Origin: Spiroplasma endosymbiont of Clivina fossor
GTDB lineage: Bacteria > Bacillota_I > Bacilli_A > Mycoplasmatales > Nriv7
Reading direction: 5' to 3'
Assembly (NCBI RefSeq): GCF_964031115.1
Contig: NZ_OZ035006.1
Location: 310,001-374,000 of the forward strand
Length of the DNA: 64,000 nt
Part shown: one piece after another, positions 1 through 64,000 of the stretch
Numbering within the stretch: the first letter of the stretch is position 1
How the letters are laid out: every line of letters begins with the position of its first letter
The notes under the pieces: model-generated
Told to the model about the DNA's origin: nothing
Database searches by the model: none
Seen by the model: the letters and a program-made list of their open reading frames with translations, nothing else
Position numbers and translations under genes: made by a program

Positions 1-372
1 ATGAAAGATTTTAGCGAGCTCGGCATAACAATTAAACGCCTTCGTACTGATAATGCTCCGGAATTTACCACTACTAATTGAAGCAATAAAAAAGCATATA
101 AAGTAAAAGAAAGGCCTTTTACAACCTTTCTTTCGAGGAACGGAATTGTCCACGAAACCACGCCGATTCGTTCGCCACAGAGTAACGGTAAAATCGAGCG
201 GTTTCATCAACATTATACCAAATTATTTTATTCTAAGGATAAAAAATTAAATCAAAACGAACTTCAACATTATTTAAACAAATATTATTACTTTTATAAT
301 TTTGAACGCCATCATTCATCTTTAAACAGTAAAACGCCTTTTCAAACATTGCAAAAATTTTTAACAAAGTAG
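1..372 (+). CDS. IS481/IS3-like transposase, C-terminal part (cut by window edge)
   Basis: This is the C-terminal part of a DDE integrase-type transposase, which would cut and join IS ends. The reading frame is open from base 1 to TAG at 370-372, with one internal TGA read as Trp. Visible catalytic motifs are the second Asp in RTDNAPEF and the Glu in SNGKIERF. The true start lies upstream of the window. The Asp and Glu region is nearly the same as the transposase at 31967-34233, but the last 60 residues differ (FYNFERHHSSLNSKTPF here), so this is a related, not identical, element. Family placement rests on the motifs only; IS3-group membership is possible. Confidence 0.8.
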
Positions 373-472
373 TTTCTAGAAGTTTGAATAATTATTTTTT
401 ATAAAATATTTAACTTATTGTTACAATCGCTATTAAATTAAATATTTCTAGAATTAAAAGATTTTTTTAATT

Positions 473-1114
473 TTAATTATTTACAATTTTAGCAAAATTT
501 ATTCCTAAAACAGTTGTTAAGTGTCTATCAGTGGCTCCAGCACTATAAAGATAACTATAAACATAAATATTTAATTTTAATTCTTTATTATTTTCAATTC
601 ATAATCCTATTTCAATATCACAATCAACATCATATGAAGCAAATCAATATTGATTTGCTTTAACTAAAGTTCTTCAATATGCTTTATCACTACTATTGTT
701 ATGATTTATATCAACATTATTTAAATTAATTTTAATATCTCCAAATTTATCTTTCCCTACATTACCAAAAGTTTCTGGTGAATTTTCTTCTCCATAAGTG
801 TTAATTATAATGTAAGGATATTTTTCTATAAATGAATTTCAATCAGAAGCATATTTAGTAAAATCTACTATATTTAATGTTTTCTTATCATTAAACCTTA
901 AAGTATAACTTCAACTAGCGTCTCCAGTTCTACCATAATAATAATCATATTTTACTATTATATCATTATTAGCTTCTACTAAATAAGGACTTGTTGCTCG
1001 TTTTTCTCGTTTCATAAAAGATTGTTCTATTTTTCTTGGGGCATTGCCAACAATACCCGTCATTCCACTTCCAGCTATTGTTATTGTTCCTATAATTCCT
1101 AGTAATTTTTTCAT
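473..1114 (-). CDS. Predicted secreted protein, function unknown
   Basis: The protein is 213 residues when TGA is read as Trp. It starts with Met-Lys-Lys and a hydrophobic stretch (LLGIIGTITIAGSGMTGIVG), which is a signal peptide without a lipobox Cys, so it is probably exported rather than lipid-anchored. The mature part is rich in Asn, Tyr, Trp and Asp (for example GRTGDAS, NQYWFASYDVD). I recognise no enzyme motif. This kind of leader is common in Spiroplasma exported proteins. Three tandem repeats lie 160-310 bases upstream of its start and could belong to its control region. It stands alone between IS-derived sequences. Function is unknown. Confidence 0.75.
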
Positions 1115-1271
1115 AGTTAATCAAATTCCTTTCGTGAATTTTTACTAATTAATAAAATTTATAACACCTTTACCTTTCTCCAAAAAAATCTTAGTCTGGA
1201 ATCTACTTACTTTAGAATTTCATTATAAACTATTTTTAAAAATTTTCTGTATTATTTTATAATTTATTATC

Positions 1272-1425
1272 CCTTTTTTAAAAAACCCTCTTGTACTTGT
1301 CATAAGTCTGTGGTATATTACAACCTTTTTTAAAAAACCTCTTGTGTTTGTCATAAGTCTGTGGTATATTACAACCTTTTTTAAAAAACCTCTTGTGTTT
1401 GTCATAAGTCTGTGGTATATTACAA
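1272..1425. repeat. Tandem repeat, three units of 51-52 bp
   Basis: Units begin at 1272, 1324 and 1375. Each carries CATAAGTCTGTGGTATATTA and an A/T-rich part. Units 2 and 3 are identical; unit 1 differs at a few bases. There is no spacer between units, so it is not a CRISPR. The unit length is close to a multiple of three, so a minus-strand frame (1223-1453) reads a repeated 17-residue peptide. I think that is incidental. It lies upstream of the secreted-protein gene at 473-1114. Confidence 0.9.
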
Positions 1426-1779
1426 GATTGCTAATTTTTTGTAAATCACACACAGTTATTAGACTATGCTTCTCTTAATTGATTTCATCATACCATATTT
1501 TGTATTATTAAAATTAAAAAAAAAAAATTAATTTTATTCACAATAAAAAATATTTAATTAAAAATTAACCAAATTAAAAAATTTTTCACGAGTTTCTATG
1601 TTTTTTAAATAATTATTTTGCAATAATAAATTTATTTAAAGTTTCAAATGGAGTTTTGTAATTCAAGCTTTTATGTTTTCGCTTGAAATTATAAAATGCG
1701 TACCACTCATTTAAATGAATTTGTAATTGTTTAACATCAAATTTTATTTCAAAACCACATTTTTTAAACCAAAATAAAC

Positions 1780-2925
1780 TTTTAATTTTGTCGAAAACTC
1801 TTGATATTTATTGAATATACTTAATTTTAGGTATATTTTTAATATGATAGAGGTGGATAATAATTATGGAAAAAATAATTCAAGAACTAGTAAATACTTT
1901 AACAGATGATCAATTTTTAGAATTTTATGAAAAAGTCAAACAACAAGCAGAATTAATAAAAAAACAAAAACGTTTAAATGAAATTGATCAAAAATTTAGA
2001 GCGCAAGGTATTAAATGCCCTAAATGTGAATCTTACCATTGCGTTAAAAATGGACATAATTCAGAAGGAAAACAAAAATATTTATGTAAAAATTGCCGTG
2101 CAAGTTTTGACGCTTTTCGTAATCATTTTATTTATTGAAGTCATTTAAATTATGAACAATGAAATTTATTGATTCAAATTTCATTGCTGGGGCAATCTAG
2201 TAAAACAATTTCTCGTTTTATTAAAACTACATTAAAAACTGCTTGATATAATCGTCAAAAATTAATGAAATCAAAACAATTAGAAAATACCCAATTAAAA
2301 TTTAAAAAATTATCTGGTAAAATCCAAATCGATGAAACATTTATTAAAGAAATCCATAAAGGAAATTTCAAATATAAAACTGATCCACGAAGAATTCACC
2401 TTGACCCATTCGCAACTAATACTAAATGTTGTATTCAAATGGCAATTGATAATAATAACAATATTTATGTTAAATCCACAAACACCAAACGTTTACAAAA
2501 ACAATGAGTTATTGAAAATATGAACAAAGAATTAATTAACGAAAATTCAATTATTACTTCTGATATGCAAAAATTATATTTTTTAGTAGCAAAACAAACA
2601 AATTCTACTTTATGTGTAACTAAAACAACAACTAATCCTGAAGCTAGTTATCGTAACTTAAATAAAATCAGTAAATTACAATCTAGTCTTAAAGAAGCCT
2701 TAATTCATTATCATGGTTTAGGTTTTACTAATATTCAAAATTATTTAAATCTCTGAAAATGAAAATACCAACATAAGGGTTTAACTCCAAACCAACAAAC
2801 AGCGGTATTATATTTTAATGTATAAAAAAGTTAAAGTAAAAATAGTAATTTTACATAAAAGCCTTTTAAAATTATCAAGTTGATGATTTTTTTTATTTTA
2901 TCAAGAGTTTTCGACAAAATTAAAG
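1780..2925 (+). mobile_element. IS1595-type insertion sequence, complete (1146 bp)
   Basis: The termini are inverted repeats, TTTTAATTTTGTCGAAAACT at the left and the matching AGTTTTCGACAAAATTAAAG at the right. An 8-bp target duplication AAATAAAC flanks it, as expected for IS1595. The other complete copies are also about 1146 bp. It is inserted in an IS481-like transposase gene, at exactly the same site as in the second copy at 32134. Confidence 0.93.
1866..2825 (+). CDS. IS1595-type transposase with N-terminal zinc ribbon
   Basis: The protein is 319 residues (code 4). A Shine-Dalgarno-like AGAGGTGG precedes the ATG. The N-terminus has a zinc ribbon, Cys51-x2-Cys54 and Cys74-x2-Cys77 (CPKC and CKNC), used for DNA-end recognition in this family. 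Likely catalytic acids are Asp156 (IQIDETF) and Asp233 (TSDMQKLY). The C-terminal segment around SSLKEALIHYHGLGFTNIQ matches the family's last block; the third catalytic residue is unclear. It acts by cut-and-join transposition at the IS ends. This copy has no frameshift and looks functional. IS1 is the alternative family, but the 8-bp duplication and the ribbon favour IS1595. Confidence 0.9.
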
Positions 2926-3964
2926 AAATAAACTAGTATAATTACGGTGAAACCGTTCAATCTTTCCGTTGCTCTGAGGAGAACGGATTGGTGTGGTTTC
3001 ATGGATAATTCCATTTTTTGAAAGAAAGGTTGTAAAAGGCCTTTCTTTTACTTTGTATGCTTTTTTATTACTTCAATTAGTAGTAGTGAATTCCGGAGCA
3101 TTATCAGTGCGAATGCGTTTAATTGTTATGCCAAGTTCACTAAAAAATCTTTCATTGCTCTTTGCATGGCATTAATGGCATTGTTGGTTCCTAAACTATC
3201 ATACACATATCCAAAAGCAATTCTTGTTTTTTCGTCAATGAAATCATAAACATATAATCTATACTTAGCAATAGGAAAATTTTTATCAGTAAACACTTTA
3301 GCATCCATTTGCAGTAGTCCAATATCTGAAACTTCATAACGCTTAAAATGGCGTTTTGCTTTTTTCATTTGCGTTTTTATTTCTCCATAGCGTTTGTCTT
3401 GTTTAATTCAACGATAAAAAGTATTAATTGATTTGGGGACATTATTTGTATCGATATCATACACATTTTTTTGATGAATATTATGATAAAGCGATAATAC
3501 ACCGCCCGCACCTACAAATTTGTAATCAAAGTAATAATCACAAATTTGTTTTCTGGTTTCTAATGAAAATTGATATTTAATATTTTTTGGTGTTGTTGAT
3601 TTAAACTGTAATTCATAAAAGTTGCCTTGATAATAACCATTAATAATTTTTTAGCTCAAATATAAAATGTCATTTTACTACCACGAAAATATTTTTTAAT
3701 CAATTTATTTACAGATATGTTATCTGTATTATTCATATATAAGTTGGTACATAAATTGAGATATTTACTTACTCATTTTTTTGCTTTATGATAATATTTC
3801 TCATGATAAATCGTAGTCATTCAAGATTGTAATTTAGCTTTTAAATCTGCTAAATCATTTTTAGGCACAATATACTTCATTTTCTATTTCCTTTGGATAG
3901 GCTACAATAAATTGGACCATAATTATATAGACTTCAAAATTATTAAGAAAGAAGGAATATAAAA

Positions 3965-4249
3965 ATGGGAAATAAAACCTCATACTCATACTCTGAAGAA
4001 TTTAAAAAACAAATTGTAATGCTATACAAAAATGGCAAAAGTGTTATTAATTTAGGGAAAGAATATAATTTACCAAAACCAACTATTTATAGTTGAGTTA
4101 AAAATTATAATAATTCTGGGTCATTTAAAGCAAAAGATAATCGCACTGTCGAAGAAAATGAATTAATTTACTTGCGAAAAGAAAACCAACAATTACGAAT
4201 GGAAAATGACATTTTAAAGCAAGCAGCACTGATAATCGGCAAAAAATAA
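3965..4249 (+). CDS. IS3-family OrfA (helix-turn-helix)
   Basis: OrfA has 94 residues. The N-terminal half is a helix-turn-helix of IS3 type ([20 protein letters not shown]), the C-terminal half a leucine-rich coiled coil ([20 protein letters not shown]). It binds IS ends. A good ribosome site (GAAAGAAGG) precedes ATG. The gene ends in GGC AAA AAA TAA. The run of six A is a slippery site: a -1 slip there enters an open frame that leads straight into orfB, giving the usual OrfAB fusion. An in-frame Ser-Tyr duplication near the start (TSYSYSEE) is missing from the copy at 14539. Confidence 0.9.
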
Positions 4250-5082
4250 CAATAATTAATAACAACAAAACTAAATATTCAGTGAGGAAAATATGTAAGA
4301 TTTTAGGTTTACTAAAATCAACATATTATTATCAAACTAATAAATGCACTAAGTTTGATATTAATAATTATGAACAAGAAGTTATCAGTGCATTTAATAA
4401 AAGTCGTAAGATTTATGGTGCTCGTAAAATTAAAGCTGTTTTAATAAGAAAAAATATCATCTTATCACGACGAAAAATCCGATTCATTATGATCAAAAAT
4501 AATTTGGTTTCTAAATACACCAAATTAAAATATCGTAATCATGAAAAAACAGTTAATAATGACCAAATTAATAATGTTTTAAATCGTCAATTTAATGACC
4601 AAAAACCCAATGAAGTTGTTGTTAGTGATTTAACATATGTTCAAGTTGGTACTAAATGACATTATATTTGTTTATTAATTGACTTGTTTAATCGCGAAGT
4701 AATTGGCTATAGTGCTGGACCAAATAAAACTGCTGAACTAGTTCAACAAGCTTTTCACAAGATAACACGACCATTAAATAAAATAACTTTATTTCATACT
4801 GATCGTGGTAATGAATTCAAAAATAAAATCATTGATGAAATTTTAATAACCTTTAAAATTCAAAGATCATTAAGTACCAAAGGATGCCCGTATGATAATG
4901 CTGTTGCTGAAGCAACTTACAAAACCTTTAAAACTGAATTTATTAACGGTAAAAAATTTGCAAACTTAACACAATTAAAATGCGAACTATTTGATTTTGT
5001 TAATTGATATAACAATATTCGAATTCATGGCAGTTTAAATTATTTAACTCCCGTTGAATTTAGAAAATACCAGTCTACATAA
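4246..5082 (+). CDS. IS3-family OrfB transposase (made as OrfAB by -1 frameshift)
   Basis: The frame is open from the slippery site at 4241-4246 to TAA at 5080-5082. A free-standing start would be GTG at 4282 (266 residues). The DDE integrase core is visible in [18 protein letters not shown] and the Glu of [14 protein letters not shown]. The N-terminal part has the IS150-type HTH_21 ([12 protein letters not shown]). Unlike the copy at 14468-20310 it has no frameshift or stop, so this element could be active. Expression as a fusion with OrfA is an inference from the frame arrangement and the A6 run. Confidence 0.9.
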
Positions 5083-5176
5083 AAAGTGTCCTAAAAAGGG
5101 TTACCATTCCACTTTTTTATTTTTTTCTATATCAAACACATAAAACAGTTAATATCCATAGATAATAATTAGTATA

Positions 5177-6844
5177 ATGAAAAAAATAATTAATTACTCA
5201 CAATTAAATAAAAAATATGACTTAAATTTTAGTGACAATAACTTTGGTTTTACTTGAGAAATCTTTAAGGAACTAGTTGGCGACGATTGAGCAGAATATT
5301 TTACAACTAGGTGTTTTTATCGATTTGTACCTACTGCTAGAATGACTTTTAAAACTTGAAACTGTTTAACTTGAGATTTATGAATTTGTTGTAACTTTAC
5401 AGATACATCCGCTCAAGAAGTACGACGCTATGAAAATACACACCCTGAAACAACAATTGCTGATTTATATAATTTATGTCAATATTTAGAAGAAAAGTAT
5501 GGCGTTCAAATTGGACCCGAACACTCTAAGGTGACTGGGATAGTTTGAAAATTGAATAAAGAAGGCGGAGAAATAATTTTTCCTTCCAATCAACGAATAA
5601 CTTTTATTGGTTATGCCAACGGTAATAGAATTTTTGGAACAACTGTAAAAGGTTCTAGTTTTTTGTGTTCACGAACTGACGAAATAATTATGGCAGAAGA
5701 AAAAGAAACTTTGACTGATAAACAACTAATTTATAGATATGAGCGTTTACAAATGTCAATGTTTCGTAGCAATCGGATTAAAGTTTCTGACAAACCCATA
5801 AAAGAACTTTCTTGAACCTTTGTTGATAAAATGACAGGGCAACAAGAAACTCGTTACTTATGAAAAAGTTTTTTTGTCGCGTTCACTTGCAACCCCTATG
5901 ATAAATATCACCCATTTTATGAAAAATACTGTACGCCATTTTTACCATTAAACGACAAGATAATGAATTTATTAAAAGAAACTGGTAAAGTTTGATACGA
6001 AAATGAAAAAGAATTTGAAGGTTTAGGAATTTTTGTTTTAAGACTAACATTAGACTCTACTTGAAATAAATTGCCAGAAATTTCAAGAAAAAAAGTAAAC
6101 CAACTTAAAAAAGATAACCCCGATGAATATGCTATTGTAAAATATGGTTTTGAGTACTCAGACAGTGATAGTACTATCTTTCCGTTTCGAAAACATTTAA
6201 AATATACACAAAAATACGATTTAAAAGATTTTTATGTTGCCACTATTGATATGTATAAATTTGATTTTTATAGTATCGGGATTGATTGAGCAACTGGGCC
6301 AATCGATCATACTGTGCTAAAATTTTGGGGATTTCAAGAATATAAAAAAACTGAACTTTACGATCCATATTTAATATGTGAAATTGTTGTAACCCCCGAA
6401 GATAATTTTTCTGAAAATGAAAAAATTAGTCATCTTGTAGAAGAAATAATGACTTTAAGAGCAAATTTTTATAATTTTGCTGATGTTATTTTTAATTACG
6501 ATGATAAAGCAAAAACCGCTATGGAATGAATTAAAACAAAATTAATCGAAGATTATAGTTTTAACATTCGTGCCAACACAGCCATTAAGCACGCAACACC
6601 ATTAACCAAAGAAGCCGGTTTAACAGACCGCGTTATTTGAATGCGTAATTTGTTTGGATTTGGTAATTGTCATATAAATTTACAAAATAATCCTTTTACT
6701 GCCAAATGCTACGAAGAATTACGATATGATGAAAAACGCACTAATGTTCCTGATCCAAAAATGTATCTTGATCCTTATGATGCAGACTTTTATGCGTTAT
6801 ATGCTGTAAGACAATTTATTAGAGGTAAACAAAATAATTTATAA
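5177..6844 (+). CDS. Phage terminase large subunit (copy 1)
   Basis: The protein is 555 residues with many TGA-Trp codons. It would be the ATP-driven DNA packaging motor and headful/cos nuclease. The ATPase half has a deviant Walker A near residues 52-60 (VPTARMTFKT, keeping Lys-Thr but with Phe instead of Gly). It also has a Walker B-like TDEIIMAEE near 166-174, and an Asn-Pro coupling motif (FTCNPYDKYHP near 236-246). The RNase H-like nuclease half shows IGIDWA (Asp370) and a final Asp cluster DPYDADFYA (532-540). A near-identical copy is at 34309-35973, with about ten substitutions and a different last few residues. Upstream is IS DNA and no small subunit is seen. A terminator follows directly. 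Confidence 0.8.
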
Positions 6845-6847
6845 AAG

Positions 6848-6875
6848 AAAAACACCAAATGATATGGTGTTTTTT
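6848..6875 (+). terminator. Rho-independent terminator after terminase copy 1
   Basis: The stem is AAAAACACCA / TGGTGTTTTT with a 7-base loop and a T tail, starting four bases after the stop codon. Confidence 0.85.
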
Positions 6876-6983
6876 GCTGTTTTGACACTGTCAATCAACT
6901 ATATCATGATTATAACATTTTTAAGTAAAAGGATGTTTTTCATTTATTATCTTTACTACCCATTGGCAAAACCAAAAAATTAA

Positions 6984-8311
6984 GGAACTGTACAATTAAC
7001 TGTGTCTCTAAGTAATTAACTTAAATTCACTCTGTCTTCAAATTTTATCATTAAATGTGAAATTGCACTACCCCAATTTTGAATTGGCATCGTTCATTTC
7101 TTAACCATATTTTGAAATGCTAAATAAAATATTTTAAAAACTGATGCGTCATTAGGAAAAATCTTTTTATTCTTAATGACTTTTCTTAATTGACTATTAA
7201 CAGATTCAATCGCATTAGTTGTGTAAATAATTCTTCTAAATTCCTGAGGATATTCAAGAAAAATTATTAAATTATTTCAGTTATTTTTTCATGATTTAGT
7301 AATTTGTGGATACTTTTTATTTCATTTTTCTGAAAAATGATCTAAAGCAATTAACGCTATTTCTTCATTAATTGCTGTATAAATTGATTTTAAATCATTA
7401 GCTACAAGTTTGCGATCTTTGTAAGGAACAAATTTTAAACTATTGCGAATTTGATGAACAATGCATAATTGATGCTGTGTTTTTGGGAAAACAGCTTCTA
7501 TTGCATCAGACATCCCAGTTAAATTATCACTACAAGCAACAAGAATATCTTGTAACCCACGATTTTTCATTTCCGTAAGATTATTAAGTCAAAATTTGGC
7601 TCCCTCATTCTCACTAATTCACATTCCTAAAATATCTTTTAAACCATCTAAATTAATTCCTAAGGCAAGATAAACTGCTTTATTTATTATTCGTTTATCT
7701 TGCTTTACTTTAACAACAATACAATCAAAATAAACAATCGGATAAATCTTCTCTAAAGGTTTAGTTTGTCACATTTTAACTTCTTCAATAACATCATCAG
7801 TTATTTGACTAATTAAACTTTCTGAAATTTCTGCTCCGTGATAGAATTCTTGCAATTGTGCTTTGATATCAGAAATTGTCATTCCTCTTGCATATAAAGA
7901 AATTACTTTTTGATCAAAGTTATCAAATCTTCTTTGTCTTTTCGGAATAATTACTGGTTCAAAAGTACTATTTCGATCTCTTGGTACATCAATTGCGATT
8001 GAACCATTTTTAGTAATAATGGTTTTTTGTGTGTTGCCATTTCTTTTATTATGATTCTCATCAGTTTCAAGATAATCTTTAATTTCCGTATTTAACATTC
8101 GTTCAGTTAATTTTTTGGTAAATTCCTGAAAAATAGTATTGCCTTTAAATAAATCTTGTGGATTATCAATATTTTCTAAAAAATAATCAACAACTTTATC
8201 AATTGCGTTAGGTTCTTTTTTTATTTTTTTTATTTTTTGTCATTTTCTGTTCTCCTTCGTTTAAGTATAATTCAGAATGAATTATCGAGACACAGAATTT
8301 TGGACAGGCCC
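6984..8311 (-). mobile_element. IS256-family element, copy 1 (decayed)
   Basis: The ends match the two other copies (GGAACTGTACAAT at the left; GGACAGGCCC at the right, where others have GGACAGGCTC). Both terminal repeats carry mutations. The flanking 8-mers (AAAATTAA and AAATTTTT) do not match, so the target duplication is lost or the junction was made by recombination. Confidence 0.85.
7016..8243 (-). pseudogene. IS256-family transposase, N-terminal frameshift
   Basis: It is the same mutator-type transposase as at 16436-17656. An expanded A/T tract just after the start codon (8220-8243) shifts the frame, so the ATG used in the other copies leads to an early stop. The rest of the frame is intact, including ACSDNLTG and [10 protein letters not shown] shorter protein from a later start is possible but would lack the N-terminus. 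Confidence 0.85.
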
Positions 8312-8355
8312 CAAATTTTTAAAAATCCAACCCCGCGTAAACATATTTAATTATT

Positions 8356-8466
8356 TTAATTTTTAACCAATAATTTAGAAATTGCTTTCATAAACTTATC
8401 TTTCTTATTTAACTTTACACCACTTTTAATCATTTCATCACTGTAACTAATTGTTTTTCTTTTCAT
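8356..8466 (-). CDS. Small basic protein, 36 residues
   Basis: This is a short frame with a perfect AGGAGG ribosome site seven bases before ATG. It encodes a Lys-rich peptide (YSDEMIKSGVKLNKKDKF, ending LLVKN). No family is recognised. The good ribosome site and sensible composition suggest a real gene, perhaps from the same phage-like region as the truncated gene next to it. Confidence 0.5.
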   Translation of the reverse strand: MKRKTISYSDEMIKSGVKLNKKDKFMKAISKLLVKN

Positions 8467-8548
8467 TTTAATTTCCCTCCTTAAACTTAATTCACAATTA
8501 TTAATTATTAATATATTACCACTTATTTTAATGTTTCTAAATATAAAT

Positions 8549-8843
8549 CTACAAATACAACTCAGAAAAATGATCTATTGCAATCTTATATTCTTTTTTA
8601 TAAAAATTAATATAATCTCTAACATCCATTTTATCGCCGTTAATATTTTTTTCACTTTTTTGAAATGTTTCCTTTCAGCATTGATCATAATGGACTATTT
8701 CAAATAGTTCATCAAGGTCTGCATCTTCAAAAAATAAATAAATATTATCAATAAAACTTTTAATTTCTTTACTTAAATTAATTTCACTTTTTGTATTAAA
8801 AATTAAAGATCTATTATGTTGTTTACGAATACTTCTAATAACA
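8549..8843 (-). CDS. Truncated protein of unknown function (N-terminus lost to an IS fragment)
   Basis: About 98 residues remain, acidic and aromatic (NIYLFFEDADLDELFEIVHY, then WKETFQKSEKNINGDKMDV). The 5' end is replaced by a truncated IS1595-type element starting at 8844. The stop is TAG at 8549-8551. No domain is recognised. It is probably a phage or accessory gene remnant. Confidence 0.5.
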
Positions 8844-9856
8844 TTTATTGAATATACTTAATTTTAGGTATATTTTAATATGATAGAGGTGGATAATAAT
8901 TATGGAAAAAATAATTCAAGAACTAGTAAATACTTTAACAGATGATCAATTTTTAGAATTTTATGAAAAAGTCAAACAACAAGCAGAATTAATAAAAAAA
9001 CAAAAACGGTTAAATGAAATTGATCAAAAATTTAGAGCGCAAGGTATTTAAATGCCCTAAATGTGAATCTTACCATTGCGTTAAAAATGGACATAATTCA
9101 GAAGGAAAACAAAAATATTTATGTAAAAATTGCCGTGCAAGTTTTGACGTTTTTCGTAATCATTTTATTTATTGAAGTCATTTAAATTATGAACAATGAA
9201 ATTTATTGATTCAAATTTCATTGCTGGGGCAATCTAGTAAAACAATTTCTCGTTTTATTAAAACTACATTAAAAACTGCTTGATATAATCGTCAAAAATT
9301 AATGAAATCAAAACAATTAGAAAATACCCAATTAAAATTTAAAAAATTATCTGGTAAAATCCAAATCGATGAAACATTTATTAAAGAAATCCATAAAGGA
9401 AATTTCAAATATAAAACTGATCCACGAAGAATTCACCTTGACCCATTCACAACTAATACTAAATGCTGTATTCAAATGGCAATTGATAATAATAACAATA
9501 TTTATGTTAAATCCACAAACACCAAACGTTTACAAAAACAATGAGTTATTGAAAATATGAACAAAGAATTAATTAACGAAAATTCAATTATTACTTCTGA
9601 TATGCAAAAATTATATTTTTTAGTAGCAAAACAAACAAATTCTACTTTATGTGTAACTAAAACAACAATTAATCCTGAAGCTAGTTATCGTAACTTAAAT
9701 AAAATCAGTAAATTACAATCTAGTCTTAAAGAAGCCTTAATTCATTATCATGGTTTAGGTTTTACTAATATTCAAAATTATTTAAATCTCTGAAAATGAA
9801 AATACCAACATAAGGGTTTAACTCCAAACCAACAAACAGCGGTATTATATTTTAAT
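8844..9856 (+). mobile_element. IS1595-type element, truncated at both ends
   Basis: The left 27 bp, including the terminal repeat, are missing: homology begins at TTTATTGAATATAC. The right end stops at TATTTTAAT, where an IS5-type A element follows. The fragment at 52021 stops at the same base. Confidence 0.9.
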
Positions 9857-9868
9857 AGACTTGGTACA
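8902..9868 (+). pseudogene. IS1595-type transposase, frameshifted and truncated
   Basis: The start and ribosome site are intact. An extra T near 9046 (GGTATTTAAATG instead of GGTATTAAATG) gives a stop inside the zinc ribbon. The C-terminus runs into the IS5-type A end and stops at 9866-9868. Confidence 0.9.
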
Positions 9869-10762
9869 TAACTATAACTAGCTTAATTCAAAATTATATA
9901 TTCCTGAAATTAAGTTAAATCGTAATCCAAATCTTCTAATCTTATTGCGATAACGATAAACTAGTATTTTAAATCTTTTTAATCTAGCAAAAACATGTTC
10001 AATGACAATTCTAACTTTATTTAAAAAGCTATTATATTCCTTTTTATCTGGATTTAAAGGATTATTTTTACTCTTTTTAATTGGCAATAATGTATTTTTA
10101 TGAACATTTTGCAAACCTTGATATCCTGAATCGGCAATTAATTCTAATTTTGGATTTATAAGTGTATTTGATTTTAAAAATAACTTATAATCATGAGTAC
10201 TGCCATAACAAAAATCTACTGAAATAATTTTATTGTTAAATAAATCAATAATTATTTGCGATTTTAATGAATGTTGCCTTTTCTTACCAGAAAATAATAA
10301 TTTTAGTTTTTTTTAATTCTTTCAATTGGAATTTCTGTAGCATCAATTGCTAATAAATTATTAGTAGTACCCTTATTTTCTAATAATATCTTTTTGCCAG
10401 GTATATGAAAGTGACTATTTTTTATTAGAGTATTTTCAACTCAAAAGATATTACGAATACAACTAACATGACTAATATTATATTTTTTTGCAATAATACG
10501 ATATGTACTATATTCTTTTCAGTATTCTAAAGTCATAAGTAATCTTTGCTCTATTGATAATTTATTTGGTCTACCACCAATTTGTTTTTGTTTAGCTTCA
10601 CCTTCTTTTAAAATTTCTACCATTTTCATGAAAGTTTTATATTTTATGCCTATTAAACTATAAAATTCGTTTTCGTCTTTGTATTTATCTAACATTTGTA
10701 CTTCACCTAGGAAATAATATTATCAAAATAGTAGATAAAATTAAAGGTTATGTACCAAGTCT
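9857..10762 (-). mobile_element. IS5-type A insertion sequence, copy 1 (906 bp)
   Basis: The terminal inverted repeat is AGACTTGGTACATAAC / GTTATGTACCAAGTCT. It has the same length as the copy at 45704. The flanking triplets differ (AAT left, ATT right), so unlike that copy it has no 3-bp duplication. This suggests a recombination junction. Confidence 0.92.
9878..10695 (-). CDS. IS5-family transposase, type A (OrfA/OrfB joined by -1 frameshift)
   Basis: OrfA is 10303-10695 (130 residues, ribosome site AGGTGA). It holds a helix-turn-helix-like region and the first catalytic Asp (LLAIDATEIPI). It ends ATT AAA AAA AAC TAA. The heptamer A AAA AAC is in the right phase for a -1 slip, which joins the OrfB frame (stop 9878-9880). 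OrfB carries the second Asp (LIADSGYQGLQN) and the Glu of VIEHVFARLKRF. The copy looks intact apart from this normal two-frame layout. Confidence 0.88.
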
Positions 10763-10852
10763 ATTCAAATTACAACTATTCCGGCTCATATTAGTGGTGG
10801 CAAAGAAATTGATTTAACTCAAGAAACACTTTGACTTTTAATAGCAAACATT

Positions 10853-11920
10853 AGACTTCTTGCAAAATTAATATGATAATTATAATTTTTAAATTTAAAA
10901 TAAATATAAAAGTGTTATTAAAATAATTTTTAGATTATTTTTACAAATATTTTGTCATTAAAACATAATAAAAATTATTATTTACAATAAAAAAAGACTG
11001 AAATTTTAAATTATCAAATATATTTAAACTAATAGTTGTAAATTATAAATTGAAGCTATTAAATTAAATCTTAAAGCAAATCTTTTTCTACGATTTCGAT
11101 ATTTTTCACTAATAATTTTAAATTTTTTAAGTATAGCAAAAACATTTTCAATAACAATTCTCATTTTTGAAATTCGCTCATTATTTTGCTTTTCTTCTTT
11201 ATTTAAAGGGTTTTTCTTTGATTTTCTTTTAGGAATTAAAACATTATGATTAATTTTTTGTATGCCTTGATAACCTAAATCCACTAAAACAGTTGTTTCT
11301 GGTAAAAATTTAATTTTTGAATCTTTTAAAATTTTAAAGTCATGGTTTTTACCATAAGAAAAATCAGAACTAATAATTTTTTTACTATCTTTTTCAATTA
11401 TAACTTGTGTTTTTATTGTGTGTTTTTTCTTTTTTCCTGAGTAGTGCTGTTTTTGTCTTTTTTTGGGCGTTGGATTTGGCTTTCAGTTACATCAATTATA
11501 ACAGTCTTATCTTTGAAATAATCTTTTAATAGTGATTTTTGACCAGTAAGTTGTTGAAAATTAGGGTGTTTTATTAAAGTGTCTTCAATTCATTTGATAT
11601 TTCTATAACAACTACTTTCACTAATATCATAACTTTTTGCAATATGAAAATAAGTTCTATATTCTCTTCAATATTCTAAAGTCATTAAAATACGATTTTC
11701 TAATGATAATTTATTGGTTCTTCCGCGACGAAATCTCTTTTTTAATTCTTCTATTTTTAAAATTTCTAGCATTTTATTAAAAGTAGTATGTTTAATACCA
11801 GTTAATCTTAAAAAATTTTTATCACTTATTTGATTATTTTTTTTAAATTTCATTTAAATTCCACCTTTTTATTAAAAACAACAATTCAATTATATTTTAA
11901 ATTAATTTTGCAAGAAGTCT
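10853..11920 (-). mobile_element. IS5-type B insertion sequence (1068 bp)
   Basis: The terminal inverted repeat is AGACTTCTTGCAAAATTAAT. A 3-bp target duplication ATT lies at 10850-10852 and 11921-11923. It is inserted in a plectrovirus gene. Confidence 0.95.
11024..11853 (-). CDS. IS5-family transposase, type B (OrfA/OrfB joined by -1 frameshift)
   Basis: OrfA starts at 11853 behind AAGGTGG and is 146 residues, with the first Asp at 121 (VIIDVTESQI). It ends at TAA 11413-11415. The sequence AGA AAA AAC contains the slippery heptamer A AAA AAC in frame. A -1 slip enters OrfB, which carries the second Asp (VLVDLGYQGI) and Glu (VIENVFAILKKF) and stops at 11024. No lesion is seen, so this copy is probably active. 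Confidence 0.9.
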
Positions 11921-12012
11921 ATTGCTTTTTGATTCTTAACAGCGATTATGGTGTGATTTATTCTAATGCTCCTTTGAAAAACCATATCAGTATTTAGATA
12001 GGGAAAAAATTA

Positions 12013-12147
12013 ATGTCAAGAAGTTACATTGTGATGCATTCCCAAAGAAATTCAAAATTAATTAGGAAAAAATATAATCGTGTTAAGGTTAATCGTGGTT
12101 TTAACAAATTTAAGAAAAACTTTGAATATAAATGATGAATGTTTTAA
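12013..12147 (+). CDS. Small, highly basic plectrovirus protein
   Basis: This is a 44-residue protein with many Lys and Arg (RKKYNRVKVNRGFNKFKKNF), ending in Trp-Trp-Met-Phe. It is suitable for binding DNA or forming the inner face of a filamentous virion. It lies 11 bases after the previous gene and 19 before the coat gene, on the same strand. The role is inferred from charge and position. Confidence 0.6.
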
Positions 12148-12166
12148 AAAGAAAGGGGATGATTAT

Positions 12167-12413
12167 ATGATTGAAACTTTCTTGGCCGATGCACCCTGCA
12201 ACAGTAGAAAAAATAACAGCTAGTGATGCGATGACTAAATTATGAAATGCAATTATAACGGCTTTTACTAAAATGTGAGAAATTATTGCTGTTAATATGC
12301 CACAAGTCGGTAACTTCTTTGCTGACTACTGAATATTCATTTTTCCATTTATTTTGGCAATATTCTTTATTTGCTTTAAAATGTTTGAAAAATTACTTGG
12401 AGCGGCACGCTAA
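12167..12413 (+). pseudogene. Plectrovirus major coat-like protein, frameshifted
   Basis: A ribosome site GAAAGGGG precedes ATG. One extra C (GCACCCTGCAAC near 12194) shifts the frame and gives a stop after 18 codons. Without it the product is about 81 residues. It has a short amphipathic N-terminal part (TVEKITASDAMTKLWNAI) and one long membrane segment (IFIFPFILAIFFICF), ending LLGAAR. This is the layout of a filamentous-phage coat protein. Sequencing error is an alternative to true decay. Confidence 0.7.
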
Positions 12414-12437
12414 CAAAAAAATAAAGTGAGGTGCAAG

Positions 12438-13424
12438 ATGAAATTTTGCAAATGAATAATAGAAAAAAATAACCATTTTATTGAATTAAATCGCACCTCA
12501 TTTTTAATTTTATGACATTGAGGAGCAATTTGATACATTTACAACGGTTATTTAAAAAACATTGTGAGCTATTTATTTTTAGTAGGTTGTATTTTGGTTT
12601 TCCTTTTCAAAATCAGCAATTTAACACAAATTAACAAAGTTATTAATTTCTTAAAAAACTCTCACCATTAAATATTGTTATTGGTTCATTAGGAACTGGA
12701 AAAACTGCCTTTCTAGTATACGCATCAAAATTACTAAAAAAGAAGAAATATCATATCGCATCAACTTTTCCATTACTAGAAACCCAAAAATTAAGTTTAG
12801 GACATATGGGATTATTAGACTTTGATTATCCGGTATTGCCAGACAAAACCTTACTTTTGTGAGATGAAACCAACTTATTTTTAGAAGGAACTGATTGAGA
12901 AAAAAATAATACTAAAAACGAAGAAACCGGTATTCAAGAATATTTCGCTCTGGCACGCCATTTCGGTCATATTGTGCTGGCTAGCGGTCAAAGAGATAAA
13001 CATATTTGAGTTAAAGTTCGTGACATTGCCAATAATGTGATTGTGGGAATTCGTAAAAAACCAGTTAATATTTTTCGTCCTTACTTAAAAGTCATCTATG
13101 GCACCTTTCTTTACAAGCATCGAAGAATATGAACGCTGACGAAACACCTTAATTGATGCTAAAAATAGTAAAAAAGGTCGTCGCATTAAATATCGTGATA
13201 TTTCTGAACTTGATATTTATTTTTTTAAACTAAAAATTCCTCTACCCATACTTAACACTTACAATTCTTTTTACTTAGCGTTTTTAAGAGATTATTTAAA
13301 TTCAAAAGTAAATCCTGACTATGAAGACAAATACTATACTGACACCGCAATTGATTTAGAGGACTTAGAATACTTAAAAATGGATAAATTTAGCAAATTT
13401 TTAAGAAAAATGAAAGAAAAATAA
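12438..13424 (+). pseudogene. Plectrovirus Zot-like/pI assembly ATPase, frameshifted
   Basis: The gene has three frame segments. 12438-12668 encodes an N-terminal part with a hydrophobic segment (IVSYLFLVGCILVFLF). From 12671 another frame carries the P-loop GSLGTGKTA and a Walker B-like LLLWDETNLF, as in Zot/pI morphogenesis ATPases. A further shift near 13110 (extra T in the run before ACAAGC) leads to a C-terminal part ending at TAA 13422-13424. In the phage it would power filament export through the membrane. Two indels disable it here. Confidence 0.8.
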
Positions 13425-13435
13425 CGGTTAACCCT

Positions 13436-13699
13436 GTTTTTAGTAGCGACAATTATTATTTAGACATTAATTAAATTAAATTAAGTTTTATTTAATATTT
13501 TTGTTTCATTATCAGTGTAATTTCAATAACAATCATAATTCAGAAAAAAAATTGCCATTGGTGTAAAATCAAATAAAAACTCAAATATATTATATACAAG
13601 AGTTCGAGCACCTTCTAAAAATTTTAAATAAGGGTTTCTTCGGCGGTTGGACTATTTATCATATTTCACCTCCTTTCTAATGTTGTCGCTACTAAAAAC
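13436..13699. repeat. Inverted-repeat-bounded cassette (17-bp perfect arms)
   Basis: The left arm is GTTTTTAGTAGCGACAA (13436-13452) and the right arm is its exact complement TTGTCGCTACTAAAAAC (13683-13699). It sits between two plectrovirus genes. The 230-bp inside carries one antisense reading frame with a strong ribosome site. Confidence 0.9.
13481..13662 (-). pseudogene. Antisense small protein inside the inverted repeat, frameshifted
   Basis: The site AAAGGAGGTGA lies five bases before ATG (13660-13662), the best ribosome site in the phage block. The frame stops after a few codons. With one base added near 13645 it would read about 60 residues (RRRNPYLKFLEGARTLVYNI, then a hydrophobic FEFLFDFTPMAIFFL). 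It is the only minus-strand gene signal among the plus-strand plectrovirus genes. No family is recognised. Confidence 0.45.
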
Positions 13700-13746
13700 G
13701 CAATCAACCATAACATTATTTTACTCTATGAAAGGAACAATAAAAA

Positions 13747-14067
13747 ATGGAAAATCTTGCAAAAATGGCGGACTTTCTCGCTCAAATGCTTTATAAAGTT
13801 TTTGATTTAATTTGAAGTCTTGAAGTACCGGGAACAAATATTCAACTAATATTTCCTTTATTCTTAACGCTGGCTGTAGAATTTCTTATGGCAATTATTC
13901 TCGGTTTTAGCAGTCAACAAGTTAATTTAGAAAAACAACGCCGATATGCCGTTAAAAATAGTGGTCGCTTAAGTGCGTGAGGAAAAGTTAAAAAACAAAT
14001 ACAACCAATAAATCCAAATAAAATTAATTGAAAACAAAGAAATAAAAAAACAAAACAAGGTAACTAA
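13747..14067 (+). CDS. Plectrovirus membrane protein, 106 residues
   Basis: It starts after GAAAGGAAC. It has an N-terminal amphipathic part, one membrane segment (LIFPLFLTLAVEFLMAIILG) and a long basic tail (KKQIQPINPNKINWKQRNKK). It probably belongs to the virion or assembly machinery. The stop is three bases before the next gene, so the two are probably translated together. No specific role can be assigned. Confidence 0.7.
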
Positions 14068-14069
14068 CA

Positions 14070-14339
14070 ATGTTTAAACTAATTATTATTTTTATCTTAA
14101 TAACTGTTCTTGGATTATTAGCTGGTAGTCATTTTGAAACTTTAACAAACTATATTAGCGAAGGCCTCGCGAATTTCCAAAAGTTTATTACTAGCAATTT
14201 AACAATTTTAGAATTATTTAAACCAATGGCACGAACATTTTCTCAACATCCAATCTTCACTATTATTGGCGTTACTTGTGTACTTATTGCCTTATTTATT
14301 GTGATTAAAGGTAGGTTAAAAAAATGAAACATGAACTAA
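14070..14339 (+). CDS. Plectrovirus membrane protein with two membrane segments, 89 residues
   Basis: Hydrophobic segments lie at the N-terminus (LIIIFILITVLGLLAG) and near the C-terminus (FTIIGVTCVLIALFIVI), with a hydrophilic middle. TGA at 14325-14327 is Trp, so the protein ends GRLKKWNMN rather than GRLKK. It may be a minor coat or coat-like protein. It overlaps the next small frame by 16 bases. Confidence 0.7.
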
Positions 14340-14422
14340 AAAAACAAGAATTAAAAATAGAGAATGACAAATTAAAAATAATTAAAGAAAGGAACTTAAT
14401 AGTTAATTATGTTAAATTCTAA
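14324..14422 (+). CDS. Small Lys/Glu-rich protein, 32 residues
   Basis: It reads KHELKKQELKIENDKLKIIK and ends VNYVKF. It overlaps the end of the gene before and the start of the methyltransferase remnant after. Such overlaps are normal in compact phage genomes. It could also be a chance frame. Confidence 0.4.
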   Translation: MKHELKKQELKIENDKLKIIKERNLIVNYVKF

Positions 14423-16367
14423 TTTATTAAATAAAATTAATGTTAATGATGAATGATATACACAAATTGGATAGGCTACAATAAATTGGACCATAATTAT
14501 ATAGACTTCAAAATTATTAAGAAAGAAGGAATATAAAAATGGGAAATAAAACCTCATACTCTGAAGAATTTAAAAAACAAATTGTAATGCTATACAAAAA
14601 TGGCAAAAGTGTTATTAATTTAGGGAAAGAATATAATTTACCAAAACCAACTATTTATAGTTGAGTTAAAAATTATAATAATTCTGGGTCATTTAAAGCA
14701 AAAGATAATCGCACTGTCGAAGAAAATGAATTAATTTACTTGCGAAAAGAAAACCAACAATTACGAATGGAAAATGACATTTTAAAGCAAGCAGCACTGA
14801 TAATCGGCAAAAAATAACAATAATTAATAACAACAAAACTAAATATTCAGTGAGGAAAATATGTAAGATTTTAGGTTTACTAAAATCAACATATTATTAT
14901 CAAGCTAATAAATGCACTAAGTTTGATATTAATAATTATGAACAAGAAGTTATCAGTGCATTTAATAAAAGTCGTAAGATTTATGGTGCTCGTAAAATTA
15001 AAGCTGTTTTAAATAAGAAAAAATATGATCTTATCACGACGAAAAATCCGATTCATTATGATCAAAAATAATTTGGTTTCTAAATACACCAAATTAAAAT
15101 ATCGTAATCATGAAAAAACAGTTAATAATGACCAAATTAATAATGTTTTAAATCGTTAATTTAATGACCAAAAACCCAATGAAGTTGTTGTTAGTGATTT
15201 AACATATGTTCAAGTTGGTACTAAATGACATTAGACTTCTTGCAAAATTAATTTAAAATATAATTGAATTGTTGTTTTTAATAAAAAGGTGGAATTTAAA
15301 TGAAATTTAAAAAAAATAATCAAATAAGTGATAAAAATTTTTTAAGATTAACTGGTATTAAACATACTACTTTTAATAAAATGCTAGAAATTTTAAAAAT
15401 AGAAGAATTAAAAAAGAGATTTCGTCGCGGAAGAACCAATAAATTATCATTAGAAAATCGTATTTTAATGACTTTAGAATATTGAAGAGAATATAGAACT
15501 TATTTTCATATTGCAAAAAGTTATGATATTAGTGAAAGTAGTTGTTATAGAAATATCAAATGAATTGAAGACACTTTAATAAAACACCCTAATTTTCAAC
15601 AACTTACTGGTCAAAAATCACTATTAAAAGATTATTTCAAAGATAAGACTGTTATAATTGATGTAACTGAAAGCCAAATCCAACGCCCAAAAAAAGACAA
15701 AAACAGCACTACTCAGGAAAAAAGAAAAAACACACAATAAAAACACAAGTTATAATTGAAAAAGATAGTAAAAAAATTATTAGTTCTGATTTTTCTTATG
15801 GTAAAAACCATGACTTTAAAATTTTAAAAGATTCAAAAATTAAATTTTTACCAGAAACAACTTTTAATTTTGTCGAAAACTCTTGATAAAATAAAAAAAA
15901 TCATCAACTTGATAATTTTAAAAGGCTTTTATGTAAAATTACTATTTTTACTTTAACTTTTTTATACATTAAAATATAATACCGCTGTTTGTTGGTTTGG
16001 AGTTAAACCCTTATGTTGGTATTTTCATTTTCAGAGATTTAAATAATTTTGAATATTAGTAAAACCTAAACCATGATAATGAATTAAGGCTTCTTTAAGA
16101 TTAGATTGTAATTTACTGATTTTATTTAAGTTACGATAACTAGCTTCAGGATTAATTGTTGTTTTAGTTACACATAAAGTAGAATTTGTTTGTTTTGCTA
16201 CTAAAAAATATAATTTTTGCATATCAGAAGTAATAATTGAATTTTCGTTAATTAATTCTTTGTTCATATTTTCAATAACTCATTGTTTTTGTAAACGTTT
16301 GGTGTTTGTGGATTTAACATAAATATTGTTATTATTATCAATTGCCATTTGAATACAGCATTTAGTA

Positions 16368-17688
16368 GAGCCTGTCCAAAATTCTGTGTCTCGATAATTC
16401 ATTCTGAATTATACTTAAAAGAAGGAGAACAGAAAATGACAAAAAAAATAAAAAAAGAACCTGACGCAATTGATAAAGTTGTTGATTATTTTTTAGAAAA
16501 TATTGATAATCCACAAGATTTATTTAAAGGCAATACTATTTTTCAGGAATTTACCAAAAAATTAACTGAACGAATGTTAAATACGGAAATTAAAGATTAT
16601 CTTGAAACTGATGAGAATCATAATAAAAGAAATGGCAACACACAAAAAACCATTATTACTAAAAATGGTTCAATCGCAATTGATGTACCAAGAGATCGAA
16701 ATAGTACTTTTGAACCAGTAATTATTCCAAAAAGACAAAGAAGATTTGATAACTTTGATCAAAAAGTAATTTCTTTATATGCAAGAGGAATGACAATTTC
16801 TGATATCAAAGCACAATTGCAAGAATTCTATCACGGAGCAGAAATTTCAGAAAGTTTAATTAGTCAAATAACTGATGATGTTATTGAAGAAGTTAAAATG
16901 TGACAAACTAAACCTTTAGAGAAGATTTATCCGATTGTTTATTTTGATTGTATTGTTGTTAAAGTAAAGCAAGATAAACGAATAATAAATAAAGCAGTTT
17001 ATCTTGCCTTAGGAATTAATTTAGATGGTTTAAAAGATATTTTAGGAATGTGAATTAGTGAGAATGAGGGAGCCAAATTTTGACTTAATAATCTTACGGA
17101 AATGAAAAATCGTGGGTTACAAGATATTCTTGTTGCTTGTAGTGATAATTTAACTGGGATGTCTGATGCAATAGAAGCTGTTTTCCCAAAAACACAGCAT
17201 CAATTATGCATTGTTCATCAAATTCGCAATAGTTTAAAATTTGTTCCTTACAAAGATCGCAAACTTGTAGCTAATGATTTAAAATCAATTTATACAGCAA
17301 TTAATGAAGAAATAGCGTTAATTGCTTTAGATCATTTTTCAGAAAAATGAAATAAAAAGTATCCACAAATTACTAAATCATGAAAAAATAACTGAAATAA
17401 TTTAATAATTTTTCTTGAATATCCTCAGGAATTTAGAAGAATTATTTACACAACTAATGCGATTGAATCTGTTAATAGTCAATTAAGAAAAGTCATTAAG
17501 AATAAAAAGATTTTTCCTAATGACGCATCAGTTTTTAAAATATTTTATTTAGCATTTCAAAATATGGTTAAGAAATGAACGATGCCAATTCAAAATTGGG
17601 GTAGTGCAATTTCACATTTAATGATAAAATTTGAGGACAGAGTGAATTTAAGTTAATTACTTAGAGACACAGTTAATTGTACAGTCCC
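16368..17688 (+). mobile_element. IS256-family element, copy 2 (1321 bp)
   Basis: The ends GAGCCTGTCC and GTACAGTCCC form an imperfect inverted repeat. An 8-bp duplication ATTTAGTA lies at 16360-16367 and 17689-17696. It is almost base-identical to the copy at 38122. Confidence 0.95.
16436..17656 (+). CDS. IS256-family (mutator-type) transposase, intact
   Basis: The protein is 406 residues, the usual length for this family. The ribosome site GAAGGAGA decides the ATG at 16436. Catalytic residues are the first Asp in [10 protein letters not shown], the second in [10 protein letters not shown], and the Glu in [13 protein letters not shown]. The central motif [14 protein letters not shown], with its Cys/His, is typical of the family. 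It is the innermost and so the youngest level of the nest, and it has no lesions, so it is a good candidate for a currently active element. Confidence 0.95.
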
Positions 17689-18106
17689 ATTTAGTATTAG
17701 TTGCGAATGGGTCAAGGTGAATTCTTCGTGGATCAGTTTTATATTTGAAATTTCCTTTATGGATTTCTTTAATAAATGTTTCATCGATTTGGATTTTACC
17801 AGATAATTTTTTAAATTTTAATTGGGTATTTTCTAATTGTTTTGATTTCATTAATTTTTGACGATTATATCAAGCAGTTTTTAATGTAGTTTTAATAAAA
17901 CGAGAAATTGTTTTACTAGATTGCCCCAGCAATGAAATTTGAATCAATAAATTTCATTGTTCATAATTTAAATGACTTCAATAAATAAAATGATTACGAA
18001 AAGCGTCAAAACTTGCACGGCAATTTTTACATAAATATTTTTGTTTTCCTTCTGAATTATGTCCATTTTTAACGCAATGGTAAGATTCACATTTAGGGCA
18101 TTTAAT

Positions 18107-19174
18107 AGACTTCTTGCAAAATTAATATGATAATTATAATTTTTAAATTTAAAATAAATATAAAAGTGTTATTAAAATAATTTTTAGATTATTTTTACAA
18201 ATATTTTGTCATTAAAACATAATAAAAATTATTATTTACAATAAAAAAAGACTGAAATTTTAAATTATCAAATATATTTAAACTAATAGTTGTAAATTAT
18301 AAATTGAAGCTATTAAATTAAATCTTAAAGCAAATCTTTTTCTACGATTTCGATATTTTTCACTAATAATTTTAAATTTTTTAAGTATAGCAAAAACATT
18401 TTCAATAACAATTCTCATTTTTGAAATTCGCTCATTATTTTGCTTTTCTTCTTTATTTAAAGGGTTTTTCTTTGATTTTCTTTTAGGAATTAAAACATTA
18501 TGATTAATTTTTTGTATGCCTTGATAACCTAAATCCACTAAAACAGTTGTTTCTGGTAAAAATTTAATTTTTGAATCTTTTAAAATTTTAAAGTCATGGT
18601 TTTTACCATAAGAAAAATCAGAACTAATAATTTTTTTACTATCTTTTTCAATTATAACTTGTGTTTTTATTGTGTGTTTTTTCTTTTTTCCTGAGTAGTG
18701 CTGTTTTTGTCTTTTTTTGGGCGTTGGATTTGGCTTTCAGTTACATCAATTATAACAGTCTTATCTTTGAAATAATCTTTTAATAGTGATTTTTGACCAG
18801 TAAGTTGTTGAAAATTAGGGTGTTTTATTAAAGTGTCTTCAATTCATTTGATATTTCTATAACAACTACTTTCACTAATATCATAACTTTTTGCAATATG
18901 AAAATAAGTTCTATATTCTCTTCAATATTCTAAAGTCATTAAAATACGATTTTCTAATGATAATTTATTGGTTCTTCCGCGACGAAATCTCTTTTTTAAT
19001 TCTTCTATTTTTAAAATTTCTAGCATTTTATTAAAAGTAGTATGTTTAATACCAGTTAATCTTAAAAAATTTTTATCACTTATTTGATTATTTTTTTTAA
19101 ATTTCATTTAAATTCCACCTTTTTATTAAAAACAACAATTCAATTATATTTTAAATTAATTTTGCAAGAAGTCT
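18107..19174 (-). mobile_element. IS5-type B element inside the nested IS1595-type element
   Basis: It is a complete 1068-bp copy with a 3-bp duplication AAT at 18104-18106 and 19175-19177. It is opposite in orientation to the outer IS5-type B copy that contains it. Confidence 0.95.
18278..19107 (-). CDS. IS5-type B transposase (innermost copy)
   Basis: OrfA starts at 19107 and OrfB stops at 18278, with the same A AAA AAC slip site. No lesion is seen against the other copies. Confidence 0.92.
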
Positions 19175-20597
19175 AATACCTTGCGCTCTAAATTTTTGAT
19201 CAATTTCATTTAACCGTTTTTGTTTTTTTATTAATTCTGCTTGTTGTTTGACTTTTTCATAAAATTCTAAAAATTGATCATCTGTTAAAGTATTTACTAG
19301 TTCTTGAATTATTTTTTCCATAATTATTATCCACCTCTATCATATTAAAAATATACCTAAAATTAAGTATATTCAATAAATATCAAGAGTTTTCGACAAA
19401 ATTAAAAGAAACAACTGTTTTAGTGGATTTAGGTTATCAAGGCATACAAAAAATTAATCATAATGTTTTAATTCCTAAAAGAAAATCAAAGAAAAACCCT
19501 TTAAATAAAGAAGAAAAGCAAAATAATGAGCGAATTTCAAAAATGAGAATTGTTATTGAAAATGTTTTTGCTATACTTAAAAAATTTAAAATTATTAGTG
19601 AAAAATATCGAAATCGTAGAAAAAGATTTGCTTTAAGATTTAATTTAATAGCTTCAATTTATAATTTACAACTATTAGTTTAAATATATTTGATAATTTA
19701 AAATTTCAGTTTTTTTTTATTGTAAATAATAATTTTTATTATGTTTTAATGACAAAATATTTGTAAAAATAATCTAAAAATTATTTTAATAACACTTTTA
19801 TATTTATTTTAAATTTAAAAATTATAATTATCATATTAATTTTGCAAGAAGTCTATTATATTTGTTTATTAATTGACTTGTTTAATCGCAAAGTAATTGG
19901 CTATAGTGCTGGACCAAATAAAACTGCTGAGCTAGTTCAACAAGCTTTTCACAAGATAACACGACCATTAAATAAAATAACTTTATTTCATACTGATCGT
20001 GGTAATGAATTCAAAAATAAAATCATTGATGAAATTTTAATAACCTTTAAAATTCAAAGATCATTAAGTACCAAAGGATGCCCGTATGATAATGCTGTTC
20101 TGTTGCTGAAGCAACTTACAAAACCTTTAAAACTGAATTTATTAACGGTAAAAAATTTGCAAACTTAACACAATTAAAATGCGAACTATTTGATTTTGTT
20201 AATTGATATAACAATATTCGAATTCATGGCAGTTTAAATTATTTAACTCCCGTTGAATTTAGAAAATACCAGTCTACATAAAAAGTGTCCTAAAAAGGGT
20301 TGCCATTCCAAATATGCGATTAAATCAATTTTAGAATTTTTAAAACCTAATAATACTATTTTATGCCCTTTCGATAAAATTGATAGTGAATTTGTATGTG
20401 TTTTAGAAAAAAATGGACATAAAGTTTGGAATAGTCATATTGACGATGGAATTGACTTCTTTAATTACATTAAAAGTAATGTGGATAGATAGGATTATAT
20501 TATTTCTAACCCCCCATTTAGTAAAAGAAAGCAAGTAATAGAACATTTATTTAATTTAGGTAAACCGTTTGCGATGTTAATACCATTAGTAAGTATT

Positions 20598-21665
20598 AGA
20601 CTTCTTGCAAAATTAATTTAAAATATAATTGAATTGTTGTTTTTAATAAAAAGGTGGAATTTAAATGAAATTTAAAAAAAATAATCAAATAAGTGATAAA
20701 AATTTTTTAAGATTAACTGGTATTAAACATACTACTTTTAATAAAATGCTAGAAATTTTAAAAATAGAAGAATTAAAAAAGAGATTTCGTCGCGGAAGAA
20801 CCAATAAATTATCATTAGAAAATCGTATTTTAATGACTTTAGAATATTGAAGAGAATATAGAACTTATTTTCATATTGCAAAAAGTTATGATATTAGTGA
20901 AAGTAGTTGTTATAGAAATATCAAATGAATTGAAGACACTTTAATAAAACACCCTAATTTTCAACAACTTACTGGTCAAAAATCACTATTAAAAGATTAT
21001 TTCAAAGATAAGACTGTTATAATTGATGTAACTGAAAGCCAAATCCAACGCCCAAAAAAAGACAAAAACAGCACTACTCAGGAAAAAAGAAAAAACACAC
21101 AATAAAAACACAAGTTATAATTGAAAAAGATAGTAAAAAAATTATTAGTTCTGATTTTTCTTATGGTAAAAACCATGACTTTAAAATTTTAAAAGATTCA
21201 AAAATTAAATTTTTACCAGAAACAACTGTTTTAGTGGATTTAGGTTATCAAGGCATACAAAAAATTAATCATAATGTTTTAATTCCTAAAAGAAAATCAA
21301 AGAAAAACCCTTTAAATAAAGAAGAAAAGCAAAATAATGAGCGAATTTCAAAAATGAGAATTGTTATTGAAAATGTTTTTGCTATACTTAAAAAATTTAA
21401 AATTATTAGTGAAAAATATCGAAATCGTAGAAAAAGATTTGCTTTAAGATTTAATTTAATAGCTTCAATTTATAATTTACAACTATTAGTTTAAATATAT
21501 TTGATAATTTAAAATTTCAGTCTTTTTTTATTGTAAATAATAATTTTTATTATGTTTTAATGACAAAATATTTGTAAAAATAATCTAAAAATTATTTTAA
21601 TAACACTTTTATATTTATTTTAAATTTAAAAATTATAATTATCATATTAATTTTGCAAGAAGTCT
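20598..21665 (+). mobile_element. IS5-type B element in the methyltransferase remnant
   Basis: It is a complete 1068-bp copy with a 3-bp duplication ATT at 20595-20597 and 21666-21668. Confidence 0.95.
20665..21494 (+). CDS. IS5-type B transposase (OrfA 20665-21105, OrfB to 21494)
   Basis: OrfA is 146 residues and ends at TAA 21103-21105. In AGA AAA AAC, about 18 bases before that stop, the heptamer A AAA AAC would shift ribosomes into OrfB (reading GKKKKHTIKTQV, then VLVDLGYQGI). The copy is intact. Confidence 0.92.
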
Positions 21666-21805
21666 ATTGCTTTAAAACCAATTAGGGAAAAAATAGATCA
21701 GTGTGAGTTATTAGTTTTTGATAAAAGAATAAAATTTATTGCTTATATTATGGTATAGTTTGCAAGAATCCGCCAAGTGAAACTGCTTATATTTGTCATA
21801 ATGTT

Positions 21806-22381
21806 TTGCCTAAGCAAATTGTTTATAGAAAATTAAAGGAGTTAAAAAATCAATTTGGTGATGAATCTAGTCAGATAACGATTACTATGCAGAATGTTAA
21901 TAACACTATTGAAGAAGATGGTCTTTTTGACCTTAATGAAAATTATAAGCGAGTTAGTTTGACAATTGGTTCATTTACAGGCGAAATAAATGTTTATTTT
22001 AATAATTTTCAAAATATTAGTAATTACTTAACTAAAATAATTGAAAAAGATGCTAATTTCTTTGATGAGATAGTAGATATTGACTATTCTGACAACAAAG
22101 AAACTAATTTAATTGTTGCTAAAAAAAGTGCTAATTTTTATAAAAACAAATTTGGCTGAGAAGTTAAAGTAGGTTTCATCCATAAATTAAAAAATTTTGT
22201 TATTTCAGTAGATGATTATCATTTTAAACTTACTAAGTTTCTTGATGATACACTTATTATGCCCCTTAATAAAAGTATTTATTGAAGATCAAGATCTTAT
22301 CAAGGTTTTTGGTTAATAAAAAAATATAAATTTAAAACAAGACTTGTAAAAAAGTCTTGTTTTTATTTGGGAGACAAATAA
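21806..22381 (+). CDS. Unknown protein or C-terminal extension of the methyltransferase remnant
   Basis: The frame is continuous with the last methyltransferase-like piece (NPPSETAYICHNVLPKQIVY). It goes on for about 190 residues with no match I recognise (for example LTIGSFTGEINVYFNNFQNI and WEVKVGFIHKLKNFVISVDD). It reads through the terminator hairpin at 22334-22363 before TAA at 22379-22381, so the present end may not be the original one. It could be an N-terminally truncated phage protein fused in frame to the methyltransferase tail, or a genuine longer methyltransferase. Confidence 0.4.
22334..22366 (+). terminator. Rho-independent terminator before mnmG
   Basis: The stem is AAAACAAGACTT / AAGTCTTGTTTT with a 6-base loop and following T-rich tail. 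It separates the phage remnant from mnmG. A TATAAT-like box follows at about 22384, before the mnmG ribosome site. Confidence 0.85.
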
Positions 22382-22431
22382 GATATAATTTAAGGGAAAT
22401 AAATTAAAAGGTATTAAAGTAGGTGATTTAA

Positions 22432-24303
22432 ATGGCATATGATGTAATTGTTATTGGTGGGGGGCATGCTGGGGTGGAAGCAGCTTTAACTTGTGCACGG
22501 TTGAAACATAAGACATTAATGGTTACGCTTGATCCGACAAAGATTGCGAGTATGCCTTGTAATCCATCAATTGGTGGTCCTGCTAAAGGGATTGTTGTTA
22601 GAGAAATTGATGCTTTGGGTGGTGAGATGGCTAAAGCTGCGGATAAAACAGCATTACAAATGAAACTATTAAATAGTTCACACGGACCAGCCGTGTGAGC
22701 ATTAAGAACGCAATCGGATAAGATGGCATATAGTAAATATATGTATGATGTTATCATGCAACAAGAAAATTTAGCGGTGCTATCAGCAATGGTAAATGAG
22801 TTATTAATAGAAAATCATACTGTTAAGGGTATCATTTTAAATGACGGTACAATAATTAAAGCTAAAAAAGTTATTTTAACAACAGGTACTTATATGGAAG
22901 CTAAAGTTTTACAAGGGTCTAGTGTTAAACAGGAAGGTCCTGATGGACAAAAAGGTTCTTATGGGATATCAAAACAATTAGCACAATTAGGATTTAAAGT
23001 TATTCGCTTAAAAACTGGAACACCACCACGCGTTCATAAAGATAGTATTGATTATAGTAAAATGCAATTAGAATTAGGAACTGATTTACCATTAGCATTT
23101 TCTTTTTCTACAAAAGAGTTTGTGCCTTTAAAAGAACAAGTTCCTTGTTGACTTATTTATACTAATGAAAACACCCATCAAATTATTAATGAAAATTTAA
23201 AGGCATCAGCAATGTATCGTGCTGTTCCCACTAGTGTTGGACCAAGATATTGTCCAAGTATTGAAGATAAGGTTGTTAGATTTGCTGATAAATCACGACA
23301 TCAAATTTTTTTAGAACCAGAATCCGTTGCTTTAGAAACAATTTATGTTCAAGGATTTTCTACATCAATGCCGATTGATATTCAAGATCGGATGTTAAGA
23401 ACTTTGCCGGGATTAGAAAATGTTCAAGTTCTTAAATGAGCTTATGCCATTGAATATGATGCTATTGATCCTTTACAACTAAAACCGACTTTAGAAACCA
23501 AAATAATTAAAAATTTATTTAGTGCTGGACAAATTAATGGTACTAGTGGCTATGAAGAAGCTGCTTGTCAAGGATTAATGGCAGCGATTAATGTTCATTG
23601 TCAATTAGTGAATAAGGCCCCATTTATTTTAAGAAGAGATGAAGCGTATATTGGTGTTTTAATTGATGATTTAGTTACTAAAGGAGTATCGGAACCTTAT
23701 CGGTTATTAACTTCACGAGCTGAACATCGGATTTTTTTAAGAAATGATAATGCTGAAGATCGGTTAAAACAATATGCTTATGATATTGGTTTAGTAAATA
23801 GGGTAGAGTGAGATGAATATCAAAAGCAATGTCAATTACAAAATATTGTTGAAAATGAATTAAGAGTAACACGATTTACACCTAATTCAACAATTCAAAA
23901 GGCATTACAAGAAAGTAATTTTTCATTGTTAACTGCTGGTATTAGTGCGTGAGATTTACTAAAACGACCAGAAATATCATTAAATTTTTTAGTACCTTAT
24001 GTTACTAGTATTAATTTATTAAATCAAAATCAAAAAACTAATTGTGAAATTAAAAATAAATTTAGTGGTTATTTAATTCGTCATCAAAAGCAAATTACGC
24101 GAAAAATTAAATTAGAAAAAAAACAAATTCCGCAAGATATTAACTATGATTTTGTTGCTAATATTGCTATTGAAGCCAAAGAAAAATTAAAGTTAGTTCA
24201 ACCGCTAACAGTCGCTCAAGCTTCACGAATTTCGGGAGTTAATCCCGCCGATATTGTATCATTGTTATTTCATTTACGAAAAAAATATCCACAAACTAGT
24301 TAA
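22432..24303 (+). CDS. mnmG: tRNA uridine-34 carboxymethylaminomethyl synthesis enzyme MnmG
   Basis: The protein is 623 residues, the normal length. With MnmE it modifies the wobble uridine of tRNAs. The FAD-binding Rossmann motif is at residues 7-12 ([14 protein letters not shown]). The conserved [11 protein letters not shown] block with its Cys is near 43, and [18 protein letters not shown] and [11 protein letters not shown] follow in the expected order. The C-terminal helical MnmE-binding domain is complete. The ribosome site is AGTAGGTG. It is the first gene of the intact chromosomal block that continues through the ABC transporter to rsmG and parAB. Confidence 0.97.
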
Positions 24304-24330
24304 TAATTAGTTTGTTAAGGTGGGAATAAA

Positions 24331-25473
24331 GTGGATAAAATCTTTAAATTAATAAATAGTATTAATATTGCTAGTATCTTTGCTGTTCCCATTTTTGGTT
24401 GTAGTCGTTCTGTTACTGATCAAGCAGTTATTTTTGCTAATCATCCATTAAGTATTTATGATAACGCAACAACAAAAAGCTTTTATAATTCATCAATTGA
24501 TATTTTAGATAATTATTGGATTATTGATAATTTTGCTGATAAGACGACGCAATTGTTATTTTGACAAAATATGTTGAATACGCATACTAAAAATAAAACA
24601 AAATATTTTATTGCTTTAAATCATAATTTTGCTACTAATATTCCTAATTTAACAAAAGAGTTAGAAAAGTCGGTTGCTACGGGTAATAAAATTATTACCT
24701 TAGATTATGATTATGTTCTTAATTCTGTTAGTAATAAAATTGTTAATTTAGTTGAAATTAAATTTGATGTTTTGACAATGGGTTATAATTTAGGATATCA
24801 ATCAGGGATTTATATGTTAAAAAATCATCAAGATTTTACAATTATTGATAATAAAATTCAAGTTAGTACTGTTGAATATTTAAATGATCAATTAGCACAA
24901 CGATTAACTTTTGGGTTTCAACAAGGACTATATCAAGCGCAAATTGATAGTAAGCAAGATGGTGGTTATGAGTTTAATTTTGTTGATTGACAAACATCAA
25001 TTGATAATCGTGGTCCTTTAATTAGATCTGATTGGAATCGTAATAATATGTATAATACTGCAAAAGCATTATTAGAAAATCATCAAGTTAGTTTAATTTT
25101 TGATCCGTTGTTATTATATAGTAATAATTTAGTAAAAGCTTTTATTGATAATAATCATAATTTAAAAAAACATTATTTTGTTAGTGTTGATATTATGAAT
25201 AAAGAAAAATATCATATTAAACCCAAAAATTATTTACTTGCTAGTATTAATCGTAATTTTACTGGCATATTATCCAAAATTTATCATTCTGAGGAAATAA
25301 AACCACAGTTATTAACTGATTGAAATTTCGTTAGTGGTATTATTGTTGATATTCAAGATATTAAATTTTCTCATCAACAATTTGATAATAATAAATTTGT
25401 GTGAAAGTCTTTTCAATGTAATGCTATTAATGCTCCATTATCACAACATTTTTGTAAAGAAGGAACTAACTAA
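24331..25473 (+). CDS. BMP-family substrate-binding lipoprotein (nucleoside type)
   Basis: The protein is 380 residues starting with GTG at 24331 behind AAGGTGGG. It has a hydrophobic leader and a lipobox ending FAVPIFGC, with Cys24 as the lipid-anchor site. The body shows the two-lobed BMP pattern: LTMGYNLGYQSGIYM, then LTFGFQQGLYQAQ, then VSLIFDPLLLYSNN. In this family it captures purine nucleosides for an ABC importer. Its stop shares a base with the ATPase start (TAATG), so the two are coupled. Nucleoside specificity is inferred from the four-gene set. Confidence 0.85.
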
Positions 25474-27143
25474 TGTCATCACCTTTGATTGAATTTAATA
25501 ATGTTTATAAACAATATCAAGATAATTTAGTTTTAAATAATATTACTTTAAAGGTAAATTCTGGTGAAATTCATGCCTTAGTTGGTGATAATGGGGCTGG
25601 TAAAACAACTTGTGTGCGTTTATTAGCTGGTTTGGAAAATCCCACCAATGGTGTGATTAAAGTTGCTAATAAACGCATTGGACAGTTTTTTACTCCTAAC
25701 TATCAAATTAGTTATGCTGGACAAGATACTTACTTTATTCCTGATTTTAGTGTTCGTCAAAATATAGTTTTGGGAAATGAACCACAATTTTTGAAAATAT
25801 TTATTAATTGAGGAAAAACTGAAGCTAAAATTGAAAAATTAATGCGGAAGTATAAAATTTATGTTGATTTAAATAAACAGTTTGAGATTCTTTCATTATC
25901 AGAACAAAGAAAGGTGGCATTACTAAGAGCCTTGTACCAAAAACCACGAATTTTAGTTTTAGATGAGCCAACAGTTGGTTTACCTTTGGAACAAGAAGAG
26001 GAGTTTTTACCAATTTTTAAATCTTTTATTAAAGATAAAATTACAGTAATTTTTTCAACACGAAGTAAAGAATTTGCTAAAGCAGTGTCAAATCATTATT
26101 CATTATTAAATAAAGGGCGGATTGTGTGGACAAAGCATAATAAAAATGTTTTAAAAGTAAAGAAAATTCAACATAAATATTGAACAACAATGATTGACCA
26201 TAAAAAAGTTTCTTTAAAAAAAAGAGAATTAGTATTATATGCTGAAGATATTAGTTTTAATAAACGCAATTATCCAAAATTAGAAGGCATTGATTTAATT
26301 TTACAAGTTGGTGAAATTTTAGGAGTTTATGATCGCACAAATATTAGTAGTTCCTTAATTGGCGATATAATTTCAGGAAAAACTAAATCGTCAACAGTAA
26401 GAATATTTTTTAAAAATGATAGTATTAATAAAAAGAATCAGGCTTATCGTTATAAAATAGGCATTGATTTAGTACCAGAAAATTTTTTACAAGATGCAAC
26501 TATTGATAGTTATTCTTTAATTGATAATTTTATTTTATGGCATCATAATAATCCTAAATATTTAAATGCTGGAGTTTTAAGGCGTGATGATATTTGATTT
26601 AAATTAAAAAAGATTTTACAAAATTATCAAATGCCTGATTTTATTAATGGTAATAGTATTGCCAATACTTTATCTAATGGTGAATTACAAAAATTTGTTT
26701 TAGCAAGAACATTAGAAACGAACCCACAAGTTGTTATTTTAGTTAATCCGTTAATGCATTTAGATAATGATTCAGCAAAATTGATTATTAATCGTATTAT
26801 TGCCTTGCAAAAAAAAGGCGTAGCATTTCTTTTAATTGATTGTGATTCGCATCTTTTAGAATTATTAGCTAATCGGGTGACAGTTATTCAAAATGGGAGA
26901 ATGGTTGCTACCTTAGAAGGGGATGATGTTAAAAGTAATATTTTAAATAATCCGCTGATTCTTTCTAGAAAACGCGAAGATTTGATTGATAAACATATTC
27001 AAATTACTAAAAGTGAATTAAAATATAAAAGTATTTCTCGAAAAGTTTTATTGTGGCAAAAAATTATTAATAAAATTACAATAGTTAAAGATAAAATTGT
27101 ACAAGTAATAGCGACAATTAAAATAAGGATTACTGGTGGTTAA
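25473..27143 (+). CDS. Tandem-domain ABC ATPase of the nucleoside importer
   Basis: The protein is 556 residues with two fused nucleotide-binding domains, as in the sugar/nucleoside importer class. Domain 1 has a perfect Walker A (VGDNGAGKTT, residues 38-47) and Walker B (ILVLDEPTVGL), but a degenerate signature (LSLSEQ instead of LSGGQ). Domain 2 has a lost Walker A (GVYDRTNISSS, no Lys) and a Walker B without the catalytic Glu (VVILVNPLMHLD), but a better signature (LSNGEL). The composite site made of domain 1 Walker motifs and domain 2 signature therefore remains usable while the other is dead. A C-terminal Lys-rich tail follows. Confidence 0.9.
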
Positions 27144-27145
27144 AA

Positions 27146-28273
27146 ATGAATATTATAAGAAATTTTTGAACTAACAAAAAATTAAAAGCAGTAACGGTTA
27201 TTTCATTAACAGTAGTTTTGCTTTTTGTCTTATCAGCAATAATTTTTACGCTTTTTAAAGTTAGTTCTTTGAAAGCATATGATACATTATTTTTAATGCC
27301 TTTTAATGATATTACTCATTTTCATAATTTTGTAAATTCATTTTCATATTTGCTATTAGCATCATTAGCATCATTAGTAGCATTTCGGTTTCGAATTTAT
27401 AATCTTGGAGTTATTGGGCAAATGATTATTGGGGCAACAATCACATTTATTACTTCACGATTATTAAGTTCTGTTGGTATTACTACTAAATTTGCAACAA
27501 TGTTATTAATTCTAGTATCAATTATTGCGGGGGCATTGTATGCGCTCATTGCTGGTTTTTTTAAAACTTATTTTAAGATTAATGAAATGGCATCAACTTT
27601 GTTGCTTAATATTATTGCTTTTAATATTTATTATCATTTACCAGAATGAAGTCAATATAATGATAGTATTATTAATAATAATGCTTCTTTAATAATTAAA
27701 TTAAGTATGACGGTTTATTTTTCCATTACAATTTTTATTGCTTTGTTTATTTATGGTTTTGTAACGATTTTATTAGATCGTCGCGTGTTTGGTTTTCGTT
27801 TAGAATTAACGGTTGCTAATGCTGAGGCGGCACAATATGCAAGATTAAATCCCAATGCTAAGCAATTAATTATTATGACAATTTCCGGAGCAATTGCCGG
27901 AATTGCAGGCTATACTTATTTTGTTGCTAATCTAAATAAATTAGGAACATTAAGTTCAACAATGTTACAGGAATTTGATAATTTGTTGATTCCCTTATGA
28001 GCATTTAATTCGCGTATTGGAGTCTTGTTGCTTAGTATTTTAGTTGGTTTAATTCGTTCGCAAACGCAATTTCTTTCGTTAACATCATTTGATTATGAAA
28101 TCATTGATATTATTTTTTCATTTTGTATTACCATTTCTGTTTTAGTAAGTTATATCATTTTATGAAAACAAGAACCGAAGTTTTTAATTAATTTTAGAAT
28201 GCGGGAGGCGTTAGTAAACCAACGACCTGATGTTAATGATGCAACTAATATAATTAATAAGAGGCGACGATAA
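27146..28273 (+). CDS. Nucleoside ABC importer permease 1
   Basis: The protein is 375 residues, nearly all hydrophobic, with about nine membrane segments. The family motif INEMASTLLLNIIAF (coupling region) is present near residues 145-160, and ISGAIAGIAGYTYF later. It starts two bases after the ATPase gene. It forms the membrane channel with the next gene product. The C-terminus is hydrophilic and basic (ending NIINKRRR). Confidence 0.9.
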
Positions 28274-28275
28274 TT

Positions 28276-29169
28276 ATGAATATTGTTAATATTTTTGTTA
28301 GTAGTTTATCATTATCAGCACCATTACTATTCGCAGCTGTGGGATGTTTAATAATGCAAAAAGCGGGGATTTTAAATTTTGGTGTTGATGGCGTAATGAT
28401 TTTAGGGGGGTTATCGTATGCAATTGTGATTAAACAATATTTATTTCTTGGTGATAATATTTGTTTTTTAGGTTTTTTTTTAGCATTTGTTATTGGTATG
28501 GTGTTAGGTTTAATTCATGCGATATTAACGGTTTCTTTAAAAACTAATCAGTTTCTTGTTTCATTTATTTGAAATTATTTGGCTTTAGGTTTGAGTTCGC
28601 TAATTTTAATATTTAATTATGGACAAAGAACATTAGATGCTAATGAAATTTTTATTGCTCCGATATCTATTGGATATCCGTTATCTTTAGTTTTTATTTT
28701 TAATGTTATTTTAATATTATTTGTTTCTTCTTTTTTCTTTTTAACGCGAATGGGGTTATATTTTAAAGCAGCTGGGAAGAATGCTGTTGTTTTAACTTTA
28801 AGTCAAATAAATGTTGTTAAAATTCGTTATTTAGCAGTTATTGTTGGATTTGGTTTAATAGCATTAGGTGGTGCATTTTTTACAAATCAAAAAGGCACTT
28901 TTGATGTTACTGTTAATAATGTTGGATTAATTGCTTTTGCGATTGTGGCATTAAGTCAATGAGCAGTATTTCGAAGCGTATTTTTTACTTATTTAGTAAC
29001 AGTTTTACTTGAATTTAGTGGATTTTTACGACAAGATAGTAATAAGTGATGATGGACAATATTACCTTATGTTTTACCATTATTAATTGCGCCACTATTT
29101 GCATTATATGAAAAAAATGATCAGATGCCAAAAATGTTAAATACACCGTATACGAAGGAAAAAAGTTAA
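28276..29169 (+). CDS. Nucleoside ABC importer permease 2
   Basis: The protein is 297 residues with eight or more membrane segments. The N-terminal motif KAGILNFGVDGVMILGGLS is the hallmark of the second permease of these importers. It follows permease 1 by two bases and precedes rsmG by one base, so the set is one transcript. TGA-Trp codons are at LVSFIWNY and LSQWAVF. Confidence 0.9.
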
Positions 29170-29170
29170 G

Positions 29171-29857
29171 ATGTTAGTTAGTTTATTAAAGAAAATAAAT
29201 ATTGTTTTTTCCCATGAACAAATAAAACAATTAGAAAAATATTTTGAATTATTGCAACAATGAAATGAGAAAATGAATCTGACAACAATAATTGGTAAAG
29301 AAGAGGTTTATCAAAAACATTTTTTTGATTCATTGTTACTAACAAAAAATGTTGTTTTAGAACAACAACTCATATGTGATGTTGGTACGGGAGCTGGATT
29401 TCCAGGAATCGTTATTAAGATTTTATTTCCGAAGATTAAATTATTTCTTGTTGAAGCAATTATTAAAAAGTGTTTATTTTTGCAAGTAGTAGTTGAAAAC
29501 TTATTTTTAAAAGATGTAACGATTATTAATAATCGTGTTGAAAATATTGCGATTCAATATCGTGATTTTTTTGATATTGTTACTGTCAGAGCGGTTGCTC
29601 AGTTGAATATATTATTAGAATTATGTATGCCAATTGTAAAAGTTAAAGGAATGTTTATTGCTTTAAAATCAGAAACTAATAAAGAATTATCTAATAGTCA
29701 AAATGCTTTAAAAGTTTTAAATACAGAGTTAATATCTACTTATAGTAGTAATTGAAATTTTTTAGGTAAAAGAACAATTTTATATTTTATTAAGCAAAAA
29801 TCGATTGATAAATTATATCCGCGAGATTTTGCTAAAATAAAACGGTGACCATTATAA
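29171..29857 (+). CDS. rsmG: 16S rRNA (guanine-527-N7) methyltransferase RsmG
   Basis: The protein is 228 residues. The SAM-binding motif VCDVGTGAGFPGI near residues 70-82 is diagnostic, followed by LVEAIIKKCLFL and VTVRAVA. It methylates G527 of 16S rRNA. In many Firmicutes mnmG and rsmG are neighbours near the replication origin; here the transporter sits between them. No lesion is seen. Confidence 0.96.
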
Positions 29858-29936
29858 TTTTTAACAAAACTCTTGTTATAATGTTAATATAATTAGGTAA
29901 AATATTTGGGAATCTTAAAAAAGGAAGTTAAAATTT

Positions 29937-30725
29937 ATGGCTAAAGTAATTGCAATTGCTAATCAAAAAGGTGGTGTTGGCAAAACGACAACATCAATAA
30001 ATCTTGCTGCTGGTTTGGGCAGATATGGACAAAAAGTTTTGCTGATTGATTTAGATCCACAAGGAAATAGTACAACAGGAATTGGTGCTGATAAAAGTAA
30101 AATTGAAAGGTGTATGTTTGATGTTTTAGTTAATGATATTGCTCTTAGTGAAATTATTCAAAAAAATGTTTGTCAAAATGTTGATTTGGCACCAGCAACA
30201 TTATCATTGGCAAGTGCTGATTTACATTTATTAGAACAATCTAAAGATAAGCAAAATATTTTGTTGGATAAGTTAAAAGGTATTCTTAATAATTATCATT
30301 ATATTATTATTGATTGTCCACCATCATTAGGATTATTAAATCGTAATGCATTAAGTGCATCTAATACGGTAATTATTCCGATTCAAGCTGAATATTATGC
30401 TTTAGAAGGATTAACACAATTGTTAACTTCAATTAGATTTGTTCAACAGAGAAGTAATAAAAATTTAACTATTGAAGGCATTTTGTTAACAATGTTTGAT
30501 ACTAGAACAAAGTTATCGTATGAAGTAATGCAAGAAGCACAGAAGTATTTTAAAGAGAAAGTATATAAAACTTATATTCCGCGAAATATTAAAATATCGG
30601 AAGCGCCTTCAAATGGGAATGATATTTTTAGTTATGCTGAAAATTCATCGGGGGCAATTGCTTATATGGAACTAGTTAAGGAGGTATTGCTAAATAATGG
30701 CGCAGAACAAGGAATTAATAACTAA
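29937..30725 (+). CDS. parA: Chromosome-partition ATPase ParA/Soj
   Basis: The protein is 262 residues. The deviant Walker A KGGVGKTT is at residues 11-18, with LLIDLDPQGNST and IIIDCPPSLGLL following. It forms ATP-dependent dimers on DNA that position ParB-parS complexes. A TATAAT box at 29877-29882 and AAAGGAAG before ATG suggest its own promoter. The 3' end overlaps parB by 29 bases. Confidence 0.97.
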   Translation: MAKVIAIANQKGGVGKTTTSINLAAGLGRYGQKVLLIDLDPQGNSTTGIGADKSKIERCMFDVLVNDIALSEIIQKNVCQNVDLAPATLSLASADLHLLEQSKDKQNILLDKLKGILNNYHYIIIDCPPSLGLLNRNALSASNTVIIPIQAEYYALEGLTQLLTSIRFVQQRSNKNLTIEGILLTMFDTRTKLSYEVMQEAQKYFKEKVYKTYIPRNIKISEAPSNGNDIFSYAENSSGAIAYMELVKEVLLNNGAEQGINN

Positions 30726-31599
30726 AAGAAGATTATCGGTTAAAGGATTAGATAAGATTTTTGGTGAAGAAATTAATGATTTGATTAGTGAAATTGAAAC
30801 CAATGATGAAATTAAGCAAAATGCGGTTGAAATTTCACTAAATGAAATTCGTAGTAATCCTTATCAACCACGAATTGTTTTTGACGATGCTGAGATTACA
30901 CAATTAGGACAATCAATTGTTAAGCATGGGGTTATTCAACCAATTATTGTTAAGAAATCAATTAATGGTTATGAAGTTGTTGCGGGAGAAAGAAGAATGC
31001 GGGCTTGTAAAAAGGTAGGATTAACTCATATTCCAGCAATTACGATTAATTTATCTGATAAACAAATGATGGAAATTGCTTTAATTGAAAATATTCAACG
31101 AGTTGATTTAAATACCATTGAAGAGGCACAAGCATATCGTGATTTAATGAATAAATTAAACTTAACGCAAGGTGAAGTGGCAATGCAAGTCGGAAAGTCA
31201 CGGTCACACATTGCTAATATTATGCGAATTTTAAATTTACCGCAAAAAATCCAAGATTATGTTTTAAATGGTCAATTAACGATGGGACAGGTAAAACCAT
31301 TATTAGCTTTACAAGATGATATGGAATTAGTTTCTCGTTTAAGTGAACGCATTTTTAAAGAAAATTTAACATCTAGAAAAGTTGAGGATATTGTTCGGGC
31401 GTATCAATTACAAATTGGTAAGAAAGATAAAAATGAACAAAAAGCTAGTGCTTTGCCAAAGTGAGAATATGCACCTGTCGCTGAAAAAATGATTAGAATT
31501 TTAGGAACTAAGATTGTTATTGATGATAATCGGATTGTTATTAAGTTTTCTAATGATAAAGATTTGAATCGAATTTTGGAAATTCTTAAAATTATTTAA
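30697..31599 (+). CDS. parB: Chromosome-partition CTPase/DNA-binding protein ParB/Spo0J
   Basis: The protein is 300 residues. In order: SNPYQPR (box I), VVAGERRMRA (CTP-binding box II), ALIENIQRVDLN, the helix-turn-helix (TQGEVAMQVGKSRSHIANIM) and a short C-terminal dimer domain. It spreads from parS and partners ParA. The site AAGGAGG lies inside parA. No canonical parS palindrome was seen by eye in the window. Confidence 0.96.
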
Positions 31600-31674
31600 T
31601 TATTAAATAATTTTCTGTAAAATAAATCAAATTTTAAATTTTTCTAAATAATAGAAAAATTCTTTAATTTTATA

Positions 31675-31785
31675 GATAAGTATTGATATTTCAATAAAAC
31701 CTTGATTTTGCTGGGTTTTTAGTAAAACCGTGTTTTTACAAATCCCTATATTTAATAAGGGTTTTTTACCCTGTCAATACTTATC
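31675..31785. repeat. 12-bp inverted repeat enclosing three hairpins (cloverleaf-like)
   Basis: The outer arms GATAAGTATTGA (31675-31686) and TCAATACTTATC (31774-31785) are exact complements. Inside are three short inverted repeats in a row: AAACC..GGGTTT (about 31699-31720), GTAAAA..TTTTAC (about 31723-31740) and ATCCCT..AGGGTT (about 31742-31762). The last has a T run and may act as the parB terminator. No protein is coded. It lies 75 bases after parB and just before IS481-like DNA. Confidence 0.7.
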
Positions 31786-32133
31786 TTTAAAATTAGTGTA
31801 AATCACACACAGTTATTAGACTATGCTTCTCTTAATTGATTTCATCATACCATATTTTGTATTATTAAAATTAAAAAAATTAATTTTATTCACAATAAAA
31901 AATATTTAATTCAAAATTTAACCAAATTAAAACATTTTTCAAGAGTTTCTATTATTTTTTAAATAATTATTTTGCAATAATAAATTTATTTAAAGTTTCA
32001 AATGGAGTTTTGTAATTCAAGCTTTTATGTTTTCGTTTGAAATTATAAAATGCGTACCACTCATTCAAATGAATTTGTAATTGTTTAACATCAAATTTTA
32101 TTTCAAAACCACATTTTTTAAACCAAAATAAAC

Positions 32134-33279
32134 TTTTAATTTTGTCGAAAACTCTTGATATTTATTGAATATACTTAATTTTAGGTATATTTTTAATATG
32201 ATAGAGGTGGATAATAATTATGGAAAAAATAATTCAAGAACTAGTAAATACTTTAACAGATGATCAATTTTTAGAATTTTATGAAAAAGTTAAACAACAA
32301 GCAGAATTAATAAAAAAACAAAAACGTTTAAATGAAATTGATCAAAAATTTAGAGCGCAAGGTATTAAATGTCCTAAATGTGAATCTTACCATTGCGTTA
32401 AAAATGGACATAATTCAGAAGGAAAACAAAAATATTTATGTAAAAATTGCCGTGCAAGTTTTGACGCTTTTCGTAATCATTTTATTTATTGAAGTCATTT
32501 AAATTATGAACAATGAAATTTATTGATTCAAATTTCATTGCTGGGGCAATCTAGTAAAACAATTTCTCGTTTTATTAAAACTACATTAAAAACTGCTTGA
32601 TATAATCGTCAAAAATTAATGAAATCAAAACAATTAGAAAATACCCAATTAAAATTTAAAAAATTATCTGGTAAAATCCAAATCGATGAAACATTTATTA
32701 AAGAAATCCATAAAGGAAATTTCAAATATAAAACTGATCCACGAAGAATTCACCTTGACCCATTCGCAACTAATACTAAATGCTGTATTCAAATGGCAAT
32801 TGATAATAATAACAATATTTATGTTAAATCCACAAACACCAAACGTTTACAAAAACAATGAGTTATTGAAAATATGAACAAAGAATTAATTAATGAAAAT
32901 TCAATTATTACTTCTGATATGCAAAAATTATATTTTTTAGTAGCAAAACAAACAAATTCTACTTTATGTGTAACTAAAACAACAATTAATCCTGAAGCTA
33001 GTTATCGTAACTTAAATAAAATCAGTAAATTACAATCTAGTCTTAAAGAAGCCTTAATTCATTATCATGGTTTAGGTTTTACTAATATTCAAAATTATTT
33101 AAATCTCTGAAAATGAAAATACCAACATAAGGGTTTAACTCCAAACCAACAAACAGCGGTATTATATTTTAATGTATAAAAAAGTTAAAGTAAAAATAGT
33201 AATTTTACATAAAAGCCTTTTAAAATTATCAAGTTGATGATTTTTTTTATTTTATCAAGAGTTTTCGACAAAATTAAAA
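32134..33279 (+). mobile_element. IS1595-type insertion sequence, complete (1146 bp)
   Basis: It has matching termini and an 8-bp duplication AAATAAAC. It sits at the same site as the element at 1780, so the nested pair was copied as a unit. Confidence 0.94.
32220..33179 (+). CDS. IS1595-type transposase, intact
   Basis: The protein is 319 residues, identical to the copy at 1866 except for a few silent or single changes (for example ...TTINPEAS instead of ...TTTNPEAS). The zinc ribbon and both Asp motifs are present. Confidence 0.92.
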
Positions 33280-34308
33280 AAATAAACTATTATAATTACG
33301 GTGAAACCGTTCAATCTTTCCGTTGCTCTGAGGAGAACGGATTGGTGTGGTTTCATGGATAATTCCATTTTTTGAAAGAAAGGTTGTAAAAGGCCTTTCT
33401 TTTACTTTGTATGCTTTTTTATTACTTCAATTAGTAGTAGTGAATTCCGGAGCATTATCAGTGCGAATGCGTTTAATTGTTATGCCAAGTTCGCCAAAAT
33501 CTTTCATTGCTCTTTGCATGGCATTAATGGCATTATTGGTTCCTAAACTATCATACACATATCCAAAAGCAATTCTTGTTATTTCGTCAATGAAATCATA
33601 AACATATAATCTATACTTAGCAATAGGAAAATTTTTATCAGTAAACACTTTAGCATCCATTTGTAAAAGACCAATCTCGGAAACTTCATAACGCTTAAAA
33701 TGGCGTTTTGCTTTTTTCATTTGCGTTTTTATTTCTCCATAGCGTTTGTCTTGTTTAATTCAACGATAAAAAGTATTAATTGATTTGGGGACATTATTTG
33801 TATCGATATCATGCACATTTTTTTGATGAATATTATGATAAAGCGATAATACACCGCCCGCACCTACAAATTTGTAATCAAAGTAATAATCACAAATTTG
33901 TTTTCTGGTTTCTAATGAAAATTGATATTTAATATTTTTTGGTGTTGTTGATTTGAATTGCAATTCATAAAAGTTGTCTTGATAATAACCATTAATAATT
34001 TTTTTAGCTCAAATATAAAATGTCATTTTACTACCACGAAAATATTTTTTAATCAATTTATTTACAGATATGTTATCTGTATTATTCATATATAAGTTGG
34101 TACATAAATTGAGATATTTACTTACTCATTTTTTTACTTTATAATAATATTTTTCATGATAAATCGTAGTCATTCAAGATTGTAATTTAGCTTTTAAATC
34201 TGCTAAATCATTTTTAGATACAATATACTTCATTTTCTATTTCCTTTTTTATTTTTTTCTATATCAAACACATAAAACAGTTAATATCCATAGATAATAA
34301 TTAGTATA

Positions 34309-35973
34309 ATGAAAAAAATAACTAATTACTCACAATTAAATAAAAAATATGACTTAAATTTTAGCGACAATAATTTTGGTTTTACATGAGAAATCTTTAA
34401 GGAACTAGTTGGCGATGATTGAGCAGAATATTTTACAACGAGGTGTTTTTATCGATTTGTACCTACCGCTAGAATGACCTTTAAAACTTGAAACTGTTTA
34501 GCTTGGGATTTATGAATTTGTTGTAACTTTACAGATACATCCGCTCAAGAAGTACGACGTTATGAAAATACACATCCTGAAACAACAATTGCTGATTTAC
34601 ATAATTTATGTCAATATTTAGAAGAAAAGTATGGCGTTCAAATTGGACCTGAGCACTCTACGGTGACTGGGATAGTTTGAAAATTGAATAAAGAGGGCGG
34701 AGAAATAATTTTTCCTTCCAATCAACGAATAACTTTTATTGGTTATGCCAACGGTAATAGAATTTTTGGAACAGCTGTAAAAGGTTCTAGTTTTTTGTGT
34801 TCACGAACTGACGAAATAATTATGGCAGAAGAAAAAGAAACTTTGAGTGATAAACAATTAATTTATAGATATGAGCGTTTACAAATGTCAATGTTTCGTA
34901 GCAATCGGATTAAAGTTTCTGACAAACCCATAAAAGAACTTTCTTGAACCTTTGTTGATAAAATGACAGGACAACAAGAAACGCGCTACTTATGAAAAAG
35001 TTTTTTTGTCGCCTTCACTTGCAACCCCTATGATAAATATCACCCATTTTATGAAAAATACTGTACGCCATTTTTACCATTAAACGACAAGATAATGAAT
35101 TTATTAAAAGAAACTGGTAAAGTTTGATACGAAAATGAAAAAGAATTTGAGGGTTTAGGAATTTTTGTTTTAAGACTAACATTAGACTCCACTTGAAATA
35201 AATTACCAGAAATTTCAAGAAAAAAAGTAAACCAACTTAAAAAAGATAACCCCGATGAATATGCTATTGTAAAATATGGTTTTGAGTACTCAGACAGTGA
35301 TAGTACTATCTTTCCGTTTCGAAAACATTTAAAATATACACAAAAATATGATTTAAAAGATTTTTATGTTGCCACTATTGATATGTATAAATTTGATTTT
35401 TATAGTATCGGGATTGATTGAGCAACTGGACCAATCGATCATACTGTGCTAAAGTTTTGGGGATTTCAAGAATATAAAAAAACTGAACTTTACGATTCAT
35501 ATTTAATATGTGAGATTGTTGTAACCCCTGAAGATAATTTTTCTGAAAATGAAAAAATTAGTTATCTTGTAGAAGAAATCATGACTTTAAGAGCAAATTT
35601 TTATAATTTTGCTGATGTTATTTTTAATTATGATGATAAGGCAAAAACCGCTATGGAATGAATTAAAACAAAATTAATCGAAGATTATAGTTTTAACATT
35701 CGTACCAGCACAGCCATTAAGCACACAACACCATTAACCAAAGAAGCTGGTTTAACAGACCGCGTTATTTGAATGCGTAATTTGTTTGGATTTGGTAATT
35801 GTCATATAAATTTACAGAATAATCCTTTTACTGCCAAATGCTACGAGGAATTAAGATATGATGAAAAACGCACTAATGTTCCTGACCCAAAAATGTATCT
35901 TGATCCTTATGATGCAGATTTTTATGCGTTATATGCTGTAAGACAGTTTATTCGTGGAAAAAATACTAATTAA
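34309..35973 (+). CDS. Phage terminase large subunit (copy 2)
   Basis: The protein is 554 residues, nearly the same as 5177-6844, with substitutions such as GTAVKG for GTTVKG, YDSYL for YDPYL and RTSTAIKHTTP for RANTAIKHATP. It ends FIRGKNTN instead of FIRGKQNNL. The deviant Walker A, Walker B and RNase H-like Asp motifs are all kept in both copies, which argues that both were under selection. It overlaps the Panacea gene on the other strand by eight bases. It is the packaging motor that would match the portal and capsid genes at 41-48 kb, although it faces the other way. Confidence 0.82.
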
Positions 35974-36436
35974 TTATTATATCCCGATCACTTGGCAAAC
36001 TAATATCAAGTCCGTTTCTTGCTTTTATTCAATATTCAGATTTATGTGCTTCTGCTACAAGAAGCATAGCTGACAATTTTGAATAATCAATTAAAGCTTC
36101 ATCAATTAATTTACAAACAGTTTCATTTTTTAAATCAGGAATTATTTTTTTAGATGTTTTTATTTCAACAATTTTATTATCTCTAAACTTTATTTCTGAA
36201 GACGGAAAATAATTAAAAAATAAACCGTAATCTCTTGTATGATAATAAATTTCTCTTAAAACTGGACCATATACTCATGCTTCAAATTTTTCATCAAACA
36301 ACAATAAACCAGTTTTTTTGTAAAAATATATGTAAGAAAAATACATCAATTTTTGTAATTTAATAGAACTATTAATATTATATTTTTTAGTTATATACTT
36401 TGCTATTGAAAAAATATTTTGTTTACCTAATTTCAT
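35966..36436 (-). CDS. Panacea (DUF4065)-domain protein, likely antitoxin
   Basis: The protein is 156 residues from the ATG at 36434-36436, chosen because AAGGTGG sits six bases before it. The domain is very clear: IKLQKLMYFSYIYFYKKTG, then LLFDEKFEAWVYGPVLREIY with the conserved Trp coming from TGA. This domain is known from SocA/GepA-like proteins and as a versatile antitoxin domain (PanA) that neutralises many unrelated toxins encoded next to it. Here the neighbour is the gene at 36456-37121, 19 bases upstream on the same strand. The antitoxin role is inference from domain and operon. Confidence 0.85.
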
Positions 36437-36455
36437 TTCAACCACCTTCAATCGT

Positions 36456-37121
36456 TTATATTTTACCATCTGAAATCATTTTATCAATTTGCTTTTCTAT
36501 TTCTATTAAAAAATCAGGACTATCTAAAAATATTGTACTCCTTTGACGAAAATTAAATTTTTTGCTTTTATATTTACAACAATCCCCTCCTGTACATGTA
36601 TAAGCGTGCTCATCTGAAAATTTATTATCACTTATTATTATAATTTTATCTTTACCTAATTTAGAGGTTAAATACCCTAATTCATAAATAACATTTATAT
36701 TATTATAACTTGTATTTACAATTGCTAAATCTGCTTGATCCATTTCTTCTTCCAGTTGATTATCTTTTAAACCCGAATAAGGTTCTTCATCAATTCTTAT
36801 TGTTCTTATTCTTTTCTTGTTAAACAAATACTTTTTTATAGAAAAGTAAATTTCATTATTACTTTCAATATATTCCATTGCAAAAAAACATTTTTTATTA
36901 CTTAATAATGAAATAATTTGTTCAAAAATTTTTTGTATATTTTTATTATTTTTTGAAGTTATTTCCACCTTTCTACCTTTTTTGCCAGAATGCAATTTAA
37001 TATATGCGTCTTCATGTGGCAAGTAAATTTGTTTTAAATATTCTCCGAAATTCTCTACATTATAATCTTTAAAATGTTCTAGTAAAAAAATATGTTCTAT
37101 TTCTGTACAAATAATAGTCAC
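36456..37121 (-). CDS. Deoxyribosyltransferase/TIR-like nucleotide-enzyme fold protein, candidate toxin
   Basis: The protein is 221 residues from GTG at 37119-37121, which has AAAGGAG six bases before it; an upstream ATG at 37151 lacks such a site. The C-terminal half fits the nucleoside 2-deoxyribosyltransferase / TIR-like Rossmann pattern: FFAMEYIES, IRIDEEPYSG, then QADLAIVNTSYNNINVIYEL followed by GYLTSKLGKDKII. In that family the Glu before Leu-Gly-Tyr is catalytic. A Cys-rich insert (CTGGDCCKYKSK) follows. The N-terminal 70 residues are unlike anything I know. Pairing with a Panacea gene suggests a toxin acting on nucleotides or NAD; this is inference. Confidence 0.6.
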   Translation of the reverse strand: MTIICTEIEHIFLLEHFKDYNVENFGEYLKQIYLPHEDAYIKLHSGKKGRKVEITSKNNKNIQKIFEQIISLLSNKKCFFAMEYIESNNEIYFSIKKYLFNKKRIRTIRIDEEPYSGLKDNQLEEEMDQADLAIVNTSYNNINVIYELGYLTSKLGKDKIIIISDNKFSDEHAYTCTGGDCCKYKSKKFNFRQRSTIFLDSPDFLIEIEKQIDKMISDGKI

Positions 37122-37372
37122 ATAAATCTCCTTTATTTTATTTAGCAACATTTAAAAAGTTATTATTTTAGAGTACCGACTTTTTGAATCTTTTTTGTTT
37201 TTTAACATCTACCGTTAAATCAATTCTAAACTTAAAATAAATGGGCCCTACGGCCACCCCTTTTCAGGACATAAGTATTTCAACTTATGAACTCTTTACA
37301 GTCATGACTATAAGTTATTTTCATTATAACTTTTTTTATGTTTAAAAGCAAGATTGAGTGAGTCTGGGAGGG
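37122..37372. other. Divergent intergenic region with G+C-rich patch and hairpin
   Basis: There is no gene. A G+C-rich patch lies at 37243-37260 (GGGCCCTACGGCCACCCC). It is followed by a hairpin CATAAGT / ACTTATG at 37270-37289 and the palindrome AGTCATGACT at about 37310. The leader of the Panacea operon must start here; I see no clear promoter for it. Confidence 0.5.
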
Positions 37373-37401
37373 TTGACTTTCACAAAATCTGCGTGTATAA
37401 T
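37373..37401 (+). promoter_or_regulatory. Strong sigma-70-type promoter
   Basis: The -35 box TTGACT (37373-37378) and -10 box TATAAT (37396-37401) have exactly 17 bases between them. The predicted start is near 37408. No start codon with a ribosome site follows for 280 bases. Confidence 0.85.
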
Positions 37402-37407
37402 CTAGTT

Positions 37408-37652
37408 GTTTATTAAATTAAAAAAATTACGGAAGTTCTTTCAATAAAGTCAGGGTCCCCAAGGTCCTGCTAAACGCGGACCCCTAACAGGTTGAAAAGC
37501 GGTGCCGAGATTTTTTGTAAGCTTAATAAAATTCTAGTATATTGACGCTTCGTTTGTGGAAGCAACCCGACCAGCCGATAATTGTCAAGAGTTTATATAT
37601 TCTTTAAATTTCAAAAACTAAAAAGAGACCTTTTTATTAAGGTCTCTTTTTA
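37408..37652 (+). ncRNA. Candidate structured non-coding RNA, about 245 nt, family unknown
   Basis: It runs from the promoter start to a strong terminator (AAAAGAGACC / GGTCTCTTTT, 37621-37650). The 60 bases at 37451-37510 contain 36 G or C (60%) in otherwise very A+T-rich DNA. GGGTCC (37453-37458) can pair with GGACCC (37478-37483). CCTG in that loop (37466-37469) can pair with CAGG outside it (37488-37491), making an H-type pseudoknot. CAGG at 37451-37454 competes for the same CCTG. Further down TTGAC..GTCAA (37542-37546, 37584-37588) encloses hairpin GCTTC-7-GAAGC. It could be a free RNA or a terminator-controlled leader of the gene at 37688. It does not match RNase P, tmRNA or SRP RNA. 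Confidence 0.65.
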
Positions 37653-37687
37653 GCCCAAATTAATTAATTTTTTGAGGAGTTATTTAA

Positions 37688-38005
37688 ATGTCAAAAAAAA
37701 ATGAATTACTACATGTAGGTATATTAATCACTTTAATAGTATTTACTTTTGTAGGAATAATTTTAGGAATAGTAGCTTATAGCAGAAGTAACAAATACTT
37801 TCTAAAATCTAATGGTGAGATAGTATATTGTGGAAGTACCATATGAAAACAGATAGGTAGAGACAATAAAGAAATGTATTTAATGTGCTCAAATAAAGAT
37901 GAAAAAAAGGAAAATGATAAAATACCCGGTTCTTTGATGGAAAAAGTAGAGATATGAGACGGCAAGTATGAAGAGGGGTATTTTAATAATCAAAAAAGAG
38001 ACTAA
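37688..38005 (+). CDS. Small membrane-anchored protein, unknown function
   Basis: The protein is 105 residues behind GAGGAG. One membrane segment lies near the N-terminus (VGILITLIVFTFVGIILGIV), then a hydrophilic, mostly outward-facing or cytoplasmic domain with two Cys (VYCGST, LMCSNKD). No family is recognised. It follows the structured RNA terminator by 36 bases and has its own terminator. It could be a superinfection-exclusion type phage protein by size and layout, but nothing proves that. Confidence 0.65.
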
Positions 38006-38023
38006 TTTAATTAGTCTCTTTTA
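37994..38023 (+). terminator. Rho-independent terminator after the small membrane protein
   Basis: The stem is AAGAGACTAAT / ATTAGTCTCTT with a 3-base loop and T tail. It overlaps the stop codon. Confidence 0.85.
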
Positions 38024-38121
38024 CTTTATATTTACTTTATAATTCTAAATTAACATAAGAACTTATTTTATCATTAAATAAGCGTATATTATTTATTTTA
38101 ATTAATGTGTGATTTTGTTTC

Positions 38122-39442
38122 GAGCCTGTCCAAAATTCTGTGTCTCGATAATTCATTCTGAATTATACTTAAAAGAAGGAGAACAGAAAATGACAAAAAA
38201 AATAAAAAAAGAACCTGACGCAATTGATAAAGTTGTTGATTATTTTTTAGAAAATATTGATAATCCACAAGATTTATTTAAAGGCAATACTATTTTTCAG
38301 GAATTTACCAAAAAATTAACTGAACGAATGTTAAATACGGAAATTAAAGATTATCTTGAAACTGATGAGAATCATAATAAAAGAAATGGCAACACACAAA
38401 AAACCATTATTACTAAAAATGGTTCAATCGCAATTGATGTACCAAGAGATCGAAATAGTACTTTTGAACCAGTAATTATTCCAAAAAGACAAAGAAGATT
38501 TGATAACTTTGATCAAAAAGTAATTTCTTTATATGCAAGAGGAATGACAATTTCTGATATCAAAGCACAATTGCAAGAATTCTATCACGGAGCAGAAATT
38601 TCAGAAAGTTTAATTAGTCAAATAACTGATGATGTTATTGAAGAAGTTAAAATGTGACAAACTAAACCTTTAGAGAAGATTTATCCGATTGTTTATTTTG
38701 ATTGTATTGTTGTTAAAGTAAAGCAAGATAAACGAATAATAAATAAAGCAGTTTATCTTGCCTTAGGAATTAATTTAGATGGTTTAAAAGATATTTTAGG
38801 AATGTGAATTAGTGAGAATGAGGGAGCCAAATTTTGACTTAATAATCTTACGGAAATGAAAAATCGTGGGTTACAAGATATTCTTGTTGCTTGTAGTGAT
38901 AATTTAACTGGGATGTCTGATGCAATAGAAGCTGTTTTCCCAAAAACACAGCATCAATTATGCATTGTTCATCAAATTCGCAATAGTTTAAAATTTGTTC
39001 CTTACAAAGATCGCAAACTTGTAGCTAATGATTTAAAATCAATTTATACAGCAATTAATGAAGAAATAGCGTTAATTGCTTTAGATCATTTTTCAGAAAA
39101 ATGAAATAAAAAGTATCCACAAATTACTAAATCATGAAAAAATAACTGAAATAATTTAATAATTTTTCTTGAATATCCTCAGGAATTTAGAAGAATTATT
39201 TACACAACTAATGCGATTGAATCTGTTAATAGTCAATTAAGAAAAGTCATTAAGAATAAAAAGATTTTTCCTAATGACGCATCAGTTTCTAAAATATTTT
39301 ATTTAGCATTTCAAAATATGGTTAAGAAATGAACGATGCCAATTCAAAATTGGGGTAGTGCAATTTCACATTTAATGATAAAATTTGAGGACAGAGTGAA
39401 TTTAAGTTAATTACTTAGAGACACAGTTAATTGTACAGTCCC
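38122..39442 (+). mobile_element. IS256-family element, copy 3 (1321 bp)
   Basis: An 8-bp duplication TTTGTTTC lies at 38114-38121 and 39443-39450. It differs from copy 2 at about one base (GTTTCTAAA against GTTTTTAAA), which indicates recent transposition. Confidence 0.95.
38190..39410 (+). CDS. IS256-family transposase, intact
   Basis: The protein is 406 residues. It matches the protein at 16436 except Ser for Phe in ...NDASVSKIF. All three catalytic motifs are present. Confidence 0.95.
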
Positions 39443-41373
39443 TTTGTTTCAATTTCAAAATTATATTTTCCTTTTCCATAAATAACAGATAATTCCAATC
39501 GCTTAAAATTACTTATTTCTTTTTCTAAAAGAAATTTACATTGCTTAGTACTGTCAAGTTTATTTATTTCTTCAATTCACCTAAAATTACTTAATAACGC
39601 CTCCAATCCCTTTCCATAAATATTCATAACACTGCTTAATTGTGTTTTTTCAACAATACAATTTACAAAATTTTTACCATAATTTCCATCCGCTAATTTT
39701 ATATCTTTTGGTAATAAACTAGGGATGTCGTTTGGTTCCAAATTATTAATTAATGGTAGTCAATTAAACTGGTTACTGTTCAATTTAAATAATTGATTTT
39801 GTGATATGTCATCATTAACTAATTGAATATGATTATTATCAAAACTAAAGTACTCTGATTTTAAAACAACTTCTACATCTTTAAATTTATAATATCCATC
39901 ATCAAGCAATGGAACTGAAATGAGCTCAAAATAATAAGGCAATAATAGTTTATAATCATCATTTAAACCCATATTTATTGATAAATCAGAAAAAATATAT
40001 TCAGAAAGCATCATAATAATTTGTTTAAATATTTGTACCGAAGGATGTTTTATTAACTTAGGGTTTTCAAATTTTCAGTACTCAAAAAGATTAGTAATAA
40101 CTACTTCGGGTTTTTGACCAACAAATTTATTTTCTTTCAACCTTGCAATATCATTTCTAGGTTCATTAGTTTTTATATCATATTTTGCGTGTTCAAAATT
40201 AGTGCGATAGTTATAAGTATAATCTAGCATGTCTAACAATACTTTTTGTAAACTATCAATCCTAAATATTTCCTTAAATTCTAACTCCACTCTATCATAA
40301 TCTTTAGTTAAATTATATGAGGTAGAATTTAGACAACTGGGTTCAAGCCCACCAATTTCACCAGGTAGAGTGATTGTTTCATTTAAAATAATATTTTCTT
40401 TTAATAAATCCACTGGTAGACAACCAAGAGGTACACGCTGATATTTTTGCGTATTTCTAGTAATATGCATTGATGTTACTCTTGCATCAATAAAAACTTT
40501 TTTTCTTGATTCTGTTCCGCCACCAACCGTAATCAAATCTAAAGCACTTTTCTCATTAAAAAACAATTTTGCTTTTTCTCATGCTAAAACTTGACTAGAC
40601 ATTCATTGTTGCAATATTCTAACTTTTGGTTCAGTTTCAATCGGCATTGATAGCATTGGTAACATAACCTTGTCATTTTCTATAAATAATCGTGGATAAC
40701 CCTCCACGCCGTTTACTTCCCCGATTAATTTAATATTTCCAAATAAAGCTTGCCGTGGAAATTTAATAGTAATTGCTTTAACCTTTGTATCTTCGGGCAA
40801 TTGTTTTTGAATACGAACAATAATGGGATTAGAACCACGAACTTTAAAATCTTGCACCCGCACTAAAACTGTTTCCTTGGTTACCTTAATTGATTTTGGG
40901 GCATAGCGTTCGGTGTAAGAATTTATAATATACAATTCATCCAAATTATTTTCGTTTGCCGGTTCACCAATAGAAACAACATGAAGATTAAATTTGCCGT
41001 ATAAACTTTCATCTTGAAAAATTATAGTCTTGGCATCGACCATAGTATATTCAACACTATTATCTTGAATATTAGTAGCATTGCGAGCATCTAATTCTAA
41101 ATTAAAGTCACTAACTTCATAAGCAATCGTTTTTTTAACTTCTAACGGGTCAATAAAGCCAATTTTAACAACATTGGGAGAAAAGAGTATAAATTAGGTT
41201 TATTTGTGTTTTTAATCAGGTTATTTAAAGGGTAAATATATAATTCGCGTTTTCTTGTTTTGTTATAAATTGTATGCAAGTCAGGGTCTGATTGTTCGGT
41301 GTAATTTGCAAAGTCCAGTGGAGTATTATCAATTGCATAATCACGATATTTTGTTTCATTTTCTTGACTTGGT

Positions 41374-42636
41374 TTAGTCTTCCAATCCGCCATTTTCTTG
41401 TCCTTTCATATCAATATTATTAATTTCTTTACCAATTGTGGTCGTTACATTCAAATTGACTTTGATTGTCATTTTTTCAAGTTCTTTTGAAATAAAACTG
41501 TTACCATTCAAGTCGCGGTCAAATTTAAGTAGTAAGTAAATAAAGTTTGCATGGGCTTCTTCTCGTAATAATAATTTTTGCTCGAGCATATTGTTAGTTT
41601 GAATATTAACCGCAGAACTTTCTTGACGAGTTTGTTGAGCCCCTTTATGAATTGCAGGTACATGCATTCCAATCCGTTTATTAATCTCGGTCACATTTCA
41701 ATCATATAAATAAGTTAATTCTTTTCCTCTAAATTGACCATTAATAGTAGAAAAGGGTATTGGATTTTGTGCTTGATCATAATTCATGACTAAAACATGA
41801 TTTTTAATAAAATCATCAATAATCTTATTTACATTTTTTTGAACATTACCAACAAGTGAATTTGTATTAATAAGAAATCTTGTGGCGTTTAAAATCGCAT
41901 CTAGAATGCTTTGTTCATAAAAAATATCTAAAGCTTTCAATTTATCTTCAACACCAGCGATGTCAGCACGCTCACTTGGTAAATTAGAAAAAATTGCAAT
42001 TGGTATGTAATTAATTTCTAAAACTTGGTTAATATTTAATTTTTCATTATTGCGTTGTTTTTCAAAATCATTAACTTTTATTATTGTTTGTTCTAATTTG
42101 GAAGCGCCATTATTGTCAACAATTTTTTTGGTGCTTAGTTCATAAATTTCACGCGTAATTTTTACTTTGCTGTTTTCTAATTGGTAAGTTTCATACATGC
42201 GTAAATTAAGATTATTTTTCTTATAGTCGTCGTAAAAAATTGTACATTGAATTAAATTTCCCAACACATCATATTCTCGCTCTGCTACTCGTATGGGTTG
42301 AAAATTCATAATTCCTTGATTTAAAAAAATTAGAAATGCTGAAATACCAATATCGCTAGCTCGTTTCTCATTAATCCAGTTTTTACTTTGAAAATCATTT
42401 TTATAAAGTCATGCCATTATTTTTGGTGATAAATCTTGTTGACTAATATTAATTTCCAACTTCTTAGGAGTTAATGCATTAGCCATAGTGTCGGACACAT
42501 ACGATTTATAATAATCTTCATGACCAAAAGGAGCAAAACCATACATTCGCAAAATTGATTTTTCAATTTCGCGTTTTTTAACTACTACATTATCATCTTT
42601 ATCACTAAATCATTTTTTAGTAAATCGTAATGGCAT
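41374..42636 (-). CDS. Phage portal protein (probable)
   Basis: The protein is 420 residues when six or so TGA codons are read as Trp. It starts at ATG 42634-42636, overlapping the stop of the gene before. An N-terminal mixed domain (for example IMAWLYKNDFQSKNWINEKR) is followed by the portal-like pattern NQVLEINYIPIAIFSNL, then GVEDKLKALDIFYEQSILDA, and a helical wing-like part with REEAHANFIYLLLKFDRD. This resembles portal proteins of tailed phages that form the dodecameric DNA gate at a capsid vertex. The call rests on pattern and on neighbouring capsid genes; a collar protein is the alternative. Confidence 0.65.
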
Positions 42637-42776
42637 TATTTACTTTCCAATTCTTCAACTTGTTTTTTTAAAATTTCAATTTTTTCAGAAATTAATTTCC
42701 CCAAAGGTACAAGTCCTAGAGTAATAAAGTTTAAAAAGTAAATTAACATTTTCAATCAAAATAATTTTTTAGCCAT
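42636..42776 (-). CDS. Small membrane protein with coiled-coil tail, 46 residues
   Basis: A ribosome site CGAGGAG precedes ATG. One hydrophobic segment (KMLIYFLNFITLGLVPLG) is followed by a charged coiled coil (EKIEILKKQVEELESK). With its neighbour at 42769 this looks like a holin-type pair, although a wall-less host does not need lysin delivery; membrane disruption alone could release phage. Function is inferred. Confidence 0.55.
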
Positions 42777-43041
42777 TATTTTTAGCTCCTCGTTTTGGTT
42801 TGTTAATATTAATCTCGTTTTTATTAGCGTTATTATTTTTGATAGCAATAACCATATCAATCTTATTATTTATAATCATTAATTTAGTATCAATTTTATT
42901 TAACGCTTCTTTATTTTCTTGCTCCATTTTTTTCGCCTCCTTTTTTGTTTTTAAAGCCGAGATTATTCCCGTAATGCCAGCCGTTCCCCCCAAACCGCCA
43001 ATAATTGCTGTAAAAATACTTGCTACTGTTTCTGAATTCAT
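42769..43041 (-). CDS. Small membrane protein, holin-like, 90 residues
   Basis: It starts behind GAGAGGAGAAAG. A Gly/Ala-rich hydrophobic N-terminus (SIFTAIIGGLGGTAGITGII) is followed by a Lys/Glu coiled coil and a second amphipathic part (LMIINNKIDMVIAIKNN), then a basic tail. The size and layout fit phage holins or tail-tube membrane factors. It overlaps the next gene by eight bases. Confidence 0.55.
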   Translation of the reverse strand: MNSETVASIFTAIIGGLGGTAGITGIISALKTKKEAKKMEQENKEALNKIDTKLMIINNKIDMVIAIKNNNANKNEININKPKRGAKNNG

Positions 43042-43059
43042 ATGATACTTTCTCCTCTC

Positions 43060-44409
43060 TTATTTAATTTTAGCCCCTAGGCCCACATAAATGTGAGCTA
43101 TTAAACTAGTATTTTGTGGGCGGGTTTCTAAAATATCAGTTTCATTTTTTTCTGTTTCGGCTGAAAAAAATAAATAAATTTCTTCCGGGACCTCTTTTGG
43201 TCAAGCATCCAAAATAAGTGAGGACTGCATAACAATGTCAGAATCTTCCGGCGTGTGGGGCATTGTGCCCACATTTCACCCTGTTGTTGAAAAAAAATAA
43301 TTTTTTTTTCATTTGAAAACAAAAGAAGAATTGGGTTTGTCTAATTTCGGAGCCACATAAATCGGATGAATGTGGTGACCGACATTGTCATTTTCTGCGT
43401 TTAAAGGATTGTCTTTTTTGTGTCGCACAAAATCGCCCTCGCGAAGGCTAGGCGTCACCAATTGACTGCCGTTGGCAAGAATGACGGTGTATGCCTTTTC
43501 TGAAAGTGGCAGTCAACCCTCTTCCAATTTTTTTAATTGAGAAAATCAAGCAATCGCTCCAATTAACGATTTTTGGATATTTTGAAAATTTTGAAAAATC
43601 AAATTTAGTTGCTTTTGTAATTTGGCAGAAAAATCAGCTGTTGTAGCGTGCGTATAATCGCCCTCTTGAGGATTAGGTTGTAAAGCATTTGGTGGTAAAG
43701 TGCCAATTTGTTTAGGGAAAGATACCGTTAAAGTTTCTGTTTCATGTTCATAATCAGAACTTGCATATTCCTCAATAACTAAATTAGTTACAGGCCCTCT
43801 AAGATTAGGATTTTGGGGGCATGTGTAATCCTGACAGCGACTTTGAAAAAATTTTAATTGTTTTTTTAATCGTTCATTTTTTTCTTTTTCTAATAACTTA
43901 TCAACAACAAATTTACTGTAATACAAACCTAAATCAATCATATTGGCATCAACTGTATTTTCATCATTATAAGGAATTAAAAAATTTTTTAATTCTGTAA
44001 AATTAGCTAATTCTTTAACTCTTTGTGGAATCATATCTTGAGTATTATTTGCTAGAGTAGAGGCAATATAACTTGTACTAGAAGTATTCAAATTATTTGT
44101 TGCATCAACAAAAAATTCAACTGGAACTCTGTTAAACACTCAATGCTCAATCAAAATATAAATCATGTCTATAACGGTTTCTTTAATTTCATCAGGAAAA
44201 GTAGTAAATTCTCACTTATTAAAGATAAAGTCAAGATACATGTTGCAATCATTTTGAGCTCTTAAAGCGAAAGTTTTAAATCAATCATCAAAATTAGCAA
44301 AATTTAAATCTTTATATTTAGATGGTATAGCATCTAAGGTTCCAGTAAGTGGTTTGATAGTATGATAACCATTAATGGTTATATTTGGTCAAAGTTCTTT
44401 TAAGAGCAT
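43060..44409 (-). CDS. Phage virion protein of unknown role, 449 residues
   Basis: It starts at 44409 behind CGGAAGTGAT, directly after the stop of the gene before. The N-terminus has an aromatic-rich segment (YLDFIFNKWEFTTFPDE). The middle is helical (VDKLLEKEKNERLKKQLKF). The C-terminal third is beta-rich with a His cluster (NVGHHIHPIYVAPKLDKP) and ends IYVGLGAKIK. That arrangement (helical base, beta-rich end) is seen in tail fibres or head-fibre proteins, but I cannot assign a family. The gene is intact and lies in the late operon between the 46968 gene and the small membrane proteins. Confidence 0.6.
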
Positions 44410-45703
44410 TTTTTATCACTTCCGATTTAGTTTTTTATTGATAGTAGTAATTTTTTTAGTTATTTGTTTTTGGATCATATTTTTAGCATTAATTTTAAAA
44501 TTAATATTTTTGTTTTTAACAAGTGGCCTAACAATGCGGTTTTTAACATTTCGTCAAACAATTCCCTTGCCCAAAACGCTATCAACGGCTCAATTAACAT
44601 AGTTGTCTTTATTAAAAACTTGATTTAAATTTTCTTTAACTTTAAATAAATTTCCTTCTTTATAACGGTCATAAGTTATTTTTAAAAGCGGAGTTAAAAC
44701 TCGATATAACTTTATGCTATTGATGTAAAATTCTTGAACATTTGCTGGTAAAAATGGCATTAAAGATAATATGTTACCTTTAGTTTTACCCCAACCAATT
44801 GATCAACCACTTTCATACATATAAAATTTAAAAGGACTAGATGCAGTTATTAACTGTTGTAATTTTAAGGGAGTAGTAATTATTGGTCCTATTGGTCGAT
44901 ATTCAGGATTTTGGTAGTAAATTGTAATCGCAATATCTGTTAGTATTCCTGTTGGTTTAACTTTGACTGCAAAAAAGACATCAGATATTAATGGCAATAA
45001 AGTACCATCGGTAATTATTTTCTTTTGCACTCTTGAAATAATGTTCTTAAAATTTGTATATTCTTGAATTTTGGTTTTAGTCTTTAATTCTATCTCTTTA
45101 ATCGTTTTTCTTACAGGTTCAAACACTTTATTTAAACCTTTTTGAATTTGATATGCTGGCGACAATTTTTGTAATTTTTTTGATTTTTCCATAATTTTAT
45201 TAAATCTTTTAAGAAATTGAGAACGAAAAACATTTTCTGCTCGTAAAGTATTTAGTGACAATAATGTACCTTGACGAATTCCTGATTTTTGCATCTGGGT
45301 AATTAAATTAAATCAATTTTCTGTTGGCATTTTTGAAATTTCATTAATGTTTGTTCCGTAACGATTTAAAAATTGATTACCTCATTTTTCTTTAAATATC
45401 CTTGTTTTAGTTACAAGATTAGGATTAATTTTTCTTAGTAATGTTTCCATTTCCAAAAGTTGACCTAATGTTGTTACATTTGAACTTTTATAATTCTTAA
45501 CAAATTGTTTTCGTGCCAAAAATCCTAAATGATTAAGCATGGTTTCTTTAGTTGGTTTTTTAGTATAGTCAAATCAAGTTTTATATTTGTCAAGAATAAT
45601 TTTTTTATTATGAACCTGCGAAATAACCTGCTCTAAATTATTAGCCGTTGTTATTCCTAAGTGATTAATAATTTTATTTTCTTTCGCTAGATTAAAAAAC
45701 TTT

Positions 45704-46609
45704 AGACTTGGTACATAACTATAACTAGCTTAATTCAAAATTATATATTCCTGAAATTAAGTTAAATCGTAATCCAAATCTTCTAATCTTATTGCGATAA
45801 CGATAAACTAGTATTTTAAATCTTTTTAATCTAGCAAAAACATGTTCAATGACAATTCTAACTTTACTTAAAAAGCTATTATATTCCTTTTTATCTGGAT
45901 TTAAAGGATTATTTTTACTCTTTTTAATTGGCAATAATGTATTTTTATGAACATTTTGCAAACCTTGATATCCTGAATCGGCAATTAATTCTAATTTTGG
46001 ATTTATAAGTGTATTTGATTTTAAAAATAACTTATAATCATGAGTACTGCCATAACAAAAATCTACTGAAATAATTTTATTGTTAAATAAATCAATAATT
46101 ATTTGCGATTTTAATGAATGTTGCCTTTTCTTACCAGAAAATAATAATTTTAGTTTTTTTTAATTCTTTCAATTGGAATTTCTGTAGCATCAATTGCTAA
46201 TAAATTATTAGTAGTACCCTTATTTTCTAATAATATCTTTTTGCCAGGTATATGAAAGTGACTATTTTTTATTAGAGTATTTTCAACTCAAAAGATATTA
46301 CGAATACAACTAACATGACTAATATTATATTTTTTTGCAATAATACGATATGTACTATATTCTTTTCAGTATTCTAAAGTCATAAGTAATCTTTGCTCTA
46401 TTGATAATTTATTTGGTCTACCACCAATTTGTTTTTGTTTAGCTTCACCTTCTTTTAAAATTTCTACCATTTTCATGAAAGTTTTATATTTTATGCCTAT
46501 TAAACTATAAAATTCGTTTTCGTCTTTGTATTTATCTAACATTTGTACTTCACCTAGGAAATAATATTATCAAAATAGTAGATAAAATTAAAGGTTATGT
46601 ACCAAGTCT
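45704..46609 (-). mobile_element. IS5-type A insertion sequence, copy 2 (906 bp)
   Basis: A 3-bp duplication TTT lies at 45701-45703 and 46610-46612, with termini as in copy 1. It is inserted in a late phage gene. Confidence 0.95.
45725..46542 (-). CDS. IS5-type A transposase (OrfA 46150-46542, OrfB to 45725)
   Basis: It has the same two-frame layout and A AAA AAC slip site as copy 1, and differs by one residue (FLSKVRIV instead of FLNKVRIV). The copy is intact. Confidence 0.9.
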
Positions 46610-46972
46610 TTTGTTGTTTTATAAGCTCTTGATATCTTACTAATTTCACCAATAGCTGGCGTTAAATTAAGTAAAGTGCTTATTGTATTACTTTGTTCTT
46701 TATAAATATCATAGACTTGATTAATTGTAAAATCAGTTACAACACGCACACTTGAAGCAATTAATTGGGATGTTAAATTTGATAATCCAGCACTTAGAGA
46801 AAATTTTAGCGACAGACCCGCAGTAAATTTTGCTAATAAAATACCAATGACTTGCACACCAACAAATTTTAATAATTCCAGTAAAAAATCATTTTCTTGT
46901 TTTTGAGGCAACCGCGTAGTTTTAATAACTCTCAACTGCAAAGCAGTTATATTAGTTCCAATGGGCATAATC

Positions 46973-46999
46973 TAAAAAAGGCTACCTAAGCTATAGCCT
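46973..46999 (-). terminator. Terminator hairpin between capsid gene and the next late gene
   Basis: On the minus strand AGGCTA / TAGCCT with a 9-base loop is followed by TTTTTT, ending five bases before the ATG of the next gene. That gene has no separate ribosome site, so the hairpin may also control its translation. Confidence 0.75.
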
Positions 47000-47027
47000 A
47001 ATTTCCTTTTTAATCATCTTTTTCACC

Positions 47028-47883
47028 TTAGTCTCCACCTGGGTCTGGTGTTGTTTTGTGATAATGAACCATTTTGGCTACAGCAACTTTACCAGTAAAA
47101 AATTCTCGTTCAGCAATATAAACTTGTCCCATATATTTTTCGTCTGTATACATACCTACATCCATAGGCAAATCAATACCTGTAAATGTCGCATATCCCA
47201 AAGTATTAACTCATATCATATTAACATTCTCGGGCAAGCGAGATTTAGGCACTTCAATAGTTATACAACCATTAACAACACCGACAACTCCGTTAACCAT
47301 ACCGAGCACGCCATCAGGAGAAGCGGTTACCAATTTCGCATAAAGTAGCCTCGGTCACTACATCAGCCGTCGCGAGCAAGAAGCCACTTGTCCACTCATT
47401 TTCAGAATTGACAACAGCAATTCGCATTTTTGCCATTTCTTCAAGAATTGTGATTTTAGTAATCGGTTTTGCGGTTGCAATTGCTGTACCACCAGCCACT
47501 AATTGTTCAGCATCGTATTTGTCATAAATTTCAGCCATTTGTTGGCGAAGACGAATAATCTTACTTTCAATGAATTTGGGGCCTACTGCTTTACTCTCTA
47601 AACGCCCTATGCGTTCTTGAATATCAATTACCTTGTCCAAAGTAGCTTCTATTTTTTTTCTCTTTGCATTGTTAGATTTGGAACCAGTATTTGGGTCTCA
47701 TGTTCTATTAATAACTCCGTCCGTTGCAAGTGGAATAACTACTTTCTCACCATATTCAAATTCGGTAAAAGATATTTCATTTGCAAAAAGTTGGTGAATT
47801 AAACTTCCTGTTCGTGGAAATTCGGGTCTTCATTTGCTTGAAACCAATGTTCTTAATTGGTCAACATTAATAAAAAACGCCAT
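47028..47883 (-). pseudogene. Major capsid-like protein, one frameshift
   Basis: It starts at 47883 behind AAAGGAAG. About 285 residues would result if one base near 47338 is removed: the frame ending TLCEIGNRFS continues in the next frame as AKLVTASPDGVLGMVNG. It then runs through GYATFTGIDLPMDVGMYTDE to the stop at 47028. Size, position after a scaffold-like gene and the ending (YIAEREFFTGKVAVAKMVHY) fit a phage major capsid protein. Within a late operon that is otherwise mostly open, a single indel could be real decay or a base-call error. Confidence 0.65.
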
Positions 47884-47885
47884 TA

Positions 47886-48392
47886 TTATTTATCTTCCTT
47901 TCTTTTAAACATTAACTCCTGAGGGGTTAAAGCATCTGATGAAAAAATTATTTCTTCTGAGTTAGAAGGGTTAGTATTTTTATCGTCAGCCTTATTTGGA
48001 ACGCCTCCCGTGTCTAATGTGTGTTTAATTTTTGGCATCGTGGCCACAAAATTATTAATATCATTTTTAATTACTTCAATATCATTTTCAAAATTAATTG
48101 AGTTTTTCACAAAATTAATAAATTGATTATCAATATTAGCATCTTGAATTAATTTATTAATTTCTTGTTCTTTTTTAAAAGTTAAATATTCTTTTTCTTT
48201 GTCGGCAAGTTTTTTTAGTGCATCCGTTTCTCTTTGTAACAGATTTTTTGCTTTTTCCTGAAAATTAGCAGTATAGTCATTTTGCTCAGTGAAGCCACGA
48301 TATAAATTTTTCACCTTAAAAGTTCCATCAGCATTTTTTTCGGGTTGTCCGTCTTCACCAATAAAGACGATTTTTTTATCTCTAATTTTCAT
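47886..48392 (-). CDS. Phage scaffold-like protein, 168 residues
   Basis: It starts at 48392 behind AAAAAGGAG. The protein is acidic and almost wholly coiled coil (NLLQRETDALKKLADKEKEY, then FKKEQEINKLIQDANIDNQF), with a disordered Asn/Asp-rich region (VPNKADDKNTNPSNSEE) and a C-terminal basic tail (LMFKRKEDK). This layout, directly before a capsid-like gene, is typical of capsid scaffolding proteins that guide shell assembly. The two genes are separated by two bases. Confidence 0.7.
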   Translation of the reverse strand: MKIRDKKIVFIGEDGQPEKNADGTFKVKNLYRGFTEQNDYTANFQEKAKNLLQRETDALKKLADKEKEYLTFKKEQEINKLIQDANIDNQFINFVKNSINFENDIEVIKNDINNFVATMPKIKHTLDTGGVPNKADDKNTNPSNSEEIIFSSDALTPQELMFKRKEDK

Positions 48393-48417
48393 TTGGTGTG
48401 TACTCCTTTTTCAAATA

Positions 48418-48456
48418 AAAAACTCATTTGATATTCTAATTATCTAATGAGTTTTT
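48418..48456. terminator. Bidirectional terminator between DNA-metabolism and head genes
   Basis: The stem is AAAAACTCATT / AATGAGTTTTT, extended inside by GATA / TATC. It ends the transcript carrying the SSB-like gene; the scaffold gene starts anew after it. Confidence 0.8.
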
Positions 48457-48475
48457 CTAATTATTGAGTTTTTAG

Positions 48476-48841
48476 CTATTTATTTTTTCTTTTTTTTCCA
48501 ATTTTTTTAAATTTTTCAACCTCAATGCTAAAAAATGTTTTGTGGGTGGTCTTATTTGGATAATAACGATTGTGTAATTTTCCCTCAATTAAAATAATAT
48601 CGTGTTCTTTTAATTTTAAGAATTCTTTTTGCAACTTTTCTTCATAAATAGAGAGCGTTGTGTAATTAAGACCCGCTCAACTAACTTGAACATTAACAAC
48701 TTTAACAACAACACTACTAATAGCTATTTTTTGCTTAAATTCTGTGATTTTGGGAATATCTTTTAAAATAACTGTCAAATTTACAAAATTAACATAGTCA
48801 ATTACTTCATTTTCTTTTTTAGTTTTTAGTGCTTTTAACAT
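48476..48841 (-). CDS. Phage single-stranded DNA-binding protein (SSB-like)
   Basis: The protein is 121 residues. It has an OB-fold pattern: VNFVNLTVILKDIPKI, then ISSVVVKVVNVQVSWAGLNY, then EHDIILIEGKLHNRYY and KTFFSIEVEKF. A Lys-rich end replaces the acidic tail of host SSB. It would coat single-stranded DNA during phage replication or recombination. It overlaps the end of the RuvC-like gene by 23 bases, which fits a shared job. Confidence 0.65.
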
Positions 48842-49251
48842 TTTGTTTTACCTCATTACCCAAAAAGTATTGAATATGCTTTCACGCATCGTGCTCGTGT
48901 TTGGTAAGTTTTAAGTTTCCTTTGTAAAAAAATCCTTTCTTTTTAGAAGGCTCTTGTCTAAGAAAGTGCCAATGATATTTAAACCTTAAAAGACTGCTTA
49001 TTGCTCCAATAAGTTCTGAGGTTGCTAAAGGATTGGTAATCGTTCTACCTTTAGTTAAGAAAAAATTTTCAATAATAAACAATGGCTTAAAATTTTCTAT
49101 TCTTTTAAAATTATCAAATAATTTTTTAATTTTAAAAATTGCTTGTTCAACGCTTTCAGAAATTATTGTTTCGTTAAATTCAATGCATGAATTTTCAAAA
49201 TTCCAAAGAACAATACCAGTAGAACCGGTCAATACCAATTATATAATTCAT
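48819..49251 (-). pseudogene. RuvC-like Holliday-junction resolvase of phage type, one frameshift
   Basis: ATG at 49249-49251 starts NYIIGID, the first catalytic Asp strand of the RNase H-like fold. One extra C near 49227 shifts the frame, and the rest reads GSTGIVLWNFENSCIEF, then FKPLFIIENFFL (Glu) and KLTKHEHDAWKHI (His/Asp) in the next frame, to a stop at 48819. Removing that C gives IGIDGSTGIV and a full protein of about 143 residues. A TTG start at 49238 is the alternative, but it would lose the first Asp. Confidence 0.65.
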
Positions 49252-49338
49252 AAACTAAATACTTACCTTATGACAACTACATTTTTTCGTTGAGTAATCG
49301 GAAGAGGTGAACCACGCCTCAATAAAGATTTAGACATA

Positions 49339-49584
49339 TTATATTTTTCTTCTTATGTGTTGTCAGCAAAGAAAATGAGTACATTTTTCTTGTGGCACAC
49401 AGCAATTTTGATAATCATAAGTTTTTTTAGTTTTTCGCTTACAATAATTTTCTATTCTTTTAAACTCACATTGTAATGATTTTTCTTTTAATTGACAATT
49501 AATTGCTTTTAACGCTGTAATTATTTCTTTATAAGAATATTTTTGGCGTAACGCTTTAAGTCAATAAAAATGTTTGTTTTCCAT
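49339..49584 (-). CDS. Small Cys-rich protein, 81 residues
   Basis: ATG at 49582-49584, four bases after the upstream gene. Basic N-terminal helix (YWLKALRQKYSYKEIITALK), then seven Cys including QNCCVPQEKCTHFLC near the C-terminus, which could bind zinc. The N-terminal part resembles the small DNA-binding proteins of phage early operons. No family recognised. Confidence 0.55.
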
Positions 49585-49587
49585 TAA

Positions 49588-49812
49588 TTAATCTTCCTCA
49601 ATTATTTCTTTATAAATAATTCATTTCCGCGGACGAATGGCTTTTTTCTTGTAATAAATTACAGTTTCTAATGAGTGTACTTTTCTTTTAAAATTAGGAT
49701 TATTACGCGAAAGTCCATAATAGCGTTCTACAATTTCGGCAACACTATCATAAACACCGACTAACTCATTGGTTTCGCAAGAATATATAACATAACAATA
49801 TTTTTTAGCCAT
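49588..49812 (-). CDS. Small phage protein, 74 residues
   Basis: Reads AKKYCYVIYSCETNELVGVY, then a DSVAEIVERYYGLSRNNPNF segment and a basic end (YYKKKAIRPRKWIIYKEIIE). This pattern (short beta hairpin, helix with Tyr-Gly, basic strand) is seen in NUMOD-like or Arc-like DNA-binding modules. I cannot assign it. ATG at 49810 preferred over an upstream TTG at 49827. Confidence 0.5.
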
Positions 49813-49837
49813 TTCGTACTTGTTCAAGATTTAATAA

Positions 49838-50218
49838 CTAATTTAAATCAGTTTCTTTTAGTCATTCGGGAATAATATAATTAAAATTAATATCTTTATC
49901 AGCTTCAGATTTTTTAATATTTTCTAAAAATTTTTGTCGATTTTTAATTTTAACTTCTTCATACAAATTAATAATTTCTTGCCCCTTAATGGTTGTAATT
50001 TTCTGTGCACCGTTGGCATCATACTTAATAACTTCATAATCATTTTCTGTAAAAATACCGATCACCATCTGATTTGCATATTTAATTGATGGGTATACTA
50101 GTTTTCTAGGAACTCAAGAACCACCACCACTATTGGGAATTGATAGTAAAATCGCATTTGTTGTTTCAGCAACAATATATTTTTTATTCAAAAATAAATT
50201 TTTTAAGTTAGTCATCAT
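49838..50218 (-). CDS. Phage protein of unknown function, 126 residues
   Basis: ATG at 50216-50218 behind CAGGAG (ATG at 50213 is also possible). Contains a Gly/Ser-rich turn (IPNSGGGSWVPRKLVYPS) and a strand-rich core (IGIFTENDYEVIKYDANGAQ), then a charged helix. First gene of the minus-strand phage block inside the window; the upstream part of the operon is cut by the IS5-type B copy at 50268. Confidence 0.5.
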
Positions 50219-50267
50219 TTATTAACTCCTGATATCAATAATTTTTTAGTTTTTGTAAAAAGATAAT

Positions 50268-51335
50268 AGACTTCTTGCAAAATTAATATGATAATTATAA
50301 TTTTTAAATTTAAAATAAATATAAAAGTGTTATTAAAATAATTTTTAGATTATTTTTACAAATATTTTGTCATTAAAACATAATAAAAATTATTATTTAC
50401 AATAAAAAAAGACTGAAATTTTAAATTATCAAATATATTTAAACTAATAGTTGTAAATTATAAATTGAAGCTATTAAATTAAATCTTAAAGCAAATCTTT
50501 TTCTACGATTTCGATATTTTTCACTAATAATTTTAAATTTTTTAAGTATAGCAAAAACATTTTCAATAACAATTCTCATTTTTGAAATTCGCTCATTATT
50601 TTGCTTTTCTTCTTTATTTAAAGGGTTTTTCTTTGATTTTCTTTTAGGAATTAAAACATTATGATTAATTTTTTGTATGCCTTGATAACCTAAATCCACT
50701 AAAACAGTTGTTTCTGGTAAAAATTTAATTTTTGAATCTTTTAAAATTTTAAAGTCATGGTTTTTACCATAAGAAAAATCAGAACTAATAATTTTTTTAC
50801 TATCTTTTTCAATTATAACTTGTGTTTTTATTGTGTGTTTTTTCTTTTTTCCTGAGTAGTGCTGTTTTTGTCTTTTTTTGGGCGTTGGATTTGGCTTTCA
50901 GTTACATCAATTATAACAGTCTTATCTTTGAAATAATCTTTTAATAGTGATTTTTGACCAGTAAGTTGTTGAAAATTAGGGTGTTTTATTAAAGTGTCTT
51001 CAATTCATTTGATATTTCTATAACAACTACTTTCACTAATATCATAACTTTTTGCAATATGAAAATAAGTTCTATATTCTCTTCAATATTCTAAAGTCAT
51101 TAAAATACGATTTTCTAATGATAATTTATTGGTTCTTCCGCGACGAAATCTCTTTTTTAATTCTTCTATTTTTAAAATTTCTAGCATTTTATTAAAAGTA
51201 GTATGTTTAATACCAGTTAATCTTAAAAAATTTTTATCACTTATTTGATTATTTTTTTTAAATTTCATTTAAATTCCACCTTTTTATTAAAAACAACAAT
51301 TCAATTATATTTTAAATTAATTTTGCAAGAAGTCT
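50268..51335 (-). mobile_element. IS5-type B element at a recombination junction
   Basis: Full 1068 bp. The flanks are AAT (phage side) and ATT (IS1595 side), so there is no target duplication. It joins phage DNA to an internal piece of an IS1595-type element. Confidence 0.93.
50439..51268 (-). CDS. IS5-type B transposase
   Basis: OrfA from 51268, OrfB to 50439, joined by the A AAA AAC slip. No lesion seen. Confidence 0.92.
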
Positions 51336-52021
51336 ATTGAAGTCATTTAAATTATGAACAATGAAATTTATTGATTCAAATTTCATTGCTGGGACAATCT
51401 AGTAAAACAATTTCTCGTTTTATTAAAACTACATTAAAAACTGCTTGATATAATCGTCAAAAATTAATGAAATCAAAACAATTAGAAAATACCCAATTAA
51501 AATTTAAAAAATTATCTGGTAAAATCCAAATCGATGAAACATTTATTAAAGAAATCCATAAAGAAAATTTCAAATATAAAACTGATCCACGAAGAATTCA
51601 CCTTGACCCATTCGCAACTAATACTAAATGCTGTATTCAAATGGCAATTGATAATAATAACAATATTTATGTTAAATCCACAAACACCAAACGTTTACAA
51701 AAACAATGAGTTATTGAAAATATGAACAAAGAATTAATTAACGAAAATTCAATTATTACTTCTGATATGCAAAAATTATATTTTTTAGTAGCAAAACAAA
51801 CAAATTCTACTTTATGTGTAACTAAAACAACAATTAATCCTGAAGCTAGTTATCGTAACCTAAATAAAATCAGTAAATTACAATCTAGTCTTAAAGAAGC
51901 CTTAATTCATTATCATGGTTTAAGTTTTACTAATATTCAAAATTATTTAAATCTCTGAAAATGAAAATACCAACATAAGGGTTTAACTCCAAACCACCAA
52001 ACAGCGGTATTATATTTTAAT
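51336..52021 (+). mobile_element. IS1595-type fragment between two IS5-type B copies
   Basis: Starts inside the transposase gene (ATTGAAGTCATTTAAATT) and ends at TATTTTAAT, the same cut as the fragment at 9856. No terminal repeats left. Confidence 0.92.
51338..52021 (+). pseudogene. IS1595-type transposase, both ends missing
   Basis: Frame open from WSHLNYEQWN to VLYFN. It lacks the whole zinc ribbon and the stop codon. Small changes (HKENFKYK, YHGLSFTN, PNHQTAVL) show it has been drifting. Confidence 0.88.
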
Positions 52022-53089
52022 AGACTTCTTGCAAAATTAATATGATAATTATAATTTTTAAATTTAAAATAAATATAAAAGTGTTATTAAAATAATTTTT
52101 AGATTATTTTTACAAATATTTTGTCATTAAAACATAATAAAAATTATTATTTACAATAAAAAAAGACTGAAATTTTAAATTATCAAATATATTTAAACTA
52201 ATAGTTGTAAATTATAAATTGAAGCTATTAAATTAAATCTTAAAGCAAATCTTTTTCTACGATTTCGATATTTTTCACTAATAATTTTAAATTTTTTAAG
52301 TATAGCAAAAACATTTTCAATAACAATTCTCATTTTTGAAATTCGCTCATTATTTTGCTTTTCTTCTTTATTTAAAGGGTTTTTCTTTGATTTTCTTTTA
52401 GGAATTAAAACATTATGATTAATTTTTTGTATGCCTTGATAACCTAAATCCACTAAAACAGTTGTTTCTGGTAAAAATTTAATTTTTGAATCTTTTAAAA
52501 TTTTAAAGTCATGGTTTTTACCATAAGAAAAATCAGAACTAATAATTTTTTTACTATCTTTTTCAATTATAACTTGTGTTTTTATTGTGTGTTTTTTCTT
52601 TTTTCCTGAGTAGTGCTGTTTTTGTCTTTTTTTGGACGTTGGATTTGGCTTTCAGTTACATCAATTATAACAGTCTTATCTTTGAAATAATCTTTTAATA
52701 GTGATTTTTGACCAGTAAGTTGTTGAAAATTAGGGTGTTTTATTAAAGTGTCTTCAATTCATTTGATATTTCTATAACAACTACTTTCACTAATATCATA
52801 ACTTTTTGCAATATGAAAATAAGTTCTATATTCTCTTCAATATTCTAAAGTCATTAAAATACGATTTTCTAATGATAATTTATTGGTTCTTCCGCGACGA
52901 AATCTCTTTTTTAATTCTTCTATTTTTAAAATTTCTAGCATTTTATTAAAAGTAGTATGTTTAATACCAGTTAATCTTAAAAAATTTTTATCACTTATTT
53001 GATTATTTTTTTTAAATTTCATTTAAATTCCACCTTTTTATTAAAAACAACAATTCAATTATATTTTAAATTAATTTTGCAAGAAGTCT
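52022..53089 (-). mobile_element. IS5-type B element with target duplication
   Basis: Full 1068 bp, 3-bp duplication AAT at 52019-52021 and 53090-53092. So the IS1595 fragment was already joined to the repeat at 53090 when this copy arrived. Confidence 0.94.
52193..53022 (-). CDS. IS5-type B transposase
   Basis: OrfA from 53022, OrfB to 52193, same slip site. One base change in the slip-proximal region (TTTGGACGTTGG against TTTGGGCGTTGG) is the only difference noticed. Confidence 0.92.
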
Positions 53090-53424
53090 AATATATATCC
53101 TTCCTTATATGCAATTTCCTAGTTAGCTAACATAGTTAACCATCTAAGAAATCTATGTTATCTCTCTTATGTTTTAACTAAGTTATGTTAGTTAACTAGG
53201 TACGAGAAATGCCCGAAATTACCAAAAAGCATTTTTTGGCACACCTAAAAAGTGTTCTCATATTTACAACACAACTTTTTAAATAGAATTTAGTTTTTGT
53301 TCGAACAAGTTAATAAATTAATAAAGTTAGTTTAATTTTATTAATTAAAATACCTACCTCCTTTAAAAAATTATTGTTAAGAGGAACATTCTTACTGGTC
53401 TAAAATGTCTGTGTTACCTTACAT
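53090..53424. repeat. Long inverted repeat 1, left copy (about 335 bp)
   Basis: Reverse complement of 60825-61092, with a central extra 66-base part. Contains a long imperfect hairpin (CCTAGTTAGCTAACATAG at 53118 pairing with CTATGTTAG-like sequence near 53190) and the complement of AAAGGAGGTAGGT. No protein recognised. Flanks the ychF-fba block. Confidence 0.88.
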
Positions 53425-53466
53425 ACTTTAAAATTAGAAGAAAAATTTAGGTTTTATTAAGATTAT

Positions 53467-53475
53467 TGGTATAAT
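53467..53475 (+). promoter_or_regulatory. Extended -10 promoter for ychF
   Basis: TGGTATAAT, an extended -10 box, about 100 bases before the ychF start. No good -35 box, as usual for the extended type. Confidence 0.5.
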
Positions 53476-53578
53476 TAATAGATAAATATTTGTTTTAGGA
53501 AATTAATATTTTATGCTATTAGCATTTTATTTATTTTTATTAATTAAATATTAAATATGAAAGAGGAATAAAGAAATT

Positions 53579-54679
53579 ATGTCTTTAAAAGCAGGAATTG
53601 TTGGATTACCTAATGTTGGAAAATCAACATTATTTAATGCCATTACCAATTCTAAAGTTGAAGCTGCAAATTATCCTTTTACAACAATTAATCCTAATGT
53701 TGGTATTGTTAAAGTACCCGATAGTAGACTTAATAAGTTGGAAGAAATTTTTCAGCCTGAGAAAGTTATTGCTAATAATTTTGAATTTACAGATATTGCG
53801 GGACTTGTTAAAGGAGCATCATTAGGCCATGGTTTAGGTAATAAGTTTTTAGGTCATATTCGTGAAGTTGATGCGATTTGTGAAGTTGTGCGTTGTTTTG
53901 ATGATAGTAATGTTAATCATGTTGAAACTACGATTGATCCGATTAGAGATATCGAAATTATTAATTTAGAATTAATTTTAGCAGATTATGATATCGTTAT
54001 TAAAATATTACAAAAATTAGAAAAACTTGTTAAAAATGATAAAAATCCAGTTTTACTGAAAGAAATTAATTTACTAAAGAAAATTAAAGAAGCGTTATTT
54101 GATGGTAGACCGATTCGGCGTTTAGAATTAACAGTTGAAGAAGTTAATTTGATTAAACATTATAGTTTTTTAACTAGTAAACCAATTTTGTATATTGCAA
54201 ATATTAGTGAAAAAGATTTAGTGGATAAAACTAATAAGTGAGTTGAAAAAGTTAAGGATTATGCTATTGCTGAGAAATCACAAGTTATTGTTATTTGTGC
54301 AAAAACAGAATTAGAAATTTCATCGTTAGAAGATAATGATAAAGAAGAGTTTTTAAAATCATTAAGTTTAGAAACATCAGGCTTAGATCAAATGATTTCA
54401 AAAACATATCGCACATTAGGTTTATCAACATTTTTTACAGCTGGTAAGAAAGAAGTTCGTGCTTGAACATTTAAAAGTGGTATGGAAGCTGTTGAATGTG
54501 CTAGTATTATTCATACTGATATTTCTCGTGGTTTTATTAAATTAGAAGTTTATAGTTATGCTGATTTAGTTAAATATGGTAGTGAGAATGCCCTTAAATT
54601 GTCAGGAAAGTTGCGATTTGAAGGGAAAAATTATTTAGTTTCTGATGGTGATATTTGTTATTTCCGTTTTAATGTTTAA
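53579..54679 (+). CDS. ychF: Ribosome-associated ATPase YchF (Obg-like family)
   Basis: 366 residues, the family length. G1 GLPNVGKST at residues 8-16, G2 region FTTINPNVG, G3 DIAGLVKGAS, and the family-specific nucleotide box NISEKD in place of NKxD, which goes with ATP preference. C-terminal TGS-like domain ends SDGDICYFRFNV. Binds ribosomes and affects translation start and stress response. Ribosome site AGAGGAA. Stands alone between repeats, so probably a single-gene transcript. Confidence 0.97.
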
Positions 54680-54698
54680 AGTCTTTAAGTTATTGAAC

Positions 54699-54893
54699 AT
54701 GGACGCGTAAAGTTTTGTTAGGTGGAAAAATATTTGATTAATTTTGAAAGAAAAGTAACTACAATTTAATTATCGTTTTATTTGAAAAATAAGTAATAAA
54801 ACAAAATATTTAATATTAACAAACATAATCTTAATAAAAGATTATAAAAACTAAGTAAAATGCTTATAAAAACAACATTAAAATAATTTTTTA
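54699..54893. repeat. Long inverted repeat 2, left copy (195 bp)
   Basis: Begins ATGGACGCGTAAAGTTTTGT. Its reverse complement is at 63260-63454. No coding. It fills most of the gap between ychF and gltX; the rest, to 55045, shows nothing clear beyond a TTGACA at 55006-55011. Confidence 0.9.
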
Positions 54894-55045
54894 GAACAAA
54901 AATCATACATAAGAAATATATACTTAATTTGAATATTGAAATAATTTATAGTAAATGATTATTTTTTCTTTTTTAAAAAATACCTAAGAAAACTAAACGC
55001 GACCATTGACATTTTTATGTATATTAAAGTAATTATTATAGTGTA

Positions 55046-55081
55046 AAATAAATTAGTAGTTAAAAACTAATTTATTTTTTT
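55046..55081 (+). terminator. Terminator-like hairpin in the gltX leader
   Basis: 12-base stem AAATAAATTAGT / ACTAATTTATTT, 8-base loop, T tail, ending 28 bases before the gltX start and 35-75 bases after a TTGACA. Could be an attenuator of gltX or a terminator of an upstream small RNA. Confidence 0.65.
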
Positions 55082-55108
55082 GTATATTAAAAGAAATGGA
55101 GATAATGG

Positions 55109-56566
55109 ATGAAGAAAATACGATTCCGCTATGCACCTAGTCCCACAGGATATTTACATATTGGTGGTGCCAGAACAGCAATTTTTAATTATCTATTTGC
55201 TAAACATTATAATGGAACATTTATTGTGCGAATTGAAGATACTGATTTAGAACGAAATGTTAGTGGTGGTATTGAGTCCCAATTAGATAATTTACGATGA
55301 TTAAATATTGTTATTGATGAAACTATTGATACATTAGGTAATTTTGGTCCATATCAACAGACTGAGCGCTTACAAATTTATATTAAATATGCTAATGAGC
55401 TTGTTACTAATAATTTAGCATATTATTGTTATTGTTCAGCAGAACAATTAACCCAAGTGAAGCAAAAGCAAATTGAGCAAGGAATAGCGCCAAGTTATGA
55501 TGGTAAATGTTGGAGTCTTTCTATTAGTGATATTAAAGCAAAAGAAGTTTTAGGAATTAAACCAAGTATTAGAATCCGAATCCCAGAAAATAAATCTTAT
55601 ATTCTTAATGATTTGGTACGAAAAGAAGTAATATTTGCTAGTAAAGATATTAGTGATTTTGTTATTATTAAATCAAATGGCGTGGCGACTTATAATTTTG
55701 CTGTTGTTATTGATGATTATTTAATGAAAATTAGTCATGTTTTACGAGGTGAGGAGCATTTATCTAATACTCCAAAGCAATTAGTAGTCTATGAAGCTTT
55801 TAATTGAACACCACCAATTTTTGGTCATTTACCATTAATTGTTAATGAAAATCGGAAAAAATTGTCAAAACGCGATGGAACAATTGTACAATTTATTAGT
55901 CAATATCGTGAATTAGGATATTTACCAGCAGCGTTATTTAATTTTTTTGTTTTATTAGGTTGATCACCACCAGATACCCAAGAAATTTATTCAATATCGC
56001 AATTGATTGCTATTTTTGATGAAAATCGTTTTAGTAAATCTAGTAGTTTGTTTGATGTTAACAAACTCAATTGAATTAATAATAAGTATATTCAAAAATT
56101 AGATGCCATTGCTTACTGAGAATTATGTTTGCCATTTTTATGTAAAGTTTATGAAATAAAAGCATATCCGTTAGTTTGATGACAGGAAGTAGTTGCTTTG
56201 TACCAACAAGAATTAATTTATGGCCAACAAATAAGTGGTTTAGTTGCTATGTTTATTGAAGATGATATTGTGGCTACGGAAGTTATTGAATATTTAAAAA
56301 CTAATGATGTTTTATTAGTTATTAATAATTTTAAGCAATTAATTCAAAATTTAAAGCAATGAGATGATGATAGTATTAATGGCATTATTACTACAATTAA
56401 AAAAGAACAAAATCTTAAAGGTAAAGACTTATTGATGCCAATTAGAATTGCTAGTTCAAAACGAATGGTAGGACCACAATTAGTAAAAACAATTAAACTT
56501 TTAGGTCAAAAAAAAGTAATGAATAATATTAATGAAATATTAGAAATATTTAATAGGGTGGGGTAA
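55109..56566 (+). CDS. gltX: Glutamyl-tRNA synthetase
   Basis: 485 residues, normal length. Class I signature HIGG in [14 protein letters not shown] (residues 9-22) and KLSKRDG for the KMSKS loop. Charges tRNA-Glu; in mollicutes lacking GlnRS it also charges tRNA-Gln for amidation. Start ATG 55109 set by GGAGA eight bases before. One base separates its stop from the HD gene, so they share a transcript. Confidence 0.97.
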
Positions 56567-56567
56567 G

Positions 56568-57791
56568 ATGATGCGTCAATGAATGGTTCGTGATAGTATT
56601 TATGGTAATATTAATGTTCAAGAATCAGTTATTATTGCTTTAATTAATAGTAAAGAGTTTCAACGCTTAAGAAGAATTTTGCAATTAGGTGGTGGACAAT
56701 TTGTTTTTCCCAGTGCTGTTCATAATCGCTTTAGTCATTCATTAGGAGTTTATTATTTAATTGATAAAATTTTTAGAAATTCTAGTTTTGATAATGTATC
56801 TAATGAAGAAAAAACTTTAACAAAAATTGCTGGTTTATTACATGATTTAGGGCATGGTCCTTTTTCTCATAGTTTTGAAAAAGTTTCGCCAATTAATCAT
56901 GAACAATGAACAATTGCTATTATTCAAAATGAGCAATCACAAATTAATCAAGTTTTAAAAGCATTTAATATTGATGTGCAAGCTGTTTGTCAAATTATTG
57001 CTAAAACCCATCCTAATAAAATTCTTTTATCATTAGTAAGTTCCCAACTTGATTGTGATCGGATGGATTATTTGTTAAGAGATTCTTATCATACAGGTGT
57101 TGAATATGGAAATTTTGATATTGATTGAATTATGAAAAATTTACGAATTATTAATAATGAAATTGTTTATGATGAAAAAGCATTATTTGCCATTGAAAAT
57201 TATTTGTTAGGTCGTTATCATATGTATTGGCAAATTTATAATCATAAAGTTGGCATTTGTTTTGATTATTTATTAGTAAATATTTTTAAACGCTTAAAAT
57301 ATTTATTTACAAAAAATTTTAAGTTTAAAACTGATATTGCTTTAGTTGCACCTTTATTACAAGAAAATAATTCAGAAAAATTAAATGTAAGTCATTATTT
57401 ACAACTTGATGATTATAGTTTAATGAGTCTTTTTAGTTTGTTAGTTAAAGAAGAAGATAATATTTTGCAAGATTTAACAGACCGCATTGTTAATCGAAGA
57501 TTTTTTAAATTAATTCCTAATGTCAATGCTAATGATTTAAAAAATTATCAAAAATTGTTAGTTGCAGGAAATTATGATTTAGATTATTATTTAATTATTG
57601 AAGAATTTAATCAGCCAACATTATATCAGCAAGATTTAATGGAACAACCAATTAAATTAGTTAATAAAAATGATGTAGTATTTAATTTAGAAAAAAAATC
57701 TAAATTGATTAATACTAATGAACAAAGTAGTAAACAAGTGGAAAAACAACAATATGTATTATTACCAAAAGAAGTTTTAGTACAAACATAG
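56568..57791 (+). CDS. HD-domain phosphohydrolase (dNTPase/SAMHD1-like)
   Basis: 407 residues. HD metal ligands: His in HNRFSHSLGVYYL, His-Asp in LLHDLGHGPFSHSFE and Asp in DCDRMDYLLRDSYHTG. This arrangement is that of deoxynucleotide triphosphohydrolases and related YdhJ-like proteins. It could control nucleotide pools. Starts one base after gltX with GGGGTAAG as ribosome site. Substrate not shown by the sequence. Confidence 0.85.
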
Positions 57792-57810
57792 ATTTAGAAG
57801 GAGATAATAT

Positions 57811-58206
57811 ATGAATAAGTCTTTAGTTGATCTGACATATGAATTTCTTATTAAGCGAAAACACGCTGGTTTTAAAGAAATTTATGATTATGTTAAGATT
57901 GCCAAGGAAACACCAATTGAAGCTGAAGCAAAAGAAATGGTTAATTTATATACTGATATGGTATTGGATAATCGTTTTTTGTTAATTCAGGATAACGAAT
58001 GGGGGTTACGACAAGATTATAAGTTTGATGAAATTAAGAAACAATTAGAGTTTTTATTTGCTATTAATGATGATATTGATCCTAAGAAATTAGAAGTTAC
58101 TGAAATTATTGATGAAGTTGATGATACTTTTGAAGAAAGCATTGATGAAGAAGAAGATGAAGTTGATTGAGATGAAATTGAAAAAGAAATGGAAGAAAAT
58201 AACTAG
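57811..58206 (+). CDS. rpoE: RNA polymerase delta subunit
   Basis: 131 residues. N-terminal HARE-HTH domain (SLVDLTYEFLIKRKHAGFKE, later WGLRQDYKFDEI) and a very acidic C-terminal tail (DDTFEESIDEEEDEVDWDEI, then EKEMEENN), as in Firmicutes delta. It speeds RNA polymerase recycling and promoter selection. Followed after 28 bases by pyrG, the order known from Bacillus and mollicutes. Confidence 0.93.
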
Positions 58207-58234
58207 TTGTTAGAGTTAAAGAAGGTGAATTATA

Positions 58235-59836
58235 ATGACAAAATATATTTTTATTACTGGTGGTGTAGTTTCCAGTTTAGGTAAGGGAATTGCTGGTGCT
58301 TCAGTTGGTCATATTTTAAAAGATAGTGGATTAAAGGTTTTTATGCAAAAATTTGATCCATATATTAATGTTGATCCAGGAACAATGAATCCATATGAAC
58401 ATGGTGAGGTTTTTGTTACTGCTGATGGTAGTGAGACTGATTTAGATTTAGGTCATTATGAACGCTTTATTGATGAAAATTTGACTTGCTATTCATCAAT
58501 TACTGCGGGTAAAGCATATTTAGAAGTAATTGAAAAAGAGCGGAATGGTGATTATGAAGGTAAAACAGTTCAAGTAGTACCGCATTTAACAGATATTATT
58601 AAGAATAAGATTTATTTAGCATCAACTGTTAGTAAAGCCGATATTATTATTGGTGAAATTGGGGGTACAGTTGGTGATATTGAGTCATTACCATTTATTG
58701 AAGCGATTCGGCAAATAAGAATGGAAAAAGGAAAAGAAAATGTGTTATTTATTCATGTTGCTTTAGTACCATTTATTGTTGCTAGTGGTGAATTTAAAAC
58801 AAAGCCAGTTCAACATTCAGTTAAAGAATTATTATCGTTAGGAATTCAACCAGATATTGTTCTTGCTCGTAGTGAACAAGAATTATCAGCACAATTAATT
58901 GATAAAATTTCTTTATTTTGTAATGTTAATCGTAATGCTGTTTTTAGTGCTTATAATGTGGATAATATTTATAAAGTACCAATTGTTCTTTATGAACAAG
59001 ACATTTTAACAACGCTTGCTTCGTCGCTACATTTAAAAATTAAACATAATAATTTAAAGAAATTAAAATTGTTTTTACAAAAAGCTAGTGATGCTAAAAA
59101 TAAAGTTATTACGATTTATTTAGTTGGTAAGTATATTGAATTACCGGATGCGTATTTATCAGTTTTAGAGTCATTAAAGTTAGCTGGTTATGAAAAAGGT
59201 GTTGAAGTTAAAGTACAATGAATTAGTGCCAATGATATTGATGAAAATAATTATGAAGATATCTTTAAACATTGTAAAGGTATTATTGTACCTGGTGGGT
59301 TTGGTTATCGGGGCATTGAAGGAAAAATATTAGCTGCTAAGTATGCTAGAAAACATCATATTCCTTATTTTGGAATTTGTTTAGGTATGCAAACGGCATT
59401 AATTGAATTTGCCCAAGATGTTTGTAAATTACCAGATGCTCATTCTGAGGAATTTTTTCCTGAATATAAAAATCCGATATTACATTTAATTAGAGGAAAA
59501 AATTCAACTGATCATATTGGTGGTACGTTGCGATTAGGAAATTATGATATTTCTATTGAAGATAAAACGCATGTTTCGAAATTATACAAGAAAAAGATTA
59601 TTCAAGAACGCCATCGGCATCGTTACGAAGTAAATAATGATTATTTGGATTTATTTAAAGAAAAGGGAATTATTTTTAGTGGTATGTATAAAGAACAATC
59701 TTTAGTGGAAATTATTGAATTAAAGAACCATCCGTTTTTTATTGGTAGTCAATTTCATCCTGAATTTACTTCCCGACCGAGCAAACCAAATCCATTATTT
59801 ATTGGATTTATTGAAGCAGTAATTAAAGCATATTAA
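58235..59836 (+). CDS. pyrG: CTP synthase
   Basis: 533 residues. N-terminal synthase domain with [13 protein letters not shown] at 6-18 and [15 protein letters not shown]-terminal glutamine amidotransferase with the nucleophile Cys in [11 protein letters not shown] and His-Glu in [11 protein letters not shown]. Converts UTP to CTP using glutamine and ATP. Ribosome site AAGAAGGTGA. Complete with no lesion. Confidence 0.97.
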
Positions 59837-59861
59837 CAAATTTTAATCTTGGAGGATAGAA

Positions 59862-60731
59862 ATGACAAAATTAGTTAATCCAACAGCAATGTTACAAAAA
59901 GCGAGAAAAGAAAATTATGCAATTGTGCATTTTAATATTAATAATTTAGAATGAATTAAAGCAATTTTAAAAGCAGTACAAGAAACTAATAGTCCAGTAA
60001 TTTTAGGAGTATCCGAAGGGGCAATTAAATATATGGGTGGGGTTAAAACTGTTTATGGATTGGTTACTAATCTAATGGATTTCATTAAGGTTACTGTTCC
60101 CGTAGCATTACATTTAGACCACGGTCAAACTGTTGAATCGTGTATTGCAGCGATTGATGCTGGTTTTTCTTCAGTAATGTTTGATGGTAGTCATCATCCT
60201 CTTGCTGAAAATTTAAAATTAACTGCCCAAGTAGTAGATTATGCGCATCGTAAAAATGTTGCTGTTGAGGCCGAAGTCGGAACTATTGGTGGTGAAGAAG
60301 ATGGTGTTATTGGAACAGGGGAATTAGCAACCCTTGATGAATGTCAAGCAATGAAAAACTTGGCGGTTGATTTTTTAGCTGCAGGAATTAACAACATTCA
60401 TGGTCCATATCCTAAAAATTGGGACGGTTTAAAATTAGATTTGTTGAAAGATATTTCTGAAAATATTTCTTTACCACTAGTATTACACGGTGGTTCGGGA
60501 ATTGATATGGAACAAATTAAACAAGCAATTAGTTTAGGAATTAGTAAAATTAATGTTAATACGGAATTACAATTAGAATTTCAACAAGCAACCCGAGAGT
60601 ATATTATTGCTGAAAAAGATCAAACGGGTAAAGGTTATGATCCGCGAAAATTATTAAATCCGGGAACTATTGCTGTTGAGAATAAAGCGAAACAATTATT
60701 AGCAGAGTTTGGTAGTTTAGGTAAAGCTTAA
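59862..60731 (+). CDS. fba: Class II fructose-bisphosphate aldolase
   Basis: 289 residues. Zinc/catalytic motif LHLDHGQTVE near residues 78-87, EAEVGTIGGEEDG, HGPYPKNWDG and LHGGSGID follow in family order. Cleaves fructose-1,6-bisphosphate in glycolysis, the main energy route in Spiroplasma. Ribosome site GGAGGATAG. Last gene of the block, followed by a strong terminator. Confidence 0.96.
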
Positions 60732-60759
60732 TTTAAAAAAGAATATTGATGTATTAGAA

Positions 60760-60787
60760 GAACGCCTTTAAAGGCGTTCTTTTTTTA
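60760..60787 (+). terminator. Rho-independent terminator after fba
   Basis: Perfect 10-base stem GAACGCCTTT / AAAGGCGTTC and a run of T. Confidence 0.93.
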
Positions 60788-60824
60788 TTTATCATAATCC
60801 ATAATCCAGTTAAAGGATATTTTT

Positions 60825-61092
60825 GTAAGGGTAACACAGACATTTTAGACCAGTAAGAATACTCCTCTTAACAATAATTTTTTAAAGGAGGTAGGTATTT
60901 TAATTAATAAAATTAAACTAACTTTATTAATTTATTAACTTGTTTGAACAAAAACTAAATTCTATTTAAAAAGTTGTGTTGTAAATATGAGAACACTTTT
61001 TAGGTGTGCCAAAAAATGCTTTTTGGTAATTTCGAGCATTTCTCGCACCTAGTTAGCTAACTAGGAAATTGCATATAAGGAAGGATATATAT
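60825..61092. repeat. Long inverted repeat 1, right copy (about 268 bp)
   Basis: Complement of 53090-53424 minus its centre. Contains AAAGGAGGTAGGT without a following gene, several small hairpins (CCAAAAA / TTTTTGG, CGAG / CTCG), and the 18-base palindrome CCTAGTTAGCTAACTAGG where the left copy has the longer hairpin. Ends at the flank of an IS1595-type element. Confidence 0.88.
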
Positions 61093-61119
61093 TCTTTTTT
61101 TAAAAAAACCAAATTTTTT

Positions 61120-62266
61120 TTTTAATTTTGTCGAAAACTCTTGATAAAATAAAAAAAATCATCAACTTGATAATTTTAAAAGGCTTTTATGTAAAATTAC
61201 TATTTTTACTTTAACTTTTTTATACATTAAAATATAATACCGCTGTTTGTTGGTTTGGAGTTAAACCCTTATGTTGGTATTTTCATTTTCAGAGATTTAA
61301 ATAATTTTGAATATTAGTAAAACCTAAACCATGATAATGAATTAAGGCTTCTTTAAGACTAGATTGTAATTTACTGATTTTATTTAAGTTACGATAACTA
61401 GCTTCAGGATTAATTGTTGTTTTAGTTACACATAAAGTAGAATTTGTTTGTTTTGCTACTAAAAAATATAATTTTTGCATATCAGAAGTAATAATTGAAT
61501 TTTCGTTAATTAATTCTTTGTTCATATTTTCAATAACTCATTGTTTTTGTAAACGTTTGGTGTTTGTGGATTTAACATAAATATTGTTATTATTATCAAT
61601 TGCCATTTGAATACAGCATTTAGTATTAGTTGCGAATGGGTCAAGGTGAATTCTTCGTGGATCAGTTTTATATTTGAAATTTCCTTTATGAATTTCTTTA
61701 ATAAATGTTTCATCGATTTGGATTTTACCAGATAATTTTTTAAATTTTAATTGGGTATTTTCTAATTGTTTTGATTTCATTAATTTTTGACGATTATATC
61801 AAGCAGTTTTTAATGTAGTTTTAATAAAACGAGAAATTGTTTTACTAGATTGCCCCAGCAATGAAATTTGAATCAATAAATTTCATTGTTCATAATTTAA
61901 ATGACTTCAATAAATAAAATGATTACGAAAAGCGTCAAAACTTGCACGGCAATTTTTACATAAATATTTTTGTTTTCCTTCTGAATTATGTCCATTTTTA
62001 ACGCAATGGTAAGATTCACATTTAGGGCATTTAATACCTTGCGCTCTAAATTTTTGATCAATTTCATTTAAACGTTTTTGTTTTTTTATTAATTCTGCTT
62101 GTTGTTTGACTTTTTCATAAAATTCTAAAAATTGATCATCTGTTAAAGTATTTACTAGTTCTTGAATTATTTTTTCCATAATTATTATCCACCTCTATCA
62201 TATTAAAAATATACCTAAAATTAAGTATATTCAATAAATATCAAGAGTTTTCGACAAAATTAAAAC
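61120..62266 (-). mobile_element. IS1595-type insertion sequence, complete
   Basis: Full termini, 8-bp duplication AATTTTTT (61112-61119, 62267-62274 within the A/T run). Inserted next to the IS481-like 3' end. Confidence 0.9.
61220..62179 (-). CDS. IS1595-type transposase, intact
   Basis: 319 residues, start 62179, stop 61220. Zinc ribbon and Asp motifs kept. Small changes: the catalytic region reads KKFIKEIH-like in a shadow frame only; the protein itself is unchanged apart from HKGNFKYK, as in the other intact copies. Confidence 0.92.
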
Positions 62267-62273
62267 AATTTTT

Positions 62274-62352
62274 TTAATTTTAATAATACAAAATATGGTA
62301 TGATGAAATCAATTAAGAGAAGCATAGTCTAATAACTGTGTGTGATTTACAC
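62274..62352 (+). repeat. Orphan 3' end of the IS481-like element
   Basis: About 79 bp matching, in reverse orientation, the 3' edges at 1437 and 31797, ending GTGTGTGATTTACA. No transposase attached. It abuts a truncated IS1595-type copy. Confidence 0.85.
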
Positions 62353-63259
62353 TAAATGTGAATCTTACCATTGCGTTAAAAATGGACATAATTCAGAAGG
62401 AAAACAAAAATATTTATGTAAAAATTGCCGTGCAAGTTTTGACGCTTTTCGTAATCATTTTATTTATTGAAGTCATTTAAATTATGAACAATGAAATTTA
62501 TTGATTCAAATTTCATTGCTGGGGCAATCTAGTAAAACAATTTTTCGTTTTATTAAAACTACATTAAAAACTGCTTGATATAATCGTCAAAAATTAATGA
62601 AATCAAAACAATTAGAAAATACCCAATTAAAATTTAAAAAATTATCTGGTAAAATCCAAATCGATGAAACATTTATTAAAGAAATCCATAAAGGAAATTT
62701 CAAATATAAAACTGATCCACGAAGAATTCACCTTGACCCATTCGCAACTAATACTAAATGCTGTATTCAAATGGCAATTGATAATAATAACAATATTTAT
62801 GTTAAATTCACAAACACCAAACGTTTACAAAAACAATGAGTTATTGAAAATATGAACAAAGAATTAATTAACGAAAATTCAATTATTACTTCTGATATGC
62901 AAAAATTATATTTTTTAGTAGCAAAACAAACAAATTCTACTTTATGTGTAACTAAAACAACAATTAATCCTGAAGCTAGTTATCGTAACTTAAATAAAAT
63001 CAGTAAATTACAATCTAGTCTTAAAGAAGCCTTAATTCATTATCATGGTTTAGGTTTTACTAATATTCAAAATTATTTAAATCTCTGAAAATGAAAATAC
63101 CAACATAAGGGTTTAACTCCAAACCAACAAACAGCGGTATTATATTTTAATGTATAAAAAAGTTAAAGTAAAAATAGTAATTTTACATAAAAGCCTTTTA
63201 AAATTATCAAGTTGATGATTTTTTTTTTATTTTATCAAGAGTTTTCGACAAAATTAAAA
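62353..63259 (+). mobile_element. IS1595-type element, left end missing
   Basis: Homology starts at CTAAATGTGAATC inside the zinc ribbon and runs to the normal right terminus at 63259. Left junction with the IS481-like end has no duplication. Confidence 0.9.
62354..63157 (+). pseudogene. IS1595-type transposase, N-terminus lost
   Basis: Frame open from the second Cys of the first zinc pair (KCESYHC) to TAA 63155-63157. No start codon with a ribosome site. Changes such as KFTNTKR and MLNSQ-type shadows mark it as drifting. Confidence 0.88.
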
Positions 63260-63454
63260 TAAAAAATTATTTTAATGTTGTTTTTATAAGCATTTTACTT
63301 AGTTTTTATAACCTTTTATTAAGATTATGTTTGTTAATATTAAATATTTTGTTTTATTACTTATTTTTCAAATAAAACGATAATTAAATTGTAGTTACTT
63401 TTCTTTCAAAATTAATCAAATATTTTTCCACCTAACAAAACTTTACGCGTCCAT
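63260..63454. repeat. Long inverted repeat 2, right copy (195 bp)
   Basis: Reverse complement of 54699-54893, ending TTTACGCGTCCAT. Non-coding. Directly follows the right end of the IS1595-type copy. Confidence 0.9.
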
Positions 63455-63465
63455 TATCATATATT

Positions 63466-64000
63466 AGACTTCTTGCAAAATTAATTTAAAATATAATTGA
63501 ATTGTTGTTTTTAATAAAAAGGTGGAATTTAAATGAAATTTAAAAAAAATAATCAAATAAGTGATAAAAATTTTTTAAGATTAACTGGTATTAAACATAC
63601 TACTTTTAATAAAATGCTAGAAATTTTAAAAATAGAAGAATTAAAAAAGAGATTTCGTCGCGGAAGAACCAATAAATTATCATTAGAAAATCGTATTTTA
63701 ATGACTTTAGAATATTGAAGAGAATATAGAACTTATTTTCATATTGCAAAAAGTTATGATATTAGTGAAAGTAGTTGTTATAGAAATATCAAATGAATTG
63801 AAGACACTTTAATAAAACACCCTAATTTTCAACAACTTACTGGTCAAAAATCACTATTAAAAGATTATTTCAAAGATAAGACTGTTATAATTGATGTAAC
63901 TGAAAGCCAAATCCAACGCCCAAAAAAAGACAAAAACAGCACTACTCAGGAAAAAAGAAAAAACACACAATAAAAACACAAGTTATAATTGAAAAAGATA
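63466..64000 (+). mobile_element. IS5-type B element, cut by the window end
   Basis: Starts AGACTTCTTGC after flank ATT; right end outside the window. Confidence 0.93.
63533..64000 (+). CDS. IS5-type B transposase, 5' part
   Basis: OrfA complete (63533-63973, 146 residues) with the A AAA AAC slip site; OrfB begins and leaves the window. Confidence 0.9.

Follow-up and report, generated by a model that had tools for sequence, protein, structure and literature searches.

A predicted rod-shaped noncoding RNA carried by tailed phages and conjugative plasmids of Spiroplasma

Overview

A stretch of about 213 letters between two phage genes of a Spiroplasma endosymbiont becomes a single long RNA hairpin when folded. 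Comparison of its copies places this element in an RNA family found on tailed phages of Spiroplasma, usually close to the terminase gene terL, and on conjugative plasmids. Homology, fold, covariation and an RNA-type wobble bias argue for this assignment at the level of sequence, together with absence from Rfam. The DNA analysed, hereafter the window, is the 64,000-nt stretch at positions 310,001-374,000 of the forward strand of NZ_OZ035006.1, from the Spiroplasma endosymbiont of Clivina fossor. With about even confidence, the element can be read as a noncoding, plus-strand rod RNA of mobile elements that acts in trans by binding a candidate protein partner. An earlier note on this DNA had proposed a structured functional RNA of the phage island at this place. 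Its presence is borne out by homologues in many phages and plasmids, by covarying pairs and by the wobble bias; its limits and fold have been redrawn.

Limits and stability of the fold

The RNA unit is an unbranched rod on the plus strand at 37362-37577 of the window. Its minimum free energy is -74.9 kcal/mol (z = -6.06), no shuffled sequence being as stable; an independent shuffler gave z = -6.5, and relatives of the RNA range from -4.6 to -8.6. The structured transcript that had been proposed to start from the TATAAT is not unusually stable: without its terminator it reaches a z of only -0.8 (37408-37625), or -0.4 when taken as 37408-37580, and z = -3.6 is attained only once the terminator is included. 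A significant fold appears when the start is moved about 45 bases upstream, and the significant unit is 37362-37577. The G+C-rich island at 37451-37510 was rightly noticed, with a measured 57-63% G+C where the surrounding DNA is mostly at about 20%. Likewise, the region was rightly taken to be noncoding, and no conserved reading frame was found in it.

Three other identities were considered for this stretch. A leader peptide in the 5' arm (TTG GGC GAG CGG TTG ...) was rejected by eye, its frame not being kept between copies, and a search for tRNA and tmRNA found none. A mobile MITE-like element is ruled out by the terminal repeats, because these are non-complementary at the conserved GA/GA.

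Anatomy and covariation of the rod

The rod is closed by a helix whose 5' arm, CUGG-GA-GGGUUG-a-CUUUCACAAA (37364-37386), pairs with the 3' arm, UUUGUGGAAG-CAACCC-GA-CCAG (37553-37574), a geometry predicted independently in 24 diverged copies. Within this helix, 37368-37369 face 37569-37570 as a tandem G·A/G·A step, and the resulting 2x2 loop is found also in the g25/plasmid, L111 and f5 types of the RNA as well as in L084, L086 and L088. Above the closing helix follow, in order along the rod, an upper closing helix, in which GCGU..AUA..CUAG pairs with CUAG..UAU..ACGC, and an A-tract helix termed P2; the 5' strands of the two occupy 37391-37429 and pair with 37507-37549. On the 3' side, the rod model has a G+C-rich internal loop, GCGGUGCC, at 37499-37506. 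Next comes P3, in which UUUCAAU (37439-37445) pairs with GUUGAAA (37491-37497) and of which UUCAA/UUGAA occurs in all three main families, then P4, and finally P5 with its apical pentaloop (37463-37482; GGUCC-u-GC, UAAAC at 37471-37475, GC-GGACC), the loop having the form UNAAC. Folding of the single sequence draws P4 and P5 as AGGG/CCCU and GUCC/GGAC; GGUCC/GGACC is the register of P5 that matches the homologues. There are no branch points in the predictions from single or aligned sequences, and what had been drawn as a second domain with nested stems (37542-37588) is the 3' arm of the closing helix, which pairs with 37364-37405 and not locally.

For 24 full-length copies, RNAalifold returned the same unbranched rod, closing helix included, and 98.2% of the cells in this alignment pair. 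Changes on both sides were counted in 21 cells, where shuffles gave 5.0 ± 1.7 and slid structures 0-4, so that for the rod the homologues do conserve the stems by compensating changes, as the earlier note had expected of a functional RNA. The count of pairs with two-sided changes is less distinctive (5 against 3.1, reached by 17 of 500 shuffles), and that of further pair types does not stand out from shuffles. Around the UNAAC loop, pairs 42-112, 74-82 and 75-81 change on both sides among the 16 copies of the f5 type, where the compensatory apical changes are GC-AU and UA-CG. The apical pairs of L111 are replaced relative to those of the window and g25 (ACCUCC/GGAGGU and AC/GU). An H-type pseudoknot had also been suggested here, formed by 37453-37458 with 37478-37483 and by 37466-37469 with 37488-37491, along with competing pairings that would allow switching. 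The change G37469A in L039 breaks its short stem and meets no compensating change, while diverged homologues show a nested alternative that has compensatory changes, as in L111; a switching pseudoknot is not supported.

Distribution among phages and plasmids

This genome has eight near-identical copies; G001 contributes one more, and G002 (Spiroplasma endosymbiont of Nebria riversi) another two. Among them, conservation starts abruptly at TCTGGG and stops at about 37576. Related phages of other Spiroplasma groups were traced through their terL homologues, and a diverged RNA was noticed first by direct inspection of the L111 sequence, then in the g25 genomes. Model R1, built solely from the L111 and g25 copies, found matches in 11 of 320 genomes and recognised the window's core at 41.5 bits. 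Model R2, full-length and built solely from the copies of other genomes, matches 37363-37574 at 54.3 bits (E 9.4e-9 per genome); the match is clear with filters off over 36500-38500 and is missed with default filters on the whole window. A sequence profile free of structure gave E = 4.9e-8 for the window. Over 59 genomes, R2 matched in the window's genus alone, and a class-wide search of 395 genomes gave matches in just two Spiroplasma genomes, both already known as carriers. BLAST of the window's copy against phages and plasmids returned chance matches only, the 16 occurrences of an exact 16-mer in viral contigs were judged to be chance, and a terminase query found no relative in viral contigs.

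The RNA is present on 19 plasmid records from S. citri, S. poulsonii, S. kunkelii and S. phoeniceum. In 18 the match spans most of the RNA, in one it is a truncated copy alone, and none of the records annotates it. The carriers include pSci2, pSKU226, pSPh387 and the sHy plasmid. Among S. citri strains, the cultured GII3 harbours pSci plasmids, and strain 44 is free of plasmids (PMC4392738). On conjugative plasmids the RNA usually comes after a gene of HTH or nuclease-like type; the sHy plasmid has a divergent gene in front of it. In pSci1 (L147 6005-6074), the inner part of the RNA has been deleted between direct repeats, TTTTTTTAAATTT, and the closing helix is left. Because of this loss, the RNA is either not needed for the upkeep of pSci1 or supplied in trans by sister plasmids. 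As a separate observation, a tiny reading frame of about 30 codons with a Shine-Dalgarno sequence directly follows the RNA on one conjugative plasmid (L144 12244-12350), and L143 has a similar start at about 13500.

More distant members came from weaker matches. R2 detected L086 and L103 as weak relatives, L103 being one of 6 to 23 matches per genome (fragments included) in five f5 genomes, where the copies sit before the first gene of the late operon. Searching by nhmmer with the L086 element, together with a scan for the GA/GA step, added L081-L085 and L088, each of which adjoins a terL homologue with 22-28% identity to that of the window. Membership of L081-L088 and L103 is based on matches of about 30 bits or less, with a GA/GA rod in some. 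The candidate L087 155-352, at 36 bits and without a GA/GA step, was left out of the count.

In the window, terL (34309-35973, plus strand) belongs to the same prophage and has a PHROG terminase match, weak for this copy; Pfam Terminase_3 scored just below its cut-off on a g25 homologue, and homologues of terL occur in 27 of 298 genomes of the order. The gene lies 1.4 kb from the RNA in the window and within a few hundred bases of it in g25 phages and at most loci of very distant terL homologues, and no small terminase gene was recognised beside it. This closeness would suit an RNA that is part of the phage DNA-packaging motor, binding the portal or the terminase in the manner of phi29 pRNA (RF00044). 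The likeness extends to being a phage RNA with paired ends that is coded near packaging genes in many members. However, the rod RNA has neither a match to the pRNA family nor a three-way junction or interlocking loops, it is accompanied by a full-size terL that, on inspection of its sequence, seems to retain a nuclease-like motif, and the f5 copies precede the late operon instead of lying beside terL. Conjugative plasmids carry the RNA without adjoining phage genes, and this speaks against a role in the virion only. Since the RNA is often close to terL, a packaging RNA stays under consideration, as an unlikely explanation.

Neighbourhood and relation to downstream genes

The gene order of the prophage is terL, accessory genes (SocA/Panacea-like, and TIR-like in some copies), the RNA, a small membrane protein, and convergent tail and head genes. 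The membrane-protein gene (37688-38005, plus strand, 105 aa) is variable between copies, its product has no Pfam match, and a homologue is found right after terL in f5 phages. The flanks also vary among copies, and the ribosome-binding site is kept. Between the RNA and this gene lies an intrinsic terminator (37618-37653, plus strand) with a near-perfect hairpin, a 15-bp stem and a T run. It had rightly been described as strong, and it is retained, with altered loops, in the other 10 copies of the window's lineage.

Given this arrangement, the nascent RNA could act in cis as a leader or antiterminator that sets read-through of 37618-37653 into the membrane-protein gene. RNA, terminator, Shine-Dalgarno sequence and gene stand in series in 10 further copies, no promoter is visible between terminator and gene, and in L111 and L129 the RNA directly precedes a membrane-protein gene. 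Yet what follows the RNA in g25 phages and plasmids is a lipoprotein gene, an antisense gene or Shedu, at the L08x loci the RNA runs opposite to terL, and no conserved antiterminator or alternative pairing was found. The terminator is kept in the window's lineage. The placement of the RNA changes with lineage: it can follow terL or a plasmid gene, precede the late operon or a membrane-protein gene, or stand divergent from terL. No conserved association with one downstream gene or pathway was found, the next genes differing between lineages. Variable position and neighbours therefore favour a free RNA over a leader for one gene, and a general cis leader appears quite unlikely. A riboswitch-like leader of the membrane protein at 37688, the other role that had been offered, is for the same reason of differing placement in relatives not supported as a general role. 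In the window's lineage, a local effect on the membrane-protein gene is possible, since this gene lies downstream of RNA and terminator and no separate promoter for it is visible.

At 35966-37151 on the minus strand of the window, a SocA/Panacea-domain gene overlaps a gene with a weak TIR-like (CAP12/Pycsar) match; the same slot in other prophage copies holds a different Panacea-domain gene and partner, which suggests, from sequence, a swappable toxin-antitoxin or defence pair. Just beyond the RNA, about 24 nt at 37577-37603 are missing from 7 of the 11 copies of the window's lineage. The first part of this segment matches, with one or two changes, a small ORF present at many places in G000-G004 and likely derived from a plectrovirus, and the segment is possibly a trace of recombination in the 3' flank of the RNA. 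At three loci (L032 8130-8160, and L059 and L062 at about 4650), sequence beside plectrovirus-like genes starts exactly at the 5' boundary of the RNA (GAGTC(TGGG)|CGCATAAAG), as if this boundary were a preferred junction. Close to the beginning of the small membrane-protein gene, the copies L031, L036 and L037 have G runs of unequal length, as phase-variable genes do, and a similar G run is inserted in the apical part of the RNA in L040. A transposase-like gene, presumably of the IS256 family, lies between the membrane-protein gene and the tail gene at 38109-39410.

The promoter-like element and the coding strand

The earlier note had described TTGACT-17-TATAAT (37373-37401, plus strand) as a perfect promoter. 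It is indeed the best match of the region, with 11 of 12 positions, but its hexamers lie inside the 5' arm of the rod: TTGACT, the "-35", pairs with 37559-37565, and TATAAT sits in the upper closing helix. A transcript started from TATAAT would be without the 5' arm, whose changes covary with those of the 3' arm. Because of this covariation, a helix that matters in RNA requires a transcript with both arms. Such a rod-spanning plus-strand RNA would begin upstream of the GGGCGAGC motif. The element aligns with TTGATT-17-TGATAAAAT in the g25/plasmid copies. It is not family-wide, because the L111 and f5 forms have no such element inside the rod; the L111 type has a promoter-like sequence upstream of the rod. 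The case shows that a consensus promoter within a folded arm can mislead annotation by eye.

A promoter held in one arm of a hairpin raises the alternative that the element works as folded single-stranded DNA with its -35 and -10 in that arm, like Frpo, a folded single-stranded DNA promoter, or sso, a single-strand origin; it would serve while the mobile element is in single-stranded form. In its favour, TTGAc/t-17-TAtAAT is kept within the arm in both the window and g25/plasmid families, the element occurs on conjugative plasmids, and L033 and L034 retain TATAAT although both have lost part of the 5' strand (37401-37413) of the helix. The wobble pairs of these very arms point the other way. 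In the closing arms, parsimony on 33 copies found that Watson-Crick pairs had become G·U 14 times and A·C 4 times (two-sided p = 0.03), or 17 and 5 times when a hand count of the window's family is included (p = 0.017). This excess, a modest bias, fits a plus-strand RNA, and therefore speaks against a DNA hairpin or an RNA of the opposite strand, neither of which would favour G·U on the plus strand. In addition, the L111 and f5 rods are without the promoter, and the hosts of the element include tailed phages, so a role as single-stranded DNA is improbable. The apical helices behave oppositely, with no G·U and six A·C changes, mostly in single copies, their few changes being A·C and other mismatches; in f5, two G·U pairs are kept in 15 of 16 copies.

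Comparison with known RNAs

The family is absent from Rfam. No family of Rfam 15 reached its gathering score for the window or the relatives, and a search of the window's stretch at E<=10 gave no family for it, pRNA not being among the matches at that level. The significant match to a known RNA family that the earlier note had named as refuting thus did not turn up. Several known systems are nevertheless similar in part. Lambda pR'-6S RNA-tR' and HK022 put are leader RNAs that control read-through of terminators, and the window's lineage likewise has a promoter-like element, a leader of about 200 nt, a terminator and a small membrane-protein gene in series. The rod RNA differs from them in its conserved fold and loop and its varying positions, and no such gene follows it in other lineages. 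Bacterial 6S RNA (RF00013) is also about 200 nt and rod-like, but the rod RNA has no match to its model and no large central bubble is predicted; moreover, it resides on mobile elements. GOLLD, ROOL and HEARO are large or mobile-element noncoding RNAs whose function was long unclear. Like them, the rod RNA is a structured RNA spread by phages or mobile elements; it is smaller, unbranched and without an Rfam match. Features of a ToxI-like type III toxin-antitoxin RNA were not seen, as the RNA is a single copy with no tandem pseudoknot repeats and the protein encoded downstream is the small membrane protein lacking a Pfam match.

On the plasmid pSci2, short repeats at about 74-207 are followed by a gene that we take to be pF, and the RNA element is at 13224-13439. 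For the S. citri pSci plasmids, an Inverted Repeat Region (IRR) upstream of pF has been described, with proposed replication or transfer signals (Saillard et al., PMC2386487). The IRR and the rod RNA are alike in being inverted repeats on the same plasmids, but, as far as the accessible part of that paper goes, they are different regions, and the rod RNA element is not mentioned in that part. The accessible literature on plasmids, prophages and small or noncoding RNAs of Spiroplasma yielded neither a description of the element nor any noncoding RNA of those plasmids and prophages.

Proposed role and significance

A decoy or immunity RNA directed against phage or host defence (a 6S-like polymerase decoy, superinfection immunity or anti-defence) is very improbable: the RNA is indeed common to phages and plasmids, present in high copy and frequently next to cargo of an accessory or defence-like kind (Shedu in pSKU226; SocA/Panacea and TIR-like genes in the window), but it has no 6S, CRISPR-repeat or other Rfam similarity, and its position beside cargo may just mark where insertions are tolerated.

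In the preferred reading, 37362-37577 would be transcribed as one whole, and the rod RNA would then act in trans via a protein partner. That partner would probably be host machinery, because plasmids without adjoining phage genes keep the RNA too. In the window's lineage, the same transcript, reading through the terminator, may double as a leader of the membrane-protein gene. A more specific version, offered tentatively, is a class of trans-acting rod RNAs, defined by the tandem GA base and the UNAAC loop, that would seize a host machine such as RNA polymerase or a defence nuclease.

If this reading is true, the rod RNA would be an RNA-based tool of mobile elements to which known RNA families offer no parallel. 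Two simple signatures, the GA/GA base and the UNAAC loop, can be used to look for further members. Phages and plasmids reshape the genomes of Spiroplasma, a genus of insect symbionts, male-killers and plant pathogens, and an RNA common to both kinds of element would provide a handle on their maintenance, packaging, transfer or protection.
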